Assembly: GCF_901447155.2 (NCBI RefSeq)
Contig: NZ_LR588413.1
Coordinates: 420,648-484,647, forward strand
From: Peptoniphilus catoniae
GTDB taxonomy: Bacteria; Bacillota; Clostridia; Tissierellales; Peptoniphilaceae
Length of the DNA: 64,000 bases
Direction: 5' to 3'
A program made the translations under genes and the position numbers. The notes below the pieces were generated by a model. The model saw only the letters and a program-made list of their open reading frames with translations, did no database searches and was not told the origin of the DNA. This document shows, piece by piece, positions 1 through 64,000 of this stretch (the stretch's first letter is position 1; each line of letters starts with the position of its first letter).

Positions 1-1516
1 GGCTTATATCAAAATCGTGTGCTTTTTCACGAGCAAGTTTTACGTTAAAGTCAACATTTTCAAGTTGAATTTCAACACCTAGGTTTTCTTTCCACATTTG
101 TTGTACTGCTTGAGCTATTTTCTTGTGGTTTTCATCAGTATTATAAAGTAAAACTTTTCCGTTCATATCTGCAACAGTAAGTCCCATTTCTCCAAGGCCT
201 TTTTCCAATAAAGCTTTTGCACCTTCAGGATCATATTTAATTAGATTTCCGTTGCCTTCTCTAAATTCTTTTCCTGTATCGTCCATTAGTCCGAAAGGAA
301 CCATACCTTCTGCAGGAATTTGTCCTCCCTTTGTAATGTTTGTTACAAGACCTTCTCTATCAATTGACATTGATAATGCTTTTCTTATATTTGCATTTGT
401 GAAAGGATTCTTTCCGTCTGCTGTTTGAATATTGTTAAGGTTATAATAGTAAGTTCCTACTTGTTTTCCTATAATAAGTTCAGGACTCTTTTCAGCAAAC
501 TTTTGTGCAACTACTTCTTGAGGTGGATCTACTTCCATCCAATATTTACCACTGTCATAGTTTTGATATGCAGTATTTGCATCTTCAAGAATGTCCCAGG
601 TTATTCCAGCAAACTTTACCTTGTCTGCATTAAACCAGTTTTCATTTTTAACTATTTCTATAAGTGAATCATGTTCCCAAGTCTTTAGCTTAAATGCTCC
701 GTTTGAAACGTGAGTGTCAGCATTTAATGCCCAATCAGGATTTTCAGAAACGACTTTTTCATTTACAGGATATAGAGTATAAAAAGCGGTTAAGTCTTTA
801 AAGTAAGGTGTAGGATTTGCAAGTGTAACTTCAAGAGTCTTGTCGTCTACAGCCTTAACTCCTACAGCTGCTCTTTTATCTGCTAACCATTTTTCATAAA
901 CTGCTTGAGCCTTTTCTTCATCGCTTTTACCTTCAAGGTCAAGACCTTGTGTATCTGCATCAGTGTAAGTTACTTCGTGGTCAACTTCTGCAGTGTCTTT
1001 TCCATCATCATCCTTTACATAATATACGCCCGGTTTTTCAACTGCGTTATATTCTTCTCCGCCTGCCAAGTAATAAAGTTGGTAAGCATAAACTGAAGCT
1101 GTTTCAGGATCAAGAACTCTTAACCATGCAAATTCAAAATCTTTTGCAGTTACAGGGTCCCCGTTGGACCATTTCATACCATCTCTAATTTTAAAGGTAT
1201 AATGTAATCCGTCTTCAGATACCTCAGGCATATCTGCCATACCTGGTACAATTTCTCCACTTTCATCATAGGCTAAAAGACCTGTAAAAAGGTGATTAAG
1301 TATCCATGACTCATGAGTACCTTGTGCCAATGCAGGGTCAAGTGTTCCGGGTTCAGATCTGTTTGCAGTATAAAGAATTTCTCCTTCTGCTGCTGTTTCT
1401 GTTCCGGTATCTCCTGAGTTTGATGTATCATTACTATCTTTCTTTCCGCCACATGCAGTTAGAACTAATGTCATAACTACAAGCAGCCCTATGAGATTTC
1501 TAAGTTTTTTACTCAT
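1..1516 (-). CDS. oppA: Oligopeptide ABC transporter substrate-binding lipoprotein (partial, C-terminus beyond window)
   Basis: Family 5 extracellular solute-binding protein (OppA/DppA type). It captures peptides outside the membrane and hands them to an Opp/Dpp ABC permease. About 505 residues are visible and the reading frame runs off the left edge, so the C-terminal part is missing. The N-terminus is a lipoprotein signal: a short KK-rich start, a hydrophobic core and a lipobox VLTAC with Cys22, followed by a Gly/Ser/Thr/Asp linker. The mature part shows family features such as EPGTLDPA, a KWSNGDPVTAKDF stretch and an IRKALSMSIDRE stretch. The start at 1516 follows a good ribosome-binding site (aggagg). 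No permease or ATPase genes are visible; they may lie further left. Peptide specificity cannot be read from the sequence. Confidence 0.9.
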   Translation of the reverse strand, partial: MSKKLRNLIGLLVVMTLVLTACGGKKDSNDTSNSGDTGTETAAEGEILYTANRSEPGTLDPALAQGTHESWILNHLFTGLLAYDESGEIVPGMADMPEVSEDGLHYTFKIRDGMKWSNGDPVTAKDFEFAWLRVLDPETASVYAYQLYYLAGGEEYNAVEKPGVYYVKDDDGKDTAEVDHEVTYTDADTQGLDLEGKSDEEKAQAVYEKWLADKRAAVGVKAVDDKTLEVTLANPTPYFKDLTAFYTLYPVNEKVVSENPDWALNADTHVSNGAFKLKTWEHDSLIEIVKNENWFNADKVKFAGITWDILEDANTAYQNYDSGKYWMEVDPPQEVVAQKFAEKSPELIIGKQVGTYYYNLNNIQTADGKNPFTNANIRKALSMSIDREGLVTNITKGGQIPAEGMVPFGLMDDTGKEFREGNGNLIKYDPEGAKALLEKGLGEMGLTVADMNGKVLLYNTDENHKKIAQAVQQMWKENLGVEIQLENVDFNVKLAREKAHDFDIS

Positions 1517-1546
1517 TACAATTCCTCCTATTTACGATTTTACGTA

Positions 1547-1575
1547 ATTTTATCATAATTTTTACCTGTTCGCAA
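1547..1575 (-). promoter_or_regulatory. Probable promoter of the oppA-like gene
   Basis: On the minus strand a TTGCGA -35-like box (1570-1575) and a TAAAAT -10 box (1547-1552) are separated by 17 bp, about 30 bases upstream of the start codon. The rest of the 1517-1767 gap is AT-rich, and I see no other gene or clear structure in it. Confidence 0.4.
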
Positions 1576-1767
1576 GGTATATGTAACATACAATTATTAA
1601 TCATAACGTGTCATTTTCCCACTTATCGGAATATAAATTGTATAATATTTAACTATATATCCTGAATAATATAGTTATTCTCAAAAAGTATAAATTTTTG
1701 AATTGACATATCTTGCTTTTAAATCAACTAAAATAAAATATTTTATAAATTTCAGGTAAAATTACAA

Positions 1768-4506
1768 TCACATATTTCTGCCGCAGCAATTTTTATATTT
1801 TTTCCCGCTGCCGCAAGGACAAGGATCATTCCTGCCTATCTTCTTGCTCTTTCTAACAAAGGGCTTTTTCTTTCCTTCATCAGGATTTACTGTTTCTATT
1901 TCCTTTGCAACTCTAACTCTTTGTACTTTTTCTGCATTAACTACATGGAAAAGCATTTTTACTGTATCTTCTTTAATATATTCGTTCATTTCTTCAAACA
2001 TATCAAAGCCTTCTTGAGTGTAGGCACGTACCGGATCTACCTGGCCTACCGCCCTAAGTCCTATACCTTTTCTAAGTTGATCCATGGCATCTATATGATC
2101 CATCCACTTTTGATCAACTACTTGAAGAAGAACAACTCTTTCAACTTCTCTGAACTTTTCTGATCCGAAATCTTCTTCTTTTAAGGCGTATTTTTCTTTT
2201 GCTTTTTCCTCGAAAAATTCTTTAATTTTTGAAGGATCGGTTTCACTGTAGCCTTCAAGAAAGTCCTCATCAAAACCGAAGACTCTTATTCCAAATTCCT
2301 TTAGGCCCTCATAATCTATAAAGTTTTTATTTTCGTGGTCTATTTTATTGTAAAAGTCCACATTCTTATCTATAACATCCTTAATCATTACTAGAATGTC
2401 GTCTTTTACATCTTCACCTTCAAGGACTTTTCTTCTTTCTCCATAAATTACTTCCCTTTGCTTATTCATAACGTCGTCATATTGTAAAACGTGTTTACGA
2501 ATTGAGAAGTTATTACCTTCGACCTTTCTTTGGGCTGATTCTATAAGCCTTGTAAGTATTCCCGCTTCTATAGGCTCGTCATCAGGTGCATCGATTTTTT
2601 CCATGGTGTTTTTAAATCTGTCTCCTGCAAACAATCTTATAAGATCGTCGTCTCCTGAAATATAAAACCTTGTTGAACCTGGGTCTCCCTGTCTACCTGA
2701 ACGACCTCTTAATTGGTTGTCAATACGTCTTGACTCATGTCTTTCAGTTCCAATTATATGAAGGCCTCCAACAGCTACTACTTCTTTTGCTTCTTTATCA
2801 GTTTCAGCTTTAAATTTATCTACTAATTCTCTATATCTTGCTCTTGCTTCTATTATTTCCTTATTGTCTGTTTCGTTAAAAGAGTCAACCTGTTCCAAAA
2901 TTTCTTCTTCAAGTCCCTCTTTTTTAAGTTCAACCTTAGCCATATAGTCAGGATTTCCTCCAAGAACTATATCAGTACCACGTCCTGCCATGTTTGTAGC
3001 TATAGTTACCGCTCCGTAGCGTCCTGCTTGAGCTACTATTTCAGACTCTTGGGCATGTTTTTTTGCATTAAGTACATTATGTTTAATTCCGGTTCTTTTA
3101 AGAAGTTTGGAAAGTTCTTCGGACTTTTCAATGGATATTGTACCTACAAGGACCGGTTGTCCCTTTGCGTGGGATTCTTTAATATCTTCAACTACAGCAT
3201 TAAATTTAGCAGCTTCATTTTTGTAAATAGAATCATTAAAGTCATCTCTTATAACAGGCTTGTTTGTAGGAATTTCTATAACGTCAATATTATAAATATC
3301 TCTAAATTCCTCTTCTTCAGTCATAGCAGTACCTGTCATACCGGCAAGCTTCTTGTACATCCTGAAGTAATTTTGAAAGGTAATTGTCGCTAGGGTCTTA
3401 GACTCAGCCTTAACTTCAAGACCTTCTTTAGCTTCTATAGCTTGGTGAAGTCCTTCAGAGTATCTTCTTCCGTACATAAGTCTACCTGTAAATTCGTCTA
3501 CTATTATAATTTCTCCGTCATTTACAACGTAGTCTATATCCCTTTTCATGTTTCCCTTAGCCTTTAAAGCCTGGTTAATATGGTGAGATATTTCCATGTT
3601 TTCAAGATCTGACAAGTTGTCAATATTAAAATACTTTTCAGCCTTGTCTATACCGTTAGAAGTAAGAACTGATGTCTTTTCTTTTTCATTAACAACAAAA
3701 TCTACGGTTTCCTCTTCAAATTCACGATTAAATCTCTCAAAGTTAGACTCTTCTTCGGTTTTTATTCTGAAAGTTAAGCTGTCTACAAAGTTTTTCGCCC
3801 TTACATAAAGATCTGTAGACTCATCGCCCTGACCTGAAATAATTAGAGGGGTTCTTGCCTCATCTATAAGAATTGAGTCCACTTCGTCAACTATACAGTA
3901 GTTAAGCTTCCTCTGAACCATTTCATTTTTATAGATAACCATGTTGTCACGAAGATAGTCAAATCCGAATTCATTATTGGTACCGTAGGTTATGTCGCAA
4001 CTATATGCTTCTTTTCTCTCTTCTGGTTTCATATCATGGAGAATGCAGCCTACACTAAGTCCTAAAAATTCATAGGCTTTGCCCATCCAAAGCCTATCAC
4101 GCTCAGCCAAGTAGTCGTTTACCGTTACTACGTGGACTCCGTCTCCTGTAATCGCATTAAGATAAGCAGGTAAAGTAGCAACTAATGTTTTACCTTCACC
4201 TGTTTTCATTTCAGCAATTCTTCCTTGGTGTAAAATAATTCCACCAATAACTTGCACCCTAAAATGCTTCATTCCTAAAACTCTTGAAGAGGCTTCTCTC
4301 ATTACTGCAAAAGCTTCAACTAACAAGTCGTCAAGTTTTTCTCCATTTTTATATCTATTTCTAAACTCGTCAGTTTTAGCCTTAAGCTCACTATCACTAA
4401 GCTTTTGCATATCCTGATCAAGTTCCATTATCTTATCAACTAATGGATTGATTTTTTTAATTTCTCTATCGCTATAAGATCCAAAAATCTTATCAAATAA
4501 ACCCAT
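1768..4506 (-). CDS. secA: Preprotein translocase ATPase SecA
   Basis: Motor ATPase that drives unfolded preproteins through the SecYEG channel at the membrane. The protein is about 912 residues, normal for SecA. The nucleotide-binding domain carries Walker A (MKTGEGKT, about residues 101-107). The [15 protein letters not shown] signature and the second ATPase domain motifs GRGTDI and [11 protein letters not shown] are present. The C-terminus is a zinc-binding SEC-C tail with [13 protein letters not shown], which usually contacts SecB or ribosomes. The frame also opens three codons earlier (4515), but the AAGGAAGG ribosome site sits about 9 bases before the ATG at 4506, so I chose MGLFDK as the N-terminus. 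It stands alone; prfB, often its neighbour in Firmicutes, is about 21 kb away. Confidence 0.97.
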
Positions 4507-4562
4507 TTTACACATCCTTCCTTAATATGTATATTTTACCATTAATGAGCCTTCACTTCAAT

Positions 4563-4610
4563 TTAAAAGCTTTAAAACAATAAGGATTAAAAGCTTTAAA
4601 ACAATAAGGA
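4563..4610. repeat. Perfect 24-bp tandem duplication across a stop codon
   Basis: Two adjacent identical 24-bp units (4563-4586 and 4587-4610), each containing AAGCTTTAAAACAATAAGGA. The right-hand copy contains the stop codon (4596-4598) of the permease gene; the left copy lies in the spacer towards secA. It looks like a recent slippage or unequal-crossover duplication. Confidence 0.9.
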
Positions 4611-5855
4611 ATAAAATCCTAGAAAAGCAAGCAGGCCCTCTAAAATTATAATATAAATGGAAAATATTAAAAGCTCTAAAAATAATTTTCTTTGAGGATA
4701 TTTGTCTGCCAAGCTCTTGTTTGAAGCAACTGCAGCAAGTATTAAGGCTCCTGCTGTAGTAACCGGGCTAAATCCTGTAAATGTTCCACCTACTATTACC
4801 ATTGAAATAAGCTGATTTGTTAAACTGACAGATCCGAAGCTGTTACCTATGGCTATTGATGTAGGTATAAGGGTTGGAAATACAACTCCTATACCTGAAC
4901 AGAAGAAGCTTATTATTGAAGCTCCTATTATCATAAATCCTGGGGCTGTTCTTTCATTCATTATACCTGTAAGTCTTTTCGCAATAAGATCTGTTCCTCC
5001 GGATATTACAACTATATTCATAAGAACTCCCACTCCAAGTACAAGAAGGATAACATTCCAAGGGATATTTTGTATTCCAGCCTGTTCATCTCCTACATTT
5101 AAAAGGCAAAGTATTGAACCTACTGCAAAAGATGTCAAGCCCACATTTAAGTGAAAAAGTATAACCCCTGTAACCATAAACAAAAGTCCCCCAAGAGAAA
5201 TTATTTGCTTTTTGTTGAAATCCACCCTTTCAAGTTCAGTCGTATCTAAACTCTTATCAATTTTCCAACCCTTATAGTAAATAAAAACAGAAAGGGCTAT
5301 AAAAAATCCAGTTAAAATACTTGAAAGATAAAAATTAATTGAGGCGTCTGTATGATGTGATGGTATAAGGCTCATTACTACAGCATAGTCCGGTGTAAGG
5401 GGACTCATTCTTCCTCCCATGGCTCCCGCCTGTCCAACCATACAAAGCATAATAGGATTAAGTCCTGTAGACAGGGCTACAGGAACTACAAGAGCCGGTA
5501 TAACTGCAAGAATGGGAACTGGCCCCGGGCCTAAGCCTGAAAGCAAGGCTCCAAGGAGAAAAATAAGTACAGGTATTATCATTCTATGATTTCCGAAAAG
5601 GCTTACTATTCTTCTTGATAAGGTTTCTAAAGTTTTATTGTCGCTTAAAATTCCAAATAAATAAGATACACCTGTCATAGTTAAAAATAAATTGGAAGAA
5701 AATCCCGATATTATTTCTTTGCTATCTATCCCATATAATTCTGCTAAAATTATTGTAGAACCTATAGCTAAAATCCCTATATTGGTCTTTCTTATAAGGC
5801 CTAGAACTATTACTCCAAAAAGAATTAACAAAGAGACTATTCCAACTTTAACCAT
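4596..5855 (-). CDS. Ion-transporter superfamily permease, MatC/ArsB-like
   Basis: Integral membrane permease of 419 residues, nearly all hydrophobic, with roughly ten to twelve predicted spans. The early GFSSNLFLTMTGVSYLFGIL segment, the re-entrant-like LLSGLGPGPVPILAVIPALVVP segment and the later GIGVVFPTLIPT segment resemble the dicarboxylate carrier MatC and ArsB/NhaD-type IT superfamily. Such proteins move organic or inorganic anions, usually coupled to Na+ or H+. The substrate cannot be deduced, and no enzyme genes flank it to suggest one. The start has a usable upstream ribosome site (gagaaggtgc). Its end overlaps the 24-bp tandem duplication. Family assignment is reasonable; function is tentative. 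Confidence 0.7.
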   Translation of the reverse strand: MVKVGIVSLLILFGVIVLGLIRKTNIGILAIGSTIILAELYGIDSKEIISGFSSNLFLTMTGVSYLFGILSDNKTLETLSRRIVSLFGNHRMIIPVLIFLLGALLSGLGPGPVPILAVIPALVVPVALSTGLNPIMLCMVGQAGAMGGRMSPLTPDYAVVMSLIPSHHTDASINFYLSSILTGFFIALSVFIYYKGWKIDKSLDTTELERVDFNKKQIISLGGLLFMVTGVILFHLNVGLTSFAVGSILCLLNVGDEQAGIQNIPWNVILLVLGVGVLMNIVVISGGTDLIAKRLTGIMNERTAPGFMIIGASIISFFCSGIGVVFPTLIPTSIAIGNSFGSVSLTNQLISMVIVGGTFTGFSPVTTAGALILAAVASNKSLADKYPQRKLFLELLIFSIYIIILEGLLAFLGFYSLLF

Positions 5856-5981
5856 TAGTGCACCTTCTCATTTTATAAGTTTTATTATTTATTTACAGTA
5901 TACCATTAAATTTATATTTATTTAAGAAAAGGTTTCCAAAAAAACGTGGTGATTTTATAAAAATATTATTCTTAAAAGAAA

Positions 5982-6009
5982 AATCAGATGAATTTAAATT
6001 CATCTGATT
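5982..6009 (-). terminator. Rho-independent terminator of hemolysin III gene
   Basis: A 28-bp perfect palindrome (AATCAGATG arm, AATTTAAATT centre) lies just after the stop at 6051 and is followed on the minus strand by a T-rich tract (TTTCTTTT). Confidence 0.8.
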
Positions 6010-6050
6010 CCTTTAAATTTTATAAGTTTATAACCCATAAGTAAAAGATA

Positions 6051-6695
6051 TTAAACTAAAAAGTTTGATATTCCTATGTACTGACAAACCGCAGCAGCTA
6101 AAACAAAAACATGCCAAATAAGATGGTTATACAAAGGGGTCCTTTTCTTGTAAAAATAAGTACCTACAGTATACAAAAGGCCACCTGTAACTATAAAGAT
6201 AATAAAAAGTCTACTGGTATTTTCAATAATAGGTTTAATTAAAAATATAGCTAGCCAACCCATAGCTATATATATTATTACTGATAGTTTAATAAATCTA
6301 TCATATTTCTTATAAGTAAGAATTTTAAAAATCGTACCGAAAACTGCAATTATCCATATACCTGCTAAAAATAAAATTCTCATCCTCCCGCTAAGAACAT
6401 AAAGAACTATAGGTGTATAGGATCCAGCTATAAATAAAAATATACTTGAGTGATCAAAAATTCTTAATATGGATTTTACCTTAGGATTCTGAATTCCATG
6501 GTAAAGGGTGCTGGCAAGAAACATAAGTATAAAGCAAATCCCATACACTATAAATCCTAAAAGCATACCGCCGGTTACTCTGTTTGCATATTTAGCTATC
6601 ATAAGTACCAAAAAAATTATTCCGAGAACTACACCTAGTCCGTGACTTGCGGAGTTAAAGATTTCATAAATAATATTCTTCTTACTTTTTTCCAT
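6051..6695 (-). CDS. Hemolysin III family (HlyIII/TrhA-like) membrane protein
   Basis: Seven-span membrane protein of the HlyIII/YqfA/PAQR superfamily, 214 residues from the chosen start. Family hallmarks are the N-terminal NSASHGLG segment, ASTLYHG after the second helix, FDHSSIFLFIAGSYTP, and the C-terminal HLIWHVFVLAAA. The conserved His, Asp and Ser residues form a presumed metal site. Relatives include TrhA, linked to membrane-lipid homeostasis, and the Bacillus cereus pore-forming hemolysin III; the true role here is unknown. The frame opens upstream at 6722, but a strong site (agaggtggg) precedes the ATG at 6695, which matches the usual family start. It is monocistronic with its own terminator. 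Confidence 0.88.
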   Translation of the reverse strand: MEKSKKNIIYEIFNSASHGLGVVLGIIFLVLMIAKYANRVTGGMLLGFIVYGICFILMFLASTLYHGIQNPKVKSILRIFDHSSIFLFIAGSYTPIVLYVLSGRMRILFLAGIWIIAVFGTIFKILTYKKYDRFIKLSVIIYIAMGWLAIFLIKPIIENTSRLFIIFIVTGGLLYTVGTYFYKKRTPLYNHLIWHVFVLAAAVCQYIGISNFLV

Positions 6696-6807
6696 AATCC
6701 CACCTCTTTTTGTATCTTCCATAATGCTATTATATAGCAGTTTTAAAAAATCTTTTATTTAATAATTATTAAACACAATTTTCTTTAAATTACTTAAAGT
6801 GCCATTT

Positions 6808-6836
6808 TTGACATTTACTTAAATTTATGATACCCT
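6808..6836 (+). promoter_or_regulatory. Candidate promoter of the YitT leader transcript
   Basis: A consensus TTGACA -35 (6808-6813), a 17-bp spacer ending in TGA, and a weak TACCCT -10 (6831-6836). This would start transcription near 6843, at the head of the structured leader. Confidence 0.45.
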
Positions 6837-6842
6837 TTTATG

Positions 6843-7067
6843 GTAAATTTATTTAGGTGGTTACCTTGAAAATTATCAAGGTAGTTTTTATCTGATGCCT
6901 ATATGCCGATCTAGAGCTTACTCGGTGCCTGATGTGGTACCGAAAAAGCGAAAAAGGTATTAAGCTGCTCAGAGTTTTTATAAGAAAAAATCTACAAACA
7001 ACAAAGCATCAACACCATCATAAGATTGCAGTGGGACTATGACCGCAGTCTTTTTTTGGTCATGTCC
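6843..7067 (+). ncRNA. Structured 5' leader RNA upstream of the YitT-family gene (candidate riboswitch/attenuator)
   Basis: About 220 bases with no ORF lie between a promoter-like site and the yitT-like gene. Visible helices are an 8-bp hairpin (6862-6869 with 6876-6883), a short CCGA/TCGG hairpin (6906-6909 with 6922-6925), and GTACC/GGTAT (6937-6941 with 6956-6960). There is a possible long-range pairing of GATGC (6894-6898) with GCATC (7006-7010). At the 3' end a terminator hairpin (GATTGC 7024-7029 with GCAGTC 7045-7050) is followed by seven T. Bases in its loop (7034-7044) can instead pair with 7058-7067 in a 10-bp helix having one bulge, an exclusive alternative. I compared the core by eye with the common riboswitch classes and recognised none. 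Confidence 0.6.
7024..7057 (+). terminator. Intrinsic terminator within the YitT leader (attenuator)
   Basis: A 6-bp stem GATTGC/GCAGTC with one G-T pair encloses a 15-base loop and is followed immediately by TTTTTTT at 7051-7057. It lies only about 35 bases before the yitT-like start, so it can control read-through rather than end an upstream gene; no upstream plus-strand gene exists. Confidence 0.65.
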
Positions 7068-7093
7068 TTATTAAAACAATAGGGGTGTATATT

Positions 7094-7729
7094 TTGTTAG
7101 ACTCGATTTTGAGTAGATTTTCTCTTAAAAGAGACAGTTTTTTTCGTATACTGCTAGGTTGCAGTATTATGTCATTTACGGTGGTAAACATTCACTTGCA
7201 GGCAGGAATTACAGAAGGCGGCGTCCTTGGACTTACAGTTCTTTTATATAAACTTTTGGACTTTGATCCTTCTATAGCAAGTGGAGCTTTGGATTTTATT
7301 TGCTTCCTTTTAGCTTTTTCCCGCTTTGGGAAGAATTTTTTAAAAAAGACAGCTGTAGCTTCCTTAGCCTTTGCAGTTTTTTATAAGATTTTCATGGGGA
7401 TAGGAGCTTTCTTACCTAGCTTTTATAATATGCCTATAATCGCTTCTGTTCTAGGAGGTATAGGTATAGGTATAGGTTGCGGTCTAGTTATAGAACAAGG
7501 CGGTGCAGCAGGAGGAGATGATGCTCTTGCTCTTGTTATAGCAGATAAACTTAAAGTGCATATTTCAAAAGCCTATCTTATTAGCGACCTTGTAGTGCTT
7601 TTTATGTCCCTTGCTTATATACCTTTTAATAGAATATTCTTTTCAATTATAACTACTGTTGTATCCTCTATTTTAGTGGGACAATTTGAAGTTAATCTTG
7701 AAGGTAAAAAGCAAGAACAAAGCGCTTAA
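7094..7729 (+). CDS. YitT family (DUF161) membrane protein
   Basis: Small multi-span membrane protein of the YitT/YczE-like DUF161 family, about 211 residues with five to six hydrophobic segments. The family feature is the N-terminal region NIHLQAGITEGGVLGLTVLL; the glycine-rich GGIGIGIGCGLVIEQGGAAGGDD stretch is also typical. It lacks the C-terminal cytoplasmic DUF2179 domain of longer YitT proteins. The biochemical role of the family is not established. The frame opens at a GTG (7085), but that GTG is inside the ribosome-binding site AGGGGTG; the TTG at 7094 is six bases beyond it and is the better start. It is the only gene on the plus strand in this part, and is preceded by a long attenuator-like leader RNA, so its expression is probably controlled by a metabolite or ion. 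Confidence 0.82.
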   Translation: MLDSILSRFSLKRDSFFRILLGCSIMSFTVVNIHLQAGITEGGVLGLTVLLYKLLDFDPSIASGALDFICFLLAFSRFGKNFLKKTAVASLAFAVFYKIFMGIGAFLPSFYNMPIIASVLGGIGIGIGCGLVIEQGGAAGGDDALALVIADKLKVHISKAYLISDLVVLFMSLAYIPFNRIFFSIITTVVSSILVGQFEVNLEGKKQEQSA

Positions 7730-7766
7730 CTTAATAAGTAAAATTTTAATATATGTAAATAAAAAT

Positions 7767-7793
7767 CCGTCCTTTTTAGTGGACGGTTTTTTT
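7767..7793 (+). terminator. Terminator after the YitT-family gene
   Basis: Stem CCGTCC (7767-7772) with GGACGG (7781-7786) followed by TTTTTTT on the plus strand, about 40 bases after the stop codon. Confidence 0.85.
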
Positions 7794-7814
7794 ATTTTCA
7801 ATTATATAAAATTC

Positions 7815-8663
7815 TTAATATTTTAGGTTTTTCATACTAAAGTCCAGGTTCTTTGCGGAATGAGTTATGGAACCGCTGGATATAATGTCTATATCAAGGC
7901 CTCTGTAGTTTTCTATATTGTTAAGATCAATGTTGCCTGAACACTCTACAAGAGCTTTTTTATTTATTATTTTAAGGGCTTCTTTTATAAGATCTATAGA
8001 CATATTGTCAAGCATAATAATATCCGCTCCTGCATCTAAGGCTTCTTTCAACATATTAAGGTCTTCAACTTCAACTTCTATCTTTTTAACAAAAGGAGCA
8101 TATTCCTTTGCCATTTTTATCGCCTTTTTAACTGAACCTGCAGCAGCAATGTGATTGTCCTTTATAAGCACTCCGTCTGACAAGTTGTATCTGTGATTTA
8201 CTGCTCCTCCTACCCTTGCCGCATACTTTTCAAATACCCTCATGTTAGGAATGGTCTTTCTTGTATCTGCTATTTTTATTCTATCGTCTCCAAGCTTATC
8301 AACCATCCTCCTTGCGTATGTAGCTATCCCAGACATTCTTTGAAGATAGTTTAATGCCACTCTTTCAGAAGTTAAAAGAGTTTTTACATTTCCCTTAATG
8401 CTACCTATTAGTTCCATGTTCTCAACAGAATCTGAATCTTTTTTTCTAAATTCAAACTCCACATCAGGATCCATTATTGTAAAGGCTCTTTTAAAAGCAT
8501 CAAGTCCCGCTATTATCCCTTGATCTTTTGATATAAGCTCTACTGATGCTTTTATTTCATCTCTATAAATAGCGTTGGTAGTTATATCTTCAGAGCTTAT
8601 ATCCTCTCTTAAAGCACTTAAAATAAATTCATCAATTTGAAAATTATAAAGTTTAAAATCCAT
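7815..8663 (-). CDS. nadC: Quinolinate phosphoribosyltransferase (decarboxylating)
   Basis: NadC converts quinolinate and PRPP to nicotinate mononucleotide, CO2 and pyrophosphate in NAD synthesis. The 282-residue length is standard. Family motifs appear in order: ALREDISSEDITT near the N-terminus, SERVALNYLQRMSGIATYARR, the PRPP/quinolinate-binding DTRKTIPNMR, RYNLSDGVLIKDNHI, the barrel acidic motif EVEV, and ISSGSITHSAKNLDFSM at the end. The gene is isolated: nadA and nadB, its usual partners, are not in the window, and its neighbours are transporters. It may use quinolinate made elsewhere in the genome, or act in salvage. The start is preceded by a good site (aaaggagaca). Confidence 0.96.
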   Translation of the reverse strand: MDFKLYNFQIDEFILSALREDISSEDITTNAIYRDEIKASVELISKDQGIIAGLDAFKRAFTIMDPDVEFEFRKKDSDSVENMELIGSIKGNVKTLLTSERVALNYLQRMSGIATYARRMVDKLGDDRIKIADTRKTIPNMRVFEKYAARVGGAVNHRYNLSDGVLIKDNHIAAAGSVKKAIKMAKEYAPFVKKIEVEVEDLNMLKEALDAGADIIMLDNMSIDLIKEALKIINKKALVECSGNIDLNNIENYRGLDIDIISSGSITHSAKNLDFSMKNLKY

Positions 8664-8785
8664 ACTGTCTCCTTTCTGAAATTAAGTTAATTATAACACG
8701 AAAATTCTTTAATCTCGGGACTAGTTCAAATACTAATTATATTTTAATATAAGTTTGTTATTTTCCTGTAAAGAATATATAAAAA

Positions 8786-8817
8786 TACCCTACTTCACCT
8801 TTAGGTTAAATAGGGTA
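8786..8817 (-). terminator. Terminator after the NhaC antiporter gene
   Basis: An imperfect 32-base hairpin (TACCCTA arm with TAGGGTA arm, inner ACCT/AGGT) lies 13 bases past the stop and is followed on the minus strand by TTTTTATAT. Confidence 0.75.
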
Positions 8818-8829
8818 CTGACCTTTATT

Positions 8830-10335
8830 CTATTGTAAGTTTTCTCCAAGCTGTTTTATTGTTATTCTCTTACAAATTGTAATTATAATAAACAAAACTA
8901 CAATTCCAACAGGTAAGACTAAATAGTCGTTTCCTATAAATCCTGCAACTAGAAATCCTACTATTGATGATGTGGCACAAATCACTGCGTAAGGTATCTG
9001 ACTGGATACGTGCATAATATGATCTGAACCTGCTCCAGCAGATGAAAGTATAGTAGTATCTGATATAGGTGAGCAGTGATCTCCAAAAACAGAACCCGAA
9101 AAAATCGCAGCAAGAATTATTTCCAAGTAGCCCATTTGATTTGTGTGTACCAAAATAGGAACCATAATAGGTACTAAAATACCGAAGGTGCCCCAGGCTG
9201 TTCCTGTAGAAAAGGATAGAAAACAAGCTATAACAAATATTATTGCCGGAAGAATAGCCATAGGCATAGTTGATTCTTGAATAACTCCTGCTATATAACC
9301 ACCTGTATTAAGATAAGCATCACTTGTTATTCCTCCAATGGTCCATGCAAGGGTAAGTATTACTATTGCTGAAACCATTGACTTGATTCCATTAGTAAAT
9401 CCATTCATAAAATCTCTAAAGCTTACAAGCTTTCTAGGTATATACATAATAAAGGCAATTACAAGAGCTGCTACTGATCCTATTACCAAGGAAAGATTTA
9501 CATTGGCATCCCCAAAGGCTGCTGCCATTTCAGCATCTCCACTGAAATATCCACCGGTTCTAAGCATCATAAGTATAGTTACTGATATTAAAACTACTAT
9601 AGGTACTACAAGATCCGCTACCTTAGCATTGTCTGAATGAACATAACCTACATCTTCAGCTGTTTCAAGCTTTGATGTATCATTTCTTTCATACTTTTCC
9701 ATAGAGAAAAGTTCAGTTTTTGAAATTGAAAAGTATATTATAGTTATAATTGTAAGTATAGCATAGGCATTAAGAGGTATAGTTCCCAAAAATGCGTGCA
9801 TAGGTTTTTCTACACCTGTATCTCCTATTATTGCAATAACAGAAGCTGCCCAACTTGATACAGGAGCAAGGATACATACAGGTGCTGCCGTGGAGTCTAT
9901 AATGTGTGCAAGCTTTGCCCTTGATATCTTGTTTTCATCTGTAATAGGCCTCATTACGGCTCCAACTGTCAAGCAATTAAAATAGTCATCTATAAAAATT
10001 AAAATTCCCAAAGCAGCAGTCGCAAGCTTTGCAGCCGGCTTACTTTTTATCTTTTTGCTTGCCCATTGCCCATAGGCAAAGGAACCTCCAGCCATATTCA
10101 TTACCATTACAAGAGCTCCTAAAAGCCCAAGAAACATAAGCATTAACGAATTGTCTCCAAGTTTAGTTCCCATAAGGTCAAAAACCGCTTCAACAGCAAC
10201 AAGAATATCTCCTCCGGTAAAAATTAAACCTCCGGCTAAAATGCCGAACATTAAGGAAGTAATTACTTCCTTAGTTATAAGGGAAAGCACAATTGCAACT
10301 ATTGGAGGAACTATTGATAAAATTCCAAAATTCAT
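8830..10335 (-). CDS. Na+/H+ antiporter, NhaC family
   Basis: Integral membrane transporter of 501 residues with about eleven to twelve hydrophobic segments, matching NhaC-type antiporters and related organic-ion exchangers. Typical stretches are FIDDYFNCLTVGAVMRPITDE, STAAPVCILAPVSSWAA, the SFSTGTAWGTFGILVPIMVPI loop, and SGSVFGDHCSPISDTTILSSAGAGSDH. The last is the hallmark Asp/His-containing site of the family. The probable role is Na+ or organic cation export against H+ at the plasma membrane; members of this family also exchange malate/lactate or tyrosine, so substrate is uncertain. It has its own promoter, leader hairpin and terminator, so it is a monocistronic unit. Confidence 0.88.
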   Translation of the reverse strand: MNFGILSIVPPIVAIVLSLITKEVITSLMFGILAGGLIFTGGDILVAVEAVFDLMGTKLGDNSLMLMFLGLLGALVMVMNMAGGSFAYGQWASKKIKSKPAAKLATAALGILIFIDDYFNCLTVGAVMRPITDENKISRAKLAHIIDSTAAPVCILAPVSSWAASVIAIIGDTGVEKPMHAFLGTIPLNAYAILTIITIIYFSISKTELFSMEKYERNDTSKLETAEDVGYVHSDNAKVADLVVPIVVLISVTILMMLRTGGYFSGDAEMAAAFGDANVNLSLVIGSVAALVIAFIMYIPRKLVSFRDFMNGFTNGIKSMVSAIVILTLAWTIGGITSDAYLNTGGYIAGVIQESTMPMAILPAIIFVIACFLSFSTGTAWGTFGILVPIMVPILVHTNQMGYLEIILAAIFSGSVFGDHCSPISDTTILSSAGAGSDHIMHVSSQIPYAVICATSSIVGFLVAGFIGNDYLVLPVGIVVLFIIITICKRITIKQLGENLQ

Positions 10336-10355
10336 ATTACCACCTTTTAATCTCT

Positions 10356-10376
10356 ATTAGATAGCTGGCTACCTAA
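10356..10376 (-). promoter_or_regulatory. Inverted repeat in the 5' UTR of the NhaC gene
   Basis: ATTAG.TAGC and GCTA.CTAAT form an almost perfect dyad of about 21 bases between the putative transcription start and the start codon. It could be an operator or a 5'-UTR hairpin; the sequence alone does not decide. Confidence 0.4.
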
Positions 10377-10391
10377 TGTATTTTAAAACAT

Positions 10392-10420
10392 AGTATAATA
10401 CAAATCAGTCCATATGTTAA
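10392..10420 (-). promoter_or_regulatory. Promoter of the NhaC antiporter gene
   Basis: TTAACA -35 (10415-10420), exactly 17 bp, TATACT -10 (10392-10397) on the minus strand, predicting a start near 10385 just before the dyad at 10356-10376. Confidence 0.6.
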
Positions 10421-10424
10421 GTGT

Positions 10425-11099
10425 TTATTGCTTTAAAGTTCTTAAAATTAATTTTTTATTTTCATCAATCCTTCTACTTTCAAGAGCCTTTTGTATAGAT
10501 TTGTTGTGAAGATCCTTATCTAGGGTCTTTTTTCTTAAAAACTCCTCTGCAAAATCATAATGGTATATAAGTACATAGCTCATATACCAGGCTATTGCCA
10601 TGTTTACGTAATAAGCATCAGACTTTATAGAAACTACCTTGTAAAAAGACTCCTCTGTAAATTCTTCCTTAACAAAAAACTCCAAAAAAGAAACTATAGC
10701 GAATCTTTTTACGAAGTCATCTTCTCTATCTATTAAATCCATAAGGTAGTTGTAAGCTCTTTTTCTATTTTTCTTAAAGGCGAGGGGAGATAAAAGATCG
10801 CAAGTTGACCAGTTGTCTATATAGGGCAAAAACCTTTCAAGGTCTTCCTTAAAAAGATCAAAATCTTTTTCCGCACCTATAATATATCCGTGAAGATTGT
10901 TTTCTTCAAAGTACTTATGAGGAAGATCTTTTATAAAGTCCCTAGGATTTTCAAGGTCCTTGGCAAGCTTTCTAAGTATAGGCATCCTTACTCCTATTAT
11001 AGTTTCAGGATCAATATTAGGTACAAGCTTTTCTGTAAAGCTTTTATATTTAAGGTCCCTGTTCTCAAAGAGAAATTTTCTTATATCCTCAGTCTTCAT
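10425..11099 (-). CDS. DNA alkylation repair protein, AlkD-like HEAT-repeat glycosylase
   Basis: A 224-residue all-helical protein of the AlkC/AlkD family, which flips and excises bulky or positively charged alkylated bases using stacked HEAT-like repeats that grip DNA. Recognisable stretches are IIGVRMPILRKLAKDL near residues 35-50, the FLPYIDNWSTCDLLSP segment with the Asp-Trp pattern of the active-site cleft, and FAIVSFLEFFVKEEF. Catalytic residues were not individually checked. Its start overlaps the end of herA by 11 bases, so it is translationally coupled to a recombination-repair pair. That context supports a genome-maintenance role. Confidence 0.85.
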   Translation of the reverse strand: MKTEDIRKFLFENRDLKYKSFTEKLVPNIDPETIIGVRMPILRKLAKDLENPRDFIKDLPHKYFEENNLHGYIIGAEKDFDLFKEDLERFLPYIDNWSTCDLLSPLAFKKNRKRAYNYLMDLIDREDDFVKRFAIVSFLEFFVKEEFTEESFYKVVSIKSDAYYVNMAIAWYMSYVLIYHYDFAEEFLRKKTLDKDLHNKSIQKALESRRIDENKKLILRTLKQ

Positions 11100-12939
11100 C
11101 TTGCTCCCTCAATTTGTAGGTATCTCCTAAAAATGTACTTTCCTTCACAAGGATTCCGGCCTTTAACAATTCTTCAAATTTTAACTCTATTTGATCTATA
11201 GAATAGTTTTTTTGAAATCTTTTACTTATTTCCCTGGACAGATTTAAATAGTCTGTGGAAGTATTTAGAGGTAAAGAGTCCTTAATATAAGTTAAAAATT
11301 CTTCATTTTCCCTATATTTTACCTCTTTAAGTTCATCAAAGGGGTTTTCCTTGTGGGGAGATTTGGTATGGGCCGCTCTTATTCTTACATAGGAGGTCCT
11401 GCCCAGTCTTGCAGATGATATAAATACATCTCCTGTAGAAAGATAGGGTAGCCTTTTGGCCTCGTCAGGTGTAATGTCCGTTTCTTCTTTTATTGTATCT
11501 ATATCCGATGCCCTTACAGTTCTGAAAATAAATTTGCTGTTTAACTGAGCCGTCGTTGTTTCATCAAGAAGGGTGGGTCTTTGAGTCGCAAGGATTAAAA
11601 AAACTCCGTACTTTCTTCCTTCTTGGGCAATTTCTCTTATTATGGACTTGGAAGGTGTTTCATAACCCTTAGGTGCAAAGTTGTGGGCTTCATCAGTTAC
11701 TATTACAAAGGGTGGGAAAAACTCTCCTTCTACATCTCCTATCATTTTGGATTCTCTATACTGTCTTCTTTTAGAATATAGCTTGCTTAAAAGATAGGTG
11801 GAAAAAACTTGTATCATTCTCGTTGATCCCTGAATTACAATTAGCTTTCCCGCTCTTAGCCCATCTACAATGGAACTTATGTCCTTACCGAAAATCCCTT
11901 CTCCGAAAAGTCTTCTAAGTCTCCAGAAGACTCCCCTTACTGATGCGTTGGGGCAAGATTTGTCGTATTTTTCATAAATTTTCTTTCTTTCAATCCATTG
12001 ATTTTTTTCTTCATTTTCTGAATATAAAATCTTTTCATCAATTTTGTCTATTCCACCCAGGTCCTGTGCTTGTAAAAGACCTTCAAGCTTTTGATCAAAC
12101 ATAAAATAACTCATATTTGTGTCAAACATTATGCTAATTACATTTACCATGGACTCAGTTAAGGGCGATGATGTATTTAAAAGTTTAATAAGATCATTTC
12201 TATTAAGATCTTCAAATCTTATGCCTATTTCCTTACCTATTTGAAGCTCCATACTCATTTCTGAATATTCCCTTGCAAAATTTGAGTCGGACTTATCCTT
12301 AAAGCTCATTTCATAGTGGGGGTCCATTACAACTGTAGGTATGTTTTTTTCCATTAGCTCTTCTAAAATTACTCTTAAGCCGAAACTTTTACCTGAACCT
12401 GATCCACCGAAAACTCCTATATGAGGGTACTGGTGCATGGACTTATAATCAAATACAAAGGGTACATCATCCTGCTTAAGGTATTTGTCATCTTCATATA
12501 TATCTAAAAGATTTTTGTAATTATCAGCCATATCTCCTGTAAGGGAATCGGTATTTCTAATTACTCCAAGTACCAAACCATCCTCCGGCTCTATAGGCAA
12601 TATAAGTTTTTTTACTTCACTAAACTTAGGTATTCTTATATCCGACCCTGTAATTACAGGATATTGAGCTTCTTTTAACAGCCTGAGCTTGCCTATATAA
12701 ATAGTTTCCTCATTTATGTCATAGCCCATAGCTCTTAGGGACTCAAGAACTGAAGAGTCTACAAAATCTCCTCCTACACTTAAGGGAATAAATCTGTTAA
12801 AGGTTCTTGCCTCAACAATTTCTCCGGGCAAGTCTCCCTGAACTTTGTCTTCAACTATTAAAAATTCATTTATTCTGAAGTTCCTACTTCTGGAGCCTAT
12901 ATAAACTTCTTGAGGGGTGGTTATTCCAACTACTTTCAT
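11089..12939 (-). CDS. herA: HerA-like hexameric DNA translocase/helicase (DUF87)
   Basis: FtsK/HerA-superfamily ATPase of 616 residues. The N-terminal 120 residues form a beta-rich HAS-barrel-like part (QGDLPGEIVEARTF). The ATPase core has Walker A GGSGSGKS (about 178-185), Walker B FVIVTDEAHN (about 411-420), and a downstream ATQRPTLLDETTTAQLNSKFIFR motif with the sensor and arginine-finger region. HerA pumps DNA and pairs with NurA nuclease; in archaea the complex resects double-strand breaks, and in some bacteria HerA partners with nucleases in phage defence. Here nurA ends one base before herA begins and alkD overlaps its end, so the three are clearly one operon. Confidence 0.9.
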   Translation of the reverse strand: MKVVGITTPQEVYIGSRSRNFRINEFLIVEDKVQGDLPGEIVEARTFNRFIPLSVGGDFVDSSVLESLRAMGYDINEETIYIGKLRLLKEAQYPVITGSDIRIPKFSEVKKLILPIEPEDGLVLGVIRNTDSLTGDMADNYKNLLDIYEDDKYLKQDDVPFVFDYKSMHQYPHIGVFGGSGSGKSFGLRVILEELMEKNIPTVVMDPHYEMSFKDKSDSNFAREYSEMSMELQIGKEIGIRFEDLNRNDLIKLLNTSSPLTESMVNVISIMFDTNMSYFMFDQKLEGLLQAQDLGGIDKIDEKILYSENEEKNQWIERKKIYEKYDKSCPNASVRGVFWRLRRLFGEGIFGKDISSIVDGLRAGKLIVIQGSTRMIQVFSTYLLSKLYSKRRQYRESKMIGDVEGEFFPPFVIVTDEAHNFAPKGYETPSKSIIREIAQEGRKYGVFLILATQRPTLLDETTTAQLNSKFIFRTVRASDIDTIKEETDITPDEAKRLPYLSTGDVFISSARLGRTSYVRIRAAHTKSPHKENPFDELKEVKYRENEEFLTYIKDSLPLNTSTDYLNLSREISKRFQKNYSIDQIELKFEELLKAGILVKESTFLGDTYKLREQDED

Positions 12940-12940
12940 C

Positions 12941-13876
12941 TTATCTCCTGTCCCTTTCAGTTATAAAAAATCTTTCATAAATATCTCTGTCTAAATATTC
13001 TTCCAACATGGACTTAATTAAAAGGTCCGTTATTTTTACCTCTTTATCCACTATATCAAGCCATAAAGGTACTCCCCTTGAGTTGTAGGGGGTTAGGGTA
13101 TAAACAAGCTCAGCTGCATCTTTAATATAGGACCTTTGAGATGCAAGTATATCTATACCTATTGCCAGTGCAGAGTTTGATGCCCTTAAAAAGCCTGACA
13201 CAAGTTCCTTATCATTTTCCTTGAACTTTTTGTTAAGCTCGTCATAAATCTCTACAAAATCTCCCATATTTAACTTGCCGTAAAGAAGCTCTCTGTCAAA
13301 AATAGATGTATCTTCTCCAAGGGCCCTTGAAATTACATTTGTTTTTAATTCCTTAAGAACTCCTATTAAAATTACTCCATTTTCCTCGCAAGTGTCTATA
13401 AGCTCCAAGTACCTGTCCTTGTCATTTATCTTATATCTAATAAGACCCCCGTCCATCATAAGGATTCCGGGCTTATGTTTTTTTACCGACTCTATTGCAG
13501 CATCAAGTTCAATTTGTGCAAGGAGCTTTTCCCTTTTGGAGCCTTCATTCTCCTCATCTGCATCAATTAAGGGAGTGTAGCATTCATTAAGGTAAAGATC
13601 TTCTCCCCTTGTCGGCTTAGCTAAGGCCTGATAAATTTCAACATAGTGAGGAAAATCTCCCCCTACTCTGTTGACAGAGCCGTCCACCCCAACTACAGGG
13701 CCAAGATTTTTAAGCTCTTCCGCCTCTAATTTTTTCAAGGTTGAAAATTTGCCTATTTTATTTAAAATATTTTCTCTGAAATTATCTTTATCCATGGAGA
13801 AAAAATTATTGTACTTGCTTTTTAGTTTAGAATTTAATTGCCTTATTTCATTCTCCATAACATTAAGGTTGTTCAT
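12941..13876 (-). CDS. nurA: NurA-domain nuclease
   Basis: A 311-residue NurA-type nuclease. The family fold is RNase H-like with two metal-binding aspartates; here GVDGS (Asp65) and LMMDGGL (Asp142) match these two sites. A C-terminal YNSRGVPLWLDIV stretch fits the last conserved region. NurA degrades DNA ends when driven by HerA. The gene lies directly upstream of herA (one-base gap) and its start overlaps rsmI by 14 bases. The pair is best known from archaea and thermophilic bacteria, though it is also found in some Clostridia-like lineages. The assignment rests on the two motifs plus adjacency to herA. Confidence 0.85.
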   Translation of the reverse strand: MNNLNVMENEIRQLNSKLKSKYNNFFSMDKDNFRENILNKIGKFSTLKKLEAEELKNLGPVVGVDGSVNRVGGDFPHYVEIYQALAKPTRGEDLYLNECYTPLIDADEENEGSKREKLLAQIELDAAIESVKKHKPGILMMDGGLIRYKINDKDRYLELIDTCEENGVILIGVLKELKTNVISRALGEDTSIFDRELLYGKLNMGDFVEIYDELNKKFKENDKELVSGFLRASNSALAIGIDILASQRSYIKDAAELVYTLTPYNSRGVPLWLDIVDKEVKITDLLIKSMLEEYLDRDIYERFFITERDRR

Positions 13877-14672
13877 TATCCACCTCTAAGCTTATTTTAT
13901 AAAGCTCATTTTTAGAAACTTTATATTCCTTGGCAAGCTCCTTTACTGCTTGAGATTTTTTTATACCTAAGTCCAGCTTTTCTCTTAAAAGCTCTTCTAA
14001 ATCAAGAACTTCCTCCTGACTGTTGCCTTCAACTACTATTACAAACTCTCCCTTTAAGGTAAGATCCATATCTAAAAGATCTTTTAAGTTACCTCTTAGA
14101 GTTTCCTCAAAAAGCTTTGTAATCTCTCTTGATATTGAGGCTGATCTGTTTCCCAAAACTTCATAAATGTCAATTAAGCTATCCTTTAATCTGTGGGGTG
14201 CCTCATAAAAAATCAAGGTATATTTTATATTCTTAAGACCCTCCAATTCCTTTTTTCTGGCTGAGGACTTAGCCTTTAAAAATCCGTAAAAAAGAAAATG
14301 TTCACTACTAAGCCCTGAAAGGACCAAACCGGTTAAAGCAGCATTTGCTCCCGGCACAACTCTAAAGTCTATTTTTTCATTAATAAGTCTCTTAACTAAA
14401 ACCTCCCCGGGATCGCTTATACCCGGAAGTCCGGCATCTGTTATAAGTGCTATATCTTTTTCTCTTGAAAGCTCTATAAGCTCTTCAGCCTTTGAAGATT
14501 CATTAAACTTGTGATAGGAAATAAGAGGTTTTTTTATATTATATTCATTTAAAAGCTTTAAGCTTGTCCTTGTGTCCTCACAGGCTATAAGGTCAACGGA
14601 TCTTAATATCTCTAAAGTTCTTATACCTATATCCTTTAAATTGCCTATAGGTGTGGCACAAAAATAAATCAT
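13863..14672 (-). CDS. rsmI: 16S rRNA (cytidine1402-2'-O)-methyltransferase RsmI
   Basis: SAM-dependent enzyme that 2'-O-methylates C1402 in the ribosomal P site. The length of 269 residues is normal. The tetrapyrrole-methylase fold is recognisable from the N-terminal ATPIGNLKDIGIRTLEIL, CEDTRTSLKLLNEYNI, ALITDAGLPGISDPGE, VVPGANAALTGLVLSGL and FYEAPHRLKDSL. The gene overlaps trmN6-like upstream by 4 bases and nurA downstream by 14 bases. The link to the methyltransferase is the usual Firmicute arrangement (yabB-yabC region); the link to nurA-herA is less common. Confidence 0.96.
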   Translation of the reverse strand: MIYFCATPIGNLKDIGIRTLEILRSVDLIACEDTRTSLKLLNEYNIKKPLISYHKFNESSKAEELIELSREKDIALITDAGLPGISDPGEVLVKRLINEKIDFRVVPGANAALTGLVLSGLSSEHFLFYGFLKAKSSARKKELEGLKNIKYTLIFYEAPHRLKDSLIDIYEVLGNRSASISREITKLFEETLRGNLKDLLDMDLTLKGEFVIVVEGNSQEEVLDLEELLREKLDLGIKKSQAVKELAKEYKVSKNELYKISLEVDNEQP

Positions 14673-15361
14673 ACTTCTTCATATACCTTTCTAAGATCCT
14701 CGCCTATAAGGTCCTTATCCTTAAGAATAAAATCCCTTTCAAAAAAATATCCCCTTTTGGCAAACTTTACAGCCTCAATTAAAATTAATTTAGGTGGAGA
14801 GTAAGGATCCTTTCTTATAAATCTAAGCCTTTTAGGCTCTATTCTTTGGCTAATTAACATTTCAAATACATCTATCATTCTCGTGGCAGGTAAAACACAA
14901 TAGAACCTTCCCAAATCATTTAGCAAATATCCGGAAGCTTCTATAAAGTCGTTAAGTCTGTCACTATATCTTGCCTTATCAATGGACTCACCCTTTGACC
15001 TTAGTCCCTTGTTATAGTAGGGCGGATTGACAACTACCGTATCTATAGAGCTTTTCTCCAAGATTTTATCTATATCTTTTATATCAGAAAAGTAATTTTT
15101 AATCTTGCCCTCCAGTCCGTTAAAGGCTACAGACTTATCTAAAAGCTCTATAGCCTCTTTATTAAGGTCTATATTAATAAAGCTATTAACCTTATCAATA
15201 AGCCTTAAAGATAAAATTCCCGTTCCGCAACCAAGGTCCACACAATTACCCCTAGGCCTTGCAAAGGAAGAAAGAATTAAAGAATCCGTGGTATATTTAA
15301 AATGCTTGTCATCTTGATATATTTTATATTTTTTTGCAGGTACATCATCTATTTTTATCAT
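14669..15361 (-). CDS. tRNA1(Val) A37 N6-methyltransferase-like (TrmN6/YabB)
   Basis: Class I SAM methyltransferase of 230 residues. Motif I is VDLGCGTGILSLRL near residues 37-50 and motif IV is VVNPPYY, diagnostic of N6-adenine or N-amino methyltransferases. The closest family is TrmN6/YabB, which modifies A37 of a valine tRNA. It is the first gene of the trmN6-rsmI-nurA-herA-alkD run and overlaps rsmI by 4 bases (ATGA type), indicating translational coupling. The tRNA target here is inferred, not shown. Confidence 0.85.
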   Translation of the reverse strand: MIKIDDVPAKKYKIYQDDKHFKYTTDSLILSSFARPRGNCVDLGCGTGILSLRLIDKVNSFINIDLNKEAIELLDKSVAFNGLEGKIKNYFSDIKDIDKILEKSSIDTVVVNPPYYNKGLRSKGESIDKARYSDRLNDFIEASGYLLNDLGRFYCVLPATRMIDVFEMLISQRIEPKRLRFIRKDPYSPPKLILIEAVKFAKRGYFFERDFILKDKDLIGEDLRKVYEEV

Positions 15362-15407
15362 AAGTACATTATATCATCTCATTGATTAGAATAAAGTTAT
15401 ATAAAAA

Positions 15408-15438
15408 TACCCTCCCGGAGTCTACTACCGAGAGGGTA
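15408..15438 (-). terminator. Terminator after the Ca2+-ATPase gene
   Basis: Stem TACCCTC/GAGGGTA enclosing a CCGG/CCGA-like inner part, followed on the minus strand by TTTTTATA; it lies 13 bases past the ATPase stop codon. Confidence 0.8.
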
Positions 15439-15451
15439 AAATATAATAGTT

Positions 15452-18175
15452 TTAATTTTTGCCTTTAGTTTCTGCCTTCTTTAAATGATTAAATCTTACA
15501 ACCTTTTGAATTTCACCTATAACTAAAGGTATAAAGGCTGCAACAACAACTATTATCCAGTCTATTACCTTAAGGTCAGTTAAATGGAAAAGATCTTCCA
15601 AAAACGGCACATACATTACAACTGCCATTAGGAAAAATGAAAAAGCCGTAGCCTGAACCAATCTCTTGTTGGAGAAAGGTCCGATTTCCCATAGAGTATG
15701 AGTCATGCTTCTTGAACTGTATGATCTTAAAAGCTCTGCAAGAATCAGGGTTGAAAACGCCATAGTCCTTGCATAAACTATGCCTTCCGCATGTCTTCCC
15801 AGGTCATTAAGAGAGTAGATATAAACTCCCAAGGTTGCAGCAGTAATTGCTAGTGATTGAATAATAAGAGTAATGGTAAGATCCCTATCTATTATTCCCT
15901 CATTAGGATCTCTTGGAGGCTCTTTCATTACATCAGCATCGCCTCTTTCAACACCCAACGCTAAAGCCGGAAAGGCATCTGTTACAAGGTTAAGCCATAA
16001 AAGCTGAATAGGCAAAAAGGGTGAAGGAAGGTTAAATATTATAGATAGGAAAATTACAAGTATCTCTCCTATATTACAGCTTAGCAAAAAGGCAACGAAT
16101 TTCTTAATGTTTTCGTAAATTATTCTTCCCTCTTCAACTGCATTTACTATTGTTGCAAAGTTGTCATCAGTAAGTATTACCTCTGCAGTGTTTTTAGATA
16201 CATCTGTTCCTGTAATACCCATTGCTATACCTATATCAGCCTTTTTAATGGCAGGAGCATCGTTTACTCCGTCTCCTGTCATGGCTGCTATTTCTCCATT
16301 TTCCTTTAAAGCAGTTACTATTTGAACCTTGTTTTCAGGAGAAACTCTGGCAAATACCCTAGTCTTTTTTACAATCTCCCTAATTTCTTCAGGGCTCTTA
16401 TCATTTAATTCACTACCTATTATAGCTTCTTCTCCTTCTGAAAGAATGCCCAGGTCTTTAGCTATGGCCTTTGCAGTTTCAAGAAAGTCCCCTGTTATCA
16501 TTACAGGTACTATGCCTGCCTCTTTACACTCCTTAATAGCCGCCTTAACCTCTTCTCTAGGCGGGTCAATCATACCTGTTATGCCGACAAAAATCATATC
16601 ATTTTCTATCTTCTCAGAGCTTCTGTCCTCAGGTAGAGAATCATGAATATCATAGGCATAGGCAAGTCCTCTTAGGGCAAGTCTTGCAAATTCCGAATTC
16701 TTATCTAAAATTTCCTTTCTTAAATCTTCAGTTAGATTTTTTATTTCTCCATTAATTAATATTCTGTTACACTTGGATAAAACTATATCAGGTGCCCCTT
16801 TAGTAAAACTTACAATTTTATCCTTCAGATAATTTTCATGGAAGGTTGTCATCATCTTTCTGTCTGAATCAAAGGGTATTTCTTCAATTCTTTTATGATT
16901 TTTATTAAGGTCTTCCTTAGCCATATTATACTTTTCGCTAAGAACTACCAAGGCCCCCTCAGTAGGGTCCCCTATTATTTTATATCCTTCAGCTTCTTTT
17001 TTTAATTGTGAGTCGTTGGTTAAGGCTCCTATGGCAAGCATGGTTCTAAGAGAAGGAAAGTCCTCTTCCCTAACCTCTTCACCATTATATTTAAAATCTC
17101 CCTTAGGTTCGTAACCGGTCCCCTCTACATCTATTACCTTATCGTCTACAAAAATCTTTGTAACGGTCATTTGATTTTGAGTAAGAGTACCTGTTTTATC
17201 TGAACAAATATAGGTAGTTGTGCCTAGAGTTTCCACTGCCAAAAGCTTCTTTACTATTGCATTTCTTTCTGCCATGTTGCCCATACCTATAGACAAAACT
17301 ATAGTAACAATTGCCGGAAGTCCTTCAGGTATTGCAGCAACTGCAAGGGAAACTGAAGTCATAAACATATTTAATATTTCATGACCGTAAAGCAAGCCTA
17401 CAAGGAAAATAACTGCACAAATCACAACTGTTAAAATTCCAAGAATTTTGGAAAGCTTTGCAAGTCTCTTTTGAAGTGGCGTCTCCTCATCTTCCATGGT
17501 GCTTATTGATGTAGCTATTTTTCCAATCTCTGTTTTAAGTCCCGTATCGGTAACTATACCCTTGCCTCTACCATAGGTTACAATTGAAGCGCTGTAGGCA
17601 TAGTTTTCTCTATCTCCCAAGGAAACATCGGAATCGAAATTTTTTTGTGCATCCTTTTCAACTGCTACTGACTCTCCCGTTAATGAAGACTCGTCAATTT
17701 TTAAATTTGAACTTTCAAAAAGTCTCATGTCTGCCGGAACTATATCCCCTGTTTCAAGGACTACCAAGTCCCCAGGCACCAACTTTGAGCTTTCAATTTC
17801 CAATGTGGAGCCCTGACGAATTACCTTAACTGTGGGAGAACTCATTTTTTTAAGAGCGGCTATGGCCTCCTCAGCTCTGCCCTCCTGTACTATTGAAATA
17901 ATGGTATTTACAACTACTATTGCCAAAATTACAATTGTGTCTACAGGAGATCCCATAAATCCCGAAATAGCCGCAGCTATTAGAAGGATAATAATCATAG
18001 GGTCAAGAAGTTGTTCCAAAATCTTTTTTATAAAAGGTTTTCCCGCTTCCTCCTGCAATTCATTAGGTCCGTACTTCTCCAACCTATTATTTACTTCGTC
18101 TTCAGATAAACCTTCTGTAAGATTAGCAGAAAGCTTGTCTTTTAATTCCTCAACAGATAATTTATACCATTCCAA
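15452..18175 (-). CDS. Calcium-transporting P-type ATPase (PacL/YloB-like)
   Basis: P2A-type ATPase of 907 residues that pumps Ca2+ out of the cell. It has the N-terminal cation-ATPase domain, the actuator motif TGES (166-169), the membrane Ca2+-site motif PEGLP (283-287), the phosphorylation site DKTGTLT (Asp326), nucleotide-domain KGAP, the hinge TGDGVNDAPA, and six C-terminal helices with NLVTDAFPALALGVE. These distinguish it from K+- or heavy-metal pumps. Transport specificity for Ca2+ (versus Mn2+) is by family resemblance. It is monocistronic with its own terminator. Confidence 0.93.
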   Translation of the reverse strand: MEWYKLSVEELKDKLSANLTEGLSEDEVNNRLEKYGPNELQEEAGKPFIKKILEQLLDPMIIILLIAAAISGFMGSPVDTIVILAIVVVNTIISIVQEGRAEEAIAALKKMSSPTVKVIRQGSTLEIESSKLVPGDLVVLETGDIVPADMRLFESSNLKIDESSLTGESVAVEKDAQKNFDSDVSLGDRENYAYSASIVTYGRGKGIVTDTGLKTEIGKIATSISTMEDEETPLQKRLAKLSKILGILTVVICAVIFLVGLLYGHEILNMFMTSVSLAVAAIPEGLPAIVTIVLSIGMGNMAERNAIVKKLLAVETLGTTTYICSDKTGTLTQNQMTVTKIFVDDKVIDVEGTGYEPKGDFKYNGEEVREEDFPSLRTMLAIGALTNDSQLKKEAEGYKIIGDPTEGALVVLSEKYNMAKEDLNKNHKRIEEIPFDSDRKMMTTFHENYLKDKIVSFTKGAPDIVLSKCNRILINGEIKNLTEDLRKEILDKNSEFARLALRGLAYAYDIHDSLPEDRSSEKIENDMIFVGITGMIDPPREEVKAAIKECKEAGIVPVMITGDFLETAKAIAKDLGILSEGEEAIIGSELNDKSPEEIREIVKKTRVFARVSPENKVQIVTALKENGEIAAMTGDGVNDAPAIKKADIGIAMGITGTDVSKNTAEVILTDDNFATIVNAVEEGRIIYENIKKFVAFLLSCNIGEILVIFLSIIFNLPSPFLPIQLLWLNLVTDAFPALALGVERGDADVMKEPPRDPNEGIIDRDLTITLIIQSLAITAATLGVYIYSLNDLGRHAEGIVYARTMAFSTLILAELLRSYSSRSMTHTLWEIGPFSNKRLVQATAFSFFLMAVVMYVPFLEDLFHLTDLKVIDWIIVVVAAFIPLVIGEIQKVVRFNHLKKAETKGKN

Positions 18176-18191
18176 ATAGGTCCCTCCCCTT

Positions 18192-18221
18192 AAAAAAAGA
18201 TCTTGCCCTCAGACAAGATCT
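18192..18221 (-). terminator. Terminator after the DUF4153 gene
   Basis: GATCTTG (18199-18205) pairs with CAAGATC (18214-18220) and is followed on the minus strand by seven T. Confidence 0.85.
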
Positions 18222-18287
18222 TCATTGAGCATAATAATTATTAATTTAAGTCTATCAAATAAATAATTATTCTGTCAATATTTATAC

Positions 18288-20093
18288 CTATTCAAGTTTT
18301 GTTGCCAACAGATAGAATTCAATATCGTAATCTATTGCTCCCTCGTTGGGTCCGTATCCATACACTTCAGTAAATATTATTTTATATTTTATCTGATTTG
18401 ATTCTCCCTCTATTGAAAGATCCTCAAGGTCAATTGTTCCCTTTGACTGCTTTAGGGCAACCATTTTTTTATAAACATCCTTTAAGGCGAAGCTTGCGAA
18501 ATTAATTTCACCATTTCCATTCTTATAGTATATGTCTACATTGTTAGAGTCCTCATTTTTAATTACGTAGTTGCCGAAGGATTGTTCCTGGGTAAACAGA
18601 CCGACATTTACCTTTATAATCCTATCATAGCCCTTTATATCAATTGGGGAAGAATAGTCAAAGGAATAGTTATAATCATTTTCAAGACCATAGGTTTCTT
18701 CCCCTTGAGGTAGACCGAATCCCAAAAGCTTTTCCAAATTCTCACTGTTAAAGGTAAACTCTCCCGGCAGATATTTGCTTTCCCTTGGTCTGTGATCCTC
18801 ACTTAAATAGTTTATAATTTTTATAATCTCTTTTTTATCCGAATAAGGCAGATCTGTTTTTGCTACTATTGCTCCATTTGAGATCATACCATTCCTTGAT
18901 AAAATCTTAGTAAGTCTTGCTGTTTGACTTGAAGCTGAGAGATTATAGGCACTTATAGGTCCCACTGCCGAAATTAAAACCATTACCGAAAATAAAATCG
19001 GAATAAATATATTTGAATTCTTTCTATAGCCTATATAGTAGACCATTGATAGAGTTGAGAAAATTCCTCCCATAATTACAAAAAATCTGTTTTCAGTTAT
19101 ACCATATTCCTTTACTCTTATAAAAATGGACAGAAACATCATTCCTAAAACAGGCAGCATAACCACAGGAAAAATTTTTCTGAAGATTCTTACTAAAGGC
19201 ACATCTTTAATCAAGGTGCATATAAATAGCAAGCCAACAGATAAAAGAGCAAACCATAAAACTAAATTAGTAATAACGCCCTTAGGTAGAACTCCTGTAA
19301 TTAAAATTTTTGCGAAATATTCCAAAAGAATAAACAAATAAACTATAAAAACCGGAATTATTATATAAGAAGCGAGAATTTTAAAAACTTTTGATACTTG
19401 ATAGTCTTCAAAAGATGTTGCAAATCTAGGGAAATTAGACAAGAAAACTCCAACATTAAAGGGTAAAAATATAACTATCCACATGGACACATATAATTTA
19501 AAGTCTATAACCTTGTCAAAGAGGTGAGTTATAGCACTAAATATAGCTACAATTCCAAGATACAGAACAAGGGAGTAGCATAGAGATATAAAAGCCGCTC
19601 TTAATATTTTCAAAAAATATATGGGATAATCCTCGTGATGAAGTATTTTGCCTATATACATACAGGCAAATATAAGAGCAACAAGCACTCCGAAATAAAC
19701 ATACTTTGCATCATAAGAAAACAAGCTTTCACCTGGGTTGATTACTTTATTGTAAACTCCATAAAAGGTAATGGCTAAAAAGAAAAAGGCTCCTAAATGT
19801 ATGTATTTAAATCTTTTAAGTTCTTCCTTATCCTTTGCTGATCCCCTTAAGGCTTCTGCGAAAAGATTAAGAAAAAGAGCCATTACTGTAAGCATAAAGG
19901 TCATGTATCCATAGCCCATATAATCTATGGATGAGTCTGCTACTGGTGTCATTACAGGAGTTTTATTACTATTAATAACATCAATAATAAAAAAAACAGC
20001 ACTTATACATATAAAAACCATAGAGAAAGGAAATCTCTTATATACAGACTTGGTTTTATTAATCATATTGGATATTCTAGTAAATATTTTCAT
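18288..20093 (-). CDS. DUF4153 domain-containing membrane protein
   Basis: A 601-residue protein with about eleven or twelve hydrophobic segments in residues 20-400 and a soluble extracytoplasmic C-terminal part of about 200 residues. The DUF4153 signature is seen in VSKVFKILASYIIIPVFIVYLFILLEYFAKILI and RVKEYGITENRFFV. The function of this family is unknown; it is sometimes linked to envelope stress or transporter-like proteins. The frame opens at 20105 (GTG), but that GTG is within the GGAGG ribosome site, and the ATG at 20093 five bases beyond it is the likely start. It has its own terminator. Confidence 0.75.
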   Translation of the reverse strand: MKIFTRISNMINKTKSVYKRFPFSMVFICISAVFFIIDVINSNKTPVMTPVADSSIDYMGYGYMTFMLTVMALFLNLFAEALRGSAKDKEELKRFKYIHLGAFFFLAITFYGVYNKVINPGESLFSYDAKYVYFGVLVALIFACMYIGKILHHEDYPIYFLKILRAAFISLCYSLVLYLGIVAIFSAITHLFDKVIDFKLYVSMWIVIFLPFNVGVFLSNFPRFATSFEDYQVSKVFKILASYIIIPVFIVYLFILLEYFAKILITGVLPKGVITNLVLWFALLSVGLLFICTLIKDVPLVRIFRKIFPVVMLPVLGMMFLSIFIRVKEYGITENRFFVIMGGIFSTLSMVYYIGYRKNSNIFIPILFSVMVLISAVGPISAYNLSASSQTARLTKILSRNGMISNGAIVAKTDLPYSDKKEIIKIINYLSEDHRPRESKYLPGEFTFNSENLEKLLGFGLPQGEETYGLENDYNYSFDYSSPIDIKGYDRIIKVNVGLFTQEQSFGNYVIKNEDSNNVDIYYKNGNGEINFASFALKDVYKKMVALKQSKGTIDLEDLSIEGESNQIKYKIIFTEVYGYGPNEGAIDYDIEFYLLATKLE

Positions 20094-20175
20094 ATTAACC
20101 TCCACTTACTTAAGTGTAATTCAAGTCTTTAAATTATACAATACAAAACCGCTATTTTTACCATATTGTAACCTT

Positions 20176-20907
20176 TTAATCATAATAAATTTCCATTAGA
20201 TAAAGCCCCTTACTGGGAGCTGTAGGTCCTGCTTTCTTTCTATTTTTACTTTTTAGAACCTTTTCCATATGATCCTTATTAAATTTACCTGATCCTATTT
20301 GAATACTTGTTCCTATAATTATTCTAATCATATTTTTTAAAAAGCTTTTGCCAAAAAAGTCAACATAAACAATATCTCCATTGTCTGTAATGGAGATATT
20401 ATAAATTTCTCTTATTGTATCTTTTACTATGGCGTGCCTTCCCATAAAACTTTTGAAATCATGCTCTCCTATTAGGCACTTAAAGGATTCCTCCATTTTA
20501 TTTATATCCAAGGGATAGGGGTAGTGCATCATATTTTCATAGAGGGCATTTCTATACTTGCCCCTATAGATATAATACCTATAGTGTTTGCCTTTAGCTG
20601 AAAATCTTGAGTGAAAGTCATCATTGACATACTCCGCCCCGATAACGGATATATCATCAGGTAGATGAAAATTAATTACCTTAGGCAAATTTCCTATATC
20701 GATACTTGTATTTGAAAAAAAGTTTACCACCTGGCCTGCAGCGTGAACACCTGTATCGGTTCTACCTGCACTCATTAACTTTACCTTATGCTTTACAGTT
20801 TTTTCTATAGCTGCCTTCAGGCAACCTTCCACGGTTTTAACATTAGGTTGAATCTGATAGCCGTAATAGTTTGTTCCTTTGTAGCTTATAATAAGTTTTA
20901 TATTCAT
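20176..20907 (-). CDS. truA: tRNA pseudouridine(38-40) synthase TruA
   Basis: Isomerises uridines 38-40 in the anticodon stem-loop of many tRNAs. The length of 243 residues is typical. The catalytic aspartate lies in the SAGRTDTGVHA motif (about residues 47-57), preceded by the N-terminal YKGTNYYGYQIQ segment; SFMGRHA, GKSFLKNMIR and a terminal APSKGLYLMEIYY complete the pattern. It overlaps ecfT by four bases and so closes the ecfA1-ecfA2-ecfT-truA unit, the same order as in most Firmicutes. The usual upstream rplQ and downstream rplM-rpsI are absent, so this block has moved away from the ribosomal cluster. Confidence 0.96.
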   Translation of the reverse strand: MNIKLIISYKGTNYYGYQIQPNVKTVEGCLKAAIEKTVKHKVKLMSAGRTDTGVHAAGQVVNFFSNTSIDIGNLPKVINFHLPDDISVIGAEYVNDDFHSRFSAKGKHYRYYIYRGKYRNALYENMMHYPYPLDINKMEESFKCLIGEHDFKSFMGRHAIVKDTIREIYNISITDNGDIVYVDFFGKSFLKNMIRIIIGTSIQIGSGKFNKDHMEKVLKSKNRKKAGPTAPSKGLYLMEIYYD

Positions 20908-21713
20908 ATTAAATTTCCTAGATATTTTGAAAAAATTATACAGGCAAAAAATATGCTATTAAAGGCCAGAGCACCGTAATCTGTCTTTTCAAGCTTTAAT
21001 TGTTTAAACTTGGTCCTTCCTTCTCCACCTCTATAGCACCTTGATTCCATAGCTATAGCAAGCTCATCGGCTCTTCTAAAGGAGGTTATAAACAAGGGAA
21101 CCAATAAAGGTACTAAGTTTTTTGCTCTTTTAATCATATTTCCTGATTCAAAATCTGCTCCCCTTGACATTTGCGCTTTCATAATCTTATCTGTTTCTTC
21201 TATAAGTGTTGGAATAAATCTTAGGGCTATTGTCATCATCATAGCAATTTCATGAGAAGGAACTCCGATTTTTTTAAAGGGCTTTAAAAGCTCTTCTATT
21301 CCGTCAGTCATTTCTATAGGTGATGTAGTAAGGGTTAAAAGGCTTGTACCCATTACTAAAAGTGAAAGTCTTATCGCCATTAACAAAGCTGTATTAAGTC
21401 CCTCTTTTGTTACTGAAATTATTCCATATCTAAAAATTTCCTCTCCCGGTATAAACAAAACGTTAATAACAAAGGTTAAAATGATTATCCATTTTAACGG
21501 CTTTAATCCTTTTACAACATAGCCTACAGGCACATTTGAAAGCTTTATTATAAAAATTAGATACAGAAGTACAAATAAATAGGGTAGATAAGAGCTTATA
21601 AAAAATAAACTTATTATAAAAATAAATGCCACTATTATTTTTACTCTAGGATCCAAGCTGTGAACCTTGGAGTCGGAGGGATAGTATTGTCCTATGGTAA
21701 TATCTTTAAACAT
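20904..21713 (-). CDS. ecfT: Energy-coupling factor transporter transmembrane protein EcfT
   Basis: Membrane scaffold of group II ECF importers, 269 residues with about five to six helices. It couples the EcfA ATPases to various vitamin- or metal-binding S components encoded elsewhere. The two Arg-Gly coupling motifs that contact the ATPases are visible as QMSRG and ESRCYRG, and MMTIALRFIPTLIEE precedes the first. It overlaps ecfA2 by 8 bases and truA by 4. No S component is next to it, as expected for the shared module. Confidence 0.95.
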   Translation of the reverse strand: MFKDITIGQYYPSDSKVHSLDPRVKIIVAFIFIISLFFISSYLPYLFVLLYLIFIIKLSNVPVGYVVKGLKPLKWIIILTFVINVLFIPGEEIFRYGIISVTKEGLNTALLMAIRLSLLVMGTSLLTLTTSPIEMTDGIEELLKPFKKIGVPSHEIAMMMTIALRFIPTLIEETDKIMKAQMSRGADFESGNMIKRAKNLVPLLVPLFITSFRRADELAIAMESRCYRGGEGRTKFKQLKLEKTDYGALAFNSIFFACIIFSKYLGNLI

Positions 21714-22572
21714 CTTTTTTACCTCTTAAAATTTCCTCTAATTGTGCTTTCGCTTCCTCAACTGTTATACATATCCCATCTACCGGAAGACCCTTATCCT
21801 TTAATCTTTTCATAAATCTTGTTACTTGGGGAACTCCCAAGCCTATTTCTAAAAGCTCCTCTTCTCTGGCAAAAATATTTTTAGGTTTATCGTCCATAAA
21901 AATTTCGCCTTTTTTCATTACTATAATTCTCTCGGCAATTTTAGCCATATCCTCCATTGAGTGAGATACTATTACTATAGTGATATCTCCCTTTTTATAG
22001 ATTTCCTTTATCTCTCCAAGAATTTCTTCCCTACCCTCAGGGTCAAGTCCTGCTGTAGGCTCATCAAGTATAAGTACCTCAGGCTTCATGGCTAGTACTC
22101 CGGCTATGGCAACTCTTCTTTTTTGTCCTCCTGATAAATTAAAGGGAGATTTATCCTTATACTTTTCATAGCTAAGGCCTACAGATTCCATAGCCTCTTT
22201 TACCCTTTCATTTATATCTTCTTCATTTAGGCCCTGGTTTCTTGGTCCGAAGGCTATGTCTTTTGATATAGTTTCTTCAAAAAGCTGGTACTCCGGATAT
22301 TGGAAAACAAGTCCTATTTTTTGTCTTACCTTTCTTAATTCAGAGCCCATTTTAGAAATATCCTTACCTTTAATTAAAACGCTACCTGTATGTGGACTTA
22401 AAAGTCCGTTAAGTTGCTGAACCAAAGTGGACTTTCCAGATCCTGTATGGCCTATAAGTCCTATAAATTCTCCCTTTTCTATAGTTAAATTTATATCCTT
22501 TAAAGCGGTTTTTTCGAAAGCTGTGCCTTTTCCGTAAACATAACTTACATCTTTTAGTTCAATAAGGGCCAT
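21706..22572 (-). CDS. ecfA2: Energy-coupling factor ATPase EcfA2
   Basis: ABC ATPase of 288 residues. Walker [11 protein letters not shown]-loop [13 protein letters not shown], signature LSGGQKRR, Walker [17 protein letters not shown] and the H-loop VSHSMEDMA are all present. The Q-loop sequence and the C-terminal extension identify the EcfA2 paralogue that pairs with EcfA1 to power shared group II ECF transporters. It overlaps ecfA1 by 19 bases, so the pair is translationally coupled. Confidence 0.95.
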
Positions 22573-23381
22573 ATTTCACCAACCAATTCATCTATATTAA
22601 GTACCTTGTGATTAAGATTATAACCTGACTTAGATAATTCCCATGCAAGCTCTGTAACTTGAGGAACATCAAGACCGATTTCCTTTATTTTATCAACTTG
22701 AGAAAAAACCTCTCTAGGATTGTCATCTATGGCAATCTCTCCCTTTTCCATAACTATTATGCGATCGGCCTCAGCTGCTTCATCCATATAATGAGTAATT
22801 AAAATAATGGTTTTGTTTTCTTTTTTATTTAAGTCTTTTATAGTGCTTATAACCTCTTTACGTCCTTCAGGGTCAAGCATGGCTGTAGGTTCATCTAAAA
22901 TAATATACTCAGGCTTCATAGCAAGGATTCCGGCTATGGCAATTCTTTGCTTTTGACCTCCTGATAGCATATGGGGAGCGGATTTTGAAAATTCCCCCAT
23001 TTCTACAGCATCAAGGGCCTGTTTTACTCTTTGCTTTATTTCATCAGACGGAACTCCTAAGTTTTCAGGACCGAAGGCTACATCCTCCTCAACTATTGTG
23101 GCTACTATTTGGTTGTCAGGGTTTTGGAAAACCATTCCTGTATTAGACCTAAGCTCCCAAATAGTCTCTTCATCTGCAGTGTCCATTCCATCTACAAGAA
23201 CTTTGCCTGAGTTTGGAAGTAAAAGTCCATTTAAAAGCCTTGCAAGTGTAGACTTTCCGCTTCCGTTATGACCTAAAATTGCAACAAACTCTCCCTTATT
23301 AATTTTAAGATTCAAATCCTTTATAATATAGTTTTCCGATTCACTGTTATATTTAAAATTTACTTTTTCTAATTCTATCAT
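22554..23381 (-). CDS. ecfA1: Energy-coupling factor ATPase EcfA1
   Basis: ABC ATPase of 275 residues with Walker [11 protein letters not shown]-loop [25 protein letters not shown], signature LSGGQKQR, Walker [16 protein letters not shown] and H-loop ITHYMDEA. The FQNPDNQ Q-loop is characteristic of EcfA1 (CbiO-type). It is the first gene of the ecfA1-ecfA2-ecfT-truA unit and lies 87 bp after pyrE, with no clear terminator between, so read-through from pyrFE is possible. Confidence 0.95.
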
Positions 23382-23468
23382 AGACCTTTTCCTCTATTGA
23401 TTATAAACTCATATTCCAAATCTATAGTTTAGTACAGGTTAAATTTCTTTTCAACAAAAATCTAAAGT

Positions 23469-24095
23469 CTATTTCATCCAGTCTTCATTATAGGGGTCAA
23501 GCTTCCATTTTTTTATCTTTTCTATTTCAGATACCTCTATATAATTATGCTCTGCTGCAACTTCTGCAAGCTCATCAAAGTTTGCCAATGAATAGTGGTC
23601 TATATTATTAGATTTAAAATTTTCTTCAGCTTTTTTCAAATTATAGGTAAAAATTGAAACTATTCCCATAACCTTATAACCTGCTTCCATCAGTGCTTTG
23701 GCAACATCAATGGAAGACCCTCCTGTAGAAAATAAATCCTCTATTACAACCACCTTAGCTCCCTTAATTAACTTGCCTTCTATTTGATTATTCTTTCCAT
23801 GATCCTTTTTAGATGTCCTTACAAATCCCATAGGCAGATTCATTTTTTGAGCTATAATAGCACCATGAGGTATGCCGGCGGTAGCAGTTGCCATTATATA
23901 TTCAACCTCAGGAAATTTTTCTCTAATAAGTTTAACCATGGCATCTTCAACTATCTCCCTTTGCTCAGGATAAGAAAGGATTAGTCTGTTGTCGCAATAT
24001 ATGGGAGATTTTATTCCTGATGCCCAGGTAAAAGGCTTCTTAGGTGATAGGCTTACAGCTTCAATATCAAGTAATATTTTTGCAATTTCTTTCAT
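23469..24095 (-). CDS. pyrE: Orotate phosphoribosyltransferase
   Basis: Adds phosphoribosyl from PRPP to orotate in de novo UMP synthesis. The 208-residue protein carries the PRPP-binding motif VVVIEDLFSTGGSS and an N-terminal FTWASGIKSPIYCDNR motif with the substrate-binding loop; RTSKKDHGKNNQIEG is the flexible catalytic loop. It begins one base after the pyrF stop, so the two final steps of the pathway are made from one mRNA. The earlier pyr genes are elsewhere. Confidence 0.95.
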   Translation of the reverse strand: MKEIAKILLDIEAVSLSPKKPFTWASGIKSPIYCDNRLILSYPEQREIVEDAMVKLIREKFPEVEYIMATATAGIPHGAIIAQKMNLPMGFVRTSKKDHGKNNQIEGKLIKGAKVVVIEDLFSTGGSSIDVAKALMEAGYKVMGIVSIFTYNLKKAEENFKSNNIDHYSLANFDELAEVAAEHNYIEVSEIEKIKKWKLDPYNEDWMK

Positions 24096-24096
24096 T

Positions 24097-24801
24097 TTAT
24101 TCTTCTCCTAAAAACATTTTTCTTATTTTTTCGTAGGCTTTAAGGGGATCTTCAGCTTGGGTAATGGGCCTTCCTACAACTATGTAGTCACTGCCAAGCT
24201 CCCTTGCACCGCCGGGACTTACTACCCTTGTCTGATCATCCTTTTTTGATGAAGGAAGTCTTATACCCGGAGTAACACAAATAAAATCTTCTCCAAGCTC
24301 CTTTTTTATTCCCCTTACTTCAAGAGCTGAACAAACAACTCCACTAAGGCCGCTTTCTTTTGCAAGTTTAGCATAGGATATTACAGTTTCTTCAAGGCTG
24401 TGATTCTCATCTATTAAAATTTCCTTATGAATCATTTCCTCAGAACTTGATGTAAGCATAGTTATACCCAAGGTAAGGATATCCTTTCCGGATTTTTTTA
24501 CCTGGTCTGATGCTTCCTTAAGCATCTTTGAACCCCCAGCAATGTGATAATTAATTATATCCACATCTAAATCTAAAAGGGATTTAGTTGCCCTTATAAC
24601 TGTATTGGGTATGTCGTGAAGCTTCAAATCCAAAAATATTTTATGCCCTCTTTTTTTAAGCTCTTTTATAATTTCAGGGCCTTCCTTATAAAAAAGTTCC
24701 ATACCTACCTTCACAAAAAGTTTTCTATTAAACTTATCTATAAATTCTATCATCTTTTCCCCTGATTCAAAGTCCAGGGCTATAATTACATCTCTATCCA
24801 T
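24097..24801 (-). CDS. pyrF: Orotidine 5'-phosphate decarboxylase
   Basis: Final step of UMP synthesis, decarboxylating OMP. The catalytic loop DLKLHDIPNTV contains the Lys-Asp pair, and the phosphate-gripping end reads YIVVGRPITQAEDP, with VTPGIRLP before it. This is the short class-I type, 234 residues from the chosen start. The frame opens at 24840, but an AAGGAGGT site precedes the ATG at 24801, giving the normal MDRDVIIALDF start. It is the promoter-proximal gene of pyrF-pyrE. Confidence 0.95.
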   Translation of the reverse strand: MDRDVIIALDFESGEKMIEFIDKFNRKLFVKVGMELFYKEGPEIIKELKKRGHKIFLDLKLHDIPNTVIRATKSLLDLDVDIINYHIAGGSKMLKEASDQVKKSGKDILTLGITMLTSSSEEMIHKEILIDENHSLEETVISYAKLAKESGLSGVVCSALEVRGIKKELGEDFICVTPGIRLPSSKKDDQTRVVSPGGARELGSDYIVVGRPITQAEDPLKAYEKIRKMFLGEE

Positions 24802-24828
24802 AATTACCTCCTTGGGGTATTTATTAAG

Positions 24829-24852
24829 ATTATACAGCAAAAAAGGTGCATC
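24829..24852 (-). promoter_or_regulatory. pyrF-pyrE promoter embedded in the upstream terminator
   Basis: A perfect TATAAT -10 (24829-24834) lies right after the terminator T-tract of the ybjQ operon, and an 18-bp spacer leads back to a TTGTTC -35-like box in the hairpin loop. No PyrR-type anti-terminator leader is seen before pyrF. Confidence 0.5.
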
Positions 24853-24869
24853 TGAACAAATGCACCTTT
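24841..24869 (-). terminator. Terminator of the carD-yacL-prfB-ybjQ operon
   Basis: AAAGGTGCAT pairs with ATGCACCTTT around an 8-base loop, followed on the minus strand by T residues. Confidence 0.85.
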
Positions 24870-24876
24870 AAATATT

Positions 24877-25194
24877 TTATTTCAATTTAACAGCAGTTCC
24901 TGACACATTTAAAAGCAACATATTGCCCTGACCTAAGGATTGAAAGTCGAAATGTATGCCTATTACGGCGTCTGCTCCCATGTTTTTTGCTCTTGTAATC
25001 ATTTCATTAATACAGTCATTTCTGGATTCAATCATTTCATTCTCATATCCAGAGCTTCTGCCACCTACTATGTTTCTAAAGCCTGCTCCTATATCTTTAA
25101 TTATGTTAATTCCGTTTACTGCTTCTCCGAAAACTAAGCCTAAATATTCGGAAACCTCTCTACCTTCAATTACATTTGTTGTAGCAAGTATCAT
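24877..25194 (-). CDS. YbjQ family (UPF0145) heavy-metal-binding-domain protein
   Basis: A 105-residue protein of the YbjQ/UPF0145 family, which forms pentamers with a fold resembling heavy-metal-binding domains, though the role is unknown. Typical stretches are TTNVIEGREVSEYLGLVFGEAV near the start and MGADAVIGIHFDF near residue 75. No metal-binding cysteines are present. It begins 10 bases after prfB and is last in that operon, just before a terminator. Confidence 0.88.
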   Translation of the reverse strand: MILATTNVIEGREVSEYLGLVFGEAVNGINIIKDIGAGFRNIVGGRSSGYENEMIESRNDCINEMITRAKNMGADAVIGIHFDFQSLGQGNMLLLNVSGTAVKLK

Positions 25195-25204
25195 TTTACT
25201 CTCC

Positions 25205-26315
25205 TTATGATGTCGCCTTCATTTGCAAATAGTCATTTACAAAGTCATCTAAATCTCCATCCATTACCCTGTTTACATCCCCTACCTCAGTGTCAGTTCT
25301 GTGATCTTTAACCATGGTATAGGGTTGAAATACATAGGATCTGATTTGTGAACCCCAAGCAATTTGTGAATAATTTCCTTGTAAATCTTCTATTTTTTCC
25401 TTCTTTTCTTCTTCAGCCAAGGCTACAAGCTTTGATTTAAGCATATTCATTGCCTTTTCCCTGTTTTGAATTTGACTTCTTTCATTTTGGCATTGCACCA
25501 CTATCCCTGTAGGTATATGAGTAATTCTTACAGCGGAGTCTGTGGTGTTTACGTGCTGACCTCCGGCTCCTGAGGATCTGTATGTATCAATTCTTATATC
25601 CTCTTCCTTAATTTCAACATCAGAATCGTCATCAAATTCAGGGTAAACATCTACTGATGAAAAAGAGGTGTGCCTTCTTTTATTGGAATCAAAGGGCGAT
25701 ATTCTTACAAGTCTATGTACTCCCTTTTCTCCTTTTAAATAGCCATAGGCATTATCTCCCTCTATTAAAAGAGTTACAGACTTGATACCTGCTTCCTCTT
25801 CCTTTTGAAAATCAAGGGTTTCAACCTTAAATCCGTGCTTTTCAGCATATCTTGTATACATTCTTAAAAGCATACTCGCCCAGTCCTGAGCCTCTGTGCC
25901 TCCTGCCCCTGCATGAATTGAAAGGACGGCATTATTGTTATCATATTCTCCATTTAATAGGATCTCAAGTTTAAATTCTGAAGATAATTTTTCAATTTTT
26001 TCCAATTCTTTCTTAAAGTCTTCATAAAAACTAAAATCATCTTCAAGTTCCATAAGATCTATTAAATCTTGTGCCTCATCTATTTTTTTTGTTAAGGCAT
26101 CATATTTTTCAAGTTTTCTTTGATAAAAATTCTGCTCTCTAATTACGCCTTGAGCCTTATCGCTGTCTTCCCAAAAATTCGGATCCAACTGCTTTTTGTT
26201 AAGCTCCTCTACCTTACTCCTTAAAGCAGGTAAGTCAAAGAGATTCACCAAGGCTTTTTACTAAGGATTTCGCTTCGTTAATGCGTTCCTTGTCAAGATA
26301 AATGTTTTGCTCCAT
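25205..26315 (-). CDS. prfB: Peptide chain release factor 2 (programmed +1 frameshift)
   Basis: RF2 recognises UGA and UAA stop codons and triggers peptide release. The GGQ motif appears as SGAGGQHVN and the tripeptide anticodon region as SPFDSNKRRHTS. Translation starts at ATG 26315 (ribosome site AAGGGGGA) and reads MEQNIYLDKERINEAKSL to a UGA at 26235-26237 after 26 codons. The CTT-TGA-C site then allows a +1 slip into the main frame, continuing LDLPALRSKVEEL. This is the autoregulatory frameshift known in most bacteria: low RF2 favours the slip. It lies between yacL (10-bp gap) and ybjQ. Confidence 0.95.
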
Positions 26316-26325
26316 TATTTCCCCC

Positions 26326-27429
26326 TTAATTAAGTCTAGCGAATATCATTTTTCCGGCTGATGTTTGTAAAACTGATGTTACAGTTACATCTACTGTTTG
26401 ACCAAGATAATTCTTGCCCTGCTCAACTACAATCATAGTGCCGTCATCCAGGTAGCCAAGACCTTGATTGTGCTCCTTGCCCTGTTTTACTATGTCAACC
26501 TTCATTTCTTCTCCCGGTAAATACACGGGTTTTACTGAATTTGCAAGTTCATTAATATTAAGTACACTAATATTTTGTACCTTGGCAACCTTATTTAAAT
26601 TATAATCATTTGTTACAATCTTTCCATTTAAATCTTTTGTAAGGGCTAAAAGTTTTGAATCCACCTCTTTAATACTGTCATATTTGGCATCATAAAGTAT
26701 TACCTCAGTATCATTATCATCCTGCATCTCCTTGATAATATCCAGTCCCCTTCTACCTCTGTTTCTTTTTAAGGCATCTGAGGAATCTGCAATGTGTTGG
26801 AGCTCTTCCAAGACGAAAATAGGAAGTATTAAAGGACCCTCTAAAAATCCTGAGGCGCATATTTCTTTAATTCTTCCGTCAATTATAACTGAAGTATCAA
26901 GAACTTTCGCAACTCCGGGACTCTTTATGGGCTTTAGCTTTTCCTTTGTAACCTGACCCTTTCCTGCAACTATTTCTCTAAATTTTCCGCTAATATCCTC
27001 TCTGTTTTTTATTGCGATTTTAACTCCCAAGTACCCGAACATACCATACAGAATTGCGGACAAGGCCGCACCTACATACGGGATGGGTATTGCAAGTAGT
27101 GGTTGAGATATTAAGAAAGCTATTATAAGACCTATTACCAGTCCTATAGAGCCCATTAAAACCTCAGTAAAAGACCTGGTTTTAAGTTCTTCCTCCCACC
27201 TTTTTAACAAAGATTCAAGTGAGCTGAAAGCTTTTGGAGATATAATATAAAATATAAGTGCAAATAGGGCAATTACAAAAAGTGAAATCGCCATTAATAC
27301 ATTTTGCGTAAATTTATTCGCAAAACTCAAGCTTCTAAAAAAAGTAACAAATACTACTCCCAGCCCTGCTCCTATAATAGTAAATAAAAATCTGAAAATT
27401 AAATTTACTATTTTTTTATCCTTATCAAT
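26326..27429 (-). CDS. PIN/TRAM domain membrane protein YacL, probable ATT start
   Basis: YacL-type protein with N-terminal membrane helices, a central PIN-like ribonuclease domain (VLDTSVIIDGRI, and later IVTNDYNLNKVA with its acidic residue) and a C-terminal TRAM domain with DDGTMIVVEQGK. The role is unclear; a ribonuclease function is inferred. A TTG at 27330 would give 334 residues and cut off the first helix. The same frame extends upstream to ATT at 27429, eight bases after GGAGG, giving 367 residues with an IVNLIFRFLFTIIGAGLG helix like that of family members. No ATG, GTG or TTG exists in that extension, so an ATT start is favoured. carD lies directly upstream. Confidence 0.85.
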   Translation of the reverse strand: MDKDKKIVNLIFRFLFTIIGAGLGVVFVTFFRSLSFANKFTQNVLMAISLFVIALFALIFYIISPKAFSSLESLLKRWEEELKTRSFTEVLMGSIGLVIGLIIAFLISQPLLAIPIPYVGAALSAILYGMFGYLGVKIAIKNREDISGKFREIVAGKGQVTKEKLKPIKSPGVAKVLDTSVIIDGRIKEICASGFLEGPLILPIFVLEELQHIADSSDALKRNRGRRGLDIIKEMQDDNDTEVILYDAKYDSIKEVDSKLLALTKDLNGKIVTNDYNLNKVAKVQNISVLNINELANSVKPVYLPGEEMKVDIVKQGKEHNQGLGYLDDGTMIVVEQGKNYLGQTVDVTVTSVLQTSAGKMIFARLN

Positions 27430-27452
27430 AACTATAACCTCCTTTTTTAAAT

Positions 27453-27938
27453 TTATACGTTAAATACGGCGTCTTCTACCATCTTTGTGATTTCATCGAC
27501 GTCCTTATCGTATACAAGTGACATTTCAGATATAATTATCTGCTTTGCTCCTGTAAGCATTTTTCTTTCCCCTGTTGAAAGGGATTTTTCCTGATCAATT
27601 CTTTCAAGAAATCTTACAACTCTAGCTATTTCTTTAATATTTCCCGTTTTTATTCTGTCCATATTAAATCTGTATCTTCTATTCCAGTTTGTAGGCATCT
27701 TAACATTATCTTCCCCTGACAATATTTTAAGAACCTCGTCCATATCTTCTGTTCCTAAAATGTCTCTTAATCCGATTTCAGCAACATTATCAACCGGGAC
27801 CATTACTTTCATTTCCTTAATAGGCATTTTCATTATGTAATACTTTTTTATTTTTCCTAAAATTTTTTTGTCTTCAATGCCTACTATAACCCCTGCCCCG
27901 TGCATGGGGTATACTACTCTATCCCCTATTTTATACAT
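27453..27938 (-). CDS. CarD/CdnL family RNA polymerase-binding regulator
   Basis: A 161-residue CarD/CdnL-type protein. The N-terminal RID domain (MYKIGDRVVYPMHGAGVI) resembles the TRCF domain that binds RNA polymerase beta; the helical C-terminal domain contacts DNA at promoters and stabilises open complexes. The KMPTNWNRRYRFNMDRIKTG segment carries the conserved Trp of the family. The frame opens earlier (27962), but GGAGGG sits five bases before the ATG at 27938. It is the first gene of carD-yacL-prfB-ybjQ. Confidence 0.93.
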   Translation of the reverse strand: MYKIGDRVVYPMHGAGVIVGIEDKKILGKIKKYYIMKMPIKEMKVMVPVDNVAEIGLRDILGTEDMDEVLKILSGEDNVKMPTNWNRRYRFNMDRIKTGNIKEIARVVRFLERIDQEKSLSTGERKMLTGAKQIIISEMSLVYDKDVDEITKMVEDAVFNV

Positions 27939-27968
27939 TTTATCCCTCCTGATAGCCCACATATATAG

Positions 27969-27997
27969 TATAACAAAATAGGAAATAAAAGTAAATG
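27969..27997 (-). promoter_or_regulatory. carD operon promoter
   Basis: TTTACT -35 (27992-27997), 17 bp, TATACT -10 (27969-27974) on the minus strand, about 30 bases before the carD start codon. Confidence 0.6.
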
Positions 27998-28038
27998 TAT
28001 AACTATATCATAGTTTTTTCTATTATGCAATATTTAAT

Positions 28039-29343
28039 TCATCTCTTTATTTTTCTTTCCCTTCTATAAATTAAGTAGCCGGCAAGAAGAAAAGATAAAA
28101 ATTCCGTTACGGGATAAGATGCCCAGGTGCCGTCAATACCGAACTTGCTGCTTAAAAATATTACTGCTGGTATTATAAGTACCACTCCCCTTAAAAGGGA
28201 AACAATAAAGGCGGATCTGGATTCTTCCATTGATACTAAAAGCTCGGTTATTCCTATGTTAAGTCCAGCAAAGAAAAATCCTATAAAATAAATTCTTATT
28301 CCCCTTGCGGCAAGAAGAGTTATGTCCTTATTACCCTCTTCATTAAAAAATCCAACTATATATTCAGCCTTAAGGTATGAGAAGGTATATATGCAAATTG
28401 TAACTACAAGAGATGAAATAAGAGCATAGCTTATAAGTTTATTTAAATTTTTTCTGTTGCCTAGGGCGTACTCCCTTCCCGATAAGGGCTGAACTCCTCT
28501 ACCGAGTCCCGTATAAATACAGGTTACAACCATGGCCAGGTTGGCTATTACAGCATAGGAAGCAACTCCTATATTACCTGCAAGACCCAAGGTTACATAG
28601 TTAAATACTATTAAACTAATTGCTGAAGCAAGGTCTGTTACAAAGGTAGGAAAGCCCATACTTATAATTGATCTGTCATAATATTTTTTGTAGCTTCTTA
28701 TATAGGACAGTTGCCTTTCCTGGTTAAAGGCGTGAAAGACAAGTATAGCTAAAGATATTAAAGGAGCCAGGCAGGTTGCTATTACGGCACCGAAAATTCC
28801 CCAATGGAAAATAAACATAAAGACATAGTCCAAAACTACATTGGAAATTGATGAAACCACCATGGCAATCATGGCAAGTCTTGGACTGTTATCACTTCTT
28901 ACAAAGGAGTGAACAATATGATTTAAGCTATAGGCAGGTGCAAAAATCATCATGTATTTAATGTAGATAGCTGCCATTTCAAGTATGTGTCCTGATGCTC
29001 CAAGGCCTGATGCAATTTGTCTTGAAAATACCGCCCCAATAAATGCTATTATAAAGGCGAAAATCATTCCCATTCTTATAGCGGATGTGAAAGCCCTGTT
29101 GGCCTTTTCTATATTACCTCTGGAGAGATTTATAACATAAATTGAGCTTCCTCCTATTCCAAGCATAAGACTTACTGCCGATATAAAAGGAAAAACCGAT
29201 ATTGAAAAGTTAAGAGCTGCAAGTCCGTCGCTTCCAAGAGCCTTTGCTACAAAAAAAGTATCTGCAAAAATATAAAGGGCTATACTTACCATGCCTAATA
29301 TATTAAGACCTGCATACTTTATAAATTCTCTAAATAATTTCAT
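28039..29343 (-). CDS. MATE family multidrug/Na+ efflux transporter
   Basis: Polytopic membrane protein of 434 residues with twelve predicted spans, of the MATE exporter family (MepA/DinF-like). Typical stretches are IADTFFVAKALGSDGLAALNFSISVFPF in helix 1-2 and the equivalent GLGRGVQPLSGREYALGNR in the second half. It probably exports drugs or metabolites using Na+ or H+. It is transcribed towards carD but separated from it by a promoter region, so it is probably separately transcribed. Substrate is unknown. Confidence 0.88.
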   Translation of the reverse strand: MKLFREFIKYAGLNILGMVSIALYIFADTFFVAKALGSDGLAALNFSISVFPFISAVSLMLGIGGSSIYVINLSRGNIEKANRAFTSAIRMGMIFAFIIAFIGAVFSRQIASGLGASGHILEMAAIYIKYMMIFAPAYSLNHIVHSFVRSDNSPRLAMIAMVVSSISNVVLDYVFMFIFHWGIFGAVIATCLAPLISLAILVFHAFNQERQLSYIRSYKKYYDRSIISMGFPTFVTDLASAISLIVFNYVTLGLAGNIGVASYAVIANLAMVVTCIYTGLGRGVQPLSGREYALGNRKNLNKLISYALISSLVVTICIYTFSYLKAEYIVGFFNEEGNKDITLLAARGIRIYFIGFFFAGLNIGITELLVSMEESRSAFIVSLLRGVVLIIPAVIFLSSKFGIDGTWASYPVTEFLSFLLAGYLIYRRERKIKR

Positions 29344-29446
29344 TAACTACTCCTCATAAGGATTAATTGATTTAATAATACTCTATGAGAAATAATAGCT
29401 TTAGCTACAATTCTCAAGCATAAGTATACCATAGCTTATAGGCAAC

Positions 29447-29471
29447 AAAAAAGAGGAGGTTAAACCTCCCC
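29447..29471 (-). terminator. Terminator after ferritin
   Basis: GGGGAGGTT and AACCTCCTC form a hairpin followed on the minus strand by TTTTTT, 13 bases past the ferritin stop. Confidence 0.8.
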
Positions 29472-29483
29472 TTAAGCTCTTTT

Positions 29484-29966
29484 TTATTCTCTTTTTCCAA
29501 GCTCTGCATCAAAGATATACAAGCCGTTCCAAGATTCGTTAATTCTTTCAAATCTTGTAACAATTCCTCTAAAGTTATCTTCTTCTTCAACTTGCTCGTC
29601 GATAAACCAGCCTAAAAATTCAAGAGCTTCATAATTCTTTTCTTCTTCAGCTAATTTATAAAGCTCTCTAATGCTTTTTGAAATAAATTTTTCGTGCTCA
29701 AGAGCTTGTTTAAATACATCTGTAAAGCTTTCAGCCTTAAACTCAGGCTTTTTAATTCCTGTATATTCAACTTTTTCGTCAACTTCAAAAAGGAAGTTAT
29801 AGAACTTCATAGCATGTTCAAACTCTTCATGAGCTTGCTTAAACATAAAGTGTGCAAATCCTTCCATATCTCTTTCTTTTAAATGCGCTGACATAGCAAG
29901 ATACAAATATCCACTTTCCAATTCAAGATTAAATTGTTCGTTCATTTTTTTCATTAAATTTCCCAT
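29484..29966 (-). CDS. ftnA: Ferritin (non-haem iron storage)
   Basis: A 160-residue bacterial ferritin subunit that assembles into a 24-mer shell, oxidises Fe2+ at a di-iron centre and stores it as mineral. Ligands are visible: the N-terminal ELESGYLYLAMSAHL helix (Glu), the EEFEHAMKFYNFL helix (Glu and His), and EQVEEEDNFRGIV. It lies last in the group after a hypothetical 90-residue gene and ends at a terminator. Iron storage and oxidative protection are the known roles in anaerobes. Confidence 0.93.
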   Translation of the reverse strand: MGNLMKKMNEQFNLELESGYLYLAMSAHLKERDMEGFAHFMFKQAHEEFEHAMKFYNFLFEVDEKVEYTGIKKPEFKAESFTDVFKQALEHEKFISKSIRELYKLAEEEKNYEALEFLGWFIDEQVEEEDNFRGIVTRFERINESWNGLYIFDAELGKRE

Positions 29967-29980
29967 TTTAAATCTCTCCT

Positions 29981-30253
29981 TTACTTAGGTTCATAAAGCT
30001 CATATATCCCATAGATATCCAACCCTAACTCTACTAATTTTTTTACAACCTCCGGTATTTCATCTGTTGAAATATTTAAGCTCATGCCATTATATATTAA
30101 AGTGCTTTTACCGTAATATTTCGACTTAACAGTATTAAAGTTGTCAAGTAAAATATCCGCTACTTTATCCATACTTCCAATAAGGAAGAAGATATTTCGA
30201 TTGTCTCCTGAATCAAGAGTATTAAGTTGATTGATCAGTAATGTTTTAACCAT
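29981..30253 (-). CDS. Hypothetical protein upstream of ferritin
   Basis: A 90-residue soluble protein I do not recognise. It has no signal peptide or transmembrane segment, and its mixed helix/strand character ends in the hydrophobic IYGIYELYEPK. A consistent ribosome site (aaggagaaga) and only a 14-bp gap to ferritin support it as real and co-transcribed. A role in iron handling is only a neighbourhood guess. Confidence 0.6.
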   Translation of the reverse strand: MVKTLLINQLNTLDSGDNRNIFFLIGSMDKVADILLDNFNTVKSKYYGKSTLIYNGMSLNISTDEIPEVVKKLVELGLDIYGIYELYEPK

Positions 30254-30313
30254 AACATCTTCTCCTTAAATTTCTATCCTTAGTATTATTACCCGTAAAT
30301 TTATTTAATAAAC

Positions 30314-32419
30314 TTAATCGCTATAACCTATATTGTCGATAACTACTTTGTTGTTACCGGACTTAAAGATAAAATCAAGATATTTAATTTCAGATTTATT
30401 TATTTCCTTACCGAAGTCTTCTAAGGGTATTCTTATTGTTTCGAAGGAAGACTTATAATCGTATTCATCTGTAAATTTTTGAAGCTTTGAATGTTCAACC
30501 TTAACAGGAGCTTTAAGGGTTTTATAATCAGAAAGCTTAACCCTTGAAGCTATGCCGTAGGAATCCCTTAGTTCCACATCCATATCTATATTGTCAAAGT
30601 TCTCATTTTTAACCATTAAATCAAATTGAAGATAATCTTTTGTAGGTAAAAAGTCATCAAAAACAAGTTCGTAGTCAGCTTCATTGTAATAGGACAAATG
30701 TAAGGCGGTATTATATAGTTCCTTTGAACCTATATTTACTGTATCTTCCTTTACCTTGTTAAATCCCTGGTAGCTACAGGACCCGTAGTTAAAGGTTAAA
30801 AGGTCAAAATCATCTTCATAGTCTACCAGGGGAACAAAGCTCCCGTCTGAATATCTTGTGAAGTAAACTGTATCAGGTAAGGCATATTTGTCAGTGTCCT
30901 TGAAAAAGTCTCTGCTGTTTCTTATATTAAAACTGTCTTCTAAAAAGGCGTATAAAATTTTTGAAAGTGCCTCTTCCTGATCTTCTTCTGCCATTAAGGC
31001 GGAAGTATTTATAAAGAAGGATTCCGGTGGATCTGAGTCCCATTTACCCCAAAGCTCGTTAAATTGCCCATGATTGGCAAAGCCCATATAAATAGCTGCT
31101 TTAAACTTATCAGGACTTGTAAGTTCAGTATTGTCATAGATCTTCATGCCGGAAAAACCTTGAACGTCTTTATCGTGACTGCCATGAACAGTTAAAAAAT
31201 TAATATCCTTTAGCTTGATATCCTTGCCTGAGGGATTATATTGATCTACTGTCGGAGCAATAGATACTATTCCCTTAATATTAAAATTATAGTTCATTTC
31301 CTTTCCCGTATCAGGATTAAGTTTAAGCTTATTTAACACTCCGGCAATTGCTACAGCCTCTCCTCCTCTTGAATGACCTGCAAGAACAATGTTGTCTTTA
31401 TCAAAAAGCTTGTAGTATTGTGAGTTTTTATTTGAACTTTCTTCCAACAGGGCTTTTATATTTTCAAGTAAAAGAATGGCCCTTGCATCATTTTCGTTCC
31501 CTAAGCCGAATTTTGAAAATCCGTTTAACATATTTTCATCAACTGATACAAAAGCTATTCCTCTTCTGGCAAGATATTTGCCCAAGTAGTCATAGCCTAA
31601 ATAGTTTTCTGTAGTGAATCTGTGATTGCCATGAATCATAAAAACTACAGGAGAGTTTTCTTCTCCCTTTGGATACCAAATTCTTCCCCTTAAAGGCACT
31701 TTGTTAAGACCTCTTTTAAAGTAAAAATCCCTAACCTTTTTAGTCCTTCCGGAATAATTTACATAAGATAAAAGGGATACACTCTTATCAAGCTCATAGT
31801 CCAAGCTTCCTGAAGAGAAATTTATTTTTGAATCCATGGATATTTTATCTGAATTATCTATTTTTAAATTTTTAAGCTCTTCATTATCTCCGGCGGTAAT
31901 TAAAAAAAATACTGCAAAGGCTATAAGGGCTCCTGATGGAATTAAAAATAAAATAGAAAGTTTTTTCTTATTTCTAAAGAGTCCCAAAAGACTTTTTACA
32001 AATATAATTAAAATTAAATCTGCTACAAGGGCAAATAAGTATATGTATAAATCATCTAAAAAAGCATCTTCAGCTAAATCTTCCAACAGTTTATAAAAAA
32101 TATAATATAAGCTTAAAAACATTATAAGATTTTTTCTGTCCATTCGAGATAAAATTAAAATAAGCTTATCAAGAATGCCAAAGGCTATAGTTAGAAGTAA
32201 AAAGGTTATAAAGGCCGATCCCAATAGAGCCAAAGGAGAATAGATTCCTCTATCGGCAATATAGTAATAGTAATTTAAGCTTATAAAAATTGCCATAATG
32301 CTTGTAAGAAGAACCTTACCCCTTGAGGGCCTTCCAAAAATTTTCCCTGCTAAAAGCTTAATCTTAGCTTGAATTTTTATTAAAATATTATTTATTTTCA
32401 TAATTAAAGGTGAAAGCAA
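30314..32419 (-). CDS. Membrane-anchored alpha/beta hydrolase with N-terminal transmembrane domain
   Basis: A 701-residue protein with two parts. About the first 175 residues hold roughly five transmembrane helices. The rest is an extracytoplasmic alpha/beta-hydrolase resembling chlorophyllase/lipase-type enzymes, with the nucleophile elbow GHSRGGEA, the preceding VVFMIHGNHRF strand-loop, and a later DKDVQGF region and NHGQF that could supply the acid and histidine. A C-terminal beta-rich domain of about 170 residues follows. The substrate is unknown. A TTG at 32419 and an ATG at 32401 are both possible starts; GGTGA favours TTG. It starts 12 bases past ricT, so it may be an extension of the holB-ricT operon. 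Confidence 0.7.
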   Translation of the reverse strand: MLSPLIMKINNILIKIQAKIKLLAGKIFGRPSRGKVLLTSIMAIFISLNYYYYIADRGIYSPLALLGSAFITFLLLTIAFGILDKLILILSRMDRKNLIMFLSLYYIFYKLLEDLAEDAFLDDLYIYLFALVADLILIIFVKSLLGLFRNKKKLSILFLIPSGALIAFAVFFLITAGDNEELKNLKIDNSDKISMDSKINFSSGSLDYELDKSVSLLSYVNYSGRTKKVRDFYFKRGLNKVPLRGRIWYPKGEENSPVVFMIHGNHRFTTENYLGYDYLGKYLARRGIAFVSVDENMLNGFSKFGLGNENDARAILLLENIKALLEESSNKNSQYYKLFDKDNIVLAGHSRGGEAVAIAGVLNKLKLNPDTGKEMNYNFNIKGIVSIAPTVDQYNPSGKDIKLKDINFLTVHGSHDKDVQGFSGMKIYDNTELTSPDKFKAAIYMGFANHGQFNELWGKWDSDPPESFFINTSALMAEEDQEEALSKILYAFLEDSFNIRNSRDFFKDTDKYALPDTVYFTRYSDGSFVPLVDYEDDFDLLTFNYGSCSYQGFNKVKEDTVNIGSKELYNTALHLSYYNEADYELVFDDFLPTKDYLQFDLMVKNENFDNIDMDVELRDSYGIASRVKLSDYKTLKAPVKVEHSKLQKFTDEYDYKSSFETIRIPLEDFGKEINKSEIKYLDFIFKSGNNKVVIDNIGYSD

Positions 32420-32428
32420 AAACTTTCA
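32406..32428 (-). other. Hairpin over the ribosome site and start of the hydrolase gene
   Basis: GGTGAAAG and CTTTCACC form an 8-bp stem with a six-base loop, followed by TTTAATT. The stem includes both the GGTG ribosome site and the TTG start of the hydrolase gene, so it may terminate ricT transcription partly or gate translation. Confidence 0.5.
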
Positions 32429-32431
32429 CCA

Positions 32432-33325
32432 TCACTCCCCTTCAAGATCTTTAAGGTCTTCAATTCCAACCTCTTCATCTTTTAATTCAGATTTCATTTC
32501 CTCATAGTTTTTATTAAACTTATGAGTTCTCTTTATTTCTTCAAGATTGTAAGTAGCATACTCTGAATCATCTTCATTAGTATAAATTACCTTTACCAGC
32601 TCTTGAATAGTATAAGTTGATACTACTGTTGCCTTTCCTCTTTCCGTTTCAACTATTTCACCAATTCGGGGCATTCTTTTAAGGACACACTCATATCCGT
32701 CCTGCTCATACTTTAAGCAGCACATAAGTCTTCCGCAAATACCGGATATTTTAGAAGGATTTAGGGAAAGTCCCTGATCCTTTGCCATTTTTATTGAAAC
32801 AGGAGTAAAAGAGTTTAAAAATGTAGAGCAGCAGGTCGCCCTTCCGCAACAGCCTAAACCTCCTATTATTTTAGCTTCATCTCTTATGCCTATTTGACGA
32901 AGCTCTATTCTTGTTTTAAATATTGAGGCTAAGTCCCTTACCAGTTCTCTAAAGTCAATTCTTCCCTCTGCCGTAAAATAAAAGAGAAGTTTTGAATTGT
33001 CAAAGGTATACTCGCAATCTATAAGTTTCATGTCAAGATTATACTTTTCACATTCTTTTTCACAAATTATAAGGGCCTCTCTTGCCTTGTTTCTGTTATC
33101 TATGTTTTTTATTTCATCTTCTTGAGTAGCAAGCCTTAAGACAGGTTTAAGTTCATTTAAAATACCTTCCTCTTCAACCTGTTTTTTTAAAACTACTGTA
33201 CCGAATTCCTGACCTCTTACGGTTTCTACTATTACGTTATTTCCTATCTCTATATTTAATGAATTGGGATCAAAATAATAAGTCTTTTTAGATTTTTTGA
33301 ATCTAACCCCAACTATATCTATCAT
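32432..33325 (-). CDS. ricT: PSP1 domain / RicT (YaaT) regulatory iron-sulfur protein
   Basis: YaaT/RicT-type protein of 297 residues with an N-terminal PSP1 domain. In Bacillus subtilis RicT with RicA and RicF forms an Fe-S complex that promotes RNase Y processing and affects sporulation, competence and biofilm. Conserved cysteines appear in GGLGCCGRATCCSTFLNSF and GICGRLMCCLKYEQ, consistent with cluster binding. It overlaps holB by four bases. RicA/RicF were not seen. The position after holB is the standard Firmicute order (yaaT). Confidence 0.92.
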   Translation of the reverse strand: MIDIVGVRFKKSKKTYYFDPNSLNIEIGNNVIVETVRGQEFGTVVLKKQVEEEGILNELKPVLRLATQEDEIKNIDNRNKAREALIICEKECEKYNLDMKLIDCEYTFDNSKLLFYFTAEGRIDFRELVRDLASIFKTRIELRQIGIRDEAKIIGGLGCCGRATCCSTFLNSFTPVSIKMAKDQGLSLNPSKISGICGRLMCCLKYEQDGYECVLKRMPRIGEIVETERGKATVVSTYTIQELVKVIYTNEDDSEYATYNLEEIKRTHKFNKNYEEMKSELKDEEVGIEDLKDLEGE

Positions 33326-34260
33326 ACAACGCCTCCAATATATATAAGTAAGTCCTCTATAGCAAGATCGAAATTAGTGTTTTCTTTTAATAATCTTTGA
33401 GTTTGGAGGATTTTTTCCGAAATTTCTATAGCTCTTTTTACAGAAATAGTCTGTTTTTTTAAAAATTCAACCTTGTCTGTGTTAATTATCTCATCTTCCA
33501 AACCTTTTTTATAAAAGGCAAGGTCTCTTAAAAAAACTATAAAAAATTCAAAAATATCATCTAGGGATTCACTATCCTTAAAAAAATCCATATCTCTAAA
33601 GGGATAGCCTCCCATATTTAAAAGCCTATCCAAAACCTCTATACTCCTATCTCTAAGAAGAAGATAACTTGGATCCTTTGCAAACCTCATGGCTTTTTTC
33701 ATAGAACCTGTAGCAAGTCTTGCAAAAAGCGCTCCATTATTTCGACTAAGCCCTTCTCTGTTAATTAAAAAATTTTCAATCTCTTTATCTGTTATATCTT
33801 TAAATTTAATAAGTCTGGATCTAGAAATAACAGTAGGTAAAATATTTTCCAAGGATGAACTTATAAGTATAATCTTTAAATAATCTTCAGGCTCTTCAAA
33901 CATTTTAAGCATGGCATTTTGACCGCTTACAGTTACCTTGTCAAATCCGTCAATTATATAAATCTTGTAGTTTCCGCTATAGGGTTTAAGCTTTGAGTCT
34001 CTTACAAGATCTTCAATTTGCTCCTTCTTTATTAAATTTTCACTTCTTATTATTCTTAAATTCTGATTTTCGTAATTATCTCTTGGAATAAAGTCATCCC
34101 TGTCCGGTTCAAGGAGTCTTGCAGCAAAGGCCTTTGCCGCAGTAAACTTTCCAAGTCCCTCGCTTCCTATAAAAAGATAGCCATGGGAAAGCTCCCCGGA
34201 ACTTATATTTGCTTCAAGTTGATCTAAAACAGGCTTATTGCCTATAAAATCAATTAACAT
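33322..34260 (-). CDS. holB: DNA polymerase III subunit delta'
   Basis: Clamp-loader subunit of the replicative polymerase, 312 residues. The AAA+ core has the degraded P-loop region LFIGSEGLGKFTAAKAFAARLL, a DGFDKVTVSGQNAMLKMFEEP sequence, and the SRS-like motif SRSRLIKF; the C-terminal helical domain completes it. It overlaps the upstream darA by one base and ricT by four. It lies in the tmk-darA-holB-ricT group, matching the conserved order of Firmicutes, although yaaR, usual between darA and holB, is missing. Confidence 0.93.
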   Translation of the reverse strand: MLIDFIGNKPVLDQLEANISSGELSHGYLFIGSEGLGKFTAAKAFAARLLEPDRDDFIPRDNYENQNLRIIRSENLIKKEQIEDLVRDSKLKPYSGNYKIYIIDGFDKVTVSGQNAMLKMFEEPEDYLKIILISSSLENILPTVISRSRLIKFKDITDKEIENFLINREGLSRNNGALFARLATGSMKKAMRFAKDPSYLLLRDRSIEVLDRLLNMGGYPFRDMDFFKDSESLDDIFEFFIVFLRDLAFYKKGLEDEIINTDKVEFLKKQTISVKRAIEISEKILQTQRLLKENTNFDLAIEDLLIYIGGVV

Positions 34261-34553
34261 TAAACTCTAAGACTCTTTTCCACATCAAGGACAAATACCG
34301 TAGCCCCTGAAATATGAAATTCGCCCTTGTCGTTTTTAAATTTTTCAGTTTTGGTAATTTCCTTGAATATTTTGTCTATATCTTCAAGCTTATTATCTTC
34401 ACAGCCTAGAAGTAAGGTTGTATTGCCGCCTTTTAAAAATCCTCCTGTAGTTGAAATTTTAGTAACATAAATTTCTTCATCTAAAAATCTATCCATAAGC
34501 TCGTCAATAAACTTGTCCTGCACTATGGCAATTATCATTTTCATTTTATTCAC
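34260..34553 (-). CDS. darA: Cyclic-di-AMP receptor (DarA/PstA family), second copy
   Basis: A 97-residue PII-like protein of the DarA/PstA (YaaQ, DUF970) family that trimerises and binds c-di-AMP. It keeps the N-terminal MIIAIVQD strand and the IYVTKISTTGGFLKGGNTTLLLG motif that forms the ligand loop. It is shorter than the neighbouring copy: the B-loop is reduced and the QAMIPMPIQVKVGGA segment is missing, and the end reads GATVFVLDV. It follows the first copy with no gap. Two adjacent divergent copies may have split roles. Confidence 0.9.
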   Translation of the reverse strand: MNKMKMIIAIVQDKFIDELMDRFLDEEIYVTKISTTGGFLKGGNTTLLLGCEDNKLEDIDKIFKEITKTEKFKNDKGEFHISGATVFVLDVEKSLRV

Positions 34554-34880
34554 CTAATATCTTTTAAAATCTTCAACATTCATTACAAAAGCATTGGCTC
34601 CCCCAACCTTAACTTGAATAGGCATGGGGATCATAGCTTGTCCCGGAATGTTTATAGTCTGAATAGTTTTTGTAACCTCACGTGTCTTGCAATTATTTTT
34701 GATAATACTTAGATATTTATCAACCTGGTCATCTTCAACTCCTGATACAAGAGTTGAGTTGCCGCTTTTTAAAAATCCTCCTGTGCTGCTGATTTTAGTG
34801 ACTCTATAGCCCTTGGAAGTTATTTCTTCAACAAGGTTTTCAGTGTCTACATCTTGTACGATGGCTATTATAAGCTTCAT
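34554..34880 (-). CDS. darA: Cyclic-di-AMP receptor (DarA/PstA family), first copy
   Basis: A 108-residue DarA/PstA-type receptor. The N-terminal MKLIIAIVQD, the KISSTGGFLKSGNSTLVSG loop, and the C-terminal PIQVKVGGANAFVMNVE are family-typical, and the length matches Bacillus YaaQ. It senses c-di-AMP; its downstream target is not known in this lineage. It overlaps tmk by four bases and is directly followed by the shorter paralogue, the only tandem paralogue pair in the window apart from EcfA1/EcfA2. Confidence 0.93.
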   Translation of the reverse strand: MKLIIAIVQDVDTENLVEEITSKGYRVTKISSTGGFLKSGNSTLVSGVEDDQVDKYLSIIKNNCKTREVTKTIQTINIPGQAMIPMPIQVKVGGANAFVMNVEDFKRY

Positions 34881-35494
34881 CTTACTACCTCCAGCCTCTT
34901 ATATAAAATTTCCAAACATTCTAAAAAAACTTCTTTCTCACTACGACTTGCATCAATTACAGTATACTTAGGATTTTCCGCAAGTTTTTTATAGGCTTGT
35001 CTAACCTTTAAATGGAAATCTTCACCTGAGTTTTCAAGTCTGTCAGGATTGTCCAAAAGCTTTCTCTCAAGAGTGGACTTACCCTTAGTATCAAAAAGAA
35101 AGGTAATGTCAGGCTCAAATCCTCCCGTTGCAAAATTATTTATAATTTCTATATCCTTAACACCAATTCCTCTGCCATAGCCTTGATAGGCAATTGATGA
35201 AAGGACAAACCTTTCACATAAAACGATTTTGCCTGAATTTACTGCAGGTATTATCTTTTCCTCTAAGTGTTGAGCACGAGACGCTGCATATAACAAGGCT
35301 TCTGTTCTGTAAGACATATTTGAGTTTGCATTATCCAAAATAAGGGACCTGATTTTTTCCGAAATGGCAGTTCCTCCCGGTTCCCTTGTCCTTATTATAT
35401 CATATTCATTTTTCAGTTTTTCATAAATGGCCTCTGCAGTAGTGGACTTGCCACAACCGTCCGGACCCTCAAAGGTAATGAATAAACCTCTCAT
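34877..35494 (-). CDS. tmk: Thymidylate kinase
   Basis: Phosphorylates dTMP to dTDP. The 205-residue protein has the P-loop FEGPDGCGKSTT near residues 8-19, the RTREPGGT DR(x)/E motif, and CERFVLSSIAYQGYGRG with the substrate-binding arginine. The lid is LENSGEDFHLKV. It overlaps yaaO by four bases and the first darA by four, so it is in the same mRNA. Confidence 0.96.
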   Translation of the reverse strand: MRGLFITFEGPDGCGKSTTAEAIYEKLKNEYDIIRTREPGGTAISEKIRSLILDNANSNMSYRTEALLYAASRAQHLEEKIIPAVNSGKIVLCERFVLSSIAYQGYGRGIGVKDIEIINNFATGGFEPDITFLFDTKGKSTLERKLLDNPDRLENSGEDFHLKVRQAYKKLAENPKYTVIDASRSEKEVFLECLEILYKRLEVVR

Positions 35495-36855
35495 TTTAAA
35501 ACCTCAACATATCCCTTGTCTACTCCTATTATTTCAATACCTGCCTTGTGGTAATCATAAAGCCGACTTATAATCTGTCCTGTAATTTCCTCTCCCGGGG
35601 TTATTAATGGAACTCCAGGCGGATAGGCTGATACAAAGTTTGCACAAACCCTGCCTTCAGCTTCCTTAATATCTATGCTTTCCCTTTGTCTGTAAAAAGC
35701 CTCTCTAGGGTTTAGAATAATCTTAGGGCGACTCATTTCAACTTCAGTCATAGGAACATAGTCATCTTCCCTTAAAGAAAGATCCTTTAAAGCATCTCTA
35801 AGCTTAAGAAAATCAGACTCCTTATTGCATACGGAGCTTAGTGCCAAAGCGTAATTAAGATCTCCCATTTCTAGTCTTATATTATAACTTAAAAACATAT
35901 TTTTAACAATATTATAGCCTTTCATGCCCTTTAGAGAAAAAAGTATTTTAGTTTTGTCAACCTCTCCTATAGTTAAGTCCTTATCGTCTTTTTTGAAAAA
36001 GTTAACCTCAGGAAGAGAAGCTTCCATTTTTTCTATTAAAGCTACTTGTTTACTTAAAATATCTCTGCCATTTTTATCCATAAAATCCACACCGTACTCT
36101 GAAGAGAGCATTAAAATATAGGAAGGTGATGTTGACAAAAACATCTTCATTGATCTTAGAACTTGTCTTTGATCTATATCACAATTTATGTGCATAAGGG
36201 CCGTTTGTGTCAGACTTGGCAAGGTCTTGTGGGTGGAATGTACAATAATATCTGCAAAATTAACAGCAGAATAAGCCTCATAGGGTGAAAATTTAAGATG
36301 GGCCCCGTGAGCCTCATCTACAATTAAATAAGCCTTATACTTATGGACAAGCTCAGAAATTTCCTTTAACCTTAAACAAATTCCAAAATAGTTGGGACTT
36401 GATAAAACTACAGCCTTAATCCTATTATTTTTAAGAAGTTTTTCAAGTTCATCTATATTGATTCCTGTAAGAAGATTTGATTCTTTATTGTAGTTAGGAT
36501 AAATGTAGTGGGGTTTAAGACTATTTAAAATCATGGAATTATAAACCGAAACATGGGAGTTTCTTTGCAAAATTATTTCATCTCCCGGTTTTGTTAAAAT
36601 ACTTAGGGCTACATGTAAAGCTCCTGTTGAACCGTTAGGTATATAATAGGAGCTTTTTACTCCATATACACGGGCTATTTCTTCCTGGGATTTTAATATT
36701 GCATCCATGGGATTAAGTAAGTTATCTGTACCTATAGTTTCAGTAACATCATACTTAAAGTCAAAATCAAAACTAGTATTTGACTTGTTGCCGGGCATGG
36801 AAAAACTCACTTGATCCTTCACTTTTTTTACAGCATTAAAAATATATCTATTCAT
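35491..36855 (-). CDS. Orn/Lys/Arg decarboxylase family protein (YaaO-like)
   Basis: PLP-dependent decarboxylase of 454 residues, the shorter Bacillus SpeA/YaaO type. The PLP lysine is in HSTHKTLPSLTQTA (about residues 213-225), with DEAHGAH upstream binding the cofactor and YIPNGSTGALHVALSIL near residue 90. The C-terminal YPPGVPLITPGEEI belongs to the family's C domain. Substrate (arginine, lysine or ornithine) cannot be assigned; the B. subtilis homologue position before tmk matches YaaO, whose activity is poorly defined. It heads the yaaO-tmk-darA-darA-holB-ricT operon. Confidence 0.9.
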   Translation of the reverse strand: MNRYIFNAVKKVKDQVSFSMPGNKSNTSFDFDFKYDVTETIGTDNLLNPMDAILKSQEEIARVYGVKSSYYIPNGSTGALHVALSILTKPGDEIILQRNSHVSVYNSMILNSLKPHYIYPNYNKESNLLTGINIDELEKLLKNNRIKAVVLSSPNYFGICLRLKEISELVHKYKAYLIVDEAHGAHLKFSPYEAYSAVNFADIIVHSTHKTLPSLTQTALMHINCDIDQRQVLRSMKMFLSTSPSYILMLSSEYGVDFMDKNGRDILSKQVALIEKMEASLPEVNFFKKDDKDLTIGEVDKTKILFSLKGMKGYNIVKNMFLSYNIRLEMGDLNYALALSSVCNKESDFLKLRDALKDLSLREDDYVPMTEVEMSRPKIILNPREAFYRQRESIDIKEAEGRVCANFVSAYPPGVPLITPGEEITGQIISRLYDYHKAGIEIIGVDKGYVEVLK

Positions 36856-36916
36856 CTACTTACCTCCAAGCTAATTATAGCATGTATATTTTTTATAAAG
36901 TTATTTAAACAAATTA

Positions 36917-36937
36917 AAAAGCTGCCTGTGCAGCTTC
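36917..36937 (-). terminator. Terminator after FabK/NMO flavoprotein gene
   Basis: AAGCTGC and GCAGCTT form a 7-bp hairpin with a four-base loop, followed on the minus strand by TTTAAT. It lies right at the stop codon of the upstream gene. Confidence 0.65.
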
Positions 36938-37860
36938 TAATTTTTAAAATTTCCCCTTATGCTTTTGTATTCTTTCATTAAATTATCTAAAATTTCCTTT
37001 ACACCTTCAATCCTATTCAAGTAGAAAAGACCTTGACCGCAAAAAATAGAACCGCCTTCAATATCTCCTTCTACCGCTCTTTTACCTGAACCCTCTGCAA
37101 GATTAAAAAATTCTTCCATATCCCCTTGACTTGTTTCTATTTCATTTAATCTTTGGGCAAGTTTGTTTTTAAAAACTCTAGAAGGCATCTTTGTAGTTAT
37201 CCCTGTTACTATTGAATCGGTATCATCTGCATTAATTAAAGCTTTCTTATAAGCTTCTACTGTAGGAGTTTCTTTTGCTACAAGAAGTCTCGTGCCTATT
37301 TGTACACCACTTGCTCCAAGAACCTCTGCAGCAAAGATATGCCTTCCTGTATAAACTCCCCCGGCAGCTATTACAGGGATATTTACAGAATCAACTATTG
37401 CAGGAAGTTCAGGAAAGGTATTTAAATATCCTATGTGTCCACCCGCTTCTGCCCCTTCAAATGCACAGGCCTTTGCACCTAAGGCCTCAACCTTTTTAGC
37501 CATTTTTACACTAGCAATTATAGGAATCACAATTAAGTCCGCCTCAAGCCATTTTTTAAAATAAGGGGCGGGGTTGCCTGCTCCACAAGTTATTATCTTT
37601 ACTCCCTCATCTATTACTATATCTATTATTTCATCTACATCAGGATGCATAAGAACTACATTTACTCCAAAGGGTTTATCTGTGAGCTCTTTTGTCTTTC
37701 TAATTTCCCTTCTGATTTCATCAGGAGAAAAGCCTCCTGTGGCAACCTGTCCAAGTCCTCCTGCATTTGATACAGCAGCTGCTAAAGCAGAGGTGGAGAT
37801 ATAAGCCATGCCACCTTGAATAATAGGGTATTTAATATTTAATAATTTATCTATTTTCAC
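36937..37860 (-). CDS. fabK: FMN-dependent enoyl-ACP reductase FabK / nitronate monooxygenase family
   Basis: FMN-binding TIM-barrel enzyme of 307 residues. It begins LNIKYPIIQGGMAYIS and carries AFEGAEAGGHIG (about residues 132-143), with the histidine conserved in FabK, plus IPVIAAGGVYTGRHI and GASGVQIGTRLL, which bind FMN phosphate. FabK-type reductases complete fatty-acid elongation in many Firmicutes lacking FabI; nitronate monooxygenases share the fold. No fab genes are adjacent, so the gene symbol is a family-level call. It is divergent from the EFR1 ferredoxin gene. Confidence 0.8.
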   Translation of the reverse strand: MKIDKLLNIKYPIIQGGMAYISTSALAAAVSNAGGLGQVATGGFSPDEIRREIRKTKELTDKPFGVNVVLMHPDVDEIIDIVIDEGVKIITCGAGNPAPYFKKWLEADLIVIPIIASVKMAKKVEALGAKACAFEGAEAGGHIGYLNTFPELPAIVDSVNIPVIAAGGVYTGRHIFAAEVLGASGVQIGTRLLVAKETPTVEAYKKALINADDTDSIVTGITTKMPSRVFKNKLAQRLNEIETSQGDMEEFFNLAEGSGKRAVEGDIEGGSIFCGQGLFYLNRIEGVKEILDNLMKEYKSIRGNFKN

Positions 37861-37929
37861 TTTTTCACCTCTTAATTCTTTAATTACTTACCCATCTTTA
37901 TATTTTTAATTCAGGCAAAAAAGATATGA

Positions 37930-37935
37930 TATAAT
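37930..37935 (+). promoter_or_regulatory. -10 element for the EFR1 ferredoxin gene
   Basis: A TATAAT box with an AGATATGA upstream part, 15 bases before the ATG at 37951 (GGTGA ribosome site between), implying a very short leader. No clear -35 could be fixed. Confidence 0.45.
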
Positions 37936-37950
37936 CTAGTTGGTGATTTT

Positions 37951-38697
37951 ATGATTTTTTATTTTTCAGGAACAAATAACAGTAAATATATAGCAAAAAG
38001 ACTTTCGGAGATATTAAAGGAAGAAACCTTTTCTATAAACGAATTTTTAAAATCAGGATCCTCTAAACAAATTCCCGATTTTGATAAATTAATTCTCGTA
38101 AGTCCAACCTACAGTTGGAGAATACCCAACATAGTTAAAGACTTTATAGAAAAGCTCCCTAATTCAAAAAAAGATGCTTACTTTATTATGAACTGTGGCG
38201 ATGATATAGGAAACGCTTCCGGATACAACAAGAGTATTTGTAAAAGCAAGAGCTTCAACTATAAAGGCACAGGAAAAATAATTATGCCGGAAAACTACAT
38301 AGCCCTTTTTAAAACCCCATCTAAAGAAGAATCCCTTAGTATAATCGACTCCTCTGAAAAAACCATTGACCTTATGGCAGACTATATAGAGAAGGGTGAG
38401 ATGATTCCGGAAAACAAAGCCGGTTCTTTTGGTAAATTTAAAAGTAGTCTTGTTCACGATCTTTTCTATGCCTTTATTGTTAAAGATAAAAAATTCTATG
38501 CTAAAGACTCCTGTATAGCCTGTGGCAAATGCGAAAAAATCTGTCCTCTTAATAATATTAAACTAGAAGATGATAAACCCCTATGGCAAGGATTCTGTAC
38601 CCATTGTATGGCATGTATATCATCCTGCCCGGTTAAGGCAATTGAATATGGTAAGGCTTCTATTAAAAGATACAGATACCTTTGCCCTAAAATTTAA
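37951..38697 (+). CDS. EFR1 family flavodoxin/ferredoxin protein
   Basis: A 248-residue redox protein with an N-terminal flavodoxin-like domain (YFSGTNNSKYIAK binds FMN phosphate) and a C-terminal two-cluster ferredoxin. The 4Fe-4S ligands are CIACGKCEKICPL and CTHCMACISSCPV. EFR1 proteins are common in anaerobic Firmicutes and probably move electrons in fermentation, but partners are unknown. It is divergent from the FabK/NMO gene and convergent with the TRAP operon, with a shared terminator. Confidence 0.85.
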   Translation: MIFYFSGTNNSKYIAKRLSEILKEETFSINEFLKSGSSKQIPDFDKLILVSPTYSWRIPNIVKDFIEKLPNSKKDAYFIMNCGDDIGNASGYNKSICKSKSFNYKGTGKIIMPENYIALFKTPSKEESLSIIDSSEKTIDLMADYIEKGEMIPENKAGSFGKFKSSLVHDLFYAFIVKDKKFYAKDSCIACGKCEKICPLNNIKLEDDKPLWQGFCTHCMACISSCPVKAIEYGKASIKRYRYLCPKI

Positions 38698-38715
38698 TAT
38701 AAATAGCGAATATAA

Positions 38716-38768
38716 AAAATCATAAACCGGAATAAGGTAATTAGTTTATTCCAATTTATGATTTTTTA
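38716..38768. terminator. Bidirectional terminator between EFR1 and TRAP operons
   Basis: A long hairpin: AAATCATAAA pairs with TTTATGATTT, and inner GGAATAA pairs with TTATTCC, with A-tract upstream and T-tract downstream, so it works on both strands for the convergent operons. Confidence 0.8.
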
Positions 38769-38808
38769 AATTATAAATTAATATCAATACAATTCATTTT
38801 AAATTTTC

Positions 38809-40767
38809 TTAGACATTCTCTTTTTTAAATTTTCTATGCCTATAATATTGCTTTAAGAAAATAGCAAATATTACCGGAAGACCTACTATATCTCCCTTCC
38901 AATTAAAAATCAATAGTCCAAATACACAAGCAGCCAATACAACTCTTTCAACCTTACTTAACTTTCCTTTAAAATAACCTTCATTAGCAACTGAAACGGT
39001 ATACATCCCAATTAATGCTATAACGCAACTATAAAATATTTTAGTTCCCTCAAAACCATGAACTAAAAGTTCAGGTTTATATATAAACATAAATGGTAAA
39101 ATAAATCCTCCTATTGCTAACCTAAAGGCTTTTATTCCAGTTTTAAAAGGATCTGAATTTGCCAATCCTGCGGCTACATAAGCAGATAAAGCAACAGGTG
39201 GTGTGATAGTTGAAATTATAGAAAAATAAAACACAAAGAAGTGTGCTGATAAAGTTTCAACCCCCATATTAATAAGCGCTGGTGCTAAAGTTAGAGACGT
39301 TACTATGTAACAAGCTGTTGTAGGTAATCCCATTCCTAAAACTATAGATGCAAACATAGATAGCAACAAAGCAACTATCAGGACACCCATAGATAGCTTG
39401 AAAATATTCATAGAAAATACTAAACCGAATCCGGTCAAAGATATCATTCCTATTACTATTCCCGCACAAGCACAGGCTGTAGCAACTGATAAAGCCGACT
39501 TAACTCCATTTTCCATTGCATGTATAAATCTTAATATATTAAGCCTACTTGACTTCCTAAAAAAGCTTATAATAACAGCAATAAGAATACCTAACCATCC
39601 TGAAAAAATTGGACTGTACTTCTTTATGGCCAAAAAATATATTAATGCAATTAACGGAATAGCCATATGTCCATAATTTTTTATAGTATCTTTCAAATCA
39701 GGTAATTCATCTTTTGACAGAGTTCTTAATCCCTCTTTTTCTGCCCTAAGACCTACAGATATCCAAACTCCAAAATAATATAATAAAGCAGGCATTATAG
39801 CAGATATAACAATGTCGCCATATTCTACACCTATAAATTGTGCCATTAAAAATGCTGCGGCGCCCATTATAGGTGGCATTATTTGTCCTCCTGCTGAAGA
39901 TACGCATTCTACCGCTCCTGCATACTCAGGATCATAACCTACTGACTTCATAAGTGGTATTGTCATTACTCCTGTAGTTGCTACATTACCTGATGTTGAT
40001 CCACTTATTGTTCCCATAAGACCACTTGATATTACTGATACTTTAGCTGGTCCCCCTATACTTCTTCCTGCCACTGACAATGCTAAATTATTTAAAAATT
40101 TAGACATCCCAATTTCTGACATTATAGCGCCAAAAAATATAAACAATATAACATATGTAGCAGATGTATTTAAAGCCGTACCAAATATACCCTCATCAGT
40201 TAAAAATATTAATTTTATTATCTGTTTTAAGCTAAATCCGGCATTTTTAAATACACCTGGAACATAATTTCCAAAATACCCGAAGGCTATGAATGCTAGT
40301 GCAACTATTGGCAGAGCATTTCCTAAAGCCCTTCTGGAAACCTCTAGCACCGCCAATATTGCAACTGCACCAACAATTAAGTCCGCCTGAGTGGGTATTC
40401 CCATTTGCAATTGGATCTTTTTAGCAAAAACGGCAGGGTACATAGCAGAGCAAAATCCGAGAATGCCTAATATTAAATCTAATTTAGTCGGCTTTACCCT
40501 ACTGCTATTCTTAGTAGCAGGAAATAGCATGAAAACTATAAAAATTACAAACCCAAGGTGTACAGACATAACAACTGAATCATCTACAAGTCCTGATCCG
40601 GCAGCATAAAGTTGAAACGCAGCTAATATCAGACAGACGCTTGTAAGTATTTTTTTATATATCCCTGTTAAATCTCTACGTGATTGGACGTTTTCAGAAT
40701 CATCATCTGGGAGTTTTTTCTTATTTATGCTATTGTTTTTTAAAAATATATTCATTTTATTTCCCAT
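38809..40767 (-). CDS. TAXI-TRAP transporter fused permease (DctQ-DctM type)
   Basis: Large fused TRAP permease of 652 residues with about fifteen to seventeen membrane segments. The GTISGSTSGNVATTGVMTIPLMKSVGYDPEYAGAVECVSSAGGQIMPPIMGAAAFLMA region is the TRAP-T core, and VLGMGLPTTACYIVTS is also diagnostic. Such permeases take up dicarboxylates or related acids with Na+. It is made from the same operon as the TAXI binding protein 30 bp upstream. TAXI systems have few characterised substrates; glutamate, 2-oxoglutarate or dicarboxylates are possibilities. Confidence 0.93.
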   Translation of the reverse strand: MGNKMNIFLKNNSINKKKLPDDDSENVQSRRDLTGIYKKILTSVCLILAAFQLYAAGSGLVDDSVVMSVHLGFVIFIVFMLFPATKNSSRVKPTKLDLILGILGFCSAMYPAVFAKKIQLQMGIPTQADLIVGAVAILAVLEVSRRALGNALPIVALAFIAFGYFGNYVPGVFKNAGFSLKQIIKLIFLTDEGIFGTALNTSATYVILFIFFGAIMSEIGMSKFLNNLALSVAGRSIGGPAKVSVISSGLMGTISGSTSGNVATTGVMTIPLMKSVGYDPEYAGAVECVSSAGGQIMPPIMGAAAFLMAQFIGVEYGDIVISAIMPALLYYFGVWISVGLRAEKEGLRTLSKDELPDLKDTIKNYGHMAIPLIALIYFLAIKKYSPIFSGWLGILIAVIISFFRKSSRLNILRFIHAMENGVKSALSVATACACAGIVIGMISLTGFGLVFSMNIFKLSMGVLIVALLLSMFASIVLGMGLPTTACYIVTSLTLAPALINMGVETLSAHFFVFYFSIISTITPPVALSAYVAAGLANSDPFKTGIKAFRLAIGGFILPFMFIYKPELLVHGFEGTKIFYSCVIALIGMYTVSVANEGYFKGKLSKVERVVLAACVFGLLIFNWKGDIVGLPVIFAIFLKQYYRHRKFKKENV

Positions 40768-40797
40768 TTTTTGCCTCCCATTAATAAATTTATAAAC

Positions 40798-41805
40798 CTA
40801 CTTTAAAATTCCAACTTCTTTATAATATCTTTCAGCTCCGGGATGTAATTTTATGCCTGATGTATTTGTAGCTGTCTCTAAAGAAATTTCTTCAGCTATT
40901 TTTTGATTTTTTGCTAAAGATTCTAAGTTTTCAAAAAGTGTTTTTGTAAACTCATATACTAACTCTTCATCTAGGTTTTCATTAGCTATTAAAAGTGTTC
41001 CTGTCGCAACTGTTTCAACATCATAATCTTGATTTGGATATGTACCTGATTTTATTGTATATGGTTCATAGTAAGGGTAATCTTTCATAAGTTTGTCCAT
41101 TTTTTCCTGAGGCCCAAATGAAGCTAAGTAGCATTTACCACTTGACATAGCTGTCATTTGATGTGATTGACCTAAACTTCCTGAAATAATATATCCATCT
41201 ATCTTATCATTGGTTAGTGCTTCTACAGCATTAGCATGTGACAAATGTTGAGGTTGAAAGCTATCTAATGATATTTCATAACTCTTTAGCAAATTAATTG
41301 CTTGAGATTCTGAACCGCTTCCACTTTGTCCTATGTTAATTTTTTTGCCTTCTATATCATCCATGTTTTTTATTCCTGAACTTTTTGATACAGGAAATTG
41401 CATAATAGCAGGGTATAAGTTTGCAACTGCTGTTATACCTTCTACTTTTTTACCGTCAAAAGCTCCAACTCCATTTGTAGCTTCATATACTGATGATGCC
41501 GCAGCAAAGGCTATTTGTATTTCGTTGGCTCCAACTCTTATACAGTTTTCACTTGAACCTCCAGTAACTTCTGCTGAAAATTGGGTGCTTAAATTGTCAT
41601 TAAAAAGTTGACACATTGCAACTCCTAAAGTATTAAAAGTACCTCCTGATGAGGACGTTCCCATAGAAACGAACTCCGTTGTTGCAGACTTAGATTCCGT
41701 ATCACTAGAATTATTTGAACTTTCTTTACCATTTCCAACATTTGATGCTTTACTACATCCAAATAATACTAAAAATAATGTCATTATTAAGATCGATTTT
41801 TTCAT
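40798..41805 (-). CDS. TAXI family TRAP solute-binding lipoprotein
   Basis: A 335-residue TAXI-type binding protein. The N-terminal MKKSILIMTLFLVLFGCSK is a lipoprotein signal with lipobox LFGC, followed by a Ser/Asn-rich linker. The mature part begins TEFVSMGTSSSGGTFNTLGVAMC, the ligand-binding signature of the family, and ends with the IKLHPGAERYYKEVG element. It binds acids outside the membrane and delivers them to the fused permease. It overlaps the CoA-transferase gene by four bases, strongly linking uptake to CoA activation. Confidence 0.93.
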   Translation of the reverse strand: MKKSILIMTLFLVLFGCSKASNVGNGKESSNNSSDTESKSATTEFVSMGTSSSGGTFNTLGVAMCQLFNDNLSTQFSAEVTGGSSENCIRVGANEIQIAFAAASSVYEATNGVGAFDGKKVEGITAVANLYPAIMQFPVSKSSGIKNMDDIEGKKINIGQSGSGSESQAINLLKSYEISLDSFQPQHLSHANAVEALTNDKIDGYIISGSLGQSHQMTAMSSGKCYLASFGPQEKMDKLMKDYPYYEPYTIKSGTYPNQDYDVETVATGTLLIANENLDEELVYEFTKTLFENLESLAKNQKIAEEISLETATNTSGIKLHPGAERYYKEVGILK

Positions 41806-43004
41806 TTTATACCTCCTAATTGTTCATTAATTAAATTTTGTATTTTATCCTCACTTAAGCCAAGTTTCTCTTTCATTACATAAAACGTATCCTCTCCCAA
41901 GACAGGTGCAGGATAATACAAATCTGATTTTTTTCTTAAAAATTTTATAGGATTTGCAGCCATTTTATACTTTCCCGCAACTTTATGATCTACTTCAACA
42001 ATCATATTTCTTGCTTCAATCTGTGGATCTTCGCATATATCCATCATTGTGTTTATTACTCCATTAGGAACTTCAAAGTCATTTAAAATTTTCTCACACT
42101 CTTTTGTAGTAAGTTTCTCAGTAAATTCTGTTATGACTTTTTCAAGTTGATACCTATTCTCCCTCCTGCTTTCTGCTTTTGAAAATTTTTCATCTTTTTT
42201 CAATTCTGGCTTGTTCATTGCATCACATAGTCTATAAAAGGCAGGATCTCTAGAACATGTTATTATTATTTCACCATCTTTTGTTTTAAAACTTTGAAAC
42301 GGGACACTTGTTGAATGCATGTTTCCAACTCTTTTAGGATTTTTGTTAAACACACAAGTGTTAATAACAGCATTTTCTAAACAAGCAAATGTGCAATCCA
42401 GCATAGCTATATCTATAAAATCTCCTTCTCCACTTAATTCTCTGTTATATAGAGATGAAGTTATTGCTCCGAATGCAAACAAACCGGAAAATATATCGCT
42501 TACTGATGTTCCAGCTTTAACAGGTCTTCCTTCAGGTTCACCTGTTAGACTCATTAGCCCACTCATTCCTTGTATCACCATATCTAATGCTCCCCTTTTT
42601 TTATAGGGACCTGTGTAGCCAAACCCGGATATAGCACAATATATAAGGTTTGAATTTATTTCTTTTAAACTTTCATATCCTAAACCTAATTTATTCATGG
42701 TGCCGGGTTTAAAATTTTCAACTAATATATCCGCCTTTGATACAAGTTCTTTAAATATCTCCTTTCCTACCTCTGTTTTTAAATTTAAATTCATGCTTTT
42801 TTTGCTTCTATTTACAGAAAGATCATATACTCTTTCTCCATTTAAAAATGGTCCACTTGCTTTTGGTTTATCAAATCTTTCAATTTTTATTACCTCTGCG
42901 CCCAAATCTGCCAACATCATTGTACAAAAAGGTCCGGAAAGGTAATTAGTTAAATCCAAAACTAAAATTCCCTCCAAAGGTCCTTTCGTTTTGATATTAT
43001 TCAT
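41802..43004 (-). CDS. CaiB/BaiF family (type III) CoA-transferase
   Basis: Type III CoA-transferase of 400 residues that moves CoA between carboxylic acids by an aspartyl-linked mixed anhydride. Family landmarks are the N-terminal GILVLDLTNYLSGPFCTMMLADLGAEVIKIE, YDLSVNRSKKSMNLNLK, and IDIAMLDCTFACLEN, with the presumed catalytic Asp. Known members act on carnitine, bile acids, oxalate, succinate/citramalate and others; this enzyme's acid is unknown. It lies 12 bp downstream of the carboxyltransferase gene and overlaps the TAXI gene by four bases. Confidence 0.9.
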   Translation of the reverse strand: MNNIKTKGPLEGILVLDLTNYLSGPFCTMMLADLGAEVIKIERFDKPKASGPFLNGERVYDLSVNRSKKSMNLNLKTEVGKEIFKELVSKADILVENFKPGTMNKLGLGYESLKEINSNLIYCAISGFGYTGPYKKRGALDMVIQGMSGLMSLTGEPEGRPVKAGTSVSDIFSGLFAFGAITSSLYNRELSGEGDFIDIAMLDCTFACLENAVINTCVFNKNPKRVGNMHSTSVPFQSFKTKDGEIIITCSRDPAFYRLCDAMNKPELKKDEKFSKAESRRENRYQLEKVITEFTEKLTTKECEKILNDFEVPNGVINTMMDICEDPQIEARNMIVEVDHKVAGKYKMAANPIKFLRKKSDLYYPAPVLGEDTFYVMKEKLGLSEDKIQNLINEQLGGIK

Positions 43005-43016
43005 AACAACTCTCCT

Positions 43017-44552
43017 TTATAGTGGTATATTGCCGTGTTTTTTTCTTATTGTCATCACTTTTTTATTCTTAAATGTATCTAAGGCATCTATTATTACTTT
43101 TCTAGATTCTGCCGGTATGATTATATCCTCTATCTTTCCCGTTTCTGCCGCCTTGTATGGATTCATATATTCTTCTTTGTATTCATCTATGTATTTACTT
43201 CTAAGAACCTCGGGGTCATCAGATAGTGATAGTTCTTTCTTTCTACATACATCAACGGCACTCTCTGCACCAACTACATACATTTGTGCTGTAGGCCAAG
43301 AAAATATAAAGTCAGGGTGTAACTCCCATGAACACATAGCAGGTCTAGCTCCTCCAACTACCTTGCCAACTATCATAACTATCTTAGGAACAGTGGCTTC
43401 ACTCCAAGCATAAAGCATCTTTGCTCCATGTCTAATTATTCCCCCATGCTCTTGATTCACTCCTGGTAAATATCCTGGAACATCAACTATCGATAATAGA
43501 GGAATATTAAAACAATCACAGGTTCTAATGAATCTAGCAGCTTTATTTGATGCATTTATATCTATACATCCGGCAAGTACCTTAGGTTGACTTGCTACAA
43601 CTCCTACACTTTTTCCGTCCATTCTGATAAAGCCTGTAATTATATTTTGTGCAAACATTTCTTGCGTTTCAAAAAATATATTATTATCCGCAATTTCTTT
43701 AATAATATATTTCATATCATATGCTTTTTTTAGACTCTCATCTATAAACGTATTTAAGGAATCACAATATCTATTAGGATTATCATTACAGGCATATACA
43801 GGAGGTTTCTCATCATTATTTGAGGGAAGATAACTTAGCAAAATCTTTATTTTTTCAATGCAATCATAATCATCTCTGCAAAAAAAATGTGAAACTCCAG
43901 ACTTTGTATTATGTGTTCTGGCTCCTCCTAATGTTTCTGAATCTATTTCTTCTCCTATAACATTTTTAATTACCTTAGGTCCTGTTATAAAGGACATACT
44001 TGTTTTATCTACAGACAAAATAAAATCTGTTAGTGCCGGAGAATATACTGCACCTCCTGCACAGGGCCCCATAATTGCTGATATTTGCGGAATAACACCT
44101 GATGCTTGAACGTTATTGTAAAAAATATTTCCATAAGATGTGCTTGGACCTTCTTGTATTCTGGCTCCTCCGGAATCGTTCAGCCCTATTATCGGAGCTC
44201 GTGCATCTAATGCAAGTTCCTGAAGCCTTTTAACTTTCATTCCCTGCATTTCTCCCATTGCTCCTCCCAAAACTGTAAAGTCATGGGCGTATGCAAACGC
44301 TCGCCTATTGTTTATAAGGCCATACCCTGTAACAATACCTTCTGATGGTGCATCTACTTCGTCCATACCAAAGTCATGACACCTATGTTTCATAAAAATG
44401 TTATATTCTTGAAACGTACCCTCATCAAAAAGAATATTTAATCTTTCTCTAGCTGTTAATTTTCCTTTACTATGTTGTTTTTCAATTCTTTTATATCCTC
44501 CGCCAAGTTTAATTTCTTCTTTGCGTTTAAGCATATTCTCTAAACTACTAAT
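43017..44552 (-). CDS. Acyl-CoA carboxyltransferase subunit (PccB/MmdA-like), probable ATT start
   Basis: Carboxyltransferase of the crotonase-fold type used by propionyl-CoA carboxylase beta subunits and by methylmalonyl- or glutaconyl-CoA decarboxylase alpha subunits. Landmarks are GGYKRIEKQHSKGKLTARERL, GGARIQEG, MGPCAGGAVYSPALTDF, and the C-terminal GGARPAMC. Frame start: an ATG at 44534 has only a weak ribosome site; ATT at 44552 follows GAGGTGAT and yields MSSLENMLKRK, which matches the usual family N-terminus. The length is about 511 residues. No biotin carrier or membrane decarboxylase subunit lies nearby. The direction (carboxylation or decarboxylation) is undecided. Confidence 0.88.
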   Translation of the reverse strand: MSSLENMLKRKEEIKLGGGYKRIEKQHSKGKLTARERLNILFDEGTFQEYNIFMKHRCHDFGMDEVDAPSEGIVTGYGLINNRRAFAYAHDFTVLGGAMGEMQGMKVKRLQELALDARAPIIGLNDSGGARIQEGPSTSYGNIFYNNVQASGVIPQISAIMGPCAGGAVYSPALTDFILSVDKTSMSFITGPKVIKNVIGEEIDSETLGGARTHNTKSGVSHFFCRDDYDCIEKIKILLSYLPSNNDEKPPVYACNDNPNRYCDSLNTFIDESLKKAYDMKYIIKEIADNNIFFETQEMFAQNIITGFIRMDGKSVGVVASQPKVLAGCIDINASNKAARFIRTCDCFNIPLLSIVDVPGYLPGVNQEHGGIIRHGAKMLYAWSEATVPKIVMIVGKVVGGARPAMCSWELHPDFIFSWPTAQMYVVGAESAVDVCRKKELSLSDDPEVLRSKYIDEYKEEYMNPYKAAETGKIEDIIIPAESRKVIIDALDTFKNKKVMTIRKKHGNIPL

Positions 44553-44633
44553 ATTATCACCTCTCTGTCGTATTATCTTGTTTATACTTCAAATTTAGCA
44601 TATAATATAATTGTTGTTAAATAGCTATAATTT

Positions 44634-44665
44634 ATACACATATAACATATTCTTTATATGTGTAT
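44634..44665. promoter_or_regulatory. Inverted repeat in the lysR-carboxyltransferase intergenic region
   Basis: Perfect 11-base arms (ATACACATATA 44634-44644 and TATATGTGTAT 44655-44665) with a ten-base spacer, 21 bases before the LysR start. It could be a LysR binding site or a leader hairpin. Confidence 0.55.
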
Positions 44666-44685
44666 TACATTTAAAGGTGATAGTT

Positions 44686-45573
44686 TTGGAATTTTTACAG
44701 TTAAAATATTTCCAATCAGTTGCTTACTGCAACAGCTTTTCCATAGCTGCAAATAAATTATACATAAGCCAGCCAGCTATAAGTTTAGCCATATCCAGGC
44801 TTGAAAAAGAACTTGGTGTAAATTTATTTATACGAAAAGGAAAATCAATAGAGTTGTCGGATTTCGGAAAAATATTTCTAAATCGTGTGAATGTAATTTT
44901 AAATGAACTTGAAAATGCAAAAAAAGAGCTATCTGATTTACAAGCTATTAAACAAAATAACATCAATTTAGCCACTACAAGTCCACAGTTTCTTCATGGA
45001 ATTAATTCTTTTTTAGCTAATAATGACGTGAAATTACGAGCAACTGTAAGAAAATTACCGGAAATAATAGATTTAATGAATTACAACCTAATAGATGCAA
45101 GTATAACCTCTCCAGGTTATGAAAATTGTAATGTCGAGTCAATAACCCTATTTAACGATAGATTTATGGTTGCTGTTCATAAAAATAATCCTTTGTCTAA
45201 ACTTAATAATGTATCTTTGGATCAATTAATTCATGAAGATTTTATATTGCTTGATAAAGGATTTCCTTTTAGACAACAAACGGATGAGTTATTTGAAAGT
45301 GCAGGTTTCTCTCCTAATATTATTATGGAGTGCGATCACAGTCTAAGAAGTGTTTTATTAGAACAAAATTTAGGTATTACAATCTCATCTAACTCTGCAA
45401 AGCTAAGGAAAGTATATGGAGATAATATAGTTTTTATACCTATAAATGGTATTAACAATAAAAGAGATATTGTCTTATCTTGGAATAAAAATTTAAATAT
45501 TACTAAAGGATTTAAAAGCTTTTGTTATTACCTGATAAATTATTATAATAATTTACAAGTTCTTTCAAAATAA
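44686..45573 (+). CDS. LysR family transcriptional regulator
   Basis: LysR-type regulator, about 295 residues from the chosen start. The N-terminal winged helix is typical: LQLKYFQSVAYCNSFSIAANKLYISQPAISLAISRLEKELGVNLFIRKGKSIELSDFG. The C-terminal part is the two-lobed effector-binding domain (residues about 90-295). The frame opens at 44611, but this adds an implausible hydrophobic stretch; TTG at 44686 follows AAAGGTGA and gives MEFLQLKYF, the normal start. It is divergent from the carboxyltransferase operon, so it probably regulates that operon in response to a substrate. Confidence 0.88.
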   Translation: MEFLQLKYFQSVAYCNSFSIAANKLYISQPAISLAISRLEKELGVNLFIRKGKSIELSDFGKIFLNRVNVILNELENAKKELSDLQAIKQNNINLATTSPQFLHGINSFLANNDVKLRATVRKLPEIIDLMNYNLIDASITSPGYENCNVESITLFNDRFMVAVHKNNPLSKLNNVSLDQLIHEDFILLDKGFPFRQQTDELFESAGFSPNIIMECDHSLRSVLLEQNLGITISSNSAKLRKVYGDNIVFIPINGINNKRDIVLSWNKNLNITKGFKSFCYYLINYYNNLQVLSK

Positions 45574-45775
45574 AAATAATAGACTTTAACTATTATATTA
45601 AATTTCTTATAGATAAATTTACTTACTTTTTAATAAATTCACTAATGGACTTCTGCAATTAAATACTATTATATAGAAAAAAGCAATCTCCATTTTTAAA
45701 TTCAAGTGATACTTCAATATTAATTAACCTTTATAAGCTATAATTTTTCCTAATAGATAATCTTTTAATAAAAAA

Positions 45776-45809
45776 TCGACATAAAAAGCATAAACTTTCT
45801 ATGTCGATA
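45776..45809. terminator. Terminator of the heptad-repeat protein gene, facing lysR
   Basis: ATCGACATA pairs with TATGTCGAT around a 16-base loop, flanked by T-rich tracts on both sides. It serves the minus-strand gene ending at 45832 and perhaps lysR, which ends 200 bases earlier. The rest of the 45574-45831 gap is AT-rich with nothing else seen. Confidence 0.7.
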
Positions 45810-45831
45810 TAAACTATTTTTTTAAAAAATT

Positions 45832-48258
45832 TTATTTTATTTTTTCTATAATTCTGTATTTAGTTTCGAAGCCTTCTCCTTTTCCTGTAAAGGATGATTC
45901 TTCTTTTGCAAGATCTGACATTGTGTCCATAACCTCTTTAAATTCAGGTAAATCTTTTGTTTTGTTGTCCAACTCGTCAATTCCCTTTTGTTTAAATTCT
46001 GCAAGTTTTTCAGCAAAGGTCCTCATGTTTTCATTTATTAAGATTCCACCGTCTTTTAATTCCAAGGCTCCTTCTCCTAAATCTATGATTCCGTCATTTA
46101 GCTTTTTAATACCATCTCTCATGGGGCTTATGCCTTCATCTTTAATTCTTGGGAAATCATTAAACATTATAGATTTATTTTTAAATTCTTCCAAGCCTTC
46201 AGACAGCTTACTTGCTCCTGAGTTTAGCTTTTCTGAATTGGAATCAAGCTCTTCTATTGCATCAGCTAACTTATCAACCCCTTCTTCACTTTCTTCTGTT
46301 CCTTCCTTAAGCTTTGAGGATCCGTCCTTTAATTCTCCGGCTGCATCATCTAGCTTTACAAGGGCTTCAGATAGTTTTATAAGTTGTGATGTGTCTATGT
46401 TAGAAGTCATTTGGTCCATGCTTTTTTCCAGAGAGCTATAAATTTGATTTGTACCGCTGTATAATTCTTCTGTTCCCTTTTCTAATTCTTCAAGGCCTGT
46501 GGAAAGCTTTGTCATTGCCCCGTTTATTTGATTTGATGATTCTGCAAGTTGCCCCATGCCTGCTTTTAAAACTTCTATTTCCCCTAATTGAGAGGATATG
46601 CTTCCTGTAGCTCCGCTTATTTTCTGCAGCTTTGTGGCTATTGATTGGGTAGAGTTTCCTATGTTTGAGGCTTCAGCTCCAAGACCTGTAGCTGTTTGGG
46701 AAAGCATTGAAATTGCTTGTGCAACTTGTCCTGTAGGGTCTTCAACCTGACCTAGAATTCCTATTGCCGCCTGAATTTGTCCTGCTGACCCTCCTACTGA
46801 TTGTGCACTTCCCTTAAGGCTTATTAAATCCTCTTCAACATTAATGGATCCCAAGGCTGAAAGATCCGGAACAGTTATTTCTTGAACCTTACTGTTTAAT
46901 TTTTGAAAGTTTGTATTAAACTCTTCTTCTCCTGTAGCCAGTTGCTTTGAACCTTGTGCACTTTGTGATGCGCCATCTCTAACCTTTTGTGCTCCTAATG
47001 AAAGCTTTTCCATTCCGTTTTTTAATTCTGTAAGCTTTGAAATAAGTTCTCCTTTTAACTCATCAACCTTGCTTAATTTTGATGAGCCTTCTCTAAGCTC
47101 TCCTGTCGCCTTCTTTAGCTTGCCGATTCCGTCATCCAATTCTTTTGAGCCTTTGGCAAGCTCCCTTGCCCCATCTCTCATTTTACCTGTATTATCACTC
47201 ATTTGACCTACAGCATCGGTATATTTGCTTATTCCTGATGTAAGTTCACTTCCTCCATCAGCCATTTCTTTGGCATATCCCGGTACGGGTTTTACTTTTT
47301 CTATAACTTCATCAATTTTATCTTCCAACTCTCCTGATTTGTCATATAGTTCTTTAGAACCGTCACCAAGTTTTTTAACTCCGTCGTCTAATTCATCGAT
47401 GCCTCCATTTAATTCATTTTGTGCATCTGAAAGCTTTTCTGAAGCATCTACTAATTTTTGAGAGTTATCTTCAAGCTCTCTTACTCCGTCACGCAACTTG
47501 TCAATGGATTCTATATTAACTTCATTTTGGAAAAGCTCATTTGATATTACAGCATAACCTTCAATTGGCTCATAGTCTTTTACATCCATTTCAATTACAA
47601 CCTTATTCTTAAAATCTTCCATTTGTTTATCATCTAAAATTGTTTCAAAGTTTTCTCTAAGTCCCGGGGTTAAAACTGTAGTTATAACTTGGTTTTTCCC
47701 ATCCTTTAAAACCTTTGAATCATAGGCTGATATATTTGATGCTACGTCTTCATTAAAGGACATGGCAGTTATAACTGTATAGGGTGCATATACTTTTGTC
47801 TTTTTCCCTGCAATTTCTTTTACCACATATTTTTTGTTTTCTGCTGAAAGATTTATCTCTAAATGTCCTGATTTTCCTTTTAGCTCTTTATTGCTGGTTT
47901 TCTTTCCGTCAAGATAAAATTCAATATTTACATCAACAGGTAACTCCTCTTCGCTTTTACCTTGATAATATATATCTTTTTTGTCCTCTTTCCAGTCAAT
48001 ATATCCCTTGTCATTTTTAAGCTTTTCGTCTGTTTTTAAGTTTTTAAGATCCTTTAAATTTGTCTTATCTTTTCCTTCAATGTTTCTATCTGAATTTAAC
48101 CAGACTGATACAGTTTTATCTACTATTTTTTCATCCTCTTTAATTACATATACTGTTTCACTTTTATTTATTACATTTGATGAAGCAAAAATTGTATTAG
48201 GTAGAATCATAGATGATAAAACAATTAAAGATACAGTTTTTTGAAATTTTTTATTCAT
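45832..48258 (-). CDS. Secreted coiled-coil/heptad-repeat protein (YhgE-like), partner of MMPL transporter
   Basis: An 808-residue protein. The signal peptide is residues 1-26 (KKFQKTVSLIVLSSMILPNTIFA). A beta-rich N domain of about 230 residues precedes a long region with many LxxG/heptad patterns (LDDGVKKLGDGSKEL, LKDGSSKLKEG, LNDGIIDLGEGALELKDGG) that match the xxxLxxG repeat found beside Firmicute MMPL and YhgE/Pip proteins. No LPXTG anchor or transmembrane helix is present at the C-terminus. It lies 12 bp after the MMPL gene, so both are probably made and act together at the envelope. The cargo is unknown. Confidence 0.75.
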   Translation of the reverse strand: MNKKFQKTVSLIVLSSMILPNTIFASSNVINKSETVYVIKEDEKIVDKTVSVWLNSDRNIEGKDKTNLKDLKNLKTDEKLKNDKGYIDWKEDKKDIYYQGKSEEELPVDVNIEFYLDGKKTSNKELKGKSGHLEINLSAENKKYVVKEIAGKKTKVYAPYTVITAMSFNEDVASNISAYDSKVLKDGKNQVITTVLTPGLRENFETILDDKQMEDFKNKVVIEMDVKDYEPIEGYAVISNELFQNEVNIESIDKLRDGVRELEDNSQKLVDASEKLSDAQNELNGGIDELDDGVKKLGDGSKELYDKSGELEDKIDEVIEKVKPVPGYAKEMADGGSELTSGISKYTDAVGQMSDNTGKMRDGARELAKGSKELDDGIGKLKKATGELREGSSKLSKVDELKGELISKLTELKNGMEKLSLGAQKVRDGASQSAQGSKQLATGEEEFNTNFQKLNSKVQEITVPDLSALGSINVEEDLISLKGSAQSVGGSAGQIQAAIGILGQVEDPTGQVAQAISMLSQTATGLGAEASNIGNSTQSIATKLQKISGATGSISSQLGEIEVLKAGMGQLAESSNQINGAMTKLSTGLEELEKGTEELYSGTNQIYSSLEKSMDQMTSNIDTSQLIKLSEALVKLDDAAGELKDGSSKLKEGTEESEEGVDKLADAIEELDSNSEKLNSGASKLSEGLEEFKNKSIMFNDFPRIKDEGISPMRDGIKKLNDGIIDLGEGALELKDGGILINENMRTFAEKLAEFKQKGIDELDNKTKDLPEFKEVMDTMSDLAKEESSFTGKGEGFETKYRIIEKIK

Positions 48259-48270
48259 TTTATACTCCTT

Positions 48271-50325
48271 TTAATTTAAACCTTTAGTGGTTTTCTTAAT
48301 AAATGGAAATGTTACAGATATAATGGCAGGTAACAAAAATATAATAACTGCCATACTTACAATTGCCCCTCTTGCAAGAAAGTTGCAAATTGTAGATACT
48401 ATTTCCATTTTAGAATATATTCCAACACCTATTGTAGCCGCCATAAAAGACAGAGCTGATGTAACAATTGACTTTGAGGTTTCCTTAACAGATATATTTA
48501 AAGATTTGTTTACGTCTCCCGTTTTTTTGTATTCTGCTAAAAATCTGTCTGTCATAAGTATTGAATAATCAATAGTTGAGCCTAGCTGTATAACTCCAAT
48601 AATTATTGATGTTATAAAAGGTATGGTCTGCCCTAAATAAAACGGTATACCCATGTTTATCTGAATCGCCAGTTCAATTGCTGAAATCAAAACAAGTGGG
48701 ATTCCTATTGATTTAAAAACTATTGCTATTATTAGAAAAACAATTACTACTGACGCCGCATTTACAATTTTAAAATCTCGATTTGAAATTACCGTCAAAT
48801 CGTCTGTTAAAACGGCTTCTCCTGTTAAATAACCTTCCTTATCATATTTATTTATAACGCTGCGCATTTCCCTAATCTGATTTCTTACCTCGTTAGAAGC
48901 GGTTTGATATTCTGAGTTTGCCATTATCATTTGATAACCGTCTTTAGAAAAGTTATCCCCGACTTTATCAGGTAAAATATCTCCGGGTAAAATTACCCCT
49001 GTTACGGAATTGGTGCTTAAAACGGAGCTTATTCCATCAATATTATTTATTCCGTCAATTAAATCATTTAAGGAAGAATTTGATAAGTCATCTCTTACTA
49101 CTATAAAGTGTGTACTTGCCATGTTATAATCTTTTTTCATTTTATTAAGGGCAACTATTGAATCCAGGTCTTGAGGAAGGGACCTGTCCAAATTATAATA
49201 GAGTTTTGTGTTTACGGAGCCGAAAATCGCCGGAATAAATAAAGCAATAAAGACTGTAAAAAGTGTTTTGCTATGCTTAATATTAAATTCTGAAAGCCTG
49301 TCAAAGGATGGAAGAAATATTTTATGATTATACTTGTTTACAAGTTTTTCTACAATTAACAGCATAGAGGGAAGTACAATTACTGTTGACAAAAGTCCTG
49401 TTAAAACTCCCTTGCTCATTACAAGTCCTATATCCTTACCAAGACCAAGCTCCATAAGTAAAAGAACCATAAATCCTGCAAAGGTTGTTAGGGAAGATGC
49501 AAACAAAGATGATATAGTTTCCTGAATGGCAATATCCATAGCTTTATTTTTGTTATCTTCGTAAGATTTTTCTTCAACATACCTGTGATACAAAAATATT
49601 GAATAATCCATTGTAACTGCAAGCTGTAAAACAGCTGCAATTGCTTTTGTCAAATAGGATATCTCTCCAAGAAATATATTAGTCCCGAAGTTATAAATAA
49701 CTGCATAGCCTATTGTAAGCATAAATACAAAGGGGATAACAGTAGACTCATTAGTAAGAGATAAAACTATTAATCCTAAAGCTATAGCAAGCCCTACATA
49801 AATAGGGGTCTCTTTATCAATAATATCCTTAGTATCCTTTACAAGAGATGAAATACCGCTTAAATATTTAGGCTTAGATTCAATATCTCTAATCTGTTCA
49901 ATAGCAGACATAGTTGTAAAAGAAGATGAGGATTCACTAAACTTAACTATCATTAAGGTAGAATTTTCAGCATAAAAAATATCCTTTATATCATCAGGTA
50001 AAAATTCCTCCGGTATCATATCTCCTACTGTAGAAGATTTTGATATAACATCCTCAACACCATCAATCTTAAGAATCTTATCTCTAAGTACCTGTGCATC
50101 GTGATCCGTACCTTCCAATATAAGCATTCCTGTTGCAGCATTTTTAAAATTTTTATCCAGTATATCCTGCCCCTGTGTTGACTTTAAATCCTGAGGTAAA
50201 TAAGTTAAAATATCATAATTTACTCCTGTCCTTTTATATCCTATAAATGAAGGTATAAGAAGCAATGTCATCACCAAAAGAACTAATCTCGGATGATGAG
50301 ATATAAATTTTGTAAATCTTTTCAT
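48271..50325 (-). CDS. MMPL/RND family transporter
   Basis: A 684-residue MMPL-type transporter with two homologous halves, each having five to six helices and an extracytoplasmic loop. Halves show similar TMDYSIFLYHRYVEE and GSTIDYSILMTDRFLAEY sequences, the helix-4-like Asp-Tyr pair that carries the proton relay. The N-terminus is RFTKFISHHPRLVLLVMTLLLIPSFIGYKRT. MMPL proteins export lipids, drugs or siderophores; the substrate here is unknown. It follows the TetR gene by 9 bases, and a secreted heptad-repeat partner follows. Confidence 0.9.
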   Translation of the reverse strand: MKRFTKFISHHPRLVLLVMTLLLIPSFIGYKRTGVNYDILTYLPQDLKSTQGQDILDKNFKNAATGMLILEGTDHDAQVLRDKILKIDGVEDVISKSSTVGDMIPEEFLPDDIKDIFYAENSTLMIVKFSESSSSFTTMSAIEQIRDIESKPKYLSGISSLVKDTKDIIDKETPIYVGLAIALGLIVLSLTNESTVIPFVFMLTIGYAVIYNFGTNIFLGEISYLTKAIAAVLQLAVTMDYSIFLYHRYVEEKSYEDNKNKAMDIAIQETISSLFASSLTTFAGFMVLLLMELGLGKDIGLVMSKGVLTGLLSTVIVLPSMLLIVEKLVNKYNHKIFLPSFDRLSEFNIKHSKTLFTVFIALFIPAIFGSVNTKLYYNLDRSLPQDLDSIVALNKMKKDYNMASTHFIVVRDDLSNSSLNDLIDGINNIDGISSVLSTNSVTGVILPGDILPDKVGDNFSKDGYQMIMANSEYQTASNEVRNQIREMRSVINKYDKEGYLTGEAVLTDDLTVISNRDFKIVNAASVVIVFLIIAIVFKSIGIPLVLISAIELAIQINMGIPFYLGQTIPFITSIIIGVIQLGSTIDYSILMTDRFLAEYKKTGDVNKSLNISVKETSKSIVTSALSFMAATIGVGIYSKMEIVSTICNFLARGAIVSMAVIIFLLPAIISVTFPFIKKTTKGLN

Positions 50326-50334
50326 AAAATCACT

Positions 50335-50922
50335 CTATCCAAATATTTTTCTTACTATTTTAAAAAGTACAGACTTCATTTCCTCTATGTCTAAAACTGA
50401 ATTTTGCATTAAAGAGGATTTACAAGTCGATAAGACTATGTGCATAGTTAAGGATAAAATAAACAACTGCTCTGATTCAGAATACCTAATTGGAAATAAA
50501 GCAGAATATTTTTCCAAAACAAAGCTTAAAGTGCTGTCAGCTTTTTTAAATCTTTCATCATTTTCAATTTTGGCATATAAAGCCCAATTTACATTTTTTA
50601 AAATAAGATCCAACTCAACAGGATCCTTTACTAAATAATCAATTATATAGGCTATAAAGGAAATATATCTTTCAGTGGGGTCCGTTCCGCTGCAATTTTC
50701 TTCAGCCTCATAAAACAAATCAATCATTATGTCCAAAACTATTTCTTCCTCAAGATCTCTTTTGTCTTTAAAGTAAAGATAAAAGGTTCCTAAGCCCAAA
50801 TCAGTTTTTTTCATAATATCTCTAATGGAAGTTCCTTCAATTCCTTTCTCTCTAAAAGATTTAAGAGCAGCTTGAGTTATTTTTATTTCCTTATCTTTTT
50901 TCCCCTTATCTGTCCTTTGCAT
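50335..50922 (-). CDS. TetR family transcriptional regulator
   Basis: TetR/AcrR regulator, about 195 residues from the chosen start. The helix-turn-helix is IKITQAALKSFREKGIEGTSIRDIMKKTDLGLGTFYLYFKDKRDLEEE, and the C-terminal part is a ligand domain with no assigned effector. The frame opens at 50997, but GGGAGGAA sits three bases before the ATG at 50922 (MQRTDKGKK). It is the first gene of the tetR-MMPL-heptad protein operon. Two matching 13-bp palindromes flank its promoter, so it is very likely autoregulated. Confidence 0.92.
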   Translation of the reverse strand: MQRTDKGKKDKEIKITQAALKSFREKGIEGTSIRDIMKKTDLGLGTFYLYFKDKRDLEEEIVLDIMIDLFYEAEENCSGTDPTERYISFIAYIIDYLVKDPVELDLILKNVNWALYAKIENDERFKKADSTLSFVLEKYSALFPIRYSESEQLFILSLTMHIVLSTCKSSLMQNSVLDIEEMKSVLFKIVRKIFG

Positions 50923-50940
50923 AAGTTCCTCCCAACATAC

Positions 50941-50953
50941 TGAACAGTGTTCA
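50941..50953. promoter_or_regulatory. TetR operator copy 1 (downstream of the -10)
   Basis: Palindrome TGAACAGTGTTCA, identical except for the central base to copy 2. The centre-to-centre spacing is 43 bp, about four helical turns. Confidence 0.75.
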
Positions 50954-50962
50954 TTCTTAACG

Positions 50963-50976
50963 GGTAATATATTACC
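50963..50976. promoter_or_regulatory. Central palindrome GGTAATATATTACC at the -10
   Basis: A 14-bp perfect palindrome that contains the -10 box of the tetR promoter. It may be a third regulator site or coincidence with the symmetric -10. Confidence 0.5.
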
Positions 50977-50997
50977 ACGTTTCTGAACAATGTTCAA
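50969..50997 (-). promoter_or_regulatory. tetR operon promoter
   Basis: TTGAAC -35 (50992-50997), 17 bp, TAATAT -10 (50969-50974) on the minus strand. The -35 lies within operator copy 2. Confidence 0.7.
50984..50996. promoter_or_regulatory. TetR operator copy 2 (overlaps -35)
   Basis: Palindrome TGAACAATGTTCA matching copy 1 at 50941-50953. A repressor bound here would block RNA polymerase. Confidence 0.75.
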
Positions 50998-51043
50998 TAT
51001 GTTTTTTTAGAATTTTTTATTTTAAATTAAAAATTTTCTGCAA

Positions 51044-51074
51044 CAAAAAAACCACCGGATTTCTCCGATGGTTT
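51044..51074 (-). terminator. Terminator after rplL
   Basis: AACCATCGG pairs with CCGGTGGTT around AGAAAT and is followed on the minus strand by seven T. Confidence 0.85.
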
Positions 51075-51095
51075 AATGATTTTACTTATAAATAA

Positions 51096-51482
51096 TTAGT
51101 CTAATTCTACAGTTGCTCCTACTTCTTCAAGCTTAGCTTTCATTTCTTCAGCTTCTTCCTTAGGTGCATTTTCCTTAACTGCCTTAGGTGCTCCGTCAAC
51201 TAGTGCCTTAGCATCCTTTAGTCCAAGACCTGTAAGATCTTTAACTACTTTAATAACTTTAATCTTTTCTTGTCCTGCTTCTTTAAGAATTACGTTAAAT
51301 TCAGTTTTTTCTTCAGCTGCTGCAGCAGGTGCTGCTCCTCCTGCTGCAGGTGCTACTGCTACTGCTGCAGGTGCTGCTGCAGATACTCCGAATTCTTCTT
51401 CAAGAGCCTTTACAACTTCTGATAATTCTAATACTGTTAAACCTTTAATTTCTTCAATAAGAGCTTGTACTTTTTCTGACAT
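51096..51482 (-). CDS. rplL: Ribosomal protein L7/L12
   Basis: A 128-residue stalk protein that recruits translation factors to the ribosome. The N-terminal dimerisation part is [33 protein letters not shown], the Ala/Pro-rich hinge spans about residues 35-55, and the C-terminal domain [43 protein letters not shown] binds factors. It follows rplJ by 30 bases under the L10 leader and ends with a terminator. Confidence 0.98.
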
Positions 51483-51512
51483 TATAATACCTCCAAATTT
51501 TTTTAATTTTTA

Positions 51513-52055
51513 TTAAGCTGTCGCTTCTTGTTCTTTCTTTTCAGCAATAGCATTTAATACTACTGCAAGTCCTCTTAAGTTTCCTGTTAACACATTTGCA
51601 AGTCCTTGAATAGGAGCATTCAATCCTCCAAGTACTTGAGCAATTAGAACTTCCTTAGATGGAAGTTTAGCTAGATTTTCAATTTCTTCCAAAGAAATAA
51701 CTCTTCCGTCAACTATACCTGATTTGATTTCGATCTCTTCGTGATCTTTAGCAAATTCTGAAGTTATTTTAGCTGCTGAAGCCGGGTCTTCCATTGAGAA
51801 AGCAGCTGCACTTGGTCCTTTTAGGTGATCTAAAAGTTCTTCATTGTATCCAAGCTCAGCAAAGGCACGTTTCATCATGGTATTTTTGTAAACCTTATAT
51901 TGAACTCCTGCTTCTCTGTATTTAGCTCTAAGCTCTGTAGCATCCTCTACGCTTAGTCCTCTATAATTTACAAATATAATTGATTGAGCGCCTTCAACTT
52001 TTTCTTTAATTTCTTCAACTAGTTGGGCTTTTTCTTGAAGCTTTTCTTCTCTCAT
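51513..52055 (-). CDS. rplJ: Ribosomal protein L10
   Basis: A 180-residue base of the L7/L12 stalk. Typical stretches are VEEIKEKVEGAQSIIFVNYRGLSVEDATELRAKYREAGVQYKVYKNTMMKRAF and LPSKEVLIAQVLGGLNAPIQGLANVL. L10 also represses its own operon by binding the leader RNA upstream. rplKA, normally directly upstream, are about 8 kb away here, so rplJ has a promoter of its own. Confidence 0.98.
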   Translation of the reverse strand: MREEKLQEKAQLVEEIKEKVEGAQSIIFVNYRGLSVEDATELRAKYREAGVQYKVYKNTMMKRAFAELGYNEELLDHLKGPSAAAFSMEDPASAAKITSEFAKDHEEIEIKSGIVDGRVISLEEIENLAKLPSKEVLIAQVLGGLNAPIQGLANVLTGNLRGLAVVLNAIAEKKEQEATA

Positions 52056-52073
52056 TATTTCACCCCCGAATAT

Positions 52074-52184
52074 AAAAAAATCCCATCGCAGACAGGATGA
52101 GATATAGGAAACGAATTTATTTTTTCCGTACTTACCTCGGTAGGATTATTAAGGCTTTACCCCCTACTGTCTGCGGTTACAACA
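52074..52184 (-). ncRNA. L10 leader RNA (ribosomal protein autoregulatory element)
   Basis: In the minus-strand 5' leader of rplJ, CCGCAGACAG pairs with CTGTCTGCG to close a long helix. Inside are AGTAGGGGGTAAAGCC and TCCTACCGAGGT, the conserved kink-turn and internal-loop parts of the L10 leader. TTTTTTT follows directly at 52074-52080, so the closed form can also terminate transcription, giving feedback control of rplJL by L10/L12. Confidence 0.85.
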
Positions 52185-52190
52185 ATGTGT

Positions 52191-52219
52191 ATAATAACAT
52201 AATAGAAAACTATTGTCAA
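52191..52219 (-). promoter_or_regulatory. rplJ-rplL promoter
   Basis: Consensus TTGACA -35 (52214-52219), 17 bp, TATTAT -10 (52191-52196). The predicted start near 52184 opens the L10 leader. This is a strong promoter, as expected for ribosomal genes separated from rplKA. Confidence 0.85.
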
Positions 52220-52294
52220 CATAGCTTTCTATTATTTTTATTTTTTGTTTTATAAAAAATTTTAATAGCTTTAATAGAAAATTTTACTTTAAAA

Positions 52295-53785
52295 TCAATC
52301 CCTTGCCCAACCCTTTGCATAATCTACCGCCTTATGCCATCTGTCTATTTTGCTTTTTCTTTCTTCTTGACTTATTTCAGGCTTAAAGATCTTATCTCCC
52401 TCTTTTAGGTTGAACTCTTTTATATCCTTCCAAAATCCTACTGTAAGTCCTGCCAGCCTTGCTGATCCTAAGGCTGTCGCCTCAACTTGTTTAGGTCTTA
52501 TTACGTCTGCATTTATTATATCTGATTGAAATTGCATCAAAAAATCATTATTGCTGGCTCCTCCATCTACCTTTAGGGATTTTAGTTTAAAGCCGCAGTC
52601 CTCTTCCATAGCTTTTAAAATATCTGATGACAAAAGTGCTATAGATTCCAAGGTTGCTCTTATTATATGGTACTTGCTGGTCCCTCTTGTTAGACCAACT
52701 ATAGTTCCCCTTGCATATTGATCCCAGTAAGGTGCCCCAAGTCCTGTAAAGGCAGGCACTACATAACAGTCATTTGTGTCTTTAACCTTTAAAGCCATGT
52801 ATTCACTGTCTTCTGATGAATCTATTATCCTAAGCTCATCTCTTAACCATTGTATAGCCGAACCTGCTACGAAAATCGATCCTTCAAGGGCATAGTTCAC
52901 CTTTCCGTCAAGACCCCAAGCTATAGTTGTTACCAGTCCATTTTTACTCTTAACAGGTTTATCCCCTATGTTCATTAATAAAAATGCTCCCGTGCCATAA
53001 GTATTTTTAGTTTCCGCTTCACTAAAACATCCCTGTCCGAAAAGAGCCGCCTGTTGATCTCCTATTGCAGCTGCAATAGGTATATTCCCACCAAGATACT
53101 TGTCTGAACTATAACCGTAAATTTCACCATTTGACCTTACATCAGGTAGAATTTCTTTAGGTATATCTAATAGATTTAAAATTTCTTCATCCCATTTAAG
53201 AGTGTTAATATTAAAAAGCATGGTCCTTGAAGCATTGGAATAGTCAGTTACATGTACTTTTTTATCTGTAAGTTTCCAAATTAGCCAGGAGTCTACCGTC
53301 CCAAAAAGAATTTCTCCCTTTTTTGCTTTCTCCATAGCTCCATCAACATGGTCAAGAATCCATTTTATTTTAGTAGCTGAAAAATAAGCATCAATAACAA
53401 GACCTGTCTTTTCTCTAAACATTTCGCCATAGCCCTTGTTAATCAGCTCATCACAATAAGAAGATGTTCTCCTGCACTGCCAAACAATTGCATTATAAAT
53501 AGGCTCTCCGGTCTCCTTATCCCAAAGAATTGTAGTTTCCCTTTGGTTTGTTATACCAATAGCAGCAATGTCCTCCGGAACAGCTCCGATTTTAGTCATT
53601 GCCTCTACAGCTGTACCTATTTGAGTAGACCAAATTTCCTTAGGATCGTGCTCAACATAACCTGGCTTAGGAAAATATTGTATAAATTCTTTTTGAGCAG
53701 AGGAAACAATGTCTCCATTTTTATTAAATAATATAGTTCTGCTGCTGGTCGTTCCTGCATCAAATGCCATTATATATTTTTTCAT
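52295..53785 (-). CDS. glpK: Glycerol kinase
   Basis: Phosphorylates glycerol to glycerol-3-phosphate. The 496-residue protein begins [20 protein letters not shown] with the ATP-binding loop, and holds [37 protein letters not shown], and the FGGY signature [19 protein letters not shown]. It lies 10 bp after mgtC, so the two are probably co-transcribed; no glpF or glpD is nearby. It is inside the island that splits the ribosomal genes. His232-type phosphorylation control was not verified. Confidence 0.96.
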
Positions 53786-53795
53786 TCCCTACCCC

Positions 53796-54458
53796 TTATA
53801 TAAAGTAAAATTTTATTATAGATTTATTATTTATCAAATAATTAATAAACTCATCCTTTTGCTCTTCAGTATCAATGGAACACTTAACTACAATTTTAAG
53901 TTCATTTCTATTATGACTTACTATAAACCCTTCTCTATAAATTTTTAAACTATCCATATAGGCCTTTAAATCAGGAACAAATTTATAGTCGTTACTGAAA
54001 ATTAAAATTTTATAAAGTTCATGGTCCTTACTTTCAAAAAATTTATACACATAGGTTTGTATTAATAATATAAGTATTGTAGCAAAAATTCCTAAAAAAA
54101 TTAACCCTGCTCCAATGGCCATAGCAACTATTGATGTCGTCCAAACACCTGCTGCAGTAGTAAGACCTTGAATATCAATGTTTCTTACAAATATAAGACC
54201 TGCACCTAAAAATCCTATACCGGAAACAACTTGAGCCGCTATTCTTCCCGGATCATGACCCAGTGAGTCAAAAAAACCGTACTTTGAAATAATCATTGCC
54301 AAACAGGAGCCCATTGCAACTATCATATGAGTCCTTATACCGGCATTTTTATGTCTTATTTTTCTTTCAGAGCCTATAGCAAAGCCACATACACAAGCTA
54401 AAATTATCCTTATGGTTAAATTTAAAGTAAAAGAGTTTAAATTTAAAAAATCTTTCAT
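53796..54458 (-). CDS. MgtC/SapB family membrane protein
   Basis: A 220-residue protein with about five helices in the first 130 residues. LNLTIRIILACVCGFAIGSERKIRHKNAGIRTHMIVAMGSCLAMIIS and the DPGRIAAQVVSGIGFLGAGLI motif are typical of MgtC/SapB. The C-terminal 80 residues are a cytoplasmic ACT-like domain. MgtC proteins regulate Mg2+ homeostasis or ATP synthase in pathogens; in most Firmicutes the role is unclear. It precedes glpK. There is no evidence for a Mg2+ riboswitch upstream. Confidence 0.88.
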   Translation of the reverse strand: MKDFLNLNSFTLNLTIRIILACVCGFAIGSERKIRHKNAGIRTHMIVAMGSCLAMIISKYGFFDSLGHDPGRIAAQVVSGIGFLGAGLIFVRNIDIQGLTTAAGVWTTSIVAMAIGAGLIFLGIFATILILLIQTYVYKFFESKDHELYKILIFSNDYKFVPDLKAYMDSLKIYREGFIVSHNRNELKIVVKCSIDTEEQKDEFINYLINNKSIIKFYFI

Positions 54459-54595
54459 AATATCACCTTGTAAAAAATACTATACCTTTACTTTGATTAT
54501 ATCACAGAAAATTTACCTTGTTTTCCTCAATCCTTTATAATCCGGCTTTTTATATTTATCTTAAATATCTTTTGTTAAATCTTACTTTTAAGCAA

Positions 54596-54621
54596 TAAAA
54601 AAGAGACCTTAAAAGTCTCTT
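54596..54621 (-). terminator. Terminator after the RpiR gene
   Basis: AAGAGAC pairs with GTCTCTT, followed on the minus strand by TTTTTT; it separates the amino-acid module from mgtC-glpK. Confidence 0.8.
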
Positions 54622-54642
54622 ACGTTAAAAAATATATTGCTT

Positions 54643-55497
54643 TTATAAACTTAATTTTAATAAATTTTCTAACTTTTTTACATACTCCAGCGAGTTTTCT
54701 TCGCTTTCTAGTGCAATTAATGTCACCAATGTATCTATCAATGAAATAGTTGCTACTTGACAGTTCTTATGGGAAAGGGATTTAATGCTACTTATAATTC
54801 TATAATCGACCATTTTTTCTATACTTGGGTCATTAATGCTACTAAATAATAAAATTTTAATACTTTCTAATTTATTTAATTCTTCAATTAGACTAATTGA
54901 CAATTTAGTATATCTTGGAAAAAGGAAAAAAATTATCATTGAATTTTCTTCAATACTATTTAGATTTTCTGGAAATAATAGGCTTCCTTCCCCATTTAAT
55001 ATTTGAACTTTAGGAAAAATAGTTATTAGTCTAGTATACATATAATGAGCTAGGGCATAAGACTCTCTTAATCCAAAAACATAAATTTTTTTAGACAATA
55101 TTATCTCTTTAACTACTTTATTTATTATTCCAGAATCTAAGTTTTCATACGTTTCTACAATGTTATTTATAGAGTTATTCATTGTATTTAATACTACGCT
55201 GTTATCACTTTTTTTATATTTGTTCTTGATAATATTCTTTTCAAATTTTATTGGCAAACTTAATTTTGAAACTATTATTTTATTAATAAACTCCTGTAAA
55301 TCTTTATATCCATTGAAGTTAATTTTTTGACAAAATCTAACTATTGATGCTGTACTAACTCCTATATCTCCAGCAACATCTAATACTGTGCTATAAGCAA
55401 CAATTTCAGGATTATTAGTTATGTAAAAATAAATATCTTTTTGTATAACTGTAAAGCTCTCAATTTGCTCCTTACTTAAATTTAAATCAATTTTCAC
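54643..55497 (-). CDS. MurR/RpiR family transcriptional regulator
   Basis: A 284-residue regulator with an N-terminal RpiR helix-turn-helix (TVLDVAGDIGVSTASIVRFCQKINFNGYKDLQEF) and a C-terminal SIS domain that usually senses phosphosugars (KIYVFGLRESYALAHYMYTRL). It starts at GTG 55497 with AAGGA nine bases upstream. It is the last gene of the gltS-OCD-EamA-RpiR unit, so probably a local regulator of that module although its effector need not be a sugar. A palindrome at the gltS promoter is a candidate site. Confidence 0.88.
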   Translation of the reverse strand: MKIDLNLSKEQIESFTVIQKDIYFYITNNPEIVAYSTVLDVAGDIGVSTASIVRFCQKINFNGYKDLQEFINKIIVSKLSLPIKFEKNIIKNKYKKSDNSVVLNTMNNSINNIVETYENLDSGIINKVVKEIILSKKIYVFGLRESYALAHYMYTRLITIFPKVQILNGEGSLLFPENLNSIEENSMIIFFLFPRYTKLSISLIEELNKLESIKILLFSSINDPSIEKMVDYRIISSIKSLSHKNCQVATISLIDTLVTLIALESEENSLEYVKKLENLLKLSL

Positions 55498-55516
55498 TGT
55501 TTCACATCCTTATTAT

Positions 55517-56398
55517 CTAAGTTTTTTCTTTATCTGTAGAAATATCAAACATCAATATAATTATAGCAGAGATAATAATCAAAGTTACTCCAAAAAAACT
55601 CTTTAATCTCATAATTTGTCCCAAAAATACCGTCCCTACAAGTATACTTGTCACGGGCTCTAGTGTACTTAATATAGCAGTATTCTTTGATCCTATATAT
55701 TTAATGCTTTTTTGATAAAATAAAACTCCAAAAAATAGAATAAGAAGCGAATAAAACATTGAAAAAAATATAAAATTTTTATTCAAAATAAGGACAAATT
55801 CTTTTCTAATCAATGATAAAACTAACGCAACTATAGAAGAGGCACTTGCAGTAAAAAAGGACAATTTATAGGAATTCATTCTTATCAACCCGCTAACCTC
55901 AAAATATATAGAATAAATTGAATAAGTTATAGCTGACAAAATAGCTAAAATTACTCCATACATATTAACTCCGCAACTTAAATCAACTAATAACAGTATA
56001 CCAAATGAAGCTAAAATCAAAGATACAACTCCAGGAAATGAAACTTTACTATAAGATAATAATATATGGGCACCCGCTATGATGACAGGATATAAAAAAT
56101 GTAAAGTTGTTGATACTCCTGAATCTATATATTCATAAGAAGCAAATAATAGTATCGGCGTTAATATAAAATTTGACGATAAAAATAAAAGTTTTCTCAA
56201 TTCTTCTTTTGTGTAAGTTAGTGTACTATCATTATTTTTTTTTGCAATTACATACAAAACTATTGATGCATAAAAAAATCTGTAAAATACTGCTGATACA
56301 CTAGTACAACCAAATTCATACATTTTTAATGTCATCCATGGCATAATACCAAAGACTGTTGCAGAAATAATTGCATAAATAAATTTCTTGTTCTTCAT
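55517..56398 (-). CDS. DMT/EamA family transporter
   Basis: A 293-residue drug/metabolite transporter with ten predicted helices in two EamA repeats. The first repeat has IMPWMTLKMYEFGCTSVSAVFYRFFYASI, and the second ends with TAILSTLEPVTSILVGTVFLGQ, typical of EamA. It probably exports an amino acid or metabolite; the context with gltS and an ornithine-cyclodeaminase relative suggests amino-acid handling. It starts 82 bp after the OCD-like gene, across a 60-bp palindrome, and is followed by rpiR. Confidence 0.88.
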   Translation of the reverse strand: MKNKKFIYAIISATVFGIMPWMTLKMYEFGCTSVSAVFYRFFYASIVLYVIAKKNNDSTLTYTKEELRKLLFLSSNFILTPILLFASYEYIDSGVSTTLHFLYPVIIAGAHILLSYSKVSFPGVVSLILASFGILLLVDLSCGVNMYGVILAILSAITYSIYSIYFEVSGLIRMNSYKLSFFTASASSIVALVLSLIRKEFVLILNKNFIFFSMFYSLLILFFGVLFYQKSIKYIGSKNTAILSTLEPVTSILVGTVFLGQIMRLKSFFGVTLIIISAIIILMFDISTDKEKT

Positions 56399-56422
56399 AA
56401 TAACTCCTTATAAATTTTAAAC

Positions 56423-56482
56423 TAGAATAAATAATGTAACAAGCGGGCGGTTAACCGCCCACTTGTTACATTATTTATTCTA
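56423..56482. repeat. 60-bp near-perfect palindrome after the ornithine-cyclodeaminase-like gene
   Basis: Left arm 56423-56443 pairs with right arm 56462-56482 (21 bases), then one mismatch (C56444/A56461), then a loop-free GGGCGGTT/AACCGCCC core (56445-56460). In total 29 of 30 pairs match. It includes the gene's TAG stop (56480-56482). The GC core stands out in AT-rich DNA. There is no T-tract after it, so it is not a standard terminator. Confidence 0.9.
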
Positions 56483-57601
56483 TATACCTAAAGGATTATC
56501 CCATAAAAGCAATTTTTGTCCTATCGATTTTTCTTTTGCACGTTTATATATCTCGTATGACCACCCTAAGTCAAAAACTGCTTGCCCCCCAGAAATAAAG
56601 TGAGTTGTTTTTTTCCCATCTCTAGAATATAAATCATCTTTTAATGCAATTTCTCCTAAAGTCTTAAAATTTTCCAGATTTGGAAGCTTTCTTTTATCTA
56701 TTAATGAATATATATTTCCGCCCATCATTTCTTTATAGACACTTTCAGGATCCATAGTTTTTTTAGCGTCTTCCATATATGTTGTATGCATTAATGGGTT
56801 ATCAAGAACTATATCTGCATTTAGCCAATATTCATCATCAGAGGTCATGCCTCCTGTTTGCAATATTAAAGCGCCATCTTTTAGCCATTCTGATTTAATA
56901 TTTACAGGTTTGAGCCTAGACGCTGCAACACTTATAAGATCCGAATCACTTATAGCTTCTTCGGTTGACTCTGCAACAACGCCTTTTACTCCGAACTTTT
57001 CTTCCATTTCTTCAGCTAATTTCTTCGATTTTTCCTCAAATAAGTCAAAAACTACAAACTCCCTAATAGATTTAGCTTCCGTTAAGATACTACTTATGCA
57101 TGCCCTACTAATTGGGCCTGCTCCAATAGCAGCCAATCTTTTTACATTTTTATCTCCTAAATGTCTAACGGCTACTGCAGGTGAGGCACCTGTTCTCATG
57201 GAACTTATTAGATTGGCTGACATTATTGCAATTGGAGCTCCAGTCATAGGGTCATTTAATATAACCATCAATATAGACCTAGGTAGTCCTTTTTTTGTGT
57301 TTTCAATATTGGATCCATACCATTTTTCTCCACAGATACCAAATCTTCCACCTAAATACGCAACCATAGCCATAAATCTTCTATCCGGACCGTCTAAAGG
57401 CATATTCTTAAACTTACTTTCCTTGGGAAAATGTAACTTCTCTCCATGAGAATTACCGTTTATTCCCCCCATAAGGTAATCCCCTTGACCTATTAGCTTA
57501 TAAACTTCATCAATAACATCTATGCATCCTGATATATCTTGTACTCCCGCCTTAACCATATCTTCTTCAGATAAATATAAAAATTCTACTTTTGCTGACA
57601 T
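56480..57601 (-). CDS. Ornithine cyclodeaminase / mu-crystallin family protein
   Basis: A 373-residue OCD-family enzyme with a Rossmann NAD(P) domain (LAAIGAGPISRACISSI) and a substrate domain with MVAYLGG and GEKWYGSN. Family members deaminate ornithine to proline, reduce ketimines, or, in the related TynB annotation, act as a second subunit of amine oxidation. Which reaction applies is unknown; the length beyond the usual 330 suggests a divergent subfamily. The second ATG (57601) fits the GGAGG site better than the first (57607), which overlaps the gltS stop. It ends within a 60-bp palindrome. Confidence 0.85.
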   Translation of the reverse strand: MSAKVEFLYLSEEDMVKAGVQDISGCIDVIDEVYKLIGQGDYLMGGINGNSHGEKLHFPKESKFKNMPLDGPDRRFMAMVAYLGGRFGICGEKWYGSNIENTKKGLPRSILMVILNDPMTGAPIAIMSANLISSMRTGASPAVAVRHLGDKNVKRLAAIGAGPISRACISSILTEAKSIREFVVFDLFEEKSKKLAEEMEEKFGVKGVVAESTEEAISDSDLISVAASRLKPVNIKSEWLKDGALILQTGGMTSDDEYWLNADIVLDNPLMHTTYMEDAKKTMDPESVYKEMMGGNIYSLIDKRKLPNLENFKTLGEIALKDDLYSRDGKKTTHFISGGQAVFDLGWSYEIYKRAKEKSIGQKLLLWDNPLGI

Positions 57602-57603
57602 TT

Positions 57604-58986
57604 TCATTCCTCCTTAATAGAATACGTATGAGGTCTCCCCCAAACTCCTGTTACCTTACACAAAATCATACAAAAAATTATACCTGATAAATAAGCTAAG
57701 CCTATTTTTAAAGCCCCAAATTTAATTATTAACCCAGGCGTTATAGATGTTAATAATCCCCCTCCTATAAATGGACTTGTGAATGGTGCTCTACCTGCAT
57801 ATACTTCCGTTGCTCCAGATTTTAGCTCAGGATCGCAGGCTCTCAAAAGAAGCAATCCCGTTGCCGCAACCCCACAAAAAGTCCCAAACAAAACTATGGT
57901 ATTCTCAAACCAATTGTGAGCAAACGATTTTCTTCCAATATATCCAACCCAAAACAGCATGAACAACGCCATTGTTACCTGCTGAATAGTAAGCGGGATA
58001 GCATATTCAACTACTACGGGAACGTTTACAGAAGCGATAGCGCCAACTACTAAAAAATCCATTGAGGTTCCCTGTATTCTACTTAAAGTGTTCTTATCAA
58101 TATAATCACCAAACCCAAGTTTATGTACAATAAAATTAACTATAATGCCACCAAACAAAGATGTAACAAACCAAGCAACTGAAAAATTAATTAATGATTT
58201 TATTAATTTGTTCAATATCCAACCTATTAAAACTGCTAATCCCAACATTGAAAAATGAAAAGCCAATGAATCTACTACAGAGGAACTTACAGTATTTTTC
58301 ATGCCAACTGGGGCTTCGTTGCAGCTAAACAACTCCCTTTCATTTTCTGAAAAAGTTCCAGAGTAATTACTAATTAGCTTGGCTTCTCCCTTCCTTACTG
58401 CAATATTGATTAAAATAGTACCCATAACTATTCCAAAAGCAAGCCCAATCGTAGCCGATGTGAGAGATAATGAGGCTCCGTCAATATAGCCTAAATCTTC
58501 AAAAACTTGGCCCATTCCTCCAGCAGTCCCATGTCCTCCAGCCCATCCTTGTTCAACTATCGTTGCAAACAATGGGCTTACATTGAAGATAGGTGTTAAG
58601 AAGAAAACAGATAATAAAATCGGTACAGCGTATTGCAAAAAAGAAGCAGAAAATGACCACAAAATCGAACCTGTTACATCTTTCATTATACCTTTTTCAG
58701 GTTTAGTCACTTTCCCCATCATCATAGGAGCAAAAACTAAAACTATTAATCTACCAGACAAAGCTGACCAAAAAGAAGTCATTTCTTTAGGTATTATTCC
58801 AATAAAATACGGTCCTAAAATTAATCCAATAAGGCCAGCTATTAATGAAGCTGGAATATGCCATCTTTTTAAAGAAACAATTTTTGACCTTATTATTGTT
58901 CCAACTAGCAATAATATTCCCAAAATTGACAAATAAATAAAAATCGAATCTAGATGCACACCTGAAAATTCATTAATTGGAATCAT
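57604..58986 (-). CDS. gltS: Glutamate:sodium symporter GltS family
   Basis: A 460-residue GltS-type carrier with ten to twelve helices. The GGHGTAGGMG motif sits in the re-entrant loop typical of the family. GltS members import glutamate with Na+; close relatives may prefer other acidic or branched amino acids. It is the first gene of the gltS-OCD-EamA-RpiR unit, with an excellent AAAGGAGGG ribosome site, a canonical promoter and an operator-like palindrome. Confidence 0.88.
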   Translation of the reverse strand: MIPINEFSGVHLDSIFIYLSILGILLLVGTIIRSKIVSLKRWHIPASLIAGLIGLILGPYFIGIIPKEMTSFWSALSGRLIVLVFAPMMMGKVTKPEKGIMKDVTGSILWSFSASFLQYAVPILLSVFFLTPIFNVSPLFATIVEQGWAGGHGTAGGMGQVFEDLGYIDGASLSLTSATIGLAFGIVMGTILINIAVRKGEAKLISNYSGTFSENERELFSCNEAPVGMKNTVSSSVVDSLAFHFSMLGLAVLIGWILNKLIKSLINFSVAWFVTSLFGGIIVNFIVHKLGFGDYIDKNTLSRIQGTSMDFLVVGAIASVNVPVVVEYAIPLTIQQVTMALFMLFWVGYIGRKSFAHNWFENTIVLFGTFCGVAATGLLLLRACDPELKSGATEVYAGRAPFTSPFIGGGLLTSITPGLIIKFGALKIGLAYLSGIIFCMILCKVTGVWGRPHTYSIKEE

Positions 58987-59022
58987 ATAATCCCTCCTTT
59001 ATCATTGTAACGTTTTTTTCAT

Positions 59023-59040
59023 ATGTAATATTTATTACAT
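59023..59040. promoter_or_regulatory. Operator-like inverted repeat at the gltS promoter
   Basis: ATGTAATA and TATTACAT arms with a two-base spacer, just downstream of the -10. It is a good repressor-site candidate for the RpiR protein of the same operon. The ATGTAA/TTACAT half-sites also appear inside the 60-bp palindrome at 56423-56482. Confidence 0.55.
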
Positions 59041-59045
59041 TTATA

Positions 59046-59074
59046 CTCATATCATATTTTTTAAATTATGTCAA
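59046..59074 (-). promoter_or_regulatory. gltS operon promoter
   Basis: Consensus TTGACA -35 (59069-59074), 17 bp, TATGAG -10 (59046-59051). Beyond this, 59075-59345 is AT-rich spacer with no gene seen, up to the insertion-element end. Confidence 0.55.
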
Positions 59075-59350
59075 TGCTTATTCGTAACTTTATCTAATAA
59101 ATCAAAAAATTATTTTACGTTCAAACATTTTAATTAGTAACTATAGATACATAAATTTTACAGACCATATGAATTAGTATAATAAAACTATATAATAATA
59201 CTTATTCCGCCCTTAAGTTCAATAATTTCTTCTTTTAAGCTAAAAATATAAAAAATAGCGTAAATAAAAAATATTCTTCTTTCACTATTTATAGTACTAA
59301 TTAAACATCCTCCAACATAACCCACTGGATAGTTAATTACAATAATAATA

Positions 59351-60031
59351 AACCACTGGCGTAGCCAGTGGTTTTGCTTTTGTGGTCCAAGGAACCTTTT
59401 TTACTAACTGCGCCTCAAGAACGCTTGCGGTTTACCACTTGCATTTTCTACTCGCTAACTCATAAAGGGATCTGTGTTATCCATGGTTATCTAATCACTC
59501 AATTCATCTTCTTTAATTTGGTTATGAATATACTCTTTTATTGCTTTCGTATTCTTTGCCTGCTGTATCTACATAGTATCCTCGGCACCAAAATTGTCTT
59601 CCTCTGTATTTGTATTTTAAACTACCTAATTTATCGTATATCATTATACTGCTTTTACTTTTTAAGAATTCCTTAAAACTAGATACGCTCAATTTTGGTG
59701 TTGTCTCTAGTAACATGTGCACGTGATCTGGACAAACTTCTGCTTCTATTAGATTAATTCCTTTCCAATTGCACAGCTCTCTTAATATTGTGCCTATTTC
59801 CAATCTTTTACTTCCGTAAAATACTTTTCTTCTATATTTCGGAACAAACACCACATGGTATTTACAATTCCATTTTATGTGTGATAGACTATGTGTATGA
59901 TTTAAATTCATAAAAAACCTCCTGTTATTTTTGTGTTCTGGTAAACCACAAATTTATTTTAACATGGAGGTCTTTTTATTATTTGTTTTTCATCGCTAAA
60001 GCTAAATTGAACCCCCGGTCCAACCGGAGGT
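59351..60031 (-). mobile_element. IS200/IS605-type insertion (tnpA only, decayed)
   Basis: A tnpA-only element of roughly 680 bp. Subterminal hairpins lie at 59351-59373 (ACCACTGG arms) and 60012-60031 (CCCCGG/CCGG with one mismatch), flanking the transposase pseudogene. Exact ends cannot be fixed by eye; IS200-type elements make no target duplication. It sits between the rplA terminator and the gltS promoter region. Confidence 0.65.
59491..59911 (-). pseudogene. tnpA: IS200-type transposase TnpA, frameshifted
   Basis: Single-strand HUH/Y1 transposase. The intact N part (129 residues in the open frame) shows SLSHIKWNCKYHVVFVPKYRRK, the HUH motif PDHVHMLLE, and FWCRGYYVDTAGK. After that the open frame turns into unrelated EYESNKRVYS and stops. 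The normal family sequence (NTKAIKEYIHNQ..EDELSD) continues in the +1 frame, implying an extra base near 59550, then meets a TAG at 59491-59493. The lost YIxNQ helix carries the catalytic tyrosine and glutamine (Y127/Q131 in IS608), so it is probably inactive. Confidence 0.85.
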
Positions 60032-60042
60032 ATTCTAATTAC

Positions 60043-60068
60043 AAAAAAAGACCGTGTCTCCACGGTCT
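60043..60068 (-). terminator. Terminator after rplA
   Basis: GACCGTG pairs with CACGGTC around GAGA and is followed on the minus strand by seven T. It ends the rpmG-secE-nusG-rplK-rplA operon. Confidence 0.85.
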
Positions 60069-60077
60069 AAAGGTGTT

Positions 60078-60782
60078 TTATTTTATTTCCATTAATTTTT
60101 GTCCATTAAGTCTAATTCCGGGGCCCATAGTTGTAGATAGGGTGACTGATCTTAAATACCTACCTTTAGCTGCTGCCGGCTTAGCTTTAATGATAGCTGA
60201 CATAATAGTCATAAAGTTATCTTTTAATTTTTCAGTTCCGAAAGAAACCTTTCCTATAGGTACATTGATAATAGAAGCCTTGTCTACTCTATACTCAATC
60301 TTACCTGCCTTAGTTTCCTTAACTGCATTTGCAACTTCAAAGGTTACTGTTCCTGATTTAGGGTTAGGCATAAGTCCTTTAGGTCCTAAAAGTCTACCGA
60401 TTTTTCCTACAACTCCCATCATATCAGGAGTCGCAATTAAAACATCAAAATCTAACCAATTTTCCTTTTGGATCTTTTCTATATATTCTTCTCCACCTGC
60501 ATAATCGGCTCCAGCTTCTAAAGCTTCTTTAACCTTATCAGCCTTTGCAACTACAAGAACTTTTTTGCTCTTTCCTGTTCCGTGAGGAAGAACTGTAGTA
60601 CCTCTAACTTGTTGGTCGGCATGTCTTGAATCTACTCCAAGTCTAATTGCAAGTTCAACTGTTGAATCAAATTTTGTCTTAGAAGTTTTTTGAACCAACT
60701 CAATAGCTTCATCTACATCATATAATTTAGCTCTGTCAATCAGCTTAGCACTTTCTAAATAATTTTTACCTCTTTTTGGCAT
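60078..60782 (-). CDS. rplA: Ribosomal protein L1
   Basis: A 234-residue protein of the ribosomal L1 stalk that helps tRNA exit. The L1 signature appears in [21 protein letters not shown], and [17 protein letters not shown] and [18 protein letters not shown] are typical. It is downstream of rplK by 43 bases. Unlike most bacteria, it is the end of the operon because a terminator, an IS element and an unrelated island precede rplJ. Confidence 0.98.
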
Positions 60783-60825
60783 TAAAATTCCCTCCTTGTG
60801 GTATTAGCGGATTAATTCCTCCCAC

Positions 60826-61251
60826 TTAATCTACTACTTCTACACCCATACTTCTTGCTGTTCCGGCAATCATACTCATTGCAGATTCAACATTTGCTGC
60901 ATTTAAGTCCTTCATTTTTAACTCTGCAATTTCCTTAATTTGTGCCGAACTTATTTTACCAACCTTTTTCTTATTAGGTTCTCCTGAAGCAGTGTTTAAA
61001 TTAAGAGCCTTCTTAATTAAAACAGCCGCAGGGGGAGTTTTAGTAATAAATGTAAAAGATCTGTCTTGGTATACTGTTAAAACAACAGGAATAATTAAAC
61101 CGGCTTGATCTTGTGTCTTTGCATTAAATTCCTTAGTAAATTGCATAATATTTACACCATGAGGTCCTAATGCGGTACCTACCGGTGGTGCCGGAGTTGC
61201 CTTTCCGGCCGGAATTTGTAATTTTACAATTGCTACTACTTTCTTTGCCAT
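60826..61251 (-). CDS. rplK: Ribosomal protein L11
   Basis: A 141-residue protein of the GTPase-associated centre. Features are [34 protein letters not shown] at the N-terminus, the proline-rich linker, and [14 protein letters not shown] at the C-terminus. It lies between nusG and rplA in the standard order. Confidence 0.98.
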
Positions 61252-61304
61252 TTCTATTTCCTCCTTGTGGTACTCGGGATAACCCTCCCACTAAACTAAA
61301 CTCA

Positions 61305-61862
61305 CTAACTTTGCTTAATAATCTGATTAAAATCCAATTCAACCAAGGTATCTCTACCAAACATAGAAATCATAACTTTAACCTTGCCCTTTTCATAATT
61401 AAATGAATCAATAACCCCAAGAAAGTCATTAAAAGGTCCATTAATTACCTTAACGGAATCTCCAATCTCATAATCTCCGAATAATTCCTTATCACTTGCA
61501 ACTCCAAGATTTCTAACTTCCTCATCTGTTAAAGGCACAGGCTTAGATCCAGGTCCTACAAACCCTGTAACTCCTCTGGTATTTCTGACAATATACCAAG
61601 ATTCGTCATTCATAATCATTTTAACAAGTACATAGCTTGGAAAAATCTTTCTTTCTTTAACCTTTTTAGATCCTTCCTTATTCTCAACATACTCTTCCAT
61701 AGGGACCTGAATATCAAAAATATAATTTTGCATATTGCTATTAATAACTAAGGCTTCCATAGTTGCCTTTACCTTATTCTCATGACCGGAATAAGTGTGG
61801 ACTACATACCACTTAGCATTCTCTTCAGTATTATTATCATTAACTTTTACATCCTCGCTCAT
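61305..61862 (-). CDS. nusG: Transcription termination/antitermination factor NusG
   Basis: A 185-residue factor that binds RNA polymerase and affects pausing, termination and coupling. The N-terminal NGN domain reads WYVVHTYSGHENKVKATME, with an RNTRGVTGFVG segment; the C-terminal KOW domain is GDSVKVINGPFNDFLGVID. It follows secE by nine bases. Confidence 0.97.
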   Translation of the reverse strand: MSEDVKVNDNNTEENAKWYVVHTYSGHENKVKATMEALVINSNMQNYIFDIQVPMEEYVENKEGSKKVKERKIFPSYVLVKMIMNDESWYIVRNTRGVTGFVGPGSKPVPLTDEEVRNLGVASDKELFGDYEIGDSVKVINGPFNDFLGVIDSFNYEKGKVKVMISMFGRDTLVELDFNQIIKQS

Positions 61863-61871
61863 GATATCACC

Positions 61872-62093
61872 TTATCTATAAATAAAGTTACTTAACAAGA
61901 ACGCAATAATTTTATCGTATACCGCAAACAATAATGTAAAAGCAATAACAGCAGATATAACAATTAAGCTATAATTAATCAGTTCTTTTTTGGTTGGCCA
62001 GACAACTTTTTTAAATTCAGATCTAACTCCTCTGAAATACTTAGATAGACTTTTAGTATTTTCAGCCTTCTTAACTCCAGTTTCTTTCGCCAA
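61872..62093 (-). CDS. secE: Preprotein translocase subunit SecE
   Basis: A 73-residue single-span subunit of the SecYEG channel. The SecE motif FRGVRSEFKKVVWPTKKELINYS precedes one C-terminal helix (LIVISAVIAFTLLFAVYDKIIAFLL). It lies between rpmG and nusG in the standard order. Confidence 0.96.
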   Translation of the reverse strand: MAKETGVKKAENTKSLSKYFRGVRSEFKKVVWPTKKELINYSLIVISAVIAFTLLFAVYDKIIAFLLSNFIYR

Positions 62094-62114
62094 TTCATAT
62101 CCTCCTAAAAAAGA

Positions 62115-62264
62115 TTACTTTGTTTCCTTATGAGCCGTATGTTTCTTACAAAACTTACAATACTTTTTTAGCTCAAGCCTCTCTGTAGTATTCTTTTTGT
62201 TTTTGTAAGTTACATAATTTCTTTGCTTACACTCAGTACATTCTAACACTACTCTATCAGCCAC
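62115..62264 (-). CDS. rpmG: Ribosomal protein L33
   Basis: A 49-residue small subunit read as [19 protein letters not shown]...[16 protein letters not shown], starting at GTG 62264 after GGAGGTG. It contains two CxxC pairs, so it is the zinc-binding form. It is the first gene of rpmG-secE-nusG-rplK-rplA. Confidence 0.94.
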
Positions 62265-62319
62265 AAAAACACCTCCTACAAAAGAACATCAAGTTCTTAT
62301 GTTTAAATTTCACCAAAAC

Positions 62320-62348
62320 AGTTTATCATAAAACCTGCATTTTGTAAA
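62320..62348 (-). promoter_or_regulatory. rpmG-secE-nusG-rplKA promoter
   Basis: TTTACA -35 (62343-62348), 17 bp, TAAACT -10 (62320-62325) on the minus strand, about 55 bases before the rpmG start. Confidence 0.6.
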
Positions 62349-62429
62349 GATTTTTAAATGCCGCTATTAGGAATACTTAGCCAATATAAGAGCTTAAAGC
62401 AAGACATAAAACTTTACAATCAATTAAAA

Positions 62430-62459
62430 AAGACTGCTAAACTAATAAGTTAGCAATCT
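62430..62459 (-). terminator. Terminator of the tRNA cluster
   Basis: AGATTGCTAAC and GTTTAGCAGTCT form an imperfect hairpin followed on the minus strand by TTTTTT, a few bases after tRNA-Ser. Confidence 0.75.
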
Positions 62460-62465
62460 TTCTTT

Positions 62466-62554
62466 TGGCGGAGAAGGTGGGATTCGAACCCACGTGGGCT
62501 TGCACCCTAACGGTTTTCAAGACCGCCCCGTTATGACCGCTTCGGTACCTCTCC
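62466..62554 (-). tRNA. tRNA-Ser (UGA)
   Basis: Cloverleaf with long variable arm, anticodon TGA, encoded CCA end. Confidence 0.95.
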
Positions 62555-62560
62555 AAAAAA

Positions 62561-62637
62561 TGGTGACCCATGCGCGATTCGAACGCGCGACACCTTGATT
62601 AAAAGTCAAGTGCTCTGCCGACTGAGCTAATGGGTCC
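62561..62637 (-). tRNA. tRNA-Lys (UUU)
   Basis: Cloverleaf with anticodon TTT, GTTCGAATC T-loop and encoded CCA. Confidence 0.95.
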
Positions 62638-62640
62638 TAT

Positions 62641-62717
62641 TGGCTGGGGTGGCAGGACTCGAACCTACGAAATGCCAGAGTCAAAGTCTGGTGCCTTACC
62701 GACTTGGCTACACCCCA
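62641..62717 (-). tRNA. tRNA-Gln (UUG)
   Basis: TGGGGTG acceptor, CCAGA/TCTGG anticodon stem with anticodon TTG, encoded CCA. Confidence 0.95.
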
Positions 62718-62722
62718 ATTAT

Positions 62723-62800
62723 TGGTGCACCTAGGAGGATTCGAACCCCCGGCACACGGATTAGAAGTCCGTTGCTCTATCCAACTGAGCTATAGGTGCA
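62723..62800 (-). tRNA. tRNA-Arg (UCU)
   Basis: Cloverleaf with anticodon TCT and encoded CCA. The 130-bp gap before the next tRNA holds a GGGTAT/ATACCC hairpin and a TATAAT-like box (62915-62920). Confidence 0.95.
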
Positions 62801-62933
62801 TAAATCAATTGTTTTAGGGTATTCTTATACCCTTTTCCCAAATTCACATATTTTCCTAGTAGTACGTTGCTAATGCTGTACTCTCATTATTCACTCTTAC
62901 TGACTACCTTTAGAATTATACCACAAATTTATT

Positions 62934-63007
62934 TGGAGCGGGTGAAGGGAATCGGACCCTCGCAACCAGCTTGGAAGGCTGGGGCTCTACCACTGAGCTA
63001 CACCCGC
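62934..63007 (-). tRNA. tRNA-Gly (UCC)
   Basis: GCGGGTG acceptor, anticodon TCC, encoded CCA. Confidence 0.95.
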
Positions 63008-63017
63008 ATAGAATTTT

Positions 63018-63103
63018 TGGTGGAGGAGAGTGGATTTGAACCACTGAAAGCTTAGCTAACGGATTTACAGTCCGTCCCCTTTGGCCAACTCGGGAACTCC
63101 TCC
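63018..63103 (-). tRNA. tRNA-Tyr (GUA)
   Basis: Class II tRNA with extended variable arm, anticodon GTA, encoded CCA. Confidence 0.95.
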
Positions 63104-63146
63104 TTATTTATAGGAACTCTTATCCTTGCTCCTCTTTCGTAGTTTT

Positions 63147-63222
<76 letters not shown>

Positions 63223-63223
63223 A

Positions 63224-63300
63224 TGGCGACCTGGATCGGGATCGAACCGACGACCTCCAGCGTGACAGGCTGGCATTCTAACCATCTGAACTACCAGGCC
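63224..63300 (-). tRNA. tRNA-Asp (GUC)
   Basis: GGCCTGG acceptor, anticodon GTC, encoded CCA. Confidence 0.94.
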
Positions 63301-63320
63301 AAGAACTACTTAGTTTTTTG

Positions 63321-63396
63321 TGGTGGGCACAATAGGGCTCGAACCTATGACCCCCTGCTTGTAAGGCAGATGCTCTCCCAACTGAGCTATGCGCCC
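63321..63396 (-). tRNA. tRNA-Val (UAC)
   Basis: GGGCGCA acceptor, anticodon TAC, encoded CCA. Confidence 0.95.
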
Positions 63397-63402
63397 ACAC
63401 TT

Positions 63403-63478
63403 TGGTGACCCTGCCGGGAATCGAACCCGGGATACCACCGTGAAAGGGTGGTGTCTTAAACCGCTTGACCACAGGGCC
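63403..63478 (-). tRNA. tRNA-Glu (UUC)
   Basis: GGCCCTG acceptor, anticodon TTC, encoded CCA. Confidence 0.95.
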
Positions 63479-63490
63479 TTATTAAATTTA

Positions 63491-63567
63491 TGGTAGCGGC
63501 GAACAGATTTGAACTGCTGACACTGCGGGTATGAACCACATGCTCTAGCCAACTGAGCTACGCCGCC
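63491..63567 (-). tRNA. tRNA-Met (CAU), elongator
   Basis: GGCGGCG acceptor fully paired, anticodon CAT, no GGG/CCC anticodon stem, so elongator type; a lysidine Ile tRNA is a less likely alternative. Confidence 0.88.
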
Positions 63568-63587
63568 ACAATCATTAAAATAACTTA

Positions 63588-63664
<77 letters not shown>

Positions 63665-63686
63665 TCACTTCTTACCTACCTTTTTA

Positions 63687-63775
63687 TGGTGCCGAGGACC
63701 GGAATCGAACCGGTACGATGTTTTACCATCGCAGGATTTTAAGTCCTGTGCGTCTGCCAGTTCCGCCACCCCGGC
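63687..63775 (-). tRNA. tRNA-Leu (UAA)
   Basis: Class II tRNA with long variable arm, anticodon TAA, encoded CCA. Confidence 0.95.
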
Positions 63776-63779
63776 ATCC

Positions 63780-63854
63780 TGGCTCTCAGGGTGGGACTCG
63801 AACCCACAACCTACCGGTTAACAGCCGGTTGCTCCACCATTGAGCTACCTAAGA
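63780..63854 (-). tRNA. tRNA-Asn (GUU)
   Basis: TCTTAGG acceptor with one G-T pair, anticodon GTT, encoded CCA; first tRNA after 5S rRNA. Confidence 0.94.
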
Positions 63855-63874
63855 TCATTTATCCTTTCGGATAA

Positions 63875-63991
63875 TCCGGCCTTACCTACTCTCCCGGGTC
63901 GTCTCCAACCGAGTACCATCGGCGCTCTGAGGCTTAACTTCTGTGTTCGGTATGGGTACAGGTGTCTCCCTCATGCTATCTTTACCGGATC
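63875..63991 (-). rRNA. rrf: 5S ribosomal RNA
   Basis: About 117 bases; TCCGGT at the 5' end pairs with GCCGGA at the 3' end. The conserved CCCATACCGAACACAGAAGTTAAGC arm, the GAGCGCCGATGGTAC region and the GGGAGAGTAGG region are present. It is the promoter-proximal side of the tRNA cluster; 23S rRNA is expected beyond the right edge. Confidence 0.93.
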
Positions 63992-64000
63992 CAACTACAA

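Follow-up and report, generated by a model that had tools for sequence, protein, structure and literature searches.

A covarying leader RNA in front of a short YitT/YczE-type membrane protein gene: an orphan riboswitch candidate in Peptoniphilaceae and Aerococcaceae

The short yitT gene of Peptoniphilus catoniae appears to be preceded by a structured cis-regulatory leader RNA, an assignment strongly supported by conservation, covariation and exclusive association with one gene family. The conserved element spans positions 6856 to ~7085 of the window, that is the whole stretch of 64,000 nucleotides that was analysed (Table 1). We judge it probable that this element is transcribed as the 5' UTR of the yitT mRNA and belongs to a new class of structured leader RNAs. 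The class would most likely be an orphan riboswitch whose target is a membrane transporter or channel of the short YitT/YczE type. Put simply, an RNA of ~165 bases, located before a small membrane-protein gene in two bacterial families, probably senses some molecule that sets the synthesis of the protein. The original prediction of an unassigned structured leader in front of a YitT gene is borne out by covariation, conservation, exclusive gene linkage and the lack of a matching Rfam class. Its limits (6843-7067) held in part: the non-coding structured stretch exists, but the conserved part had to be redrawn as given above.

Table 1. Features of the yitT leader and its gene (window coordinates; predicted from sequence).
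Feature	Position	Strand	Description
Aptamer-like core	6856..7019	+	four-way junction (P1-P4) and pseudoknot; covariance-model match 6853-7020
P1, 5' strand GGUGGU	6856..6861	+	pairs with ACCAUC 7014-7019; 4/6 pairs with two-sided changes
P2 hairpin	6862..6883	+	6862-6869/6876-6883; 4/6 modelled pairs with two-sided changes
J2/3 GUUUUUA	6884..6890	+	identical in 40/41 distinct rows (alignment A2) and 42/49 (alignment A4)
P3 arm	6891..6973	+	P3 6891-6895/6969-6973; P3a 6903-6907/6956-6960; P3b 6916-6919/6946-6949; P3c 6922-6929/6936-6943
P3c loop UGAUGU	6930..6935	+	pseudoknot partner of GCAUCA 7006-7011
P4 hairpin	6975..6990	+	U-rich/A-rich stem, loop AUAAGA in the window; one pair U-A to C-G in 6 distinct rows
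Terminator-like hairpin T	7022..7057	+	AAGAUUGC 7022-7029 with GCAGUCUU 7045-7052, U tract 7051-7057; read from sequence
Helix S2	7034..7067	+	10 bp, one bulge; 7034-7044 (T loop) with 7058-7067 (past the U tract)
Possible anti-Shine-Dalgarno hairpin SDH	7066..7084	+	CCUUAUU 7066-7072 with AAUAGGG 7078-7084; overlaps S2
Shine-Dalgarno AGGGG	7081..7085	+	seen in the sequence itself; most homologues have AGGAG/GGAGG here
Short YitT/YczE-type membrane protein	7094..7729	+	PF02588; TTG start inferred, listed ORF begins at GTG 7085

The leader (6849-7090, 242 nt) folds at -64.9 kcal/mol, as compared to a mean of -49.5 (sd 4.5) for 200 shuffled versions (z -3.4). To collect homologues, the window and nine related leaders were combined into a covariance model, R1; with it the window, being one of the 10 seed sequences, scores 167.5 bits. 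As identical rows were merged before counting (43 to 41 and 51 to 49), the 51 aligned homologues gave 49 distinct rows, in which 29 of the 47 core pairs change on both sides, as compared to 18.7 in shuffles, and none of 500 shuffles reaches that number. The conservation and covariation in relatives that the original prediction had called for were thus found. Across these rows 91.6% of the cells pair, and sliding the partners against each other lowers this value to 37-53%. Two-sided changes affect all pairs of P3a (5/5), P3b (4/4) and P3c (8/8), one P3c pair being unpaired in 29/49 rows. The joining segment J2/3 is altered among the 49 distinct rows in L006 and in six Aerococcaceae rows. The pseudoknot is nearly invariant, with 99.7% of the cells paired, and is supported by conservation and by one-sided changes that keep the pair.

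Since the 49-row alignment had been fitted to the structure, RNAalifold was applied to a plain MAFFT alignment as an independent check. This approach yielded -54.9, as compared to -10.4 (sd 3.3) for 30 column shuffles, and recovered P1, P2, P3, P3b, P3c, P4 and one P3a pair, with two-sided changes in 24 of 43 pairs. RNAalifold also pairs J2/3 with the A-rich linker, a competitor of the pseudoknot, and there no two-sided changes were seen. What is expected of a riboswitch, namely a conserved and covarying structured core in a 5' UTR, was found, on the understanding that the stretch is presumably transcribed as such.

A search of the whole window with Rfam 15 returned 16 matches, none of them within the yitT leader at the curated gathering thresholds, so that the leader falls into no Rfam 15 family and the original prediction, which had recognised no known riboswitch class by eye, was right on this point. 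Elsewhere in the window lie a ribosomal protein L10 leader (52066-52194, minus strand; 72.2 bits) and 14 clustered tRNA genes with a 5S rRNA (62469-63989, minus strand). Some known riboswitch classes include outliers that score below threshold, and the leader might be such a divergent member missed by the Rfam models. Against this, relaxing the search of 6780-7130 to E values up to 10 gave five sub-threshold matches, the best being Arrc11 with 19.6 bits where 52 are needed; three divergent members searched at E up to 10 brought no class near threshold, and 20 loci searched at E up to 1 had no match overlapping the leader. We therefore regard a hidden known class as highly improbable. Two individual hits were discarded as evidence for a known riboswitch, t44 on L067 (16.6 bits, threshold 44) and SAM-Chlorobi on the minus strand of L115 (16.1 bits, threshold 35).

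In literature other than subscription journals and preprints, no work joining yitT with a riboswitch, motif, RNA or leader was found, nor one on an orphan riboswitch in Peptoniphilus. Works listed for YczE and riboswitch, Finegoldia magna and riboswitch, or DUF161 membrane protein and riboswitch (one among those listed, on mycobacteria, has all three) contain, in the portions available, nothing on this leader RNA. Likewise, the main texts of three orphan-riboswitch screens (PMC8632094, PMC11109978, PMC6429828) name no Peptoniphilus, Finegoldia, Anaerococcus, YitT or DUF161. As far as these main texts go, the candidates reported there rest on the same kind of evidence as the leader, namely an intergenic motif that is conserved and accompanies a gene family.

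The covariance model detected the RNA in 42 of 130 Peptoniphilaceae genomes, with exactly one copy each, and in 10 of 76 genomes of Aerococcaceae, the family of Fundicoccus, again with one copy each. Broader searches, in which stricter filters were used and weak matches were lost, found it in 42/249 genomes of the order of Peptoniphilaceae (all within this family), in 6/341 of the class (all Peptoniphilaceae) and in 1/398 of the phylum, the window's own. In the order of Aerococcaceae 8 of 295 genomes matched; the sole newcomer, L147 (30.7 bits), is apparently coding and was not counted. Further matches that were too weak to be counted are L122:4749 (18.4 bits) and L136 to L138 (18-23 bits). 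A pattern scan of named genomes returned 64 stretches, 37 of which match the model with at least 52 bits while the other 27 do not; carriers among the named genomes are Peptoniphilus, Anaerococcus, Aedoeadaptatus, Finegoldia, Neofamilia, Murdochiella, Urinicoccus, Fundicoccus ignavus and Globicatella sulfidifaciens. No copy was found when plasmid and phage collections were searched by blastn with the leader. Four viral stretches fit the sequence pattern and none of them matches the covariance model; the viral match L033 sits in a coding frame and was rejected as a copy. As far as the tools used reach, an origin of the leader from a known class, from chance or from mobile-element debris is made unlikely.

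The RNA is tied to a single kind of gene. A YitT motif occurs within 700 bases downstream in 49 of the 51 aligned copies; the remaining cases are L122, which is cut off but whose YitT could be read through L135, and L071, which ends at a contig edge. Hence, all readable copies (50/50) precede the same short YitT/YczE-type gene, the start of which usually lies within ~110 bases of the core, whereas the other flanking genes vary between genera. Among 101 genomes searched, 97 have a match to the protein and 26 a close one (E 2e-42 or better). The RNA accompanies this close orthologue in 20 of the 26 genomes and is absent in six, where the loci (L021, L022, L024, L026, L027 and L028) gave no model match above 12.4 bits even with filters off. 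One genome holds a second YitT in a longer frame (324 aa; L001, G000:C8:11617-12237), at which no RNA-model match beyond chance was obtained (best 11.2 bits).

The yitT product (214 aa) matches PF02588 (106 bits, 2.1e-30), the domain by which membership is judged with or without a C-terminal DUF2179; no other Pfam match at 0.001 was found and DUF2179 is lacking. In the available part of PMC4944035, YczE denotes a DUF161 membrane protein without C-terminal DUF2179 and YitT one that has it; by this definition the protein would fit the YczE type rather than classical YitT. According to the same portion of this source, YitT/YczE (DUF161) proteins are without a settled function, and YczE genes are linked to MocR-type regulators, with metabolite transport being suggested. 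The MocR/YczR-regulated YczE genes described there share the kind of target, a DUF161 protein without DUF2179, but differ in their predicted regulator: in those Actinobacteria and Proteobacteria it is a transcription factor of the MocR type, and here it would be an RNA leader. An AlphaFold2 model of the protein revealed no clear solved relative. Inspection by eye showed that in two RNA-less loci a gene for a MerR-type regulator with a possible ligand-binding part is located divergently beside the short yitT (L027 1754-2563, L028 2158-2964); this neighbour may hint at the handling of a drug or a toxic, harmful compound. In two others, a sodium/glutamate symporter-like gene follows the RNA-less short yitT (L022 2285-3499, L024 2299-3513; by eye). 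As to the start codon, TTG at 7094, inferred from the protein alignment, is more likely than GTG at 7085, as the latter falls in the Shine-Dalgarno sequence.

In a YitT tree of 54 rows, the nine Aerococcaceae proteins fall into two starred groups. Seven of them stand together, placed with weak support next to a Peptoniphilus protein; the other two lie inside a starred clade with Murdochiella, where the tool warns of long branches meeting. This split in two places of the tree suggests that yitT and the RNA were passed between the two families on more than one occasion, whichever the direction. Inspection by eye further showed that in Peptoniphilus gorbachii, harei, vaginalis and phoceensis (L088, L094, L076 and L087) the RNA-yitT pair stands behind nusG-, rplK- and rplA-like genes, and an Rfam L10 leader comes after the pair in L038. 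In these Peptoniphilus loci the pair seems to have been inserted inside a ribosomal-protein gene cluster.

An RNA that goes with a single gene family may also serve as a binding site for a protein. In this alternative, a cellular RNA-binding protein rather than a small molecule would recognise the core and set the downstream structures T and S2, which is compatible with the linkage to a single gene and with the very high conservation of loops and joining segments. However, YitT is an integral membrane protein and as such an unlikely self-repressor, and most loci have no second gene family beside the RNA-yitT pair. Moreover, most protein-binding RNA sites are smaller than a pseudoknotted multi-helix core of this kind. 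We consider a protein-binding leader improbable, albeit the most serious competitor, and the most likely kind for this new RNA class remains the riboswitch.

Downstream of the core, a terminator-like hairpin, T (AAGAUUGC...GCAGUC followed by a U tract), comes directly after P1 in most homologues, and of 40 rows examined, 34 retain the hexamer GATTGC found in its 5' strand. The original prediction had placed an intrinsic terminator at 7024-7057; a terminator-like hairpin with a U tract is indeed there, but its stem was redrawn (Table 1). Of 43 homologues, 42 have a recognisable T strand and U tract, the exception being L118; in L107 the recognition is nominal, as no such hairpin is seen by eye. 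In the loop of T, a UACGAGG...CCUACGACC-like motif recurs in several homologues (e.g. L083, L067 and L139) and is common to both families; the motif has repeated ACG flanks, and its 3' half takes part in S2. Platform recognition succeeded in 33 of 37 homologues (not in L118, L107, L119 and L062). In L118, L107, L090 and L006 the core persists although the platform has changed or is missing, as is seen with riboswitch aptamers. Left out of platform recognition and of the T/P1, S2 and Shine-Dalgarno sets were L049, which is identical to L112, the truncated L113 and L122, and L071 (in platform recognition for lack of sequence).

In folding predictions, the probability of T is ~1: across 43 homologues it averages 0.999 with P1 forced and 0.967 with P1 forbidden. 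A difference above 0.1 occurred in four homologues, each time toward more T with P1, and no dependence of T on P1 was seen in the other 39 of 43. In the two-state picture, the link from the core to the platform is a presumed one. A convincing upstream anti-terminator was not found in the leader homologues. One candidate occupies the classical anti-terminator position, pairing 7022-7029 with the 3' strand of P2 and J2/3 (GUAGUUUU, ~6882-6889). Over 7 nt, 34 of 40 rows allow this pairing, L107 having been set aside. When the consensus strand is used it reaches 98% of rows at 8 nt, and shuffled strands reach 80% of rows in 7/200 cases at 8 nt, 16/200 at 7 nt and 42/200 at 6 nt. In Aerococcaceae, all eight pairs can form in L067 and L139, seven in L122 and L145 and six in L143, whereas the pairing is broken in L142 and L144; L140 and L141 have an altered J2/3. 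We keep it as a candidate that is only suggestive.

The original prediction had further proposed a 10-bp helix with one bulge (7034-7044/7058-7067) that would exclude the terminator. This helix, S2, is present in the window and covaries over 42 homologues: its summed energy is -745, as compared to -414 (sd 17) with shuffled partners (0/200) and -427 (sd 23) with partners swapped among the homologues (0/200), many of the 42 being near relatives and hence not independent. S2 is individually strong in 32 of the 42 and no better than shuffled partners in seven (the set excludes L118, which is without T). The proposed exclusion of the terminator did not hold. S2 shares no base with the stem of T, so that the two could coexist, and its 3' strand lies downstream of the U tract. 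Thus, S2 cannot act as an ordinary anti-terminator, since polymerase has already left the U tract behind when this strand emerges; an attenuator calls for an anti-terminator that shares bases with T and forms before this point. The terminator/anti-terminator switch as originally drawn, whose anti-terminator helix uses sequence past the U tract, is not supported. A plain transcription attenuator with S2 as anti-terminator, for which the existence of T and S2 and the covariation of S2 may be adduced, has accordingly very little in its favour, all the more as the 3' strand of S2 can pair with the Shine-Dalgarno region instead.

The leader could alternatively be a trans-acting small RNA that ends at T and lies before yitT by chance. 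Such an RNA would have its own terminator-like hairpin, and promoter-like sites (9/12) occur in 42 of 48 homologous upstream stretches, a frequency to be read against the 26% of single-base shuffles that have one. In the window itself, the originally noted promoter-like site is present as TTGACA (6808) and TATGAT, but the two elements are only 12 bases apart and weak, and neither scan gave a 9/12 site. However, conserved pairing runs on past T toward the Shine-Dalgarno sequence and one gene is always next where readable, which makes a free small RNA very doubtful.

Because the 3' strand of S2 can pair with the Shine-Dalgarno region, S2 looks like an anti-sequestor rather than an anti-terminator. 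At least three of the five Shine-Dalgarno bases are paired in 33 of 38 homologues (the set excludes L118, without T, and L112, L048 and L145, without a recognised Shine-Dalgarno motif). In these 38, the predicted chance of the Shine-Dalgarno sequence being free averages 0.25 and climbs to 0.79 once S2 holds the shared strand, the gain exceeding 0.3 in 31 of them. Sequestration by the hairpin SDH was compared with shuffled spacers in 39 homologues: the mean chance of a free Shine-Dalgarno sequence is 0.27 as observed and 0.42 with shuffled spacers; SDH stands out in seven, and nine fail to beat half of their own shuffles. With partners swapped among 35 homologues (9 rows skipped), the sum is -207 for own partners and -162 (sd 10) for swapped ones (0/300). 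The predicted pairing of the S2 3' strand with the Shine-Dalgarno sequence is therefore supported for the set of homologues and weak for most of them singly. Toning down the claim on SDH left our confidence in the main claim unchanged, the latter being founded on the core and the gene linkage.

In the mechanism that we propose, T would end most transcripts in the OFF state and SDH would close the remaining ones. In the ON state, the loop strand of T would pair downstream as S2 and free the Shine-Dalgarno sequence. S2 would act on read-through transcripts by opening the ribosome-binding site, and this single strand would couple the transcription decision with the translation decision. Less firmly, we suppose that the core binds a small molecule, perhaps the substrate of YitT, and thereby sets the choice. 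We lean, without commitment, toward an OFF switch: it would be simplest as P1 abuts T without overlap, and P1 favours T in the 4/43 foldings in which it matters. The sequences are best read as those of a candidate orphan riboswitch that would act at both termination and translation. The fuller version, a new riboswitch class with the substrate of the short YitT/YczE protein as ligand, an S2 strand linking termination escape to opening of the ribosome-binding site, and an RNA-gene pair that moved between bacterial orders as a unit, has in our estimation about an even chance of being correct.

Riboswitches for metabolites and ions that work through termination or Shine-Dalgarno platforms (Rfam cis-reg) share with the leader a compact covarying core located in the 5' UTR of a transporter-like gene and followed by a terminator-like hairpin, and a platform that is more variable than the core. 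The leader differs from them in that it has no Rfam 15 match at threshold and no convincing upstream anti-terminator, and in that one strand (S2) seems to join termination and translation.

Taken together, the analysis adds a candidate RNA class whose aligned copies number 51 (49 of them distinct) and which occurs in anaerobes including Peptoniphilus, Anaerococcus and Finegoldia. The leader also allows the idea of a single strand that links transcriptional with translational control to be put to the test. As a leader RNA always tied to one YitT/YczE subfamily, it offers a direct handle on the function of the protein, and identifying the ligand of the RNA would probably name what YitT/YczE moves or relieves.
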